This document shows positions 1-43,474 of a stretch of 43,474 nucleotides of DNA, one piece after another; positions within the stretch are counted from its first letter, which is position 1; each line of letters opens with the position of its first letter. A program made the position numbers and the translations under genes. The stretch is from Pseudomonadota bacterium (GTDB lineage Bacteria; Pseudomonadota; Gammaproteobacteria; UBA9214), in contig JARFQV010000291.1 in NCBI GenBank assembly GCA_029287615.1, positions 1 to 43,474 of the forward strand, in the 5' to 3' direction. The notes under the pieces were generated by a model. It saw nothing but the letters and a program-made list of their open reading frames with translations, did not search any database and had not been told where the DNA came from.

Positions 1-580
1 GACCACAACCGGTGCAGGTATCCAGCCCTCTCAATCCCAGCTCATAGCCCACTACCTTGGTGTAATCGTACTCTACCCGGCCGATGGAATGCCCGCCCCA
101 GCACACCACCAGTTTCGGATCGGTCAGGGCTCGTACGACATTGGCATTGCGCAATATGTGAAACACCGCATTGGTGATGCCGCTGGATTCGGACAGATCG
201 AAATGCGGATTGTCATTGATCTCGTCATTCACATAGACGATATCGCGCAGGACGGTAAACAGGTGCTCCTTGATACCCTGGATCATACGGCCATCGACGA
301 ATGCGCTGGCAGGTGCCCCCGTTACCGCAAGCTTGATCCCGCGTTCCTCCTGAATGACCCGTATATCGAAGGACCGATAACGCTCCAGCAGCTCCTTGCC
401 GTCATCCAGGTGGTTTCCGCAATTGAGTACAGCGAGAGAACAGTTCCGGAACAGGGTATACAGCCCCCCCTGGCTGGTATCGAGAAGTTTACTGACCTCG
501 AGCCTGGAAAGAACATCCAGCTGACCTTGCGGATATATGTCTGCGTCTACGGTGTCGTATTTCATTCCATTTCCATCCAT
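1..580 (-). CDS. ppnN: Pyrimidine/purine nucleotide 5'-monophosphate nucleosidase PpnN (YgdH, LOG family), N-terminal part, truncated by window edge
   Basis: Reverse-strand translation gives MDGNGMKYDTVDADIYPQGQLDVLSRLEVSKLLDTSQGGLYTLFRNCSLAVLNCGNHLDDGKELLERY...AFVDGRMIQGIKEHLFTVLRDIVYVNDEI...ITNAVFHILRNANVVRALTDPKLVVCWGGHSI, which closely matches recalled E. coli YgdH. The ORF track lists only the antisense frame. Confidence 0.85.
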   Translation of the reverse strand, partial: MDGNGMKYDTVDADIYPQGQLDVLSRLEVSKLLDTSQGGLYTLFRNCSLAVLNCGNHLDDGKELLERYRSFDIRVIQEERGIKLAVTGAPASAFVDGRMIQGIKEHLFTVLRDIVYVNDEINDNPHFDLSESSGITNAVFHILRNANVVRALTDPKLVVCWGGHSIGRVEYDYTKVVGYELGLRGLDTCTGCG

Positions 581-1075
581 CAGCCTGTCATGTGAACCAT
601 GGTGTGCGGAGATCTCCGGGGCCCTGCTGCCCCCTCCCGGAATTTAGGTTCAAACGGTGTTGCCGGTTTCACCCCCTGCCCCTGCGTTCCGGCGTACCGG
701 TCCCGGAGATCGGGTCACCCGCCCCTTCAACTGGTGTGCAAGGATACGGTATGTATTGACTTTCGACAGATGAAGGTTCTGTGACAATACGGGCGGCCGC
801 ACTCGGAACCCGGGGTCATTATCTGGCAGGATGTGGCCAGTGACTAGCCCCCGCCTGCGAAACCCCGTGCACCGGTCCTGGATACCACCCCTGAACCGGC
901 AACCGAAACCGGAACTCCCGGGACCGAACCGGGGAGTGTGCCTCGATCCGGTCATTGTCCGGAGCCTCTTTCCTCCATTTCCGGAACCGCACTGCCGGTC
1001 TGCTTGATTTAATCTGTGCCTAAGGCGCAATATCATCGTCAAGGTAGCTGCCTGGGTAACCGCTGGAGACTGGAT

Positions 1076-1546
1076 ATGAAACTTCTGATCGCTGTAGACC
1101 TTTCTGAATCCACAGAAAAGATTGTGAAAAAGGCGGAAGATATCGCCAGTAGACTTTCAGCAGGGGTGTGGCTTCTGCATGTTGTGCACCCCGAGCCGGC
1201 AGACTTCTACATAGGAGGGCGTAAGCCTGAATCCGATGGATTTGAAATGGATCCACAATCGTATCGGGATTCACTTGCGAAAAGATACCACGGCGAACAC
1301 CGTCAACTTCAGGAAATTGCGGATCGATTTCGCAAGACAGGCATAGATACAACTGCCCTCCTGGTGGAAGGCGATACGGTGGAAACCATCCTCAAGGAGG
1401 CATCGAAACTCGACGTGGACATGATTATCGCCGGTTCCCATGGACGGGGAGCGATGTATCAGCTGCTGGTAGGGAGCAGCAGCGAAGGAGTCCTGCAAAA
1501 ATCCGCACGCCCCGTTCTTGTTATCCCTACACATGACCGCACCTGA
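1076..1546 (+). CDS. Universal stress protein (UspA family)
   Basis: MKLLIAVDLSESTEKIVKKAEDIAS...DVDMIIAGSHGRGAMYQLLVGSSSEGVLQKSARPVLVIP; typical G-x2-G-x9-G(S) nucleotide-binding signature. ATG at 1076 preferred over upstream start at 1016. Confidence 0.88.
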   Translation: MKLLIAVDLSESTEKIVKKAEDIASRLSAGVWLLHVVHPEPADFYIGGRKPESDGFEMDPQSYRDSLAKRYHGEHRQLQEIADRFRKTGIDTTALLVEGDTVETILKEASKLDVDMIIAGSHGRGAMYQLLVGSSSEGVLQKSARPVLVIPTHDRT

Positions 1547-1576
1547 ACATCCCACCCGACCAGGTCTGGCAAGCCA

Positions 1577-2800
1577 GTGAAACGCAGAAGTTTCCTGCGT
1601 TATTTCTCGCTCACGCCTGTGCTGGTGCCTGCGATGGGAAATTCCATCGCAAAGCCAGCGTGGGGTGCGTTGCGGGAAGACCGCTCCTCGGCTATCACAA
1701 CCCTGTTTGTGGCCGGTGATGTCATGACGGGCAGAGGGATCGACCAGATCCTTCCCCATCCTGGTGACCCGCGTATCTTTGAGCCCTACAGTCGTTCTGC
1801 GCTGGATTATGTTCGGCTGGCCGAGCGGACCAGCGGTCCGATACCGAGACAGGTAGATTATCCCTATATCTGGGGAGATGCGCTGACAATACTGGACGAG
1901 GCCGCCCCTGAGCTGCGCATCATCAACCTGGAAACAGCCGTGACCCGCAGAGGTACCCCCTGGCCAGGCAAGGGGATCCAGTATCGCATGCACCCGGACA
2001 ACACCCCCTGCCTGACCGCTGCCGGGATTGACTGCTGCGTGCTGGCCAACAATCACGTCCTGGACTGGGGCTATACCGGGTTTGAAGATACCCTAGCGAC
2101 CCTTCGCCAGGCAAAACTGACAACGGCAGGTGCGGGCGCTGACCGTAGCAGTGTACAGATTCCGGCAATCACTAGCCCGGCGGGTCGTCGGGGACGGATC
2201 CTGATATTCGCCTGTGGCCTGCCAAGCAGCGGCATACCCGGGGCCTGGGCGGCCACCGCGAGCAGGCCCGGACTCTGCCTCCTGCCGGACCTGTCGGATG
2301 AGACCATTGATGATGTCGCCGCACACATCCATGCACACAAGGAACACGATGACCTGGTGGTAATCTCCCTGCATTGGGGAGGTAACTGGGGATATCCGAT
2401 TCCCGAGGCGCACCAGCGGTTTGCCCATGCACTCATCGACAGGGCCGGTGTAGACCTGATACACGGACATTCTTCACATCATCCTCTGGGTATCGAGGTC
2501 TATCGGGGCAAACCGGTTGTGTACGGGTGCGGTGACCTCATCAACGATTATGAAGGGATCAGCGGCCATGAAGAGTACCGGGTCGATCTGGCCCTGCTCT
2601 ACCTGATCACATACGACCGGAGCAGGCGTGAACTGCTCCGCCTGGATCTGTTTCCGATGCAGCGGCAGAAATTCAGGCTGAATCATGCTGCCCGCGAGGA
2701 CAGGATCTGGTTGCAGTCCACCCTGGATCGGGTGAGCCAGGTCCTGGGTTCGCGGGTAACACAGACCGGAGGGGGCGTGCTGCGGTTGCAATGGGGCTGA
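1577..2800 (+). CDS. CapA family protein (PGA_cap metallophosphatase-like), probably Tat-exported
   Basis: GTG start; N-terminus KRRSFLRYF...; body TLFVAGDVMTGRGID...INLETAVTRRG...CCVLANNHVLDWGYTGFEDTL...VVISLHWGGNWGYPIPEAHQRFAHALIDRAGVDLIHGHSSHHPLGIEVYRGKPVVYGCGDLINDYEG is characteristic of CapA/PgsA proteins. Confidence 0.82.
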   Translation: MKRRSFLRYFSLTPVLVPAMGNSIAKPAWGALREDRSSAITTLFVAGDVMTGRGIDQILPHPGDPRIFEPYSRSALDYVRLAERTSGPIPRQVDYPYIWGDALTILDEAAPELRIINLETAVTRRGTPWPGKGIQYRMHPDNTPCLTAAGIDCCVLANNHVLDWGYTGFEDTLATLRQAKLTTAGAGADRSSVQIPAITSPAGRRGRILIFACGLPSSGIPGAWAATASRPGLCLLPDLSDETIDDVAAHIHAHKEHDDLVVISLHWGGNWGYPIPEAHQRFAHALIDRAGVDLIHGHSSHHPLGIEVYRGKPVVYGCGDLINDYEGISGHEEYRVDLALLYLITYDRSRRELLRLDLFPMQRQKFRLNHAAREDRIWLQSTLDRVSQVLGSRVTQTGGGVLRLQWG

Positions 2801-2915
2801 TGTAGCGACTGGCACCATGCTTGCCGGCCTGCCAATATCGGTAGTACCATGAGCTTCCGTCCCGCCTGCTCATCCGCAGGGAATACAGTGGTCAAAATTG
2901 AATGTTCATGATGGC

Positions 2916-4433
2916 ATGAATCCAAGACCCGTTTTACTGACCATCTTTGACGGTTTCGGCCTCAACCCCAGCCGGGCATACAATGCGTGGGCCCAGGCCC
3001 GCACCCCTCATCTCGATCACTACTTTGCCTCCTGGCCCCATACCGTGCTGCAGGCATCCGGAAGGGCTGTCGGCCTGCCGGACGGCCAGTTCGGCAATTC
3101 CGAAGTCGGTCATCTGACCCTGGGTTCCGGCCGTGTCCTGCAGCAGGACCTGATCCGGATCGCAAACGCGATCTATGACGGCTCACTGTCCGGTAATCCC
3201 ATCTGGCAATCCATGCTGGACGGCGCCAGGCGCCTTCATCTGGTCGGCATGGTGTCTGACGGGGGCGTGCATTCCCACATCGAGCACCTGACCGGTATCC
3301 TGGAACTCCTGCGGAAGACGGAAATCGAACCGGTGCTGCACATGATCACGGACGGGCGTGATACCGCACCCCGGGCAGCACACGTATTCCGGAAGAGAAT
3401 CGAGGAAGTGCTGAACAAGCTGGGCAAGGGTTTCATCGCCACGGTGGTTGGACGTTATTGCGCAATGGATCGCGCCAATAACTGGGACCGGACGCAACGG
3501 GCATGGGAAGCCATGGTCGTTGCCAGAGGGATTCGCGCCGCCGACCCGGGCGAGGCAATTCAGAAGGCCTATTCACGGGGAGAGGGTGATGAGTTCATAC
3601 AACCCACGGTGATCGAGGGCTATAGTGGCATACGTCCGGAAGAACCCGTGCTGTTCTTCAATTTTCGCAGCGACCGTGCCCGCCAGTTATCCGCCGCATT
3701 CGGCCTGCCACAGTTTGATGCCTTCGACCGTAATCACATTCAGCTGAAAAAGCTGGTGTGCCTGACAGAATACGATGCCAACTATCCCTTCCCTGTCCTG
3801 TTTGCATCACAGATACCCGATCAGGTCCTTGCGCAGATCATCAGCGAGGCCGGGCTGAAACAACTACACTGCGCGGAGACTGAAAAGTACGCCCATGTGA
3901 CCTATTTTTTCAATGGCGGAAGAGAACTCCCCTACCCCGGCGAAGAACGAAAAATCATTCCCTCTCCCAAGGTCGCGACCTATGACCAGAAACCGGAGAT
4001 GAGTGCGTCCGGGGTCGCCGATGCATTGATCGAGGCGATACAGGAAGATCGATATAATTTCATCGTGACGAATTTCGCCAATACCGATATGGTTGGCCAC
4101 ACCGCACATAGACAACCCATAATCGATGCCGTCGAAGCCATCGACCGGGAAAGCCACAGGGTATTCCGTGTTGCACTGGATCAGGGCTGGCGCGTGCTGT
4201 TGACCGCCGATCATGGCAATTGTGATGAGATGGTCAATCCGAATACCGGTGAACCGCACACCCAGCACACGGAATACCCCGTCCCGCTCCTGATCATGGG
4301 TGAGGGGCCGGTACGACTGGGCATCGGGCGTGGCATCGCCGACATCGCCCCCACTGTCCTCGACCTGCTCGGTATACCGCGACCACCGGAGATGTCCGGG
4401 CGAAGCCTGATTCTCAAGGGTGGACTACTATGA
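2916..4433 (+). CDS. gpmI: 2,3-bisphosphoglycerate-independent phosphoglycerate mutase
   Basis: PVLLTIFDGFGLNPSRAYNA...GNSEVGHLTLGSGRVLQQDLIRI...HMITDGRDTAPRAA...TADHGNCDEMVNPNTGEPHTQHTEYPVPLL; canonical GpmI motifs over full length. Confidence 0.95.
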   Translation: MNPRPVLLTIFDGFGLNPSRAYNAWAQARTPHLDHYFASWPHTVLQASGRAVGLPDGQFGNSEVGHLTLGSGRVLQQDLIRIANAIYDGSLSGNPIWQSMLDGARRLHLVGMVSDGGVHSHIEHLTGILELLRKTEIEPVLHMITDGRDTAPRAAHVFRKRIEEVLNKLGKGFIATVVGRYCAMDRANNWDRTQRAWEAMVVARGIRAADPGEAIQKAYSRGEGDEFIQPTVIEGYSGIRPEEPVLFFNFRSDRARQLSAAFGLPQFDAFDRNHIQLKKLVCLTEYDANYPFPVLFASQIPDQVLAQIISEAGLKQLHCAETEKYAHVTYFFNGGRELPYPGEERKIIPSPKVATYDQKPEMSASGVADALIEAIQEDRYNFIVTNFANTDMVGHTAHRQPIIDAVEAIDRESHRVFRVALDQGWRVLLTADHGNCDEMVNPNTGEPHTQHTEYPVPLLIMGEGPVRLGIGRGIADIAPTVLDLLGIPRPPEMSGRSLILKGGLL

Positions 4434-4446
4434 CAAAGAGGCACAG

Positions 4447-5403
4447 ATGAGTCTATCAGAGCAGAAAGCTGTCGGTGTACTCGCGCTGAATCCAGCGGTC
4501 GACGTAAGCTACGAAATCCCGCAGCTTCTGGCCGACCGGAAGGTAAGAGCGGGAAAGTCATGGTTTCACCCGGGTGGCAACGGGATCAACGTATCGCGCG
4601 GGCTTGCCGAACTGGGTGTAGACGTCCACTGCTGCAGCGTAACCGGCGGTGAAAGCGGCGATCTGCTGCTTCGCCTGCTTGGCGATACCCTGGAACCCAA
4701 CCACAATCATTTCCGGGTCCAGGGGGAGACCAGGCTCAATGCCACGCTGCTGCAGCAAAATCCGCCCAGCCAGTATGAGGTCGACAGCACCGGCCCCGAG
4801 ATCCCTGCCGATGTGCTGGAAGATGTCACCGCTTGCCTGCTGAACAGCTGCAGGGAAGGTATCGCGGTGCTGACCGGATCCACCCCTCCGGGAGTGCCAC
4901 AGGACATCTATCGCCGCCTTGCCGAAGAGGTGAAATCTCAGGGCGGCAGGGCCGTCGTGGACGCCCACGGACCGGTGCTGCTGGAAGCCCTGAAGGCGCA
5001 ACCCTACCTGCTGCGCCTCAACCAGTATGTGCTGGAGATGGCCACAAATCGCAGGCTGGAGAACACAGAGGCAATTGCCCGGACCGCACGCGAGATACAG
5101 AATGGAGGCGTCACACTCATCTGTATATCCCTTGGTCAGAAAGGCGCTGTTCTGGTGGATGAGGCAAACAGCTATCACTGCACAGCCCCCCGGGTACACG
5201 TACAGTCCACCGTCGGTTGTGGAGACTCCCTGGTCGCAGGTCTGGTCGCTGCCGCCCTTTCCGGTTATCGACCGGAGTCGATGTTGCAACATGGAATTCT
5301 GTGTGGCAGCGCGACGGCCTCCCACCCGGGTACGGAACTCTTCAGCCGCGCCGAGGTGGAAGACAGTTCTCATGAACTGGAGCTCACCGCACTGGACATA
5401 TAG
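4447..5403 (+). CDS. PfkB-family sugar kinase (1-phosphofructokinase/6-phosphofructokinase II-like)
   Basis: LNPAVDVSYEIPQL...VRAGKSWFHPGGNGINVSRGLAELG...TGSTPPGVPQDIY...STVGCGDSLVAGLVAAAL; PfkB signatures, with GCGDS in place of the usual GAGDS. Confidence 0.85.
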   Translation: MSLSEQKAVGVLALNPAVDVSYEIPQLLADRKVRAGKSWFHPGGNGINVSRGLAELGVDVHCCSVTGGESGDLLLRLLGDTLEPNHNHFRVQGETRLNATLLQQNPPSQYEVDSTGPEIPADVLEDVTACLLNSCREGIAVLTGSTPPGVPQDIYRRLAEEVKSQGGRAVVDAHGPVLLEALKAQPYLLRLNQYVLEMATNRRLENTEAIARTAREIQNGGVTLICISLGQKGAVLVDEANSYHCTAPRVHVQSTVGCGDSLVAGLVAAALSGYRPESMLQHGILCGSATASHPGTELFSRAEVEDSSHELELTALDI

Positions 5404-5446
5404 AGTTCGGTTACACAGCTATGGAGCATAACACCGGCTTCAGGCA

Positions 5447-6628
5447 TCAAGCAGATTGTCTGCGACAGGCCTGCGTCCCCCGCTCCTGAATGATCCGGGA
5501 ATAGAAATCGATCAGCCGTTTCGCCATGTACTCAGCGGACCAGGAATTCACATATTCGCGGCCTTCCGCTGCGAGACGCTCACGCAGCGATTTACTGGAG
5601 AGTATCTGCATGATTTTTTCCACGAAGTCGTTGATATCCGGTTTGGAAACCAGTGCCCCCTTGCCGGCACAGAGGATATCGCGGGTTCCGAGTTCCGCGG
5701 TCGAGACAACCGGAACGCCAAGTGCCATCGCTTCCAGCAGCACCAGCCCCTGCGTTTCGGTTTTCGAGGCGAAGACGAACAAGTCACCCGCCGCATAACA
5801 ATTCCACAAATCCTGTCCACGCTCGAGATAACCGATCATCATTACGTTGTACTCGATCTCCAGCTCTGTGATCCTTTTTTCCAGTCTGGCTTGTGCGGGT
5901 CCTTCCCCTGCTATGATCAACAGCACATCCGGCAGCCTCGTTCTGAGTTCTGCGACAACATCCAGCAGAAAACCGATATTCTTCTCCAGGGCCACCCGAC
6001 CTACGGTAACCAGTACCGGTCGCCGGGGATCAATCCCGTAACGCCGGGAAAACGCCTTCCGGTCCCCTTCACCAAATCCGTTCACTTCAATGCCAGTGGG
6101 AAGAATCGTCGCCGGGGTACGAATACCGTAACTCCGGAGTACTTCTTTCATCGCCAGCGATGGAACGATGAGTTCATCGACCTGGCCGGCCTGGTGACGG
6201 GTGAGCATGCGTGCCAGTAGTCGCATGAATCGCTTCGGCAATAACGGCATGTAATGGTATAAATATTCTTCGAAGTGTGTGTGATAGGTCTCGACAACAG
6301 GCAGATCAAGCGCTCTGGCCAGCCGCATTCCGGCAACATGCGCAACGAACGGGGTCTGGATATGGATAATATCGAAATTCCGCCTGCGCAGGCACGCGGT
6401 CAGGTCCCTGATCCGGCGGATTTTCATCAACCGGTCTTCCGGATCCATGAACAGGTGCCTGGAAGCAATTCGCACCACCTCTGCATCATGAGACTCGTCC
6501 CCGTAATCAGGCGCCACCAGGGTGCTGGTATGACCCAGTTCTTTCAGGGATCGGCGAAAAGTCATTATCGATGTTGACACCCCGTTTACACGCGGGAAAT
6601 ACACATCGGTAATCATGCAGACATTCAT
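5447..6628 (-). CDS. Glycosyltransferase family 4 (GT-B; diacylglycerol glucosyl/mannosyltransferase-like)
   Basis: MNVCMITDVYFPRVNGVSTSIMTFRRSLKELGH...VETYHTHFEEYLYHYMP...VGRVALEKNIGFLLDVVAEL...FVFASKTETQGLVLLEAMALGVPVVST; GT4 E-x7-E type motif. Confidence 0.85.
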   Translation of the reverse strand: MNVCMITDVYFPRVNGVSTSIMTFRRSLKELGHTSTLVAPDYGDESHDAEVVRIASRHLFMDPEDRLMKIRRIRDLTACLRRRNFDIIHIQTPFVAHVAGMRLARALDLPVVETYHTHFEEYLYHYMPLLPKRFMRLLARMLTRHQAGQVDELIVPSLAMKEVLRSYGIRTPATILPTGIEVNGFGEGDRKAFSRRYGIDPRRPVLVTVGRVALEKNIGFLLDVVAELRTRLPDVLLIIAGEGPAQARLEKRITELEIEYNVMMIGYLERGQDLWNCYAAGDLFVFASKTETQGLVLLEAMALGVPVVSTAELGTRDILCAGKGALVSKPDINDFVEKIMQILSSKSLRERLAAEGREYVNSWSAEYMAKRLIDFYSRIIQERGTQACRRQSA

Positions 6629-7488
6629 CTGGTACTGCGTTCCCGCACCGGCTCGTGAACAGCTTCCCCATGGAGTTCCGGCGCTTCGCGTACAAGCACC
6701 GACTCGAGTTCAATCACCTCGGCCGGTTGTTCAGCGAGCACATGCCCCCAATGGATAATCTCCAGCTTGCCGTCATTTTTCTCCACCAGTGCCGTGCAAC
6801 TTTCCACCCAGTCACCATCATTGCAGTAGAGGATATCTCCGATTCGCCTGATTTCCGCCTTGTGAATATGCCCGCACACCACGCCGTGAGCACTTCTGTG
6901 CGCCGCCTCCTGGGCAACCGCATTTTCGAAATCGTCGATGTACTGCAATGCATTTTTTACCTTGTGTTTCAAATACGCAGACAAGGACCAGTACGGATAG
7001 CCGAAACGACGCCGGAAATAGTTGAACCAGTGGTTTATAACAAGTACTGCCTTGTACGCCTGATCTCCGAGGAGGGCAAGCCATCTGGCGCAGGCAACGA
7101 TCCCGTCGAATTGATCGCCGTGCAGCACCAGCAGGCGTCGATGATCCGCCGTGGTATGAATGACCCATGGGGCCACCTTGATACCCCCGAACGTTGCGTC
7201 CACATACTGCCGCGCGAACTCGTCATGATTACCTGGTACATAAATTACCTGCGTACCCTTGCGGGCCTTACGCAGTACTTTCTGCAGGATGTCATTGTGG
7301 GATTGTGGCCAGAACCAGGATCGTTTCAGCTGCCAGCCATCAACGATATCGCCTACCAGATAGAGGTAATCGGAGTCATTGTGTCGCAGAAAATCGAGGA
7401 GAAAATCTGCCTTGCAGCCACGTGTGCCAAGGTGTGTGTCCGAAATCCAGATTGCCCGGTAACGCCCGGTAGCCGGCATAAGGTCCAC
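6625..7488 (-). CDS. Metallophosphoesterase, UDP-2,3-diacylglucosamine diphosphatase-like (LpxH-like)
   Basis: AIWISDTHLGTRGCKADFLLDFLRHNDSDYLYLVGDIVDGW...VPGNHDEFARQY...VLHGDQFDGIV...GVVCGHIHKAEIRRIGDILYCNDGDWVESCTALVE; all metallophosphoesterase metal motifs (D-x-H, GD, GNHD, GH-x-H). Confidence 0.85.
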   Translation of the reverse strand: MDLMPATGRYRAIWISDTHLGTRGCKADFLLDFLRHNDSDYLYLVGDIVDGWQLKRSWFWPQSHNDILQKVLRKARKGTQVIYVPGNHDEFARQYVDATFGGIKVAPWVIHTTADHRRLLVLHGDQFDGIVACARWLALLGDQAYKAVLVINHWFNYFRRRFGYPYWSLSAYLKHKVKNALQYIDDFENAVAQEAAHRSAHGVVCGHIHKAEIRRIGDILYCNDGDWVESCTALVEKNDGKLEIIHWGHVLAEQPAEVIELESVLVREAPELHGEAVHEPVRERSTR

Positions 7489-7875
7489 CTGACTTGATCG
7501 ACAGCGCGGATCATAGAGTGAGTTGATTACAAGATGTTTTCTGATCGATGAAACTTGTGTGAAATTACCGGTCCGGGTCTGTTACTGACCGTAATGCAAC
7601 TGATTCAAGGCGGTAAAGTATTCCGGTTGCCCCTGCAGGCACGGTAAGCGCCCCATGCCATGGTTCGACGGCGATCTTCGCCGGTACCGGCTTCATGTAT
7701 CTGTAATATTTATGGTGTATATTAGAATACTCTAACATTCTAGTTATCTCCTCTGGCATGTTCCGATATCCTGGTTTCATGGTATCTGGCGGGACCAGAC
7801 GACCGGATCCGGCAGATCCTGATCAGACCTGCCCACCTACCGCATGCCAGTCAGGATGAGAAGGGCTGATTGCAG

Positions 7876-7980
7876 ATGTGTGACCGTTTATTCAAGTGCA
7901 TCTACATTATCCTGACGCATCTCATGATAGCTGTTATCCCTCCCTTGTTGCTGTACTGGCTCTGGTGGGGTCTGCAATAG
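7876..7980 (+). CDS. Candidate 34-aa single-TM small protein (below ORF-track cutoff)
   Basis: ATG at 7876: MCDRLFKCIYIILTHLMIAVIPPLLLYWLWWGLQ*, with purine-rich AGAAGGG about 10 nt upstream; lies in an otherwise empty 670-nt gap. Confidence 0.35.
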   Translation: MCDRLFKCIYIILTHLMIAVIPPLLLYWLWWGLQ

Positions 7981-8158
7981 CGATCCGATTACCGGCAGGA
8001 CTGCGCAGGCGTGAAGGTTGTTCAGGTGTTACAAATGGGCACACGGTCCGGTTGCAAGTACCCGAGTGATTTGCCGGTTCTACAGACCATTGATTGCTGC
8101 GGATCGAATCAGCATCCGCACATAACTTCGTGGACTGTGAGGAATGGTATCCGGTCCG

Positions 8159-9361
8159 TCAAATACTGACGAAGAAATTGATGATCAGCGCATTGACCAG
8201 ATCGATGAAAAACCCGCACACCAGGGGAACCACGATGAACGCACGGTGCGCAGCGCCATATTGCTTGGCCACAGCACCCATGTTGACGATGGCGGTAGCC
8301 GTGGAACCCAGCGTGATGCCCCCAAAGCCCGCACTGATCACGCTGGCCTCGTAGTCGCGCCCCATGAAGGGGAAAACCAGCAATATCGTAAACGCGATGG
8401 ACAGGATAATCTGGATCGTCATGGCAACGGTGATGAATCCCAGCAAGCCCTGCAACTCCCAGATCTGCAGACCCATCAATGCCATGGTCAGAAACATGCC
8501 GAGACTGATATCGGAGATCAGGGAGATGCCGATTCCCGAACCGGGCCAAAGCTCCTGCTTCCTGAATATCAGGTTTCGTGCATTGCCGATCAGGATCCCG
8601 GCAATCAGGCAGGATACGAACAGGGGTAACTGCAGACCCAGTGACTCGAGTTCCAGATCGATGAGGTAACCGATCATCATGGCGATGTTCAACCAGAGCC
8701 AGGCCCAGAGCACCCCGTAGTAATCCACCTTGATGTGCAGGTCCTTGTGTTCCACACCGACGTCCAGCTGCTCCTCTCCGCCAGGTGTGATCCTGTGTTT
8801 TACGATCAGGTACCGGGCGATGGGACCACCGATGACGGCAGCCGAGATGAGACCCACCGTGTTGGCGGCCACCCCGATCTCCAGGGCATTGCCGATGCCC
8901 AGATTCTCGACGAAAGTGGGAGCCCAGGCCATCGCGGTCCCGACCCCGCCGATGAGCGAGATGGAACCGACCATGAGGCCGGCCTTGGGCTCCATCCCGA
9001 AGGCAGAGGCGACACCCACACCGACGAAGTTCTGCAACACGATATACACGGTGGCCAGTGCCAGCAGAATAACCAGCGGCTTGCCACCGGAGATCAGGGT
9101 GCGGATGTCCGCCTTCAATCCGATGGCAGCGAAGAAATACAGTAATAACCAGTCCCGAATCTCGAGATCGAAGCTGATCTGCAGATCCAGAAGAAAATAG
9201 GCGAGGCCCACTACCGCGGCACACAGGAAGCCGCCGATTACCGGCTCGGGGATGCTGTAGCGACGCAGGATCTCCACACGCATGACCAGTCCCTTGCCGA
9301 TGAACAGCAGGATGATGGCCAGTGTGAAGGAAACAAAACCATGGACTTCGAGGATTTCCAT
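8159..9361 (-). CDS. gltS: Sodium/glutamate symporter, GltS family
   Basis: MEILEVHGFVSFTLAIILLFIGKGLVMRVEILRRYSIPEPVIGGFLCAAV...FFAAIGLKADIRTLISGGKPLVILL...GLMVGSISLIGGVGTAMAWAPTF...GLISAAVIGGPIARYLI; classic GltS. Confidence 0.93.
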   Translation of the reverse strand: MEILEVHGFVSFTLAIILLFIGKGLVMRVEILRRYSIPEPVIGGFLCAAVVGLAYFLLDLQISFDLEIRDWLLLYFFAAIGLKADIRTLISGGKPLVILLALATVYIVLQNFVGVGVASAFGMEPKAGLMVGSISLIGGVGTAMAWAPTFVENLGIGNALEIGVAANTVGLISAAVIGGPIARYLIVKHRITPGGEEQLDVGVEHKDLHIKVDYYGVLWAWLWLNIAMMIGYLIDLELESLGLQLPLFVSCLIAGILIGNARNLIFRKQELWPGSGIGISLISDISLGMFLTMALMGLQIWELQGLLGFITVAMTIQIILSIAFTILLVFPFMGRDYEASVISAGFGGITLGSTATAIVNMGAVAKQYGAAHRAFIVVPLVCGFFIDLVNALIINFFVSI

Positions 9362-9786
9362 GTCGGTATCATTATTTCCGCAGACAGTACACCTTTCCTG
9401 AATCCAATATCCAGCGGAACCGGTCCGGGATGTGTTTTCACCGGTCAACCCGCCGTTGCCGGTTCGGATTCCTCAATCTCCTGCGGCTTTTCGATCCGGC
9501 TTCGCAGACGATCGATGCCTTCCTCCAGCGGCTGCACAAGTGAACGCAGTGCCCGCATCCGTTCCCGGCATATCTACCATATGCAATATACAGATTGTCC
9601 GGTTCTTCACCAAGTATTCCTGAGGATTGCCCGGCAAGCCGGAATCCGGCACCAACGGATCTCACCGAAAACAGTTTCCCTGCAAGTCGTTCAGCTTCCG
9701 TTCAGGAACGATTCCCTATATTGGAAACCGTGCAGACGTTTCAGGTGCAACAGATTCAACAGGAAAGTGCGTGGAGGGTTCCCATC

Positions 9787-10623
9787 ATGACCACAAGATT
9801 TCGTGTTTCCACCATAACAACCAGATTAACGGGCCTGCTGATAGCGGGATACCTGCTCGCAATACCGATAAACGCTATATCAGCCAGCCAGGCGCCAACC
9901 ATCCGGCTGTTCCCGACTACCGTATTGGAAGAAATCAGGCACACAGGCACTGTCGCCAAAGACATGGAGACCGGCCTGCAGGCCGTGATCGTTCGTCTCG
10001 ATGAACAGCAACAACTCTATATCGAGAGCAAATGCGAGGGCAACGAGGGTGATCCGGGCTGCGAGCGCATTGCCAGACAGCTGGGCAAGAGTTACCTGGA
10101 GATGCTGGATATCATGTCGGCAAGCCTGCCGGAGATGGAGGCCGCGGTGAATTCCACCTCATCCAGCCTGGAAAAACGGATCCGCAAGGAGCTGGGTCAC
10201 AAGAAGACCCCCTGGTCCCTGCAGGAACTGCTGCTCAACCAGGAATCGCAACGGGGCAACGGTGAGCGCCCCGCCCTTCGGGGACGCTCCGGCATGCGGC
10301 TGAGTGACCGGTTCAATCAATACTACCAGCTCGTCGCCCGCTCCGGCGGGCAGGTCAACTCCTCTCTTGCCGTAATCGCAGCGGATATCTATCTCGACAT
10401 GCAGGAGACCTCGAGCCTGATCGCCCGTACTCGTGAAGAGATCGGCAGGGCCACCCTGATGGAACAACTCAACCAGTCATTCGGCACGATTACCCCCGAG
10501 ATGCAGGAGGTGGTTGCGGGCGTAAAAGCCATCCTGTTCGGAGAGTCGGAAGAATTCATCCCGATGGCGCCACCGCCCGCCGGCCCGGCGAGCCTCGAAT
10601 ACGAAAGCCCGCTGCAACTCTGA
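9787..10623 (+). CDS. Exported helical protein of unknown function (first gene of the envelope operon)
   Basis: ATG at 9787 followed by a signal-like segment (TGLLIAGYLLAIPINAISASQA); mostly helical, no family recognised. ORF track start 9595 would place the hydrophobic segment internally. Confidence 0.7.
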   Translation: MTTRFRVSTITTRLTGLLIAGYLLAIPINAISASQAPTIRLFPTTVLEEIRHTGTVAKDMETGLQAVIVRLDEQQQLYIESKCEGNEGDPGCERIARQLGKSYLEMLDIMSASLPEMEAAVNSTSSSLEKRIRKELGHKKTPWSLQELLLNQESQRGNGERPALRGRSGMRLSDRFNQYYQLVARSGGQVNSSLAVIAADIYLDMQETSSLIARTREEIGRATLMEQLNQSFGTITPEMQEVVAGVKAILFGESEEFIPMAPPPAGPASLEYESPLQL

Positions 10624-10647
10624 TATCCAGTGACCGGGAGACATGAC

Positions 10648-11205
10648 ATGAACAGACACCATCGATTCAGGACTACCGGATTGATTGCCGCCGGTGTGAT
10701 GACAGGCATCCTGGCTGCCTGTGGCAGCAATCCACCGCAAGATACCGCTTGCATGCTGCCGGAGGGGCCGAATCTGGACCGCGCCATCAGCCAGTCCCGC
10801 TTCGACCTGAAGACGGGATGTGAACACCGCTTCGACAGTTATTTCAAGCGTCTGCTGAGCATCGCCGAGGGCGATCCAAAACCGGAGAACAAGGCCAGCT
10901 TCAGTGAGTTCCTGATATGGGCCAACGAGGAAGGCCTGCTGAGCAAGCGCCAGGCGAGGGAAACCTACAACCGTTACTTCGGTATCAAATATGTCTCCCT
11001 GATCGGTGATTACAGTGTCTGCACCCAGACCTGTCCGCAGCAGTCCGAAGTAATGCGGGATATGGACAGGGAACTTGCCGACAAGGAACAGGGGTTACTG
11101 AAGATCAGCGCGGATCGGAGAAGTTACCACAGGGCCAGCCGGCTCTACCAGGAGGCCGAACTGGTCCTCGAGGCCACCTGCGAAGCCTGCGGACCTGCCG
11201 AGTAA
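10648..11205 (+). CDS. Cys-rich predicted lipoprotein of unknown function
   Basis: MNRHHRFRTTGLIAAGVMTGILAACGSNPP: lipobox LAAC; further Cys at ...DTACML, KTGCEH, SVCTQTCPQ, EATCEACGPAE-COOH. Start 25 nt after the upstream stop. Confidence 0.8.
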   Translation: MNRHHRFRTTGLIAAGVMTGILAACGSNPPQDTACMLPEGPNLDRAISQSRFDLKTGCEHRFDSYFKRLLSIAEGDPKPENKASFSEFLIWANEEGLLSKRQARETYNRYFGIKYVSLIGDYSVCTQTCPQQSEVMRDMDRELADKEQGLLKISADRRSYHRASRLYQEAELVLEATCEACGPAE

Positions 11206-11211
11206 GCCGGC

Positions 11212-11880
11212 ATGAAAACCCGGGGTGGCAGTGGCTTCTTGTCCGGCATGCTGCTGGGTATGCTCTTCAGCCTCATCTTCGGAGTGCTTGGGTTATACCT
11301 GCTGATTGCCATGGAATTCATCTCGGTATCCGTGGTCGAGGCGCCACGTATTCAGGCATTGACCGAATGGACCCGGTACAACCTGGGGCTTTCGATCCTG
11401 CCCTTTGCAGTGACCATCGGTCTGTATCTCCACAACCTGCAGGCCCTGTCGCGGGGTCTGAGGGACAATCGGCCGCAGGACGAGATCGCCCAGCTGGAGC
11501 AACTGACCGATATATGGATCAGCCTGTTCTTCGGGATCGGGGTTATCTGGACGGCCATCGGTATGCGTAGCGCCCTCCTGCATGCGCTGGGCGAGCCGGA
11601 TTTCACGGGCGTATCCGGTGCCTATGTTGTCCTGCAACGCCTGGTGGAAGGCGGCATCCTCACGGCGCTGACGACCACCATTGCCGGCGGCATCGGCGGC
11701 TACCTGATGCGGGTATTCAAGAGCGCCTGGCTGGGGACCAGATTGAGCCGGTATTACCAGCACCAGGACCGGATCCAGGCAGCCCGTGTAGAGGGACTGC
11801 TCAGTGACATCCGAACCTCCATCAATGATCTTTCCGTCCAATCCATCCCTGCCTCCTGTGAATGGCTGGAGGAACGATGA
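11212..11880 (+). CDS. Polytopic membrane protein resembling MotA/TolQ/ExbB proton channel subunits
   Basis: Three hydrophobic segments with a cytoplasmic-type loop; FFGIGVIWTAIGMRSALLHAL resembles the GLxGTVxGM segment and RLVEGGILTALTTTIAGGIGGYLMRVFKSAW resembles the conserved ALxTTxxGLxxAIP segment of ExbB/TolQ/MotA. Confidence 0.6.
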   Translation: MKTRGGSGFLSGMLLGMLFSLIFGVLGLYLLIAMEFISVSVVEAPRIQALTEWTRYNLGLSILPFAVTIGLYLHNLQALSRGLRDNRPQDEIAQLEQLTDIWISLFFGIGVIWTAIGMRSALLHALGEPDFTGVSGAYVVLQRLVEGGILTALTTTIAGGIGGYLMRVFKSAWLGTRLSRYYQHQDRIQAARVEGLLSDIRTSINDLSVQSIPASCEWLEER

Positions 11881-12872
11881 TCCACCGCCACCACAAGGGG
11901 GCCTACCCCGCATCAAGACCTGGCGGTTGCAGTGAAACAGAATCACTGCAGAGCGATGTCATGCGCTTTATGGCGATCATCGGCCTGTGCCTGACCGCAA
12001 TCTTCGCGCTGATACAGGGTATGCCGTTCCACAGGGTCTCAGATGAAGAGGAATCTCCCGGGGACTCCGCATCCCGGCAGGAGAGCGAATCCCTGCAGAT
12101 CCGTATTCATGAACTGCGAAATGAACTCGATGATCTGAATACGGAAATCGAGGCAAGGCGGCTACAACAGGAACGGGCAAGGCAGGGAATCAAGGCAACC
12201 CGGGTACAAATTTCCTCGCTCACCAGGGAGACAGAACAGATCCGGGAAGAACGGGACAGGCTACGGGACGATCTGGATGACCTGAACCGGCGTCTTGCCG
12301 AAAGCCGCCAGGAACTGCGGAAGATCCGTCAGAAGTCGCGGGAGAAGAACCCAAGCCGGTATGAATCGCAGCAAGGCCTCTCCCGGGAAGCGGTACTGAT
12401 CGATCAGACTGGCGAAGAGGGAAAATCACAGCGACAGGACCGTAAGCGGCAGACCGTACCCGCAGCAGCCGAACCACGGAACGACCAACGCGCAGGAACA
12501 GGATTCACCCTCCGCTTTGCGTCAGCCACGGCACTGAACCGGCTGGTCACCGCAAGGCTTGTGAAGCTGTATGGCTTGCAGGGAAAGACAGCCTGGCGCC
12601 TTTCGCTCCAGGGCAATGCACCGGTCTTTGCCCCGGGTTCGTTCCCCCGTACCTGGCATGAAATGGATCCCGCCACGGTACCACCAGCCTATACCCGGGC
12701 GCTGGATCAGACCACAGACGCCCCGGTTAGCGTGGTTTGGGGTGTACAGCTTACACCCGGGATGGAACAGAACATCAGCAGACTGGCTGGAAAGAGGCGG
12801 GGTGGCACGCTCATCATCGAGAGTGACGGTCAGATCAGGTTACAGACTGCGGATGGCCGGGAGATGAACTGA
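11877..12872 (+). CDS. One-TM protein with periplasmic coiled coil and C-terminal domain (candidate ExbD/TolR/MotB-like partner)
   Basis: ATGA overlap with upstream gene; short N-tail, single TM (SDVMRFMAIIGLCLTAIFALIQ), long heptad-like coil (IRIHELRNELDDLNTEIEARRLQQERARQGIKATRVQISSLTRETEQIREERDRLRDDLDDLNRRLAESRQELRKIRQK), then a globular C-terminal region. Confidence 0.7.
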   Translation: MIHRHHKGAYPASRPGGCSETESLQSDVMRFMAIIGLCLTAIFALIQGMPFHRVSDEEESPGDSASRQESESLQIRIHELRNELDDLNTEIEARRLQQERARQGIKATRVQISSLTRETEQIREERDRLRDDLDDLNRRLAESRQELRKIRQKSREKNPSRYESQQGLSREAVLIDQTGEEGKSQRQDRKRQTVPAAAEPRNDQRAGTGFTLRFASATALNRLVTARLVKLYGLQGKTAWRLSLQGNAPVFAPGSFPRTWHEMDPATVPPAYTRALDQTTDAPVSVVWGVQLTPGMEQNISRLAGKRRGGTLIIESDGQIRLQTADGREMN

Positions 12873-12873
12873 G

Positions 12874-14322
12874 ATGAACAGACCCACAATGCCCCTGTTC
12901 ATGCTGGCACCACTGATCCTGGCCGCGTGTGTCCAGGGCCCGGTACGCAGAATGGAGGATCAGGGTTCTACCCTGCACCAATGGATCGAACAGGAACTGA
13001 CACCCTATCTCGCCCGGCAACTTGGTGAACACCCACGGTTCAGGGGCGAGCCACTCTTGCTGGTCCGGCTGGAGGGATCCGAGCTGTCCCCCGAGATCGA
13101 TGGCCTCACACGGGACATACGAAACCGGATACTGGATGGACTCCTGTCATCCCCGGGCATCCGGCTACCCTGGCAACCACAGCAGCGACGGGAAGAACAC
13201 CATCGTCGACTGCGACAGCTGCGGTGCGGGAAGACCGGCGATGCCCCCTACTTCGTGGGGATTGAAATCCACCGCACCACGGATTCCCGGTTCCGGGTCT
13301 CGATCCGTGCCCTGGACACCCGGGAGAGAGAATGGGTAAGTGGATTTGGAAAAAACTGGTCGGGTCGGCTGACGGCAGGGGAACAGCGCGCACTGCAGGA
13401 GCGGCACAGGGATGAGTCCCTGCGTGGGCTCAGGGTGCTGCCCTTCCACACCGGCCAGATGGACCTGGCCGCCGACTATCTCGCCAATAATCTCGGTTGC
13501 CTGTTGCGCCAGCAGGATGCAGAGGACCTGGTCATCCACGTCGAACCATCGCGGGAGGACAGCACAGGGCTGCATACCCTGCTGAAACTGATCGCCAACA
13601 ACCTGTCCCGCTATCAGGAGGTGCAGATAACGGATACCCGCAAGGATTCGAACTATATCCTGCGCGGCGAGGCACACCTGATCCAGTCCGGTACCTACCA
13701 GGTATGGGTGGTGCTTCATCCAAAAGACTCCGGCGAGCATGTTGCCGGCATGGACACGGCGACCTATATCCACCTGGGACCGCCCGCTGATGAGCGACCG
13801 GCAGGGAGGGCCCTGGCCGAAAGAAGCGGTCATCGACAGCCATCGATCACGAGTATGGAAGTACTCAGACGCAAGACACCTGTACCAGGAGCACAAGACT
13901 GCAATGGAGCAGATCGATTCGATACTGCCGCCAACTGCCCGAGCCTGGAGATGATCGTCGAGGATGCCGAGCAATTGTTTGTTTTTTCGCACAGCGCCAG
14001 GTCCGGCCCCCTGCGTCTGTCTCCGGGATCCTGCCGGCGGCATAGCGGCCCCGGTAATGACCGCAGATCCATGTATACCGTTTATCTTCCGGACAACGAT
14101 CCAGCCGCATCCGGCTGGCCGACGATCTACGCCATAGCCGTCAACGGTCCCGAGTCGAGGGATGCATTCACACGGCACCTGCGGATTCTGCCCGATGCCT
14201 GCAATGAAACACCGCTCACGCGCATGGATGGCGCCAGACTGCAGGGCTGGCTTGATACGCTCGACCGCCTGATTGCCAGTAACCGGAACAGCATCGACTG
14301 GACGGCAAGACGGCTGCCATGA
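12874..14322 (+). CDS. Large predicted lipoprotein of unknown function, C-terminal region weakly DUF4384-like
   Basis: MNRPTMPLFMLAPLILAACVQGP: lipobox LAAC; start 2 nt after the upstream stop; C-terminal region LFVFSHSARSGPLRLSPGSC...TVYLPDNDPAASGWPTIYAIAVNGPES has the layout of DUF4384 segments. Confidence 0.72.
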   Translation: MNRPTMPLFMLAPLILAACVQGPVRRMEDQGSTLHQWIEQELTPYLARQLGEHPRFRGEPLLLVRLEGSELSPEIDGLTRDIRNRILDGLLSSPGIRLPWQPQQRREEHHRRLRQLRCGKTGDAPYFVGIEIHRTTDSRFRVSIRALDTREREWVSGFGKNWSGRLTAGEQRALQERHRDESLRGLRVLPFHTGQMDLAADYLANNLGCLLRQQDAEDLVIHVEPSREDSTGLHTLLKLIANNLSRYQEVQITDTRKDSNYILRGEAHLIQSGTYQVWVVLHPKDSGEHVAGMDTATYIHLGPPADERPAGRALAERSGHRQPSITSMEVLRRKTPVPGAQDCNGADRFDTAANCPSLEMIVEDAEQLFVFSHSARSGPLRLSPGSCRRHSGPGNDRRSMYTVYLPDNDPAASGWPTIYAIAVNGPESRDAFTRHLRILPDACNETPLTRMDGARLQGWLDTLDRLIASNRNSIDWTARRLP

Positions 14323-14335
14323 AGGAGACTGTATC

Positions 14336-14914
14336 ATGATCAGAGCCACGGGTTTCGTCATCGGTGTTTGCCTGATGTCGGTATTGTTTGTGCTACTGGT
14401 CAAACCCGAGACTGCACAATGGTTGTCCCCCTTGCCGGCAACAGAAGTCGCTGACCCATCCGGCAAACCGGCCCGATCAGACGCAGTCCTGTCCAGTCAG
14501 ACTGGAGTACCTCCCCTTTCCGGAGATCCGGTCTCCGGTGTGGACACGCCTCCGGCAGGGAAACAACCTGGCGATACGGCAAAAACCGCGCAGGATGATC
14601 CGTCCGAACCGGATCCTCCGTCCGTAGCGGATAGTGCCCCTGTGGCCGTTACGAATCCGGGCAGAGACCTCGAGGCAGATTCACGGGATTCCATCCACGC
14701 AGCGGCTCACCTCTTCTGGAGCCCCTTCCGGAGCGAATGGGCGGCACAGGGTTTTGCCGAACGCCTGCGCGTGACAACGAGTGTGCCGGTAGAAGTCATC
14801 CGGCTGGAATCCGGGCAATACCGAGTCGGTTTCAGCTACCGTGACGAGGAGGAACGCCTTGCCCTGAAAGAACGGATTGAGGCGATCACGGGACTGGAGC
14901 TGGAATCGCCATGA
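14336..14914 (+). CDS. Membrane-anchored, Pro/Ser/Asp-rich-linker protein with C-terminal SPOR-like domain
   Basis: N-terminal TM (MIRATGFVIGVCLMSVLFVLLV), low-complexity linker, then LFWSPFRSEWAAQGFAERLRVTTSVPVEVIRLESGQYRVGFSYRDEEERLALKERIEAITGLEL, which has the beta-alpha-beta layout of SPOR domains. Confidence 0.65.
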   Translation: MIRATGFVIGVCLMSVLFVLLVKPETAQWLSPLPATEVADPSGKPARSDAVLSSQTGVPPLSGDPVSGVDTPPAGKQPGDTAKTAQDDPSEPDPPSVADSAPVAVTNPGRDLEADSRDSIHAAAHLFWSPFRSEWAAQGFAERLRVTTSVPVEVIRLESGQYRVGFSYRDEEERLALKERIEAITGLELESP

Positions 14915-15828
14915 TTCTGCCAGAACGAATTCCGGGACTAGTCTGCCTTGCACGCTTGCGGGGCGCCGCACACGGTTTGCCAGGTATGCATCAGGCCCTG
15001 GATGGCTATGCTCACAGGGCCAGCAAAGGCAGTATGGCCAAACTGCTCCTGATCGCCCTCTGTGCAACCACACAGCTCATGGCCGGTACCCGTCCGCAGG
15101 CCGACGACCCGGTCCTGGACCGGCAGTGGCAAAGCTACCTGTCTACAGACTCGCGGTCCCCTCCGGCCCTGGATTTCCCCTATGCCAGCTGCTTCAGCGC
15201 TGCGGCTGCCGAACACGATCTGCCGGAGACGCTGTTACTGGCCGTGGCCAGGGGTGAGAGTGATTTCCAACCCGATGCCCGCTCTTCCGCAAACGCCTAT
15301 GGCCTGATGCAGATACTCTGGCCGGGAACGGCGAGGCAACTGGGCATACAACGCCTGTCCCAACTGCTCGACCCTTGCACCAATGTCGAGGCAGGGACAC
15401 GCTATCTGCGGGAACTGCTGGACCGGTACCGGGGCAATCTTCATCGTGCCCTGGCGGCCTATAATTACGGGCCATCCCGGATCCCGGTATCCGGTGGACA
15501 ACTGCCGGAAGGAGCCATCTGGTACAGCGGCTATATCAAGCGGCACCTGGACTATGTACTGCATGGCAACGGTAAAAAGCGGTCTCGCAGCAAGCCATCG
15601 GCCTATCAGTCCGGGGACCGGTTGTTCATCATCCACTTCACGCGCCCGTATCGCGCAGCCGCCTTCGTCGACAGCCTGCAGCCGGAACTGCAGGATATCC
15701 GTCTGGACTGGTTCCGGCGCCCCGAGGGCGGATACGACGTGTTTATGCTCTACACCAGTGAAGCGGAACTTGAGCAGGGACGCCAATTGCTCACGGCAAC
15801 AGGATTCACGCCTGACAGGAAACGATGA
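14911..15828 (+). CDS. Lytic transglycosylase (SLT domain) with C-terminal SPOR-like domain
   Basis: DLPETLLLAVARGESDFQPDARSSANAYGLMQILWPGTARQLGI...ALAAYNYGPSRI: catalytic ES, GLMQ and AYN motifs of family 1 LTs. C-term FIIHFTRPYRAAAFVDSLQPELQDIRLDWFRRPEGGYDVFMLYTSEAELEQGRQLL. Alternative start 15034 gives a clean signal peptide. Confidence 0.88.
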   Translation: MILPERIPGLVCLARLRGAAHGLPGMHQALDGYAHRASKGSMAKLLLIALCATTQLMAGTRPQADDPVLDRQWQSYLSTDSRSPPALDFPYASCFSAAAAEHDLPETLLLAVARGESDFQPDARSSANAYGLMQILWPGTARQLGIQRLSQLLDPCTNVEAGTRYLRELLDRYRGNLHRALAAYNYGPSRIPVSGGQLPEGAIWYSGYIKRHLDYVLHGNGKKRSRSKPSAYQSGDRLFIIHFTRPYRAAAFVDSLQPELQDIRLDWFRRPEGGYDVFMLYTSEAELEQGRQLLTATGFTPDRKR

Positions 15829-16223
15829 ACCGGGCGCACCGAATCCTGATAATCGGCCTGGCGTTTGCAATGACCGGCACCGCCATTGCCGGTGACTTTC
15901 GCGCCTATGCACCGGTCCTGAAAACAGAGCCGATAACCGAAACCGTAGCCCTCCCGGTGCAACGCACAGCCTGCACGGAACCGGCAGAATCCTCTCGTGA
16001 ATTCAGGGAAATGGCGCCAACCATCGGGGAAGATATCCGCAACGAGATCCGCTTATGGGAGCAACACAGATCCTGCCGAAAGATTACACTGAGCCGGTCA
16101 CAGCAACGAATCATCGGCTACCAGGTTACCTACCGGTACCGGGGGCATACCGGCATTACCCGGCTTTCCCATGATCCGGGAGATCACATCCCCATCGATA
16201 TCAGCTTGTCACCCCTTGACTGA
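15825..16223 (+). CDS. Small exported protein, paralogous to flanking regions of the glycine-zipper protein at 23758-24348
   Basis: Signal peptide MNRAHRILIIGLAFAMTGTAIAG; VLKTEPITETVALP and IIGYQVTYRYRGHTGITRLSHDPGDHIPIDISLSPLD match VIRTEPVYETVEYS and LVGYRVEYRYEGQTFVTRTREHPGRYIRIRVNVDPVD in the other protein. Confidence 0.75.
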   Translation: MNRAHRILIIGLAFAMTGTAIAGDFRAYAPVLKTEPITETVALPVQRTACTEPAESSREFREMAPTIGEDIRNEIRLWEQHRSCRKITLSRSQQRIIGYQVTYRYRGHTGITRLSHDPGDHIPIDISLSPLD

Positions 16224-16273
16224 GCGCACGGGAAATCCACGGCGAAACAGGCAACCAGTTGCTGCGTGACAAG

Positions 16274-16777
16274 TCAGAACGGCACAACCGGTCCCTTCCA
16301 TTCCATGCCCGAGCGAGGCCGGGCCCGCGCAATGGCGTCACTGGCATCGCACCAGCCTTCGCATGCATTTCGGCCACTCCGCCCCCGAAAAAAGTTCAAT
16401 AGCCCCTTGCATCTCGCATAGAACCTGAAAAAAAGCAGGATCAGGGAACGTTGCCACGGGCGTATCGGTTGATGAGCACAGATCAGCTTGTCGTCGTACA
16501 TGCCACGGTCAGTGAGGCCAATGGCACCATAGGCCTGGATACTCACCCGTGACCCACGTCGCAGACGTGGCCCGAGCACCACTGCATCCAGCAGATCCCC
16601 CTCCAGTCCCACATAATCCTCGACAGAACCGTAATTGAACGGACAGGGTACCGGCGAGAGAAAATCCAGATCACCGGTGGAACCACGCTTCAGAAAGCTG
16701 CCCATTGGTATCTCGATCACCACTTCCAGTAAAGGAGGTTCTCGAATCAAATCATCCTGGTCCGAAAGCGAACGCAT
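16274..16777 (-). CDS. Divergent inorganic pyrophosphatase family protein
   Basis: LEVVIEIPMGSFLKRGSTGDLDFLSPVPCPFNYGSVEDYVGLEGDLLDAVVLGPR...GAIGLTDRGMYDDKLICA aligns by eye to family I PPase (VVIEIP, NYG, D-G-D-P-x-D, D-x4-D-x-K). Confidence 0.75.
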   Translation of the reverse strand: MRSLSDQDDLIREPPLLEVVIEIPMGSFLKRGSTGDLDFLSPVPCPFNYGSVEDYVGLEGDLLDAVVLGPRLRRGSRVSIQAYGAIGLTDRGMYDDKLICAHQPIRPWQRSLILLFFRFYARCKGLLNFFRGRSGRNACEGWCDASDAIARARPRSGMEWKGPVVPF

Positions 16778-17244
16778 TTACAGAATATATCCCCGCTGGA
16801 TTACCCATGTTGACTGCAAGATGTTGAACCGGTGTGCAAACCAGATCCAGTCTGGACAGGAGCCTGATCTCACGATCAAAATTGCATGAACACGTGCCCC
16901 AGGGTGAACAGACGATCAAACGTATCGACGATGATTGATATCATATAGTAAATGTACGAATAACAATACGTTCTCACGGACAACCCTACCTTCCCGACCC
17001 AAGCCGGCTTTCCAGGCCATCGTTTCAATAGATCCGTCGATTCCGTTACCCCCGATACTACTGAAACAGGAAAATACCGAGGCAATAGCAAGCGCAATTA
17101 CGAACCGACCGCAACTTCCGGTTCCAGGCCTTCCTGCCTCTGACATGTACCGGAATCCCGGTCGTATCCATGACATGGATCAATGCCGGACAGGTACAGG
17201 CATGTTATTTAGAAGTTGTTATTGATCACCAGGGATGACTGAAA

Positions 17245-17682
17245 ATGTGCAAAACACAGATACTTGTTGCGGAGAGCAGCCGGGCAAAGCTTTTTCTGGC
17301 TGAAACACCGACAGCCGCTCTGATTGAGCTGGAAGATTTCGTGCAACCCGAAGGTCGCCTGCATGAGGGTGATCTCGTGTCAGACGAGCCGGGAAGTGAT
17401 GGCGGTTCCACGGGTCAGGGCAGGCATGTTATCGATGACCGGACAACGGCCAGTCAGATGGCCCAGATCAGCTTCGCCAGGCAGCTGGCAGAACGTCTCG
17501 AAACTGGCAGGAACACTCATGAATTTGATCAGCTCGTGCTTGTCGCGCCGCCGGAATTTCTGGGAAGATTGCGGGATGAACTCGGAGCGACCCTGAACAA
17601 GCTCGTGGTTGAGGAGATCAACAAGAATCTTGTTCATGATTCATCTGATGTAATCCGGAGTTATGTGTCCGTATTACGCTGA
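17245..17682 (+). CDS. Host_attach family protein ('protein required for attachment to host cells')
   Basis: ILVAESSRAKLFLAETP...LIELEDFVQPEGRLHEGDLVSDEPG...ASQMAQISFARQLAERLETGRNTHEFDQLVLVAPPEFLGRLRDEL...VVEEINKNLVH; typical pattern. Confidence 0.85.
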   Translation: MCKTQILVAESSRAKLFLAETPTAALIELEDFVQPEGRLHEGDLVSDEPGSDGGSTGQGRHVIDDRTTASQMAQISFARQLAERLETGRNTHEFDQLVLVAPPEFLGRLRDELGATLNKLVVEEINKNLVHDSSDVIRSYVSVLR

Positions 17683-17706
17683 CCAGTACGCGTTCAGAGG
17701 TATAAT
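17679..17706 (+). promoter_or_regulatory. Candidate sigma70-type promoter for the Hsp20 gene
   Basis: TATAAT at 17701-17706, 16 nt downstream of CTGACC (17679-17684), GAGGGG RBS at 17721, ATG at 17735. Confidence 0.4.
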
Positions 17707-17734
17707 CCAGCCACACAACAGAGGGGTACCAAGC

Positions 17735-18241
17735 ATGGCCAAAAGCACCAAAGAGGGGAAGGGCAATCTCAAGACTGCAGAAAAGTCCACACCGGCAAGG
17801 ACAATGACACCATTCGATGAGATGGAACAAATGTTCAAGCATTTTTTCCCGCAGGGCTGGATGCACCCCATGCGCTGGGAATGGCCGGCATGGGCACCGT
17901 CTGCCGGACAATTCGAGGCCCGAAGCCCCAAGGTCGACATCATCGAGCGGGACAAGGAAATTGTGGTGCGCGCAGAGACACCCGGAGTCGACAAGAAGGA
18001 TCTGGATGTCACGGTGTCGGAAAACAGTGTAACCATCAAGGGAAGTACCAGGGAAGAACACCGGGAGGAAAAGGGTGATTATTACCGCACGGAAATTACC
18101 CAGGGTTCTTTCACACGGACCGTTGCACTACCCTGTGAAGGAAATGCCGAAAAGGCCCGGGCGGAATTCAAGGACGGGATCCTGGAATTGACCATTCCCA
18201 AGGTTACCGCTTCAACACGACACTCCGTCAAGGTCGAATAG
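17735..18241 (+). CDS. Hsp20/alpha-crystallin small heat shock protein
   Basis: SPKVDIIERDKEIVVRAETPGVDKKDLDVTVSENSVTIKGSTREEHREEKGDYYRTEITQGSFTRTVALPCEGNAEKARAEFKDGILELTIPK; ACD domain. Confidence 0.92.
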   Translation: MAKSTKEGKGNLKTAEKSTPARTMTPFDEMEQMFKHFFPQGWMHPMRWEWPAWAPSAGQFEARSPKVDIIERDKEIVVRAETPGVDKKDLDVTVSENSVTIKGSTREEHREEKGDYYRTEITQGSFTRTVALPCEGNAEKARAEFKDGILELTIPKVTASTRHSVKVE

Positions 18242-18311
18242 CCGGGACGGAAAACAGCGGTCCCTGATGAACGGGTAAACGCTGCATTTTATGAACGACA
18301 GGAGAAACATC

Positions 18312-18917
18312 ATGTTGCAGAAGATTAACAAGATTCTTGCGGTCTCCATAACCGCTTGTGCCCTCACGGGTACGACATCCCTGGTGACAGCCGCTGACGG
18401 CGTAACGGCCCCGCCCCCTGATCCCTACCTGGATATCATGAGACAGCCACCCGCCCGCTGGGACACCCTGATCGAAAGGCGCAGGGAAGCAATGGCGGAA
18501 CGCCGGCGGGCTCCGATCGAGCACCGGTCATACGCGCGCAGATGGTGGAACAACCCTTATTCTACTGACCGCAGGGAGGCAATGGATGCCTATACCGAGG
18601 CCAGGCGCAAACAGATGGAGGACCGCTCCGATTTCTATCAGGAACGGACGGACAACCGTCACCGCTTCTACAATCCCGGAAACCAGGCTCGTCGTGACTG
18701 GCAGGATTACCGGCGGAATCTCTACCGCCTCCAGTCACTGAGGCGACAGGAGGCAATGTATGACATGATGCCTGAATTTGGCGAGTGGGGACCGGGTGCT
18801 GACGATTCCGGTTTTGGCGGACCGGGCTTTGGCGGTCCCGGTTTTGGCCATCCCCCGTTCGGTGGCCCCATGGGACCCGGGGCGTTCAGACCGTATGGAG
18901 GCTATCCCAGGTGGTGA
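18312..18917 (+). CDS. Exported Arg-rich protein with C-terminal GFGGP repeats
   Basis: Signal peptide MLQKINKILAVSITACALTGTTSLVTAA; ERRREAMAERR/YTEARRKQMEDRS segments; tail FGGPGFGGPGFGHPPFGGPMGPGAFRPYGGYPRW. Confidence 0.72.
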   Translation: MLQKINKILAVSITACALTGTTSLVTAADGVTAPPPDPYLDIMRQPPARWDTLIERRREAMAERRRAPIEHRSYARRWWNNPYSTDRREAMDAYTEARRKQMEDRSDFYQERTDNRHRFYNPGNQARRDWQDYRRNLYRLQSLRRQEAMYDMMPEFGEWGPGADDSGFGGPGFGGPGFGHPPFGGPMGPGAFRPYGGYPRW

Positions 18918-18961
18918 GCCAGCAGTCCGTCCGTTGAGTCAAGTTTGATCGGGATGTGAAC

Positions 18962-18989
18962 CGGGCGGCAGCGCCTTTGCTGCCGCCCG
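18962..18989 (+). terminator. Strong GC hairpin downstream of the 18312-18917 gene
   Basis: CGGGCGGCAGC-GCCTTT-GCTGCCGCCCG: perfect 11-bp stem, 6-nt loop; no clear T-tract follows. Confidence 0.5.
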
Positions 18990-19156
18990 TTGCGGATGAA
19001 TAACCAGCTGCAACAACAACGTATTGCAGCCAGATGACATAGTAACTTTTCCAGGAACATCGGATAGATATCGCCCTGGTTGCCTGGCGGAATCCACCTC
19101 AAACGACTAAACATCTCATTCCATCAACCGGTTTACAGACACGAAACCAGTCCCTC

Positions 19157-19173
19157 CCAACCCGGCGGGTTGG
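19157..19173. promoter_or_regulatory. Palindrome abutting a -10-like TATAAC upstream of slyD (operator-like)
   Basis: CCAACCCG-G-CGGGTTGG, immediately followed by TATAAC at 19174-19179; slyD ATG at 19261. Confidence 0.3.
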
Positions 19174-19260
19174 TATAACGACACGCCTTCCTGTATGGTG
19201 CTGTTCCGATAAAATCCCTGGCCAAAACCTGGCCGCTTTGCCACACCTTTGGAGACTGTA

Positions 19261-19746
19261 ATGCAAGTTGCTGATAATCTGGTAATTTCACTGAACTATA
19301 CCCTGACCAATGACAGTGGCGAGATCATCGACCAGTGTTCGGATGGCAGTTTTTGCTACCTGCATGGCAACAGCAATATCATCAAGGGGCTCGAGAACGC
19401 CCTGACCGGCAAGACGGTTGGCGACGAGTTCAGCGTGCAAATTGACCCAGCCGATGCCTATGGCGAGCATGACAGCGAACGCATCCAGAAGGTGCCAAGA
19501 GATGCCTTTCCTGCCGATACCGAAATCGCACCGAACATGCAATTCCACGCCGAGGGACCGGATGGTCAGCAGATAGTCGTGATGGTGACCGAAGTCAATG
19601 ATAGTGAAGTCACGGTGGATGGAAATCATCCGCTGGCGGGGGTAAGACTGAACTTTCAGATCAAGGTCATGGACGTTCGCGCGGCCAGCGAGGAGGAAAT
19701 TGCCCATGGTCACGTACACGGTCCTCACGGCCACTCACACGACTGA
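19261..19746 (+). CDS. slyD: FKBP-type peptidyl-prolyl cis-trans isomerase, SlyD-like
   Basis: MQVADNLVISLNYTLTNDSGEIIDQCSDG...YLHGNSNIIKGLENALTGKTVGDEFSVQIDPADAYGEHDSERIQKVP...DGNHPLAGVRLNFQIKV...HGHVHGPHGHSHD; His-rich tail. Confidence 0.93.
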   Translation: MQVADNLVISLNYTLTNDSGEIIDQCSDGSFCYLHGNSNIIKGLENALTGKTVGDEFSVQIDPADAYGEHDSERIQKVPRDAFPADTEIAPNMQFHAEGPDGQQIVVMVTEVNDSEVTVDGNHPLAGVRLNFQIKVMDVRAASEEEIAHGHVHGPHGHSHD

Positions 19747-19883
19747 CCCCGATTATCCCCTGATCGGGAAAGCTACCTGGTAACTGTTCGGCTGTTTTTT
19801 CCGGTCACCTGCATGCGGATCTCGCCTTGCGTTTCCTGTAATCATGGTCCCGGTATCTCCCTGATACTGGCGAATTGTTACCG

Positions 19884-20099
19884 ATGGCAATCGGCAAACT
19901 CCTGCTGATAGTCGGACTACTGCTTGCCCTGCTGGGGCTGCTGCTGTCGTATGCCCCCGGGTTGCTGAGCTGGTTCGGCCATTTACCGGGTGACATCCGG
20001 ATCGAGCGGGAAAACGGTTCATTCTATTTTCCCGTAACCTCGATGATCGTGATCAGCATTGTGCTGACCGTTATCGTCAATCTTTTTTTCAGGCGCTGA
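19884..20099 (+). CDS. DUF2905 family small membrane protein
   Basis: MAIGKLLLIVGLLLALLGLLLSYAPGLLSWFGHLPGDIRIERENGSFYFPVTSMIVISIVLTVIVNLFFRR; typical DUF2905. Confidence 0.88.
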   Translation: MAIGKLLLIVGLLLALLGLLLSYAPGLLSWFGHLPGDIRIERENGSFYFPVTSMIVISIVLTVIVNLFFRR

Positions 20100-20575
20100 T
20101 GCTACGAGTCGTCTCCGGGGGACAAACCGGCGTCGACCGCGGTGCGCTGGATGGCGCGCTCGCATGTGGTGCCCCTTGTGGCGGCTGGTGCCCGGCTGGC
20201 CGTATCGCGGAAGACGGGGTAATCCAGGAACGCTATCCATTGCGTGCCCTGGTGGATGGAGGTTATGCGGACAGGACCCGGAAGAATGTCGAGGACAGTG
20301 ACGCAACCCTGGTCATCAGCTTTGGACAACCGGAGGGAGGTACGGCCCTGACCATTGATTACTGCCGCGAGATCGGTAAACCCTGCCTGTTGATAGACGC
20401 CTTGCAATACAGTCCTTCAGAAGCAGCAGGCCGGGCCATCCCGTTTATTGACAGGCACGATATTATTAACCTCAATGTTGCCGGTCCACGCGCGAGCAGT
20501 GAGCCGGATGCCTATGGTTTCGCGAAAGAAACCATCACATTCCTGCTGAAAGGGAGCCAGGATGGAGAATCATAA
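20099..20575 (+). CDS. Putative molybdenum carrier protein (SLOG/YpsA-like superfamily)
   Basis: MLRVVSGGQTGVDRGALDGALACGAPCGGWCPAGRIAEDGVIQERYPLR...RTRKNVEDSDATLVISFGQPEGGTALTIDYC; start overlaps the DUF2905 stop. Confidence 0.85.
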   Translation: MLRVVSGGQTGVDRGALDGALACGAPCGGWCPAGRIAEDGVIQERYPLRALVDGGYADRTRKNVEDSDATLVISFGQPEGGTALTIDYCREIGKPCLLIDALQYSPSEAAGRAIPFIDRHDIINLNVAGPRASSEPDAYGFAKETITFLLKGSQDGES

Positions 20576-20691
20576 CAAGGAATTCCCCGAAGCAGCGGTG
20601 CAGCATTGATCATGACCGACTGAGGAAATAATCCTTGTGCCATCATGAACGGCGGAATTGTTCAGTTTCATGCCTTTTCCGGGTACCTGTC

Positions 20692-21270
20692 ATGAGCACC
20701 CCGGGCACAATGTTCGTGATGTACCTCACTCTTGCCTGCCTGCCTGCGCTATCGGTTGCTGTTGCTGTTTCACCGGCACCACCGCCATTTATGAGTTGTA
20801 CCGATTTTCACTGCGACAGGGAACGGGAAGTACAGCTTACGACCAGGCAGTGGCAAAACATCCGCACCCTGTTCACCGGGACCGTATCACCGGAGCAAGA
20901 GCGCAACCGGATTCGCCGGGCTGTCGCCTTGCTGGAAGTGTATGCGGGCAACATCACCGGTACCTGGCGCGACCTGCCAAGAAACAGAACCGGTGAGGGG
21001 TCACAGGGCCAGCTGGACTGTATATCGGAATCGAAAAATACGACGACCTATCTGGCCCTGCTGCATAACAACGGCCTGCTCAGGTGGCATGATATTGAAG
21101 AACGCCAGGTCAGGCATACCTTCGTATTCAACGCACACTGGTCTGCCGTCATCCGCGACCGCATCAGTGGCAAACGCTATGCGGTGGATTCATGGTTTCG
21201 CGGAAATGGATATCCACCCTATATCCAGCCTCTGCAAGAGTGGAAGTCAGGGCGCAGATTCGATCGATAG
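20692..21270 (+). CDS. Exported protein of unknown function with a Cys/His/Asp arrangement
   Basis: Signal-like N-terminus, then GQLDCISESKNTTTYLALLHNNGLLRWHDIEERQVRHTFVFNAHWSAVIRDRISGKRYAVDSWFRGNGYPPYIQPLQEW. Confidence 0.72.
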   Translation: MSTPGTMFVMYLTLACLPALSVAVAVSPAPPPFMSCTDFHCDREREVQLTTRQWQNIRTLFTGTVSPEQERNRIRRAVALLEVYAGNITGTWRDLPRNRTGEGSQGQLDCISESKNTTTYLALLHNNGLLRWHDIEERQVRHTFVFNAHWSAVIRDRISGKRYAVDSWFRGNGYPPYIQPLQEWKSGRRFDR

Positions 21271-21336
21271 AATCCGCACCGAAAAACAGCGGAATACGGC
21301 TTGCAAGCCCCGCCAATCACCAACCAGCTTCACCGC

Positions 21337-22692
21337 TCATACACCGGCGAAGCTGATCCGGAGCATCGCCCCGCCCAGGGGGCTGGCCGTGATTCGCAGC
21401 TTTCCGCCATATACGGTTATGATCTCGTGAGCCATGCTGAGTCCGATTCCCTGTCCAGGCACGTTTTCATCCATGCGCCGTCCCCTTTGCAAGACCGTAT
21501 TTTTCATTTCAGGGGCGATACCGATTCCGTCATCCTCGATAACGATCTCCAGGCCGTTACCGGAATCCTGATGATTGCCATGGGCACTGATCAGAACCTC
21601 GGAGTTACAGTACTTGCAGGCGTTATCCAGCAGGTTACCGAGCACCTCCATCAGATCGGACTCATCACCGTAGAACGCCGCATCCTGATCCAGCTCGGTC
21701 CCGATCGCGATGGGCTTGTCGCGGTATACCTTCTTCAGTGACCGCACCAGCCTTTCCACGATCGGGGAGACGGCAACCGGTCCTGCCAGCGTGGCGCGAC
21801 CGGATACGGCGGCTCTTTGCAGCTGGTGGCGGATGATTTCATCCATCCGCTCTACCTGTTCCCTGCCCGGTCCGTTGTCCTGGTGACCAGTGCCGGTTTC
21901 CCTGTCGAAGAGGGACTGCAGGATCGCCAGGGGAGTCTTCAGGCTGTGCGCCAGATCATCCAGACTGTTCCGGTACCGGATCTGCACGGCCTTGCTGTTT
22001 TCGATCAGTGAATTCAGATTGGAGGTCAGGCCGTCCAGTTCTTTCGGATAATCACCATCGAGCCGTTCCGCCTTCCCCTTTTCGATCTGCCGCAGGTCCG
22101 CGGCAACCGCGCGAAGCGGATGCAGGCCCCAGCGCAGAATCAGACCCTGAGCCAGCAGCAGAACGAACGCCAGCCCCCCGAGCCAGCCCCACAGTGTGGC
22201 GCGGAACCCCTGAATCTCTGACTCGAATGCAGCAGCATCCTCGGCAACCGTGAAGGTATACAATGCCTCCTGACCGGAATAGTCCTCCCAGGCAACCCCG
22301 AAATTGACCACATACAGTTCCATACCGGACTGCCCCACACGTCGAAATACACTTTCACCCGGTAACTGCGGTTCCAGAATGTCTAACGACCGGCCGGTCA
22401 GGGAGTGAGAATGCCAGTCTGCGCCCGGACCTCCCGCCCCCGCCATGGCATACAGACCGGAGTCCGGCTTGGAGAAACGGGGTTCCGGCAGTTCCTGCGG
22501 GAATATCATGCGCCCGGCGCTGTCTTCATCCACAGCGGCCAGCAGGCCGTAGATATGAGACTGCAAACGCTCCCGGATGGATGCCTCCGCACTCACGCGA
22601 AAGGCCTTGTCCAGGGCCAGTCCCGTTACACCAAGAAAACCGGCCAGCACCAGAGAGGCGGCCATCAGCAATCGGCTCTGCAGTGAACGCAT
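21337..22692 (-). CDS. Sensor histidine kinase, PhoQ-like
   Basis: Two TM segments, HAMP-like region, DLAHSLKTPLAILQSLFDRET H-box, NLLDNACKYCNSEV N-box, VIEDDGIGIAPEMK, GQGIGLSMAHEI; 3' of the response regulator. Confidence 0.9.
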   Translation of the reverse strand: MRSLQSRLLMAASLVLAGFLGVTGLALDKAFRVSAEASIRERLQSHIYGLLAAVDEDSAGRMIFPQELPEPRFSKPDSGLYAMAGAGGPGADWHSHSLTGRSLDILEPQLPGESVFRRVGQSGMELYVVNFGVAWEDYSGQEALYTFTVAEDAAAFESEIQGFRATLWGWLGGLAFVLLLAQGLILRWGLHPLRAVAADLRQIEKGKAERLDGDYPKELDGLTSNLNSLIENSKAVQIRYRNSLDDLAHSLKTPLAILQSLFDRETGTGHQDNGPGREQVERMDEIIRHQLQRAAVSGRATLAGPVAVSPIVERLVRSLKKVYRDKPIAIGTELDQDAAFYGDESDLMEVLGNLLDNACKYCNSEVLISAHGNHQDSGNGLEIVIEDDGIGIAPEMKNTVLQRGRRMDENVPGQGIGLSMAHEIITVYGGKLRITASPLGGAMLRISFAGV

Positions 22693-22713
22693 ACGCTCTT
22701 CAGGCAGGCTGGT

Positions 22714-23397
22714 TCATGCCGGCGTGGTATCCGGCCGAAACCGGTATCCGCGGCCACGCAGGGTTTCAATGGGACGGATACTGCCCTCCGGATCCAGCTT
22801 GCGCCGCAGCCTCCCGACAAAGACTTCCAGCACATTGCTGTCGCGGTCAAAGTCCTGATCGTAGATATTCTCGGTCAGCTCCGCCTTGGAAATCACCTCG
22901 CCCGCGTGCAGCATCAGGTACTCGAGCACCCGGTATTCGAATGCCGTCAGTTCAACGGCCCGGCCTGCGACCGTAACCGACTGCCGCCCGGTATCCAGGG
23001 AGATCGGCCCGCAGTCGATGACCGGCTTGGACCAGCCCGATGCACGACGCAACAATGCGTTCAGACGGGCGTGCAGTTCCTCGAAGCGGAAGGGCTTGAC
23101 CAGATAATCGTCGGCACCGGCCTCCAGGCCTTCCACCTTGTCCTGCCAGTTCCCCCTCGCCGTGAGTATCAGGATGGGGAAATGAGATTCGCTGTTCCGC
23201 AGTCGGCGGATCAGATCGATGCCGGAAAGTTTGGGCAGTCCGATATCGATCACCGCAAGGTCGGGCGGATACTCCGTAGCATAATAATGGCCCTCCTCGC
23301 CATCCGCCGCCGTATCAACGGCAAATTCCCTTTCGCGCAGACGATCCCGCAGTTCCTCCCTGAGGTGTCTTTCATCCTCTACAATCAGGATACGCAC
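22714..23397 (-). CDS. OmpR/PhoP-family response regulator
   Basis: MRILIVEDERHLREELRDRLREREFAVDTAADGEEGHYYATEYPPDLAVIDIGLPKLSGIDLIRRLR...GADDYLVKPFRFEEL...ELTAFEYRVLEYLMLHAGEVISKAEL. Confidence 0.94.
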   Translation of the reverse strand: MRILIVEDERHLREELRDRLREREFAVDTAADGEEGHYYATEYPPDLAVIDIGLPKLSGIDLIRRLRNSESHFPILILTARGNWQDKVEGLEAGADDYLVKPFRFEELHARLNALLRRASGWSKPVIDCGPISLDTGRQSVTVAGRAVELTAFEYRVLEYLMLHAGEVISKAELTENIYDQDFDRDSNVLEVFVGRLRRKLDPEGSIRPIETLRGRGYRFRPDTTPA

Positions 23398-23409
23398 GGT
23401 ATTGCCTGC

Positions 23410-23724
23410 TCAGCGCCCGCGCTGTGTCACCTGCCCGGATCGGGCGTCGACCTGCAGGCGTTTGACCCGCCCTTGTTCCGTAAGAACCTTGATGCGATGC
23501 ACCTTGCGTCCATCGATACGTATGGTCTCGGCGGAAAGTATCTTGCCACCGGACTGTCGGCGCACACGTGATACCGCTTCATCCAGACTGATGCCCCCAC
23601 CCTGCGGATATGCCTGCTGCGCCATCAGATAGGGATAGGACGGCAGCCAGGGAGGACCGGCCTCGGCCACGCCCGCGGCCAGCAGAAAGGTCACCAGGCC
23701 AGCTGCCAGCCGCTCCCTGGTCAT
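23410..23724 (-). CDS. Exported PepSY-domain protein
   Basis: Signal peptide; ISLDEAVSRVRRQSGGKILSAETIRIDGRKVHRIKVLTEQGRVKRLQVDARSGQV. Confidence 0.85.
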   Translation of the reverse strand: MTRERLAAGLVTFLLAAGVAEAGPPWLPSYPYLMAQQAYPQGGGISLDEAVSRVRRQSGGKILSAETIRIDGRKVHRIKVLTEQGRVKRLQVDARSGQVTQRGR

Positions 23725-23757
23725 TATCCCCTCAGGCCCGCTCTTTCGGTGTGCGGA

Positions 23758-24348
23758 CTAGAATACCTTCCGAGCATGATGTTCGCCCTTGTCTTTGTAT
23801 TTGTGTTTGCCCTTGTGCTTCCCCCTGTCCACCGGATCCACATTGACGCGAATCCGGATATATCTTCCGGGATGTTCACGGGTCCGGGTGACGAAGGTCT
23901 GTCCTTCATAACGGTATTCTACACGATAGCCGACCAGTTGCTCCCTCTGTTCGACCCGATCCACAATCTCGCAGTGTGTCACGGTATCGGTATGCGCGCG
24001 GCGACCGCGATTCCTGTGATTGATATCGTGACCGATGGAGGCACCAAGCAGCGTACCGGCGACGGTCAGTGCGGTCCTTTCACTCCCACTACCGAACTGG
24101 TTGCCCACCACCCCGCCGAGAATCCCGCCGGCAATGGTCCCCGTGTAACTGTCGTGGCGATGGCGGCGATGAGCGACCCTTTCGATCCAGCACTCTCTTT
24201 CGGGACGTGAGTACTCAACGGTTTCGTAGACGGGTTCGGTCCGGATTACCCGGGCATCATCGAGATAGGTCTGTCCGGCATGATCGGATACGGCCGTTCC
24301 GGCCCAGCTCATTGCGGCGGCTGCGATTACCGGGAAGATTCTCTTCAT
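23758..24348 (-). CDS. Glycine-zipper 2TM (Rick_17kDa-like) envelope protein
   Basis: YTGTIAGGILGGVVGNQFGSGSERTALTVAGTLLGASIGHDINHRN flanked by ETVEYSRPERECWIE and QLVGYRVEYRYEGQTFVTRTREHPGRYIRIRVNVDPV. Confidence 0.88.
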   Translation of the reverse strand: MKRIFPVIAAAAMSWAGTAVSDHAGQTYLDDARVIRTEPVYETVEYSRPERECWIERVAHRRHRHDSYTGTIAGGILGGVVGNQFGSGSERTALTVAGTLLGASIGHDINHRNRGRRAHTDTVTHCEIVDRVEQREQLVGYRVEYRYEGQTFVTRTREHPGRYIRIRVNVDPVDRGKHKGKHKYKDKGEHHARKVF

Positions 24349-24459
24349 GGCATGTCCCCTTTACTCTGTCTGGTTTCCGATCCGGGAAAGGGGGGAAGAT
24401 CCGGCCCGATTCCCGGGATTCACAGTCAGGATAGAAAAGTCACGCTGAATGAATGCTGA

Positions 24460-25686
<1,227 letters not shown>

Positions 25687-25697
25687 GAGGCCGGACC

Positions 25698-26564
25698 ATG
25701 GAACGTTTCGAGCGAATCAGGGAGTCCGGAGGCTGGCTGGAACGCTACCGGCATGCATCAGCGGTATGCAACTGCGCCATGACCTTCTCGGTCTACCTCC
25801 CGCCACGCGCGGAAAGGGAAAAGGTACCGGCCGTGTACTGGTTATCCGGCCTGACCTGCACCGATGACAACTTTCGGGTAAAGGCAGGGGCGCAGCGTTA
25901 TGCATCCGAACTCGGCATTGCCCTGGTGATACCGGACACCAGCCCGCGCGGAGACCAGGTCCCCGATGTTGCGGACCGCTATGACCAGGGCCAGGGCGCC
26001 GGCTTCTATGTGAATGCGACCCGCATGCCTTGGGCGAAGAATTACCATATGTACGACTACATCACCCGTGAACTGCCGCTTCTGGTCGAGGAACATCTCC
26101 CGCTGGTACCCGGCCTGAAATCGATCAGCGGCCACTCGATGGGGGGACACGGCGCCCTGATCTGCGCCCTGCGTGAACCAGGCGCCTATCGCTCGGTCTC
26201 CGCTTTTTCCCCAATCTGTAATCCGGTTGTCTGCGGCTGGGGGCAAGACTGTTTCAGCCTTTACCTGGGTGAAGACCGGGAGGCGTGGAAGGCCTACGAT
26301 GCCACCTGTCTGATCGCAGCGGGCGCCGCTCCCGTCCCCCTGCTGATCGATCAGGGCACCGATGACGAATTCCTGGCCGGCCAGCTGTATCCGCAAAATC
26401 TGGAGAGGGCCTGCCAGGCAAGGCAGTTCCCGATTACCCTGCGGATGCAGGACGGCTATGACCATAGCTACCACTTCATCTCCAGCTTCATCGGCGAGCA
26501 TCTTGCGTATCACGAGCAGGCACTGCGTATCAGCATCAAACCGGAACCGAGTCAGCTGGCGTGA
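25698..26564 (+). CDS. frmB: S-formylglutathione hydrolase
   Basis: VYLPPRAEREKVPAVYWLSGLTCTDDNFRVKAGAQRYASELGIALVIPDTSPRG...AGFYVNATRMPWAKNYHMYDYITREL...SISGHSMGGHGALICAL; esterase D family GHSMGGHGAL; directly follows frmA. Confidence 0.95.
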   Translation: MERFERIRESGGWLERYRHASAVCNCAMTFSVYLPPRAEREKVPAVYWLSGLTCTDDNFRVKAGAQRYASELGIALVIPDTSPRGDQVPDVADRYDQGQGAGFYVNATRMPWAKNYHMYDYITRELPLLVEEHLPLVPGLKSISGHSMGGHGALICALREPGAYRSVSAFSPICNPVVCGWGQDCFSLYLGEDREAWKAYDATCLIAAGAAPVPLLIDQGTDDEFLAGQLYPQNLERACQARQFPITLRMQDGYDHSYHFISSFIGEHLAYHEQALRISIKPEPSQLA

Positions 26565-27680
26565 TCAGCGAATAGCGTTATACCCCCCGTCCAGCCCTTT
26601 CTTGCTGTAGACGATCTGCCAGAGCTGGTTTCTCCTTGCACGCGCAGAGCCCGCGGAGGACAACAGGAAAAACCGCCACATCCGGTAAAACCGCTCATCA
26701 TAACCGAGCCTTTCCAGTTCCTGCCTGTGATCATCGATGTTGTGCATCCAGGCCATCAGGGTCGGATCATAATCCGTACCGAAATTATGCCAGTCCTCCA
26801 TGATAAAAATACCCTGTGATGCCTCATCGACCTGTTTCGGGACGGGTAGCACTCCGCCTGGAAAAATATACCGGTCGGTCCATGGATCAACGGCGGTAAT
26901 CGGCGTATTGGTCCCGATCGTGTGCAACAGGAACAGACCGTCATCCTTCAGACAACGCTCAACCACGCCCATGTAGGTACGGTAGTTCTTCGGGCCGACA
27001 TGCTCGAACATGCCCAGGGAGACGATCCGGTCATACTGTTCCCGTACATCACGGTAGTCCTGGAAGCGAAGGTCGATATCCAGGTCACGATACCGCTCCT
27101 GTCCCAGCTCGATCTGTTCCCTGGAGACCGTGACGCCCGTGACGTGAACACCATAGCGCTCGGCTGCGAAGCCCGCGAAGCTACCCCAGCCGCAACCGAT
27201 ATCCAGCACCCGCATGCCTGGTTTCAGTCCGACCTTGCGACAGACCAGGTCCAGCTTTGCCTCCTGGGCATCGTTCAGGTTCTCCGCATCCCTCCAGTAA
27301 CCGCAGGTGTAGGTCATGCGCGGATCCAGCATGAGCCGGTACAGATCGTTGCCCAGATCGTAGTGATGCTCCCCGATACGAAAGGCGCGCTTGCTGCTTT
27401 GCAGGTTCACCATCTTCGACCACAGGACGGGCCATAACAGCTTGAGCGGCGAGATCCTGTGTTCCAGGTCGGCTCGCAGCACCTTGTAGATCATGACATC
27501 GAGCTGTTCGCAGTCCCACCAGCCATCCATGTAGGCCTCGCCCAGTCCGATGGACCCGTTGCCCAGCAGTCGCTGGTAAAAATCCGGGTTAGTGACCTGA
27601 ATATCGAATGGTCGTTCCCCTGTCACGCCGATGTCCGCTAGCTCCAGCAAGCCGCGAACGATCGATTCTGCCTTGCTCAT
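26565..27680 (-). CDS. cfa: Cyclopropane-fatty-acyl-phospholipid synthase
   Basis: FDIQVTNPDFYQRLLGNGSIGLGEAYMDGWWDCEQLDVMIYKVLRADLE...HYDLGNDLYRLMLDPRMTYTCGYWRDAENL...VLDIGCGWGSFAGFAAERYGVHVTGVTVSREQ...MFEHVGPKNYRTYM. Confidence 0.95.
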   Translation of the reverse strand: MSKAESIVRGLLELADIGVTGERPFDIQVTNPDFYQRLLGNGSIGLGEAYMDGWWDCEQLDVMIYKVLRADLEHRISPLKLLWPVLWSKMVNLQSSKRAFRIGEHHYDLGNDLYRLMLDPRMTYTCGYWRDAENLNDAQEAKLDLVCRKVGLKPGMRVLDIGCGWGSFAGFAAERYGVHVTGVTVSREQIELGQERYRDLDIDLRFQDYRDVREQYDRIVSLGMFEHVGPKNYRTYMGVVERCLKDDGLFLLHTIGTNTPITAVDPWTDRYIFPGGVLPVPKQVDEASQGIFIMEDWHNFGTDYDPTLMAWMHNIDDHRQELERLGYDERFYRMWRFFLLSSAGSARARRNQLWQIVYSKKGLDGGYNAIR

Positions 27681-27802
27681 ATCCCCGTTTTACCTTAAAT
27701 CTGTTTACCCGCGATAATGACACAGGATTGTACACGCATCTTGTACCGCTTGATGCCGACACGGGGATGCAGATCGTTCCTGATCTGCGAGCGGGAAAGG
27801 AT

Positions 27803-28681
27803 TCAGTTCACTTCCAGGGATGCCAGCTGATTTTTCCTGCTCTTCAGGTGAATCTGCAAACCCTCCGCCGCACACAGGCTTCTGGAAGGGGCGTGAATAT
27901 TGCGAAAATAGTTCTCGTTTTCCCGCTGAATGGAATCAATCTCCGAATCCGACCGATCGGGGTCGTGATGGAACAGGACCAGTGATCCAACCTCCGCATC
28001 CACGGCCAGTTTCCGCACCTGCGAAACCAGGGAATGCCCCCAGCCATGCTTGTGCGGCATATCGGATTCCAGGTATTGCGCATCATGTATCAACACATCG
28101 ACACCCCGACAGAACTCCACCCACTGATCATAGGTGGTAGAGAGTTCGTAGGGCGGGTCCAGTTCATTGTCGGTTATAAAGGCGCAGGATACCGTGTCAT
28201 CCTCGATTCGGTAGGCATATCCTCCACCCGGGTGGTTGATCCTGATCCGCTGTACCTGAATATTGTCAGCCATCAAGAGCGACGAAGGATCATCCATGAT
28301 ACATTTCGAGCGAGAGGGTAAATCTCCGGCTTTCACCGGAAAGTTCGCACCGTCGATCTGATCGAACAGGGCACACAGCTGGCCGTGATTCTCATCTGCG
28401 CTGGTATAGACACGAATCAGCCTGTCCGGCTGGTAGATGGGCTGGAAAAAGGGATAACCCTGGATATGATCCCAATGCCCGTGCGACAGCAGGATATTGA
28501 TCGTATCGTCTGTTTCCGCCAGCTTCTTGCCCAGTTCCCGTATACCGGTACCTGCATCGAGGATCAGATTCTGCCCGTCTCCAAGCGCAACATGAACGCA
28601 GGAGGTGTTGCCGCCGTACCTTGCGGTATCCGGCCCTGGTGAGGGAATCGATCCTCGCACCCCGTAGAATGTTATTTTCAT
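27803..28681 (-). CDS. MBL-fold metal-dependent hydrolase
   Basis: MKITFYGVRGSIPSPGPDTARYGGNTSCVHV...LILDAGTGIRELG...ILLSHGHWDHIQGYPFFQPIY; H-x-H-x-DH motif; later DVLIHDAQYLESDMPHKHGWGHSLVSQV. Confidence 0.88.
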   Translation of the reverse strand: MKITFYGVRGSIPSPGPDTARYGGNTSCVHVALGDGQNLILDAGTGIRELGKKLAETDDTINILLSHGHWDHIQGYPFFQPIYQPDRLIRVYTSADENHGQLCALFDQIDGANFPVKAGDLPSRSKCIMDDPSSLLMADNIQVQRIRINHPGGGYAYRIEDDTVSCAFITDNELDPPYELSTTYDQWVEFCRGVDVLIHDAQYLESDMPHKHGWGHSLVSQVRKLAVDAEVGSLVLFHHDPDRSDSEIDSIQRENENYFRNIHAPSRSLCAAEGLQIHLKSRKNQLASLEVN

Positions 28682-28939
28682 TCCTCTACCCCCGGTAATA
28701 AGTATGGTGTCAGCCGTATCCGGGTGCAAGAACATATAACGAAATCTGTCTGCCTGCGCCGCTTTCACAGGAAACCGGATACGGGGCCTGCCGGGAGCAG
28801 CGAACCCGTTCCATACCGCGAACCGCGCCGGATCCCGTCCGGTTTCATTTCATCTGCCCGGTAACCCACTTCATGCGATAGTTTCTATCGCACTCGACTA
28901 CCCGGGATCGGGATCGTCAAGCACCCCTGCGAGGAAGGG

Positions 28940-30844
28940 TCATTCGTCGGGATCCGGGGCAATACTTGCCCGCATCGCCTCGAGTTGCTCACTGAGCTCC
29001 AGCCAGTCTGTCTCCCTGGCCTCGCACTGGCCATCAACTTCGGCCTTCTCCAGCAACACGCGCTTCAGGCGGTCCTTGTTCTCTTCCCGGTAGATTTCCG
29101 GTTCGGCAAGGTCCTTTTCCAGGATGGTCTGCCTGGCATGCAAGCTTGCCAGGTCTTGCTCAACCGCAGAAACCTTGCGGCGCAATGGCAGCAACTGCTT
29201 GCGCTGCTCCGCCTCGATTCGCTTCCTGGCCTTGCGATCGACCGTATCCCGCCCCGCCACCTCATCACTGCGGCGAGCCTGTTCGTTGAGCCAGGCAGGG
29301 TATTCATCCAGGCTGCCCGGGAATTCCTCTACCCGGCCATCATGCACCAGCAACAGCTGGTCGCTGCATACCCGCAGCAGATGACGGTCATGCGAGACCA
29401 TGACCATCGCACCCAGGTAATCCTGCAGGGCATTGGCAAGGGCCTGGCGCATTTCGATGTCCAGATGATTGGTGGGTTCATCCAGCAGCAGCAGGTTCGG
29501 TCGCTGATACACCAGCATGGCCAGGCTCAGGCGTGATTTTTCCCCGCCCGAGAACGGCCCGACCGGTTCCTGGGCCTGATCGCCGGAAAAACCGAATCCT
29601 CCGAGGTAATCCCGCAGGTCCTGTTCCCTCGCCTGCGGATCCAGACGCTGCAGGTGATCCAGGGGGGAATGCGCGGGATCCAGCTGCTCCAGCTGGTGCT
29701 GTGCGAAGTATCCGACCCTGAGATCCTGTGCGGTTTCCCGCCGCCCGCTGCAAGGCGCAAGCCTGCCGGCAAGCAGCTTGATCAAGGTGGATTTACCCGC
29801 ACCATTTGGACCCAGCAGACCAATGCGTTCACCCGGGGACAGGGAGATACTCACCCCCGCGAGAATGACTGAATCCCCGTAGCCGGCGGTGATATCCTTC
29901 ATCTGCAGCAGCGGGTTTGGCGTCTTTTCGGGTGGAGCCAGCGTAAAACGAAAAGCGGAGTCCACGTGTGCGGGCATGATCAACTCCATGCGTTCCAGCG
30001 CCTTCAGCCGACTCTGCGCCTGCCTGGCCTTCGTTGCCTTGGCGCGAAACCGGTCGACATAGGAACGAATGTGCGCGATTTCCCGTTGCTGTTTCTCGTA
30101 ACCGGCCTGCTGGCCGGCCAGATATTCCGCGCGGATGCGTTCGAAGGCGGAATAATTCCCGTTGTATAGCGTGATCTTCTGACGTTCGATATGCAGGATG
30201 TGACTGGCAATGCCGTCCAGGAAATCCCGATCATGGGAGATCAGCAGGAGGGTTCCCTGCCAGGCACGCAGCCGGTTTTCCAGCCAGATCACCGCATCCA
30301 GGTCCAGGTGGTTGGTTGGCTCATCCAGCAATAAAAGATCAGACCGGCACATCAGCGCCCGGGCAAGATTGAGGCGCATGCGCCAGCCCCCGGAATACTC
30401 GTTGACCGCCCGGTCTTCATCCCCGATGGCAAATCCGAGTCCGTACAGAAGCTGGCCGGCACGGCTGCGAGCCTGGTAACCGCCGATGGACTCGAACTGT
30501 CCGTGCAGAACCGCCAGCCGCTCCCCGTTGCCCTTGCGTTCTGCCTCGGCGATTTCGGTCTCGATCGACCTGAGTTCGGCATCTCCGTCCAGCACATACT
30601 CGATCGCGCTACGGTGATCGGCCGGAGTCTCCTGGGCCACGCTGGCGATCACCCAGTCTCCTGGATATCGAAGATCGCCCGCATCCGCGTGCAGTTCACC
30701 CTGTATCAGGGCAAACAGGCTGGACTTGCCGGTGCCGTTGGCCCCGGTCAGCCCGATCTTCTGCCCGGGGTGGATCTGGATACCGGCATGCTCGAACAGC
30801 AAGCGAGTACCTCGTCTCAGCGCCAAGTCTTTGAATTGCAACAT
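28940..30844 (-). CDS. ABC-F family ATPase, YheS-like
   Basis: Two ABC cassettes: GANGTGKSSLF...NEYSGGWRMRLNLARALMCRSDLLLLDEPTNHLDLDAV and GPNGAGKSTLIKLLAG...GPFSGGEKSRLSLAMLVYQRPNLLLLDEPTNHLDIEM; no TM segments; C-terminal coiled coil. Confidence 0.92.
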   Translation of the reverse strand: MLQFKDLALRRGTRLLFEHAGIQIHPGQKIGLTGANGTGKSSLFALIQGELHADAGDLRYPGDWVIASVAQETPADHRSAIEYVLDGDAELRSIETEIAEAERKGNGERLAVLHGQFESIGGYQARSRAGQLLYGLGFAIGDEDRAVNEYSGGWRMRLNLARALMCRSDLLLLDEPTNHLDLDAVIWLENRLRAWQGTLLLISHDRDFLDGIASHILHIERQKITLYNGNYSAFERIRAEYLAGQQAGYEKQQREIAHIRSYVDRFRAKATKARQAQSRLKALERMELIMPAHVDSAFRFTLAPPEKTPNPLLQMKDITAGYGDSVILAGVSISLSPGERIGLLGPNGAGKSTLIKLLAGRLAPCSGRRETAQDLRVGYFAQHQLEQLDPAHSPLDHLQRLDPQAREQDLRDYLGGFGFSGDQAQEPVGPFSGGEKSRLSLAMLVYQRPNLLLLDEPTNHLDIEMRQALANALQDYLGAMVMVSHDRHLLRVCSDQLLLVHDGRVEEFPGSLDEYPAWLNEQARRSDEVAGRDTVDRKARKRIEAEQRKQLLPLRRKVSAVEQDLASLHARQTILEKDLAEPEIYREENKDRLKRVLLEKAEVDGQCEARETDWLELSEQLEAMRASIAPDPDE

Positions 30845-30968
30845 GGGCAGGATTGTAATGCCTTGCGTATAATTCGGCATCATCTCACCCCATCGTGTCA
30901 TGAATCTGGACGGATCACCCGGATTTTGTCAGCATACAGACCCCGGGGGCAGCAGAGAGACCGCACAA

Positions 30969-33900
30969 ATGGATGACATAACGATCAAGCAGACACGCCG
31001 TAAGGGCGATGCCACGAACAGGGAGCGACTGCGGCTGATCCGGCATATCAACCTCCAGCTCGCGGCCCTGGACCAGCCGGCCCACGACGGGATGGATGAT
31101 CAGCAGATCCTCGAGGTCGCAGAAGACCTGCTGCGCAACTACCGTCAGCAGCGCCGGTTGCTCACCAACTACCAGTGTCCGGCCGATCACCGTATTCAGA
31201 CCTTTCTGAATGCCTACTTCAGTGACCATGGCATGGATTGTCCCGTTACCCTGCCTTCACAAACCTTCGTACTCGACAAACCGCATCTGGCGCGGGAAAT
31301 GTCGATACCGCCGGACGAGTATTACTACAACTCGAAATGCATCGAGTCCTACCGGGTTTTTCAGGGCGTGCTGCATAACCCGACCAACGACCGGCGCACC
31401 ACCAAGGGTGTGTTTCATATCGTGGAAGGTCCACTGCCAATCCCCGGGGATAAAAAAGCAGTCCCGATAGCGGTGTATGGCAAGCTGCTGGAACAAGCGC
31501 TCAATCCCCCGATGGATCAACTCAGGCTGCCCTTCACGTCGGGCCAGGCAGAGGAAGCCCGCGTGTGGGTGTCACTGCTGCTTCGACCGAAAGTCTCCCC
31601 GGCCATTGAGGGCCAACAGCAGCAGCGGAGCATGGAGACCCGCTTTTTCGCACCCGGCGGCCTGGTCGCCAACCTGGATTTCGTGGAACGGATCTTCGGC
31701 AATGCCGGTGATCCTTTTCTGCCGGAAAACGACGCCGGCCTGGACATTCACCACTGGACCGGCACCACTGGCTGCATCATCCTGGCACCGCATCTGGTGG
31801 GCATGAAAAAACGCGATCTGGGACTGCCGAATGTCGACGAGGCAACACCGCGCCAGGCAAGGGACGGCATGTGCTGGCAGAACGAGGAGGAGGCCTATAA
31901 CGAGGGCCTGCCTTTCAAGCTGGTCTGCCGTGACATGCGCGGAGTGATCGTCACCCTGATCGCCGACAATTATTTCGGGTATTCGAAAAAGGAGATCAAG
32001 TCCCAGATCAGCTACTCGACCAACCTGATCGGTGGTTGCGAGGAAGAGCATGCCGGGGGCGCCCTCGCCTTTCCAAGCTATAATCTCGGCGACAATTTTT
32101 ACCAGGACAGCCGCCTCTCGGATCGTGATCAGACTTTTGAGGAGGTGACCCGGCTGCTTGAAGACGTCGCCGATCTGCGCAAGGAAGGCTATGCAGTGGA
32201 CAGGCATTTCCCGGACGTCATCTATCTACCGGAGAATGTACACATCCAGCTGGGCGAGAAACGGATCTCCTGGGTGAAGGACGGTGAAAAACAGCAGATC
32301 AAGCTGCTTGCCGATCATGTCTATATCCATCCGAGCGGCTACAAGATCCGTATGGAAAAACACCCGCACGCCCCGACCTGGCGACTGGTCGGCACGGAAT
32401 CCGAAGGTACGTTCTGTCACAAGCCCTGTACCGTTTCCGGTGGCGGGAAGTCGGAGATATCCAAGTCACTCAGTGGCTCGATCATCTCCGGTCCCTTTTT
32501 CGTCGGCAATATCACTGATGACCTGGACCAGGTGGAACTCATCTTCCAACGGGATTATTCGGACCGGTTTCGCTATCCGCCCGAGGAAGCGGATACCCGG
32601 TCCCTGCTCAGCCCGAAACGCACCCTGGGTTCCGTCATCAAGCTGCTCACACCCTCGATCAGTGAATACACCGATGAATACAACGAGTGGCTGAAGAGCA
32701 TACCCCAGCATATCCGGGCCATCGTTTTCGTCATCAAACGATTTTACCAGCAGCACTGGGGCGATGACTGGCGCAGCCATTTCACCGTCGATATCGTTAA
32801 CAACCACCCGGGACACGAGCTGAAGTTCAACCGGCGCATTATGGTCGCCAGTTATCTGCGGGTCGGTCTGCATACCAATGACGAGTGGCGCATCTTCAAG
32901 CTGCGTCAGGACTTCATGGCCGCTGACAAGGTCCAGATGGAGGATGATATATCGGTCTCCACCGTCGTACCGACGGGCAGACTGAATGACCTGGAACCGG
33001 GTTACGACTATCCTAGCGCCAAGATCGTAGAGAACTGCGAAAGTATGCTGTTCCAGCGACCTGACGAGGCCAAGAACCGCGGGCTGGATGAACAGACCGA
33101 GGAAGACCTGGCCGGTACCGATAATTTCATATCGAACTTCGAACCGCTCACCCGCAATAACGCCCTTGAACTGATCGATGATGCCATGGGCCTCAACGAG
33201 TTCACCGAACCCATGCAGAGACTCATTCGCGAGGTGGCCGGGCGCACGGATACCGAATATTTCGTTTCCTCGGCTCACCCGCGCGTGGTGGATGGCAAGC
33301 CCAGCCTGAATGTACGTTACCTGCAGAAACGTCCGGACCTGGCGAAACCCAGGGACCGTTATGTGGCTGAAATCGGCATGCGCCTGTCCCGCCGTATTCC
33401 CTGTTCACGGCCGCTGCACCTTCCGGTGAACGCGGTGATGCCCGGACGCCGCAACAACCCGCCGGACCCGGCGAAAGGCATTCGCCCGCTTTCGGTGTAC
33501 AACCCCATCCATTACCAGGAACTGCCCGAGCTGTTCATGGATTTCCTGTGCAGTCTCACCGGTAAATCCCCTTCCACCACCGGGGCCGGATCCGAAGGAG
33601 CACTCACCAAGGGTCCGTTCAATGCCCTGTCGGAGACCGCCGACCTGAACACCGCACTGGTATCCTATATCCTGACCGGGTACGGCGGTTTCTCAACCGC
33701 CGCCGGACACATCGGCAAGGACCGGCGCGTGGATCACGATGTCAGCCTTCTCATCCCGGAGATCTGGTGCCGTCTGCCACCTGGTGACCGGGACCCCCGC
33801 ACCATGCTGGAGAACGGGTACCTGGAGAAAATGGAAGACTTCGATTTCGAGGGTGAAACCGTACTGGCAAGCCGCCTCGGGTACCGTATCACCAGCCGTT

Positions 33901-34430
33901 TCGTGCATGCCTATTTCGGTCGTATCTTCGACGCCCCCACAGCGGTTTTCGACGAGGCCATGCTCAAACCCGAGACCCAGGATCCGGCCTCCTTCGTCGA
34001 CGGGGTACGCAACATCATCGAGGCCCAGCAACGGGTTGCGACGCGCTATCTGGAAGATGGCTCCGTGAAGGATGCCTGTCCTCCACTGCGGGCAATGCTG
34101 CACATACTCGCCGATGGCGAATACAACGGACTGCACGCCGGAGACAGCGAATTCCGGGAGATGTTTAGCCGCGAATATCTGATGGAAAGCGACTGGTATC
34201 AGGAGCGACTCGATATCAAACAGCTACGGGACATCGCCCTGTGGACCCGTCATGTTGACTACCTGACAGCGCGCATGGAACAGGAATCCGGCCTGGACCA
34301 GGCCAATTACATGGACCTTTCCACCCTGATTACCCAGGCCGGGGAAGAACGCAAGCGAATCAGCAGCCCTGAATACCGTGCGGCATTACAGGGAACCCTC
34401 GGCGCCGACTGGATTCATCGAAGAGACTGA
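30969..34430 (+). CDS. Large (1153 aa) conserved-looking protein of unknown function with P-loop-like GGGKSE motif
   Basis: Single uninterrupted ORF MDDITIKQTRRKGDATNRERLRLIRHINLQL...ADNYFGYSKKEIKSQISYSTNLIGGCEEEHAGGALAFPSYNLG...CHKPCTVSGGGKSEISKSLSGSIISGPF...; start ATG 30969; no obvious signal peptide or TM. Confidence 0.9.
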   Translation: MDDITIKQTRRKGDATNRERLRLIRHINLQLAALDQPAHDGMDDQQILEVAEDLLRNYRQQRRLLTNYQCPADHRIQTFLNAYFSDHGMDCPVTLPSQTFVLDKPHLAREMSIPPDEYYYNSKCIESYRVFQGVLHNPTNDRRTTKGVFHIVEGPLPIPGDKKAVPIAVYGKLLEQALNPPMDQLRLPFTSGQAEEARVWVSLLLRPKVSPAIEGQQQQRSMETRFFAPGGLVANLDFVERIFGNAGDPFLPENDAGLDIHHWTGTTGCIILAPHLVGMKKRDLGLPNVDEATPRQARDGMCWQNEEEAYNEGLPFKLVCRDMRGVIVTLIADNYFGYSKKEIKSQISYSTNLIGGCEEEHAGGALAFPSYNLGDNFYQDSRLSDRDQTFEEVTRLLEDVADLRKEGYAVDRHFPDVIYLPENVHIQLGEKRISWVKDGEKQQIKLLADHVYIHPSGYKIRMEKHPHAPTWRLVGTESEGTFCHKPCTVSGGGKSEISKSLSGSIISGPFFVGNITDDLDQVELIFQRDYSDRFRYPPEEADTRSLLSPKRTLGSVIKLLTPSISEYTDEYNEWLKSIPQHIRAIVFVIKRFYQQHWGDDWRSHFTVDIVNNHPGHELKFNRRIMVASYLRVGLHTNDEWRIFKLRQDFMAADKVQMEDDISVSTVVPTGRLNDLEPGYDYPSAKIVENCESMLFQRPDEAKNRGLDEQTEEDLAGTDNFISNFEPLTRNNALELIDDAMGLNEFTEPMQRLIREVAGRTDTEYFVSSAHPRVVDGKPSLNVRYLQKRPDLAKPRDRYVAEIGMRLSRRIPCSRPLHLPVNAVMPGRRNNPPDPAKGIRPLSVYNPIHYQELPELFMDFLCSLTGKSPSTTGAGSEGALTKGPFNALSETADLNTALVSYILTGYGGFSTAAGHIGKDRRVDHDVSLLIPEIWCRLPPGDRDPRTMLENGYLEKMEDFDFEGETVLASRLGYRITSRFVHAYFGRIFDAPTAVFDEAMLKPETQDPASFVDGVRNIIEAQQRVATRYLEDGSVKDACPPLRAMLHILADGEYNGLHAGDSEFREMFSREYLMESDWYQERLDIKQLRDIALWTRHVDYLTARMEQESGLDQANYMDLSTLITQAGEERKRISSPEYRAALQGTLGADWIHRRD

Positions 34431-34456
34431 CGCCGGGACGGTAACGATCACTTGCC

Positions 34457-34497
34457 GCGCCTTGCAACCATTCCAGCCCGGGATGGTTGCAAGGCGC
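34457..34497. terminator. Long perfect hairpin in the convergent intergenic gap (candidate bidirectional terminator)
   Basis: GCGCCTTGCAACCAT-(11 nt)-ATGGTTGCAAGGCGC, 15-bp perfect inverted repeat just 3' of the 1153-aa ORF; no T-tract on either side. Confidence 0.5.
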
Positions 34498-34552
34498 AGG
34501 TAGTGGTTGCTGAATGCGCCACTGGTGTAAATCCAGAGGGTGTTGTGAAGTT

Positions 34553-34576
34553 CCCTCCCGGCACACACCGGGAGGG
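34553..34576. terminator. Second hairpin in the convergent gap, just 3' of rdgC
   Basis: CCCTCCCGG-CACACA-CCGGGAGGG, perfect 9-bp stem and 6-nt loop. Confidence 0.45.
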
Positions 34577-34596
34577 CAGTATTGTGTTGGACCTGC

Positions 34597-35511
34597 TCAC
34601 TCGGCTGGCCGTTCCTCGCCGCCCAGGGCGTCCAGGACATCGGGAAGAAATTCCGCCAGTTCCAGACTCATCAGCGAAAAGTCGAGGTCAAACTTGCTGG
34701 CCGGGTCCTCGGCTACCGTGTCCCCCTCGGCCTCCCGAATAACATCATCAAACTGCAGGCGCTTGATTGAAAGATCTTCATGCAACACGCAGGAGACACG
34801 CTGCTTCCACCCGATCGCCAGTTTGACAGCATGTTTCCCGTGTTTTACGTGATTGCGGATTTCCCCGGCGGCCAGATCCTGGCTCTTGCAGTTGATCACC
34901 CCGCCCTCCGGATCGGGGTGTTTCAGTTCGCACTCCCCGCCCAGTTCGAATCCCTGCGGCATGCGACCACCATCCAGCCAGCGTGTCATGATTTCCCGGG
35001 AGGCCCGCTTGACCTTCACCGGTGAGGCCTGCAGGCTGCCCAGGGAAATGCGAAGCTGGGTGATCAGGTCCTCGGCCCGGGAAGGGGACGGGGCATCCAC
35101 CACGATCAGATCTCTGGTAGAATCGATATAGGCATACAGATCGGTGATTTTCGTCAGGGCGCGGGGCAGCAGGCTGACCACGATTTCGTCCCGGATCCGC
35201 AATTTCTCCTTTCTGCGCACATCCCGGGACTCTGCGGCCTCCACCTCGGCAACCTTGTCCTCGACCAGCTGTTTTACAACCCCCGCAGGAATGATCTTTT
35301 CCGCCTTGCGCAGGCAAATCATGATTCGGCCATTGATGGCCTGTGCCAGCTGCACACCATGTCTACCGAGGGGTGGAACCCACCCGATAGACGACATGTC
35401 CATGCTGCTTACCCCTTGATATGCCTGGTTTTGCAGACGCTGCTCGAGTTCTTCCGGCGACAGGTCAAAGTGCTGACCCAGCCGATATAGCTGAAGATTT
35501 CTGAACCACAT
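34597..35511 (-). CDS. rdgC: Recombination-associated protein RdgC
   Basis: MWFRNLQLYRLGQHFDLSPEELEQRLQNQAYQGVSSMDMSSIGWVPPLGRHG...RIMICLRKAEKIIPAGVVKQLVEDKVAEVEAAESRDVRRKEKLRIRDEIVVSLLPRAL...LIVVDAPSPSRAEDLITQLR; canonical RdgC. Confidence 0.95.
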   Translation of the reverse strand: MWFRNLQLYRLGQHFDLSPEELEQRLQNQAYQGVSSMDMSSIGWVPPLGRHGVQLAQAINGRIMICLRKAEKIIPAGVVKQLVEDKVAEVEAAESRDVRRKEKLRIRDEIVVSLLPRALTKITDLYAYIDSTRDLIVVDAPSPSRAEDLITQLRISLGSLQASPVKVKRASREIMTRWLDGGRMPQGFELGGECELKHPDPEGGVINCKSQDLAAGEIRNHVKHGKHAVKLAIGWKQRVSCVLHEDLSIKRLQFDDVIREAEGDTVAEDPASKFDLDFSLMSLELAEFLPDVLDALGGEERPAE

Positions 35512-35751
35512 TGTAACTCCCCGAAAAGCGCCCAATTATGCGCAAAGAATGCGCGCTCAGCCAGTATTTTTTACCCCTATCCCGGCAAATTCCACAGCCA
35601 GCGGTTTCGGTCTGGCCACGCTGTGACCTGCATCACGAATAACTGCCCACTGTGGCCGATATTCCCCGTGGCAGGATGAGCAGCTCCAGGCGGAAATCCG
35701 TCTGTTCCGAATTACCGTGACGTAACGCACAAATAATGGAGAGAATCGCGG

Positions 35752-37254
35752 ATGAAAGTCACCAATGAAATGATTGACAAGGATATTTTACGTCAACTGA
35801 TCCCGTTGAACGCACTGTCGGAATCGCGTTTCGAGGATGTTCTACAAAAAATGGAGATCATGGATATCCCGGCTGGAAAATATCTCTTCCGGGAAGGCGA
35901 CAGGGACAACAAGTCGGTTTATGTGCTGGAAGGAAAAATCAATATCATCAATAACAAACGCGCAAGCGGCGGGGTGGCCAGCACGGTGGAAGCAGGCACC
36001 GATGTCAGCTACTACCCGATCGCCAACCAGCAGCCAAGGGCATTGTCTGCCTGTGCGTCAACCGATGTCATTGTTGCCTGCATAGATTCCAGCCTGATCG
36101 ATGTCATGTTGACCTGGGATCAGTCATCCGGATGTGAGGTCACCGAAATCGATGCGGACGAAAATGACGACTGGATGACCCGGATGCTGCAGTCCGAGGC
36201 CTTTGTCCGTCTCCCGCCCACTCATATCCAGCGGCTGCTGATGAAGATGGAGCCCATACCGGTGCCTGCCGGTACCGTGGTGATCGAACAGGGGGATGTA
36301 GGCGAATACTTCTATATCATCCAGGAAGGCCAGTGTAACGTAAGCCGCAGGCCCTCGACCATGGCCAATGAGGTCGTTCTGGCGCAACTGTCCAGTGGTG
36401 ACTGCTTCGGTGAAGAGGCCCTGGTCTCGAATACCACGCGCAATGCAACCGTGACCATGCTCACGGACGGTACCCTGAACCGCCTGGCCAAGGAGGACTT
36501 TATCGAACTGCTGAAAAACCCGCTCGTCCATTATGTCGATTATGAAAAGGCCGCAAAGATGGTCGAAGATGAGGCCGTCTGGCTGGATGTGCGCCTGCCG
36601 GGTGAATACGCTAACGGAGCATTCGACGACAGTGTGAATATCCCCCTGCTGGCACTGCGCGAGGAAGTGTCCGAGCTGATCTTCAATACCCAGTACATCA
36701 TCTGCTGCGACACCGGTCGGAGAAGCGCATCCGCGGCCTTTGTGCTCAGCCACCGAGGCTTCAATGTCTATGTTCTCGAAAACGGACTGAACGGGATACC
36801 CGCTGTAAAACAGCCCGACATGTGTGTCTCCAACCCGGACCCCGTCCAGGATCAGGTTCCCGGGGAACATCCTGAATGCAGGGAGCCAGGCCAGGACGAT
36901 CAACCCTCCGACCTGGACATCAGTGACCCGGAAGAATCACCGGACATCGCAATGGCTGCAATGCCGCTGGAGCAGGAAGAGAAATACAAAGAGGAGATCG
37001 CCAGACTCATGGGCATGCATGAGGCCAGTCTTCAGGAAATCAAGTCATTGAAAGAAGAAAACAATGAACTTGAAATGCAGCTGCTGACCCTGAGTGCCGA
37101 ACTGGACACCAAACCGATCGGGGACCAGACGGCGATTCGCGAGCGTGACAACGCCTATCGACGCATCGAGCGCATGCAACTGGAAAATGAAGCCCTGCGA
37201 CATCAGCTCGATGAATTGGGGAATACCGGTAACTGGAAGCTGGAAGAGGCCTAG
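35752..37254 (+). CDS. Fusion protein: two cyclic-nucleotide-binding-like domains, rhodanese domain, C-terminal coiled coil
   Basis: Domain 1 LNALSESRFEDVLQKMEIMDIPAGKYLFREGDRDNKSVYVLEGKINI; domain 2 GDVGEYFYIIQEGQCNVSRR...LSSGDCFGEEALVSNTTRNATVTML; rhodanese AVWLDVRLPGEYANGAFDDSVNIPL...YIICCDTGRRSASAAFVLSHRGFNVYVLENGLNGI; coil EEKYKEEIARLMGMHEASLQEIKSLKEENNELEMQLLTLSAEL. Confidence 0.88.
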   Translation: MKVTNEMIDKDILRQLIPLNALSESRFEDVLQKMEIMDIPAGKYLFREGDRDNKSVYVLEGKINIINNKRASGGVASTVEAGTDVSYYPIANQQPRALSACASTDVIVACIDSSLIDVMLTWDQSSGCEVTEIDADENDDWMTRMLQSEAFVRLPPTHIQRLLMKMEPIPVPAGTVVIEQGDVGEYFYIIQEGQCNVSRRPSTMANEVVLAQLSSGDCFGEEALVSNTTRNATVTMLTDGTLNRLAKEDFIELLKNPLVHYVDYEKAAKMVEDEAVWLDVRLPGEYANGAFDDSVNIPLLALREEVSELIFNTQYIICCDTGRRSASAAFVLSHRGFNVYVLENGLNGIPAVKQPDMCVSNPDPVQDQVPGEHPECREPGQDDQPSDLDISDPEESPDIAMAAMPLEQEEKYKEEIARLMGMHEASLQEIKSLKEENNELEMQLLTLSAELDTKPIGDQTAIRERDNAYRRIERMQLENEALRHQLDELGNTGNWKLEEA

Positions 37255-37353
37255 CCCGCCTTTCACTGCGCTCCGATAGCAGCCTGCCCGGTTAACTATA
37301 CGCCGCTTTACCAGTAGCTAGATTCCTGCAACGACCGGGGTCCTCAGCTTTAC

Positions 37354-38868
37354 CTATGGCAGGATCGGGAGCGGCGACTGATCCTGGTCTTGCCGGATAA
37401 CCGAATCCGCCGAACCGACAGAGGAATCCGTAGAACCCGTCAGTCCATCGCCCAGGGAGCTTGCGTTCAGAAGGAATTTGATCAGGGGGGAACCCGCGAT
37501 AATCTCGTTTTCTGTTTCTGTCTCTGTTTCCGTACGGTCCATGAACAGTATCCAGACCGCCCCCCGGTCCACCCCGCCGTCATCGTCATTACGGGCACCC
37601 ACGGCCAGGTCGCGGATGCCATCACCATCCAGATCACCGATGTCCGCGATGGCGGAGCCGAATTCATCTCCATTGCGCAAATTACCATCGAAGTTGCTTT
37701 CGGTACTGGATATCTTGGACTGCGAACGGACATCCCCATTATCTTCCAGGAACAGGATCCAGACCGCGCCCCGGTCATCACCACCATCATCATCACGATC
37801 AGCACCTACGGCGAGATCCGTAAAACCGTCCTCGTCCAGGTCGCCCATGCTGGCCAATGCACTGCCAAACCGGTCACCATCATCCAGTTTTCCGTCAAAA
37901 TTGCCCTTGTTCTGGGAAATTTTCCGGTCGGAATCGACCGTTCCGTCCTCGTTCATGAACAGGATCCAGACCGCGCCCTTGTCTTCTCCACCGTCATCAT
38001 CACCGGTAGCACCCACGGCAATCTCATTCAGTCCGTCTTCATCCAGGTCTCCGAGACTGGTAATCGAGCTGCCAAAGTTGTCACCCTCATCCAGGTCTCC
38101 CTGGAACCCGCCCCTGGTATCGGATATCTTCTGGCTGGAAGCCACGCGGCCTTCCTGGTTCATGAACAGGATCCAGACCGCCCCTGCGTCATTGCTGCCG
38201 TCATCGTCTTTCATGGCGCCGACGGCGAGATCCCTGATACCGTCACCATCCAGGTCCCCGATATCAGCGACCGCGGAACCAAACTCGTCACCGTCATCCA
38301 GCTCTCGCAGGAAACCGCCGGCCCGGCTGGATATCTTTTGGTGAATCCGTACCGTACCAATGGCATTCATAAACAGGATCCAGACCGCCCCCGCGTCATT
38401 GCTGCCGTCATCGTCACCCGGCGCACCCACGGCAATATCCAGGAAACCGTCCCCGTCCAGGTCCCCGATACCGGCGAGCGCGCTACCGAAGCGGTCTTCG
38501 TTAGCGAGATTTCCGAGGAACAGACCTTCACTGTCTGAAATTTCCCGGTCTATATCCACGCGTCCGTCACTGTCCATGAACAGCAACCAGATGGCACCAC
38601 GGTCGGTACCATTGCCATCAAAGAATGGCGCGCCCACGGCCAGATCGGTGACACTGTCGACCTCAAGATCGCCGACCCGGGTAACGGCACTCCCGAAGCG
38701 GTCACCGTTATTCAGGTTCCCGTTGAAATTCCCGCTGGTTGCAGAAATCTTTTCCTCTGACTTCACATCGGTTGTTACGCTCACCTCCAGGTCAGAGCAC
38801 CTCGCCCCTGCCAGCAGCAGGCAGAGGAGCAGCATCCACAGGAGTCTGGCCGGTTTTAGCTGATTCAT
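37354..38868 (-). CDS. Exported FG-GAP (integrin-alpha-like beta-propeller) repeat protein
   Basis: Six repeats of ISxxxGxFxGxLxxGDxFGSAxAxIGDLDGDGxxDLAVGAxxDDDGxxDxGAVWILFM after a signal peptide. Confidence 0.88.
   Translation of the reverse strand: MNQLKPARLLWMLLLCLLLAGARCSDLEVSVTTDVKSEEKISATSGNFNGNLNNGDRFGSAVTRVGDLEVDSVTDLAVGAPFFDGNGTDRGAIWLLFMDSDGRVDIDREISDSEGLFLGNLANEDRFGSALAGIGDLDGDGFLDIAVGAPGDDDGSNDAGAVWILFMNAIGTVRIHQKISSRAGGFLRELDDGDEFGSAVADIGDLDGDGIRDLAVGAMKDDDGSNDAGAVWILFMNQEGRVASSQKISDTRGGFQGDLDEGDNFGSSITSLGDLDEDGLNEIAVGATGDDDGGEDKGAVWILFMNEDGTVDSDRKISQNKGNFDGKLDDGDRFGSALASMGDLDEDGFTDLAVGADRDDDGGDDRGAVWILFLEDNGDVRSQSKISSTESNFDGNLRNGDEFGSAIADIGDLDGDGIRDLAVGARNDDDGGVDRGAVWILFMDRTETETETENEIIAGSPLIKFLLNASSLGDGLTGSTDSSVGSADSVIRQDQDQSPLPILP
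37506..38748 (-). repeat. Six in-frame tandem repeats of about 69 codons encoding FG-GAP units
   Basis: Repeat units begin at each KIS/EIS...; recurring DNA words such as gacccagaccgcccc-like 'aggatccagaccgc' every ~200 nt. Confidence 0.85.
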
Positions 38869-39231
38869 GTGATGGACCTGATACAGAGTGATGGACGCAA
38901 TCCGTACAACCATAAAGACCCGGCATACCGACACTGGCCGGACAAATACCTGATCTTTTTAATACATATTTTGCCAAGCATATGTGCATTATACAGGGTA
39001 ATCATTCCAGGTTGGGACTATTCCGGCCCATTCGGCCATCCTGCCAGGGCTTCCTGTACCGCTGCACAGACTTGATTTTGCACAGAAAGGACCATAACCT
39101 CTTGATCTGAGACCCCGTGTTCAGTCATTAATTTTCAATCATAATCTGACCGCGTGATTCGGGATCTGTGAGTGGGGCTCCATCGTTACATCCTTGGAGT
39201 ACGGCCCATCGCCGAACAGGAGAATCCATCC

Positions 39232-39699
39232 ATGCATGCCCTTAGCATGTCAGCCACCATGCTGCTGTTCTGGTTACTCATTACAGGCGATTTCGGTATC
39301 CTGAACATCACGCTTGGCATTGCATCCGCACTGCTGGTGGTGGCTATCTCCCAGCGCATGGATGTTGTTGACCATGAGTCACAACCCTTGCATCTGACCC
39401 CCAGGCTACCGCTGTACTGGGCATGGCTGTCCATACAGGTCATTCGCTCCAACCTGGAAGTCACCCGCAGGATCTGGACACCCGGCGAAACCATCTGCCC
39501 GGGCATCATTCGGATCAAGTCCAGCCAGCAGACCGCAATAGGCAAGTCCATTTATGCCAATTCCATTACCCTGACACCCGGCACGATCACCTTGCGGGTT
39601 CTGGGTGATGACATACTCGTCCATGCATTGTCTCAGGATGACGTGACCTTCCTGGAGGAAGGCGAAATGGATCGTCGCGTCACCAGGCTGGAGAGCTGA
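39232..39699 (+). CDS. mnhE: Na+/H+ antiporter subunit E (MnhE/MrpE)
   Basis: LLFWLLITGDFGILNITLGIASALLVVAISQRMDVVD...AWLSIQVIRSNLEVTRRIWTPGETICPGIIRIKSSQQTAIGKSIYANSITLTPGTITLRV. Confidence 0.9.
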   Translation: MHALSMSATMLLFWLLITGDFGILNITLGIASALLVVAISQRMDVVDHESQPLHLTPRLPLYWAWLSIQVIRSNLEVTRRIWTPGETICPGIIRIKSSQQTAIGKSIYANSITLTPGTITLRVLGDDILVHALSQDDVTFLEEGEMDRRVTRLES

Positions 39700-39704
39700 G
39701 CCGG

Positions 39705-40007
39705 ATGTTTATCGCCGCCAGCCTGTCCATCCTCATCGTCATGGCCATGGCCCTGATCCGGGCACTGGCAGGACCCACCGTGTATGACCGGATTCTGGCG
39801 GTAAACATGTTCGGCACCAAGACCGTGTTGTTTATTGCCGTGCTTGGTTTTCTGACGGGACGTCCGGATTTCCTGGATATTGCGCTGGTTTATGCGCTGA
39901 TCAATTTCATCAGTGTGATTGCAGTGCTGCGTTTCAGGGAGTACGGGCGTTTTCGTTTTATCACCATACCGCATACTGTCAAAAGCGAGTCCCGACGCGA
40001 TGAATGA
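39705..40007 (+). CDS. mnhF: Na+/H+ antiporter subunit F (MnhF/MrpF)
   Basis: MALIRALAGPTVYDRILAVNMFGTKTVLFIAVLGFLTGRPDFLDIALVYALINFISVIAVLRF. Confidence 0.93.
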   Translation: MFIAASLSILIVMAMALIRALAGPTVYDRILAVNMFGTKTVLFIAVLGFLTGRPDFLDIALVYALINFISVIAVLRFREYGRFRFITIPHTVKSESRRDE

Positions 40008-40329
40008 CTGGCTCGACTTGCTCAGCTGGGGTTTTCTGCTGGCTGGTTCCTTCTTCGGTATCAGCGGTGGTGTGGGTATACTCCGGTTTCCCGACTTTTT
40101 CACCCGCCTGCACGCAGCGGGGGTCACCGATACCATGTGTACCGCGCTCATACTGATTGGTCTGATGTTCCAGACAGGCCTGAATGTAATCCTTGTCAAG
40201 CTGTTCCTCACACTTGCCTTCCTGCTGCTCACCTCCCCCACGGCAACCCACTCACTGGCCAAGGCTGCCTTGCACGGGAAAATAGAACAGCAGATCAAAA
40301 CCAGAGAGAAAGAATCATCGACATCGTGA
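40000..40329 (+). CDS. mnhG: Na+/H+ antiporter subunit G (MnhG/MrpG)
   Basis: LSWGFLLAGSFFGISGGVGILRFPDFFTRLHAAGVTDTMCTALILIGLMFQTGLNVILVKLFLTLAFLLLTSPTATHSLAKAAL. Confidence 0.92.
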   Translation: MNDWLDLLSWGFLLAGSFFGISGGVGILRFPDFFTRLHAAGVTDTMCTALILIGLMFQTGLNVILVKLFLTLAFLLLTSPTATHSLAKAALHGKIEQQIKTREKESSTS

Positions 40330-40853
40330 TCGACATGTTGCTGCTGGGTTTCCTGGCGATTACCGCGCTGGCCGTCATCCATCTGCGTGACCTGTTTGCC
40401 GTTGTGATGCTATTTGGCATCTACAGCTTCCTGACCGCCTCCCTGTTTGTCACCCTGGACGCCGTGGATGTCGCCTTCACGGAGGCTGTGGTTGGCGCCG
40501 GTATCTCCACCTTCCTCATGCTCTGTACACTGGCACTCACGGCACGACGGGAAAAGGCCAAACCCGCTCGAACCCTGATCCCGTTGCTGGTGGTTGTCAT
40601 AACCGGCGCAACACTGGTGTACGGCACACTCGACATGCCGGACTTCAGTGACCCTTCCGCCCCGGTACACACACATGTAACACCCCGTTACATTGAAGCC
40701 ACAGAGCGGGAAATCGGGATGCCGAATCTGGTGACGGCGGTACTGGCAAGTTACCGCGGCTATGACACCCTGGGAGAACTGACCGTGATTCTTACCGCCG
40801 GTATCGGGGTACTCGTCCTGCTGGGTTACAGGAAACGCGGGGAGAAGCGCTGA
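40326..40853 (+). CDS. DUF4040 / MrpA C-terminal + MrpB N-terminal-like subunit (hydrogenase subunit D/E-like)
   Basis: AVIHLRDLFAVVMLFGIYSFLTASLFVTLDAVDVAFTEAVVGAGISTFLMLCTLALT...VTAVLASYRGYDTLGELTVILTAGIGVLVLLG; GTG 40326 or ATG 40335 start. Confidence 0.85.
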   Translation: MIDMLLLGFLAITALAVIHLRDLFAVVMLFGIYSFLTASLFVTLDAVDVAFTEAVVGAGISTFLMLCTLALTARREKAKPARTLIPLLVVVITGATLVYGTLDMPDFSDPSAPVHTHVTPRYIEATEREIGMPNLVTAVLASYRGYDTLGELTVILTAGIGVLVLLGYRKRGEKR

Positions 40854-41288
40854 ATGCCCAACCCGATACAACCCAACCTGGTACTGCGCGTTGCCGGCAA
40901 GATGTTGATACCCATCATCCTGATGTTCGCTCTCTATGTACAGTTCCATGGTGAAACAGGACCCGGTGGCGGTTTTCAGGCCGGTGTGATCTTCACCTCG
41001 GCTTTCATCCTCTATGCCCTGGTTTTCGGTATCGGACCGGCGCGGGCGGTAGCCACCGACCGGGTTCTGCGGGTTCTGGCAGCATTCGGCGTGCTGCTGT
41101 ATATCGGGGTGGGCATTGCCTCGCTGCTCTCCGGTGGTAATTTCCTGGATTATGATGTGCTTGGTGAAAATGCAATCGAGGGCCAGCACCTGGGTATCTT
41201 TCTGATCGAACTCGGTGTTGGATTCACCGTCGCATCGGTCATGATCATCATTTTCTTCGCCTTTGCCGAGCGGGGTGCAAGACCTTGA
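40854..41288 (+). CDS. mnhB: Na+/H+ antiporter subunit B (MnhB/MrpB)
   Basis: VLRVAGKMLIPIILMFALYVQFHGETGPGGGFQAGVIFTSAFILYALVFG. Confidence 0.92.
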   Translation: MPNPIQPNLVLRVAGKMLIPIILMFALYVQFHGETGPGGGFQAGVIFTSAFILYALVFGIGPARAVATDRVLRVLAAFGVLLYIGVGIASLLSGGNFLDYDVLGENAIEGQHLGIFLIELGVGFTVASVMIIIFFAFAERGARP

Positions 41289-41641
41289 GCGATCTGGTGG
41301 GACACTTCAACTACTGGATTGTCATTTATCTGATGATGGCCGGTTTTTATATCATGATTGTCCAGGGCAACCTGGTGAAAAAAATCGTGGGCCTCAACAT
41401 TTTCCAGGCATCTATTTTCATCATGTTCATCAGCATGGGAAAGGTAGAAGACGGAACTGCCCCGATCCTTGTCGAAGGCACGACCTATTATTCCAGCCCC
41501 CTTCCCCACGTTCTGATACTGACCGCCATCGTGGTCGGGGTGGCTACAACGGCCCTCGCCCTTGCCCTAGTTGTGCGTATTAACGAAGCCCACCGGAGCG
41601 TTGAGGAAGACGAGATCCACGAGCAAGACAAATCCTTTTGA
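41285..41641 (+). CDS. mnhC: Na+/H+ antiporter subunit C (MnhC/MrpC, NuoK-like)
   Basis: NYWIVIYLMMAGFYIMIVQGNLVKKIVGLNIFQASIFIMFISMGKV...DPLPHVLILTAIVVGVATTALALALVVRI-like; ATGA-type overlap with mnhB (non-ATG start). Confidence 0.88.
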   Translation: MSDLVGHFNYWIVIYLMMAGFYIMIVQGNLVKKIVGLNIFQASIFIMFISMGKVEDGTAPILVEGTTYYSSPLPHVLILTAIVVGVATTALALALVVRINEAHRSVEEDEIHEQDKSF

Positions 41642-43122
41642 TCTCCCATCATCTTCCTATATTACAGGTCATCGTACCCCTGCTGGCCGCTCCGCTGTGC
41701 CTGCTGCTCTACGACCGGTTTCTGTCCTGGTGTATTTCCCTGTTCGCGAGCGGGATCGCTTTCCTGATTGCCGCGCTGTTGCTGCACCAGACGCTGCATA
41801 CAGGAGTCATCTCCTACGAACTGGGTGGATGGGCGGCCCCCTGGGGCATCGAGTACCGGGTAGATATCGTTAACGCCTTTGTACTGCTGATCGTAACGGC
41901 GATCAGCAGTACGATCATCGTATTCGCGAAGGAAAGTGTCGCACAAGAGATCTATGCTGAGCGCATACCGCTGTTCTATGCCGTCTACATGCTCTTCCTG
42001 TGCGGTCTTCTGGGAGTCACCGTTACCGGTGACGTGTTCAATCTGTTCGTATTCATGGAGATCTCCGCCCTGTCCTCCTATACCCTCATCGCCATCAGCG
42101 AGGACCGGCGGGCGCTGACCGCATCCTACCAGTACCTGTTTCTGGGCACCATTGGCGCCTCTTTCATCCTGATCAGCATCGGCCTGCTCTACTCGATGAC
42201 CGGCACACTGAACATGCAGGATCTGGCCCGGCGGTTACCGGCGGTTAGTGGCAATCGCACCGTGGAAAGCGCATTTGCCTTTCTGACGGTTGGTATCAGT
42301 ATCAAGCTGGCGCTGGTACCGCTGCACCTGTGGCTGCCCAATGCCTACACATACGCGCCCTCGGTGGTGAGCGCGTTTATCGCATCGACGGCAACCAAGG
42401 TTGCATTTTACGTCCTGCTTCGTTTCATGTTCTCTGTGCTGGGTGTCACGCTTTCCTTCCAGAGCATGCTGCTGAGCGGTATCTTTCTGGCACTCGGTAT
42501 CGCGGCTATTTTCGTTGGCTCCACCGCAGCCATTTTTCAGGATAATATCAAGCGGATGCTGGCCTATTCCAGCATAGCCCAGATCGGTTACATGGTTCTG
42601 GGCGTCAGTTTCGCGACGGTTACGGGACTCACGGCTGCATTGCTCCATCTGTTCAACCACGCACTGATCAAGGCCGCCCTCTTTCTGGCACTGGGTTGCA
42701 TCTTCTACCGATTCGGATCGGCGAGCATGAACCAGATCTATGGCATCGGCAGAAGGATGCCCTGGACCATGACAGCATTTGTCATTGGAGGACTCAGCCT
42801 GATCGGGGTACCGCTGACGGTTGGATTCATCAGCAAATGGTACCTCGTGCTGGCTGCAATGGAAGCGGGCATGTGGCTGGTTGCTGCAGCCATACTGGCC
42901 GCCTCGCTACTCACCGTGGTCTATATCTGGCGGGTCGTGGAGGCCGCGTGGTTCAAGGTACCGGTCCAGAGTCCGACCGCGAACACGGGTGAGGTGCCTC
43001 TATCGATGCTGCTGCCCACCTGGGCCCTGATCATCGCCAACCGGTATTTCGGCATCGATACCAGCCTGACTGTGGGTGTGGCGCCACAGGCGGCGGAGTG
43101 GCTGCTGGGGATCACCGGATGA
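41638..43122 (+). CDS. mnhD: Na+/H+ antiporter subunit D (MnhD/MrpD, NuoN/M-like)
   Basis: GVTVTGDVFNLFVFMEISALSSYTLIAISEDRRALTASYQYLFLGTIGASFILISIGLLYSMTGTLNMQDLA...KLALVPLHLWLPNAYTYAPSVVSAFIASTATKVAFYVLLRF...MLAYSSIAQIGYMVLG. Confidence 0.94.
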   Translation: MISHHLPILQVIVPLLAAPLCLLLYDRFLSWCISLFASGIAFLIAALLLHQTLHTGVISYELGGWAAPWGIEYRVDIVNAFVLLIVTAISSTIIVFAKESVAQEIYAERIPLFYAVYMLFLCGLLGVTVTGDVFNLFVFMEISALSSYTLIAISEDRRALTASYQYLFLGTIGASFILISIGLLYSMTGTLNMQDLARRLPAVSGNRTVESAFAFLTVGISIKLALVPLHLWLPNAYTYAPSVVSAFIASTATKVAFYVLLRFMFSVLGVTLSFQSMLLSGIFLALGIAAIFVGSTAAIFQDNIKRMLAYSSIAQIGYMVLGVSFATVTGLTAALLHLFNHALIKAALFLALGCIFYRFGSASMNQIYGIGRRMPWTMTAFVIGGLSLIGVPLTVGFISKWYLVLAAMEAGMWLVAAAILAASLLTVVYIWRVVEAAWFKVPVQSPTANTGEVPLSMLLPTWALIIANRYFGIDTSLTVGVAPQAAEWLLGITG

Positions 43123-43474
43123 GCGGAACGGTCGCGCTCTATCTGCCTCTATTGCTCCCGCTGGCCGGCACCCTGCTGATCACGCTCGCCGGAGATAATC
43201 GCGTGGTCCTCCTGGAGACGATCAGCATCCTTACTGCATTCCTGCTGTTTCTGGTGATTGCTACCCTGGCGCAGGGCGTCTTCGATGGTGCGCGCCCGTC
43301 CGTGTTACTTGCCGAACCATTTCCGGACCTGCCACTGGTGTTGACGGTGGAACCGCTGGGCATGCTGTTCGCGCTCCTGGCCAGCCTCCTGTGGATCATC
43401 ACGACCATCTATTCGATCGGTTACATGCGTGCCCACCGTGAAAAGCACCTGACCCGTTTCTATGCCTTCTTTGC
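43119..43474 (+). CDS. Second proton-translocating antiporter subunit (MnhD/MnhA/NuoL-like), truncated by window edge
   Basis: MSGTVALYLPLLLPLAGTLLITLAGDNRVVLLETISILTAFLLFLVIATLAQGVFDGARPSVLLAEPFPDLPLVLTVEPLGMLFALLASLLWIITTIYSIGYMRAHREKHLTRFYAFF; ATG overlaps mnhD stop; missing from the ORF track because it is open at the right edge. Confidence 0.88.
   Translation, partial: MSGTVALYLPLLLPLAGTLLITLAGDNRVVLLETISILTAFLLFLVIATLAQGVFDGARPSVLLAEPFPDLPLVLTVEPLGMLFALLASLLWIITTIYSIGYMRAHREKHLTRFYAFF

Follow-up and report, generated by a model that had tools for sequence, protein, structure and literature searches.

The window, by which we mean the whole 43,474-nucleotide stretch of DNA analysed here, contains two overlapping open reading frames on the + strand, mot (11212-11880) and coil (11877-12872), at the positions and with the motifs that an earlier note on this DNA had recorded. 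Mot is 222 amino acids (aa) long, with four transmembrane (TM) segments and pore motifs like those of MotA, TolQ, and ExbB. Coil has a single TM segment, a long helix in this genome, and a conserved C-terminal alpha/beta domain (residues ~208-323). The ORF call for coil gives 11862/11877 as its start. Homologues begin at the second of these, an ATG that overlaps the mot stop codon as ATGA; 11877 is thus most likely the true start, and Coil would be a 331-aa protein.

The pair belongs to a seven-gene cassette, encoded entirely on the + strand, which is the main finding of this work and was absent from the earlier note. Upstream of mot lie u2 (9787-10623) and u1 (10648-11205). The u2 product, a ~278-aa helical, exported protein with a probable signal peptide, shows the highest conservation in the cassette (62% mean column identity, with C93 and C102 invariant) and matched no family in Pfam or NCBIfam. 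The u1 product is a predicted lipoprotein with a lipobox Cys and six further conserved Cys; C31, C41, C64, C131, C184, and C187 are invariant and C135 is present in at least 90% of homologues. Disulfide formation or metal binding is conceivable for its conserved CxxxC and CxxC motifs. Downstream of coil, lipo (12874-14322) encodes a second predicted lipoprotein with a conserved Cys, and 4 of 23 homologues match DUF4384 (best E 4.5e-10). It is followed by spor1 (14336-14914), encoding a membrane-anchored protein whose C-terminal domain is SPOR-like; Pfam SPOR was matched weakly, by 2 of 19 members (lowest E 0.028, short of the cut-off). The last of the seven genes, slt (14911-15828, with a true start that may lie near 15034 judging from homologues), encodes a lytic transglycosylase with an SLT domain (PF01464, 3.8e-27), in which the catalytic Glu of the ARGES motif, E116, is invariant in the homologue alignment, and a further conserved C-terminal domain. 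Profile searches of the PDB with Coil, lipo, u2, and spor1 returned nothing meaningful. An optional eighth gene, d8 (15825-16223), is present at 14 of 89 loci; its product matches the UmoD-like model NF041435 weakly (E 6e-10, under that model's cut-off), UmoD being a flagellar biogenesis regulator. Farther downstream (17245-18241), a gene for a Host_attach/baeRF family protein overlaps the HSP20 gene after it by a few bases.

Relatives of Mot are encoded at at least 107 genome loci, and this number together with the kept gene order indicates that mot and coil are real genes and not chance reading frames. Among 89 loci compared by phmmer, several of which are incomplete stretches, order-preserving neighbours of mot were u1 at 88, coil at 85, u2 at 84, lipo at 77, slt at 62, and spor1 at 58. 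When only the 61 long stretches are counted (the window included), u2, u1, mot, and coil are present in all 61, lipo in 59, slt in 56, and spor1 in 52, and the genes flanking the cassette differ from stretch to stretch. The carriers, mostly metagenome assemblies, are marine and sediment Gammaproteobacteria (Woeseiaceae, Chromatiales, Ectothiorhodospiraceae, tubeworm endosymbionts, and Motiliproteus) and some Desulfobacterota (Desulfobacterales/Desulfobulbaceae). Distribution is narrow, since the cassette was found in 6 of 369 genomes sampled from the class and in 1 of 399 from the phylum, counting the window's own; the plasmids and phages searched gave no match. Thirteen carriers and the window's genome each encode 4-11 canonical MotA_ExbB (PF01618) proteins, and the cassette is therefore an extra system that replaces neither TolQ nor ExbB. 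One genome (G363) has two Mot copies on different contigs (L160 and L162). At another locus (L022:1119-2750), mot and coil form one 543-aa ORF, which may be a genuine fusion or an artefact of assembly. Although the record is labelled Desulfobacterales, its Mot falls in the gammaproteobacterial clade of the window, which points to misbinning or transfer. The fusion was considered as a template for modelling Mot and Coil jointly and rejected because the mixed alignment placed the Coil TM segment on TM1 of Mot. We found no account of the cassette in the open-access literature, the scope of our search; absence is not thereby proven, and the seven-gene cassette is apparently undescribed.

Mot homologues in the aligned set are 38-64% identical to the window protein, and the two segments that the earlier note had singled out as channel-like, IWTAIGM and ALTTTIAGGIGGYLMRVF, show the strongest conservation in the family. 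Nearly all invariant positions are confined to two helices, in a first block (G108, G110, V111, I112, W113, T114, A115, I116, G117, M118, and R119) and a second (G147, G148, I149, L150, A152, L153, T155, T156, I157, G159, G162, G163, and Y164). T114 and T156, one in each of the two putative pore-lining helices, are invariant in 81 of 81 sequences, so the Thr conservation that the note had set as a test was borne out. Hydropathy analysis places four hydrophobic segments with centres near residues 22, 67, 112, and 155, the charge pattern is compatible with an N-in/C-in topology, and AlphaFold2 predicts helices at 6-33, 45-84, 89-126, and 137-210, the last one long (pLDDT 86.4).

In hhalign comparisons, TM3 and TM4 of Mot fall in register with TM2 and TM3, the pore helices, of TolQ and ExbB from relatives, consistent with the channel-like character proposed for both segments. 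The GVIWTAIGM segment lies on GLxGTVxGI and GGILxALxTTIxG lies on GIxEALxxTAxG, such that T114 is paired with the Thr in GTV and T156 with that in ALxxT. We take T145 and T178 of E. coli TolQ to lie within the motifs that align with Mot T114 and T156. In TolQ, T145 and T178 constitute a polar ring that is contacted by D23 of TolR (PMC12583513; also PMC12905483). The profile alignment itself is only marginally above shuffles: P was 0.0047 (1 of 200 local shuffles scored higher; score 25.98 versus 14.65 for the reversed profile), a broader TolQ/ExbB profile gave P = 0.0082 (6 of 400 shuffles higher), and an unrelated control (A6) gave P = 0.035. Pfam MotA_ExbB was not matched by Mot, with the single exception of an E value of 0.43 in 1 of 39 members, and the Mot profile matched no PDB chain. 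Foldseek searches of the PDB with the Mot model returned no significant match (all E >= 0.16); among the best 50 matches, 17 were ExbB, TolQ, and ZorAB chains, and these had the top probabilities (0.72 for ExbB and 0.82 for ZorAB), interspersed with BAR-domain and other long-helix proteins. Mot bears a loose resemblance to MotA, TolQ, and ExbB, with homology and family membership unproven.

At the N-terminal TM segment of Coil lies the Asp (D27) noted earlier, and its conservation is complete (77 of 77 homologues), as is that of C38 (77 of 77); an Arg three residues after the Asp (R30) is present in 76 of 77, and L24, M29, F31, I34, and L39 are likewise invariant. The note had placed this Asp at the position of the essential Asp of TolR, ExbD, and MotB, a placement that did not hold: by hydropathy, a crude gauge of depth, 10-13 residues separate it from the TM centre, versus 4-6 in ExbD/TolR (n=28) and 5-8 in MotB (n=10) from relatives. 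D27, which is preceded by polar residues and accompanied by the near-invariant Arg at +3, would therefore sit at the cytoplasmic edge of the membrane, shallower than the usual buried position. In the membrane core of Coil the sole invariant polar side chain is that of C38, which is close to the TM centre and shares a helix face with D27, F31, and I34. We found no conserved acidic residue in the membrane core of either Mot or Coil. Coil matched neither ExbD nor MotB_plug in Pfam, so that none of the three family matches anticipated for the pair was obtained, and its TM segment is no more ExbD-like than shuffled sequences (score 10.5 versus a shuffle mean of 10.0, with an ExbD set that included some spurious ORFs). 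Nor was MotB_plug found in the window's genome, which is 92% complete.

AlphaFold2 predicts a helix at residues 20-47 of Coil that holds the TM segment and one continuous helix at 63-183. The charged coil described in the note is present behind its TM segment and Asp, and is 121 residues long instead of the ~90 estimated. Its rigidity is not a trait of the family. Among 72 homologues, in which linker length ranges from 45 to 220 (mean 114), 16-21 have helical, charged linkers and 51-56 have Pro/Ala-rich linkers, the numbers depending on the cut. The helical type occurs in the window's clade, tubeworm symbionts, and Desulfobacterales, and the Pro/Ala-rich type elsewhere; the types are strongly clustered on the Mot tree (seven changes versus 19 in shuffles). 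With linkers of both types in the family, the periplasmic reach of Coil has been kept and rigidity has not. The ~115-residue C-terminal alpha/beta domain, which the note did not mention, is predicted with confidence and matched nothing in the PDB, including TolR/ExbD and OmpA folds.

These data can be read in several ways. The proposal of the earlier note, a canonical proton stator of the TolQR/ExbBD/MotAB type with a rigid coil, agrees with the adjacent A/B-type genes and with the invariant Asp and Thr residues; we consider it improbable given the depth of the Coil Asp, unlike that in ExbD/TolR and MotB, the lack of Pfam and profile matches, the missing coil in most homologues, and a periplasmic domain unmatched to ExbD, TolR, or OmpA. 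A phage-defence stator of the Zorya kind is brought to mind by the ZorAB chains among the Foldseek matches of Mot and is very improbable indeed: PADLOC gave no ZorA, ZorB, or other match apart from coiled-coil noise, there is no nuclease or helicase partner, the partners in the cassette are envelope and peptidoglycan proteins, and plasmids and phages lacked matches. On cassette gene content we rejected both this system and a flagellar stator.

The main alternative is a scaffold that is not energised, in which Mot and Coil merely anchor and organise a complex that cuts peptidoglycan, in the manner of bitopic inner-membrane assembly proteins, and the conserved Thr and Gly residues serve helix packing with no ion flow. 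The membrane core devoid of conserved acids, a Coil Asp at the cytoplasmic edge beside an Arg, the slight excess over shuffles of Mot's similarity to the motor family, and the invariant Gly-rich helices of Mot, which suit tight packing, all fit a scaffold, and we regard it as a substantial possibility, somewhat short of an even chance. Packing alone, however, explains neither the invariance of T114 and T156 in the TolQ register nor the A/B-type gene pairing.

The reading that we favour, at about an even chance, is that Mot and Coil are the ion-driven, stator-like part of an undescribed peptidoglycan-remodelling complex that crosses the envelope, and that they form its inner-membrane module. 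Mot, with four TM segments and an N-in/C-in topology, would oligomerise like MotA, TolQ, and ExbB around a Coil dimer. Coil would span the periplasm by its coiled or Pro-rich linker, bringing its C-terminal domain within reach of the cassette's lytic transglycosylase, its SPOR-like protein, and its lipoproteins. Ion flow, putatively of protons, along a polar Thr ring (T114/T156) might drive a conformational change in Coil, whose motion or transmitted force could position or gate glycan cleavage. An energising role is suggested by the pore-motif register and the architecture of the pair, and control of glycan cleavage by synteny with slt and spor1; cassette content points to a complex that would extend from inner membrane to peptidoglycan and probably as far as the outer membrane. 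What the data show is gene content, synteny, conservation, and predicted folds, whereas oligomerisation, ion flow, transmission of force, and control of the transglycosylase are inferred. A further reading, which we hold to be rather unlikely, is that Mot and Coil constitute a distinct motor lineage in which the cytoplasmic-edge Asp/Arg pair and the mid-membrane C38, roughly level with the Thr ring, replace the buried Asp, and which drives local peptidoglycan cleavage by means of a lytic transglycosylase dedicated to it and a SPOR-like partner.

Envelope motors powered by ions are known from flagella, the Ton and Tol-Pal systems, gliding, type IX secretion, and Zorya, and papers on the motor family name TolQR, ExbBD, MotAB, AglRS, GldLM, and ZorAB as members. 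Mot and Coil share with TolQ-TolR of Tol-Pal an A/B pair of inner-membrane genes, TM Thr residues in register, the company of peptidoglycan-acting proteins and lipoproteins, and an envelope-spanning logic, but Mot has four TM segments and a very short cytoplasmic loop, the Coil Asp is shallower with an Arg at +3, the periplasmic domain is different, and the cassette lacks TolA, TolB, and Pal and has a lytic transglycosylase of its own. As in MotA-MotB, the A subunit has four TM segments in an N-in/C-in arrangement and the B subunit a single TM segment with an N-terminal Asp, whereas Mot lacks the torque-generating cytoplasmic domain (the TM2-TM3 gap is about 25 residues) and Coil lacks the OmpA-like peptidoglycan domain and a match to the plug. 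GldL-GldM is a motor pair that, like Mot and Coil, lacks obvious MotAB sequence homology and has a B subunit with a long periplasmic reach (PMC9389320), but GldL has a key protonatable Glu in TMH2 (PMC8986121) that Mot does not have. Finally, the cassette SLT domain, with its catalytic Glu intact, is shared with the SLT-family lytic transglycosylases of envelope-spanning machines, and differs from these in its linkage, here with a SPOR-like protein and a stator-like pair.

The cassette with its stator-like pair is conserved and apparently undescribed, the family membership of the pair being unproven, and the occurrence of a cell-wall-cutting enzyme alongside such a pair means that it may be a new envelope machine. 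If so, the list of motors would gain one, in sediment bacteria and tubeworm symbionts, that controls cell-wall cleavage directly, and the shifted Asp/Arg pair of Coil would test which residues such motors really need.
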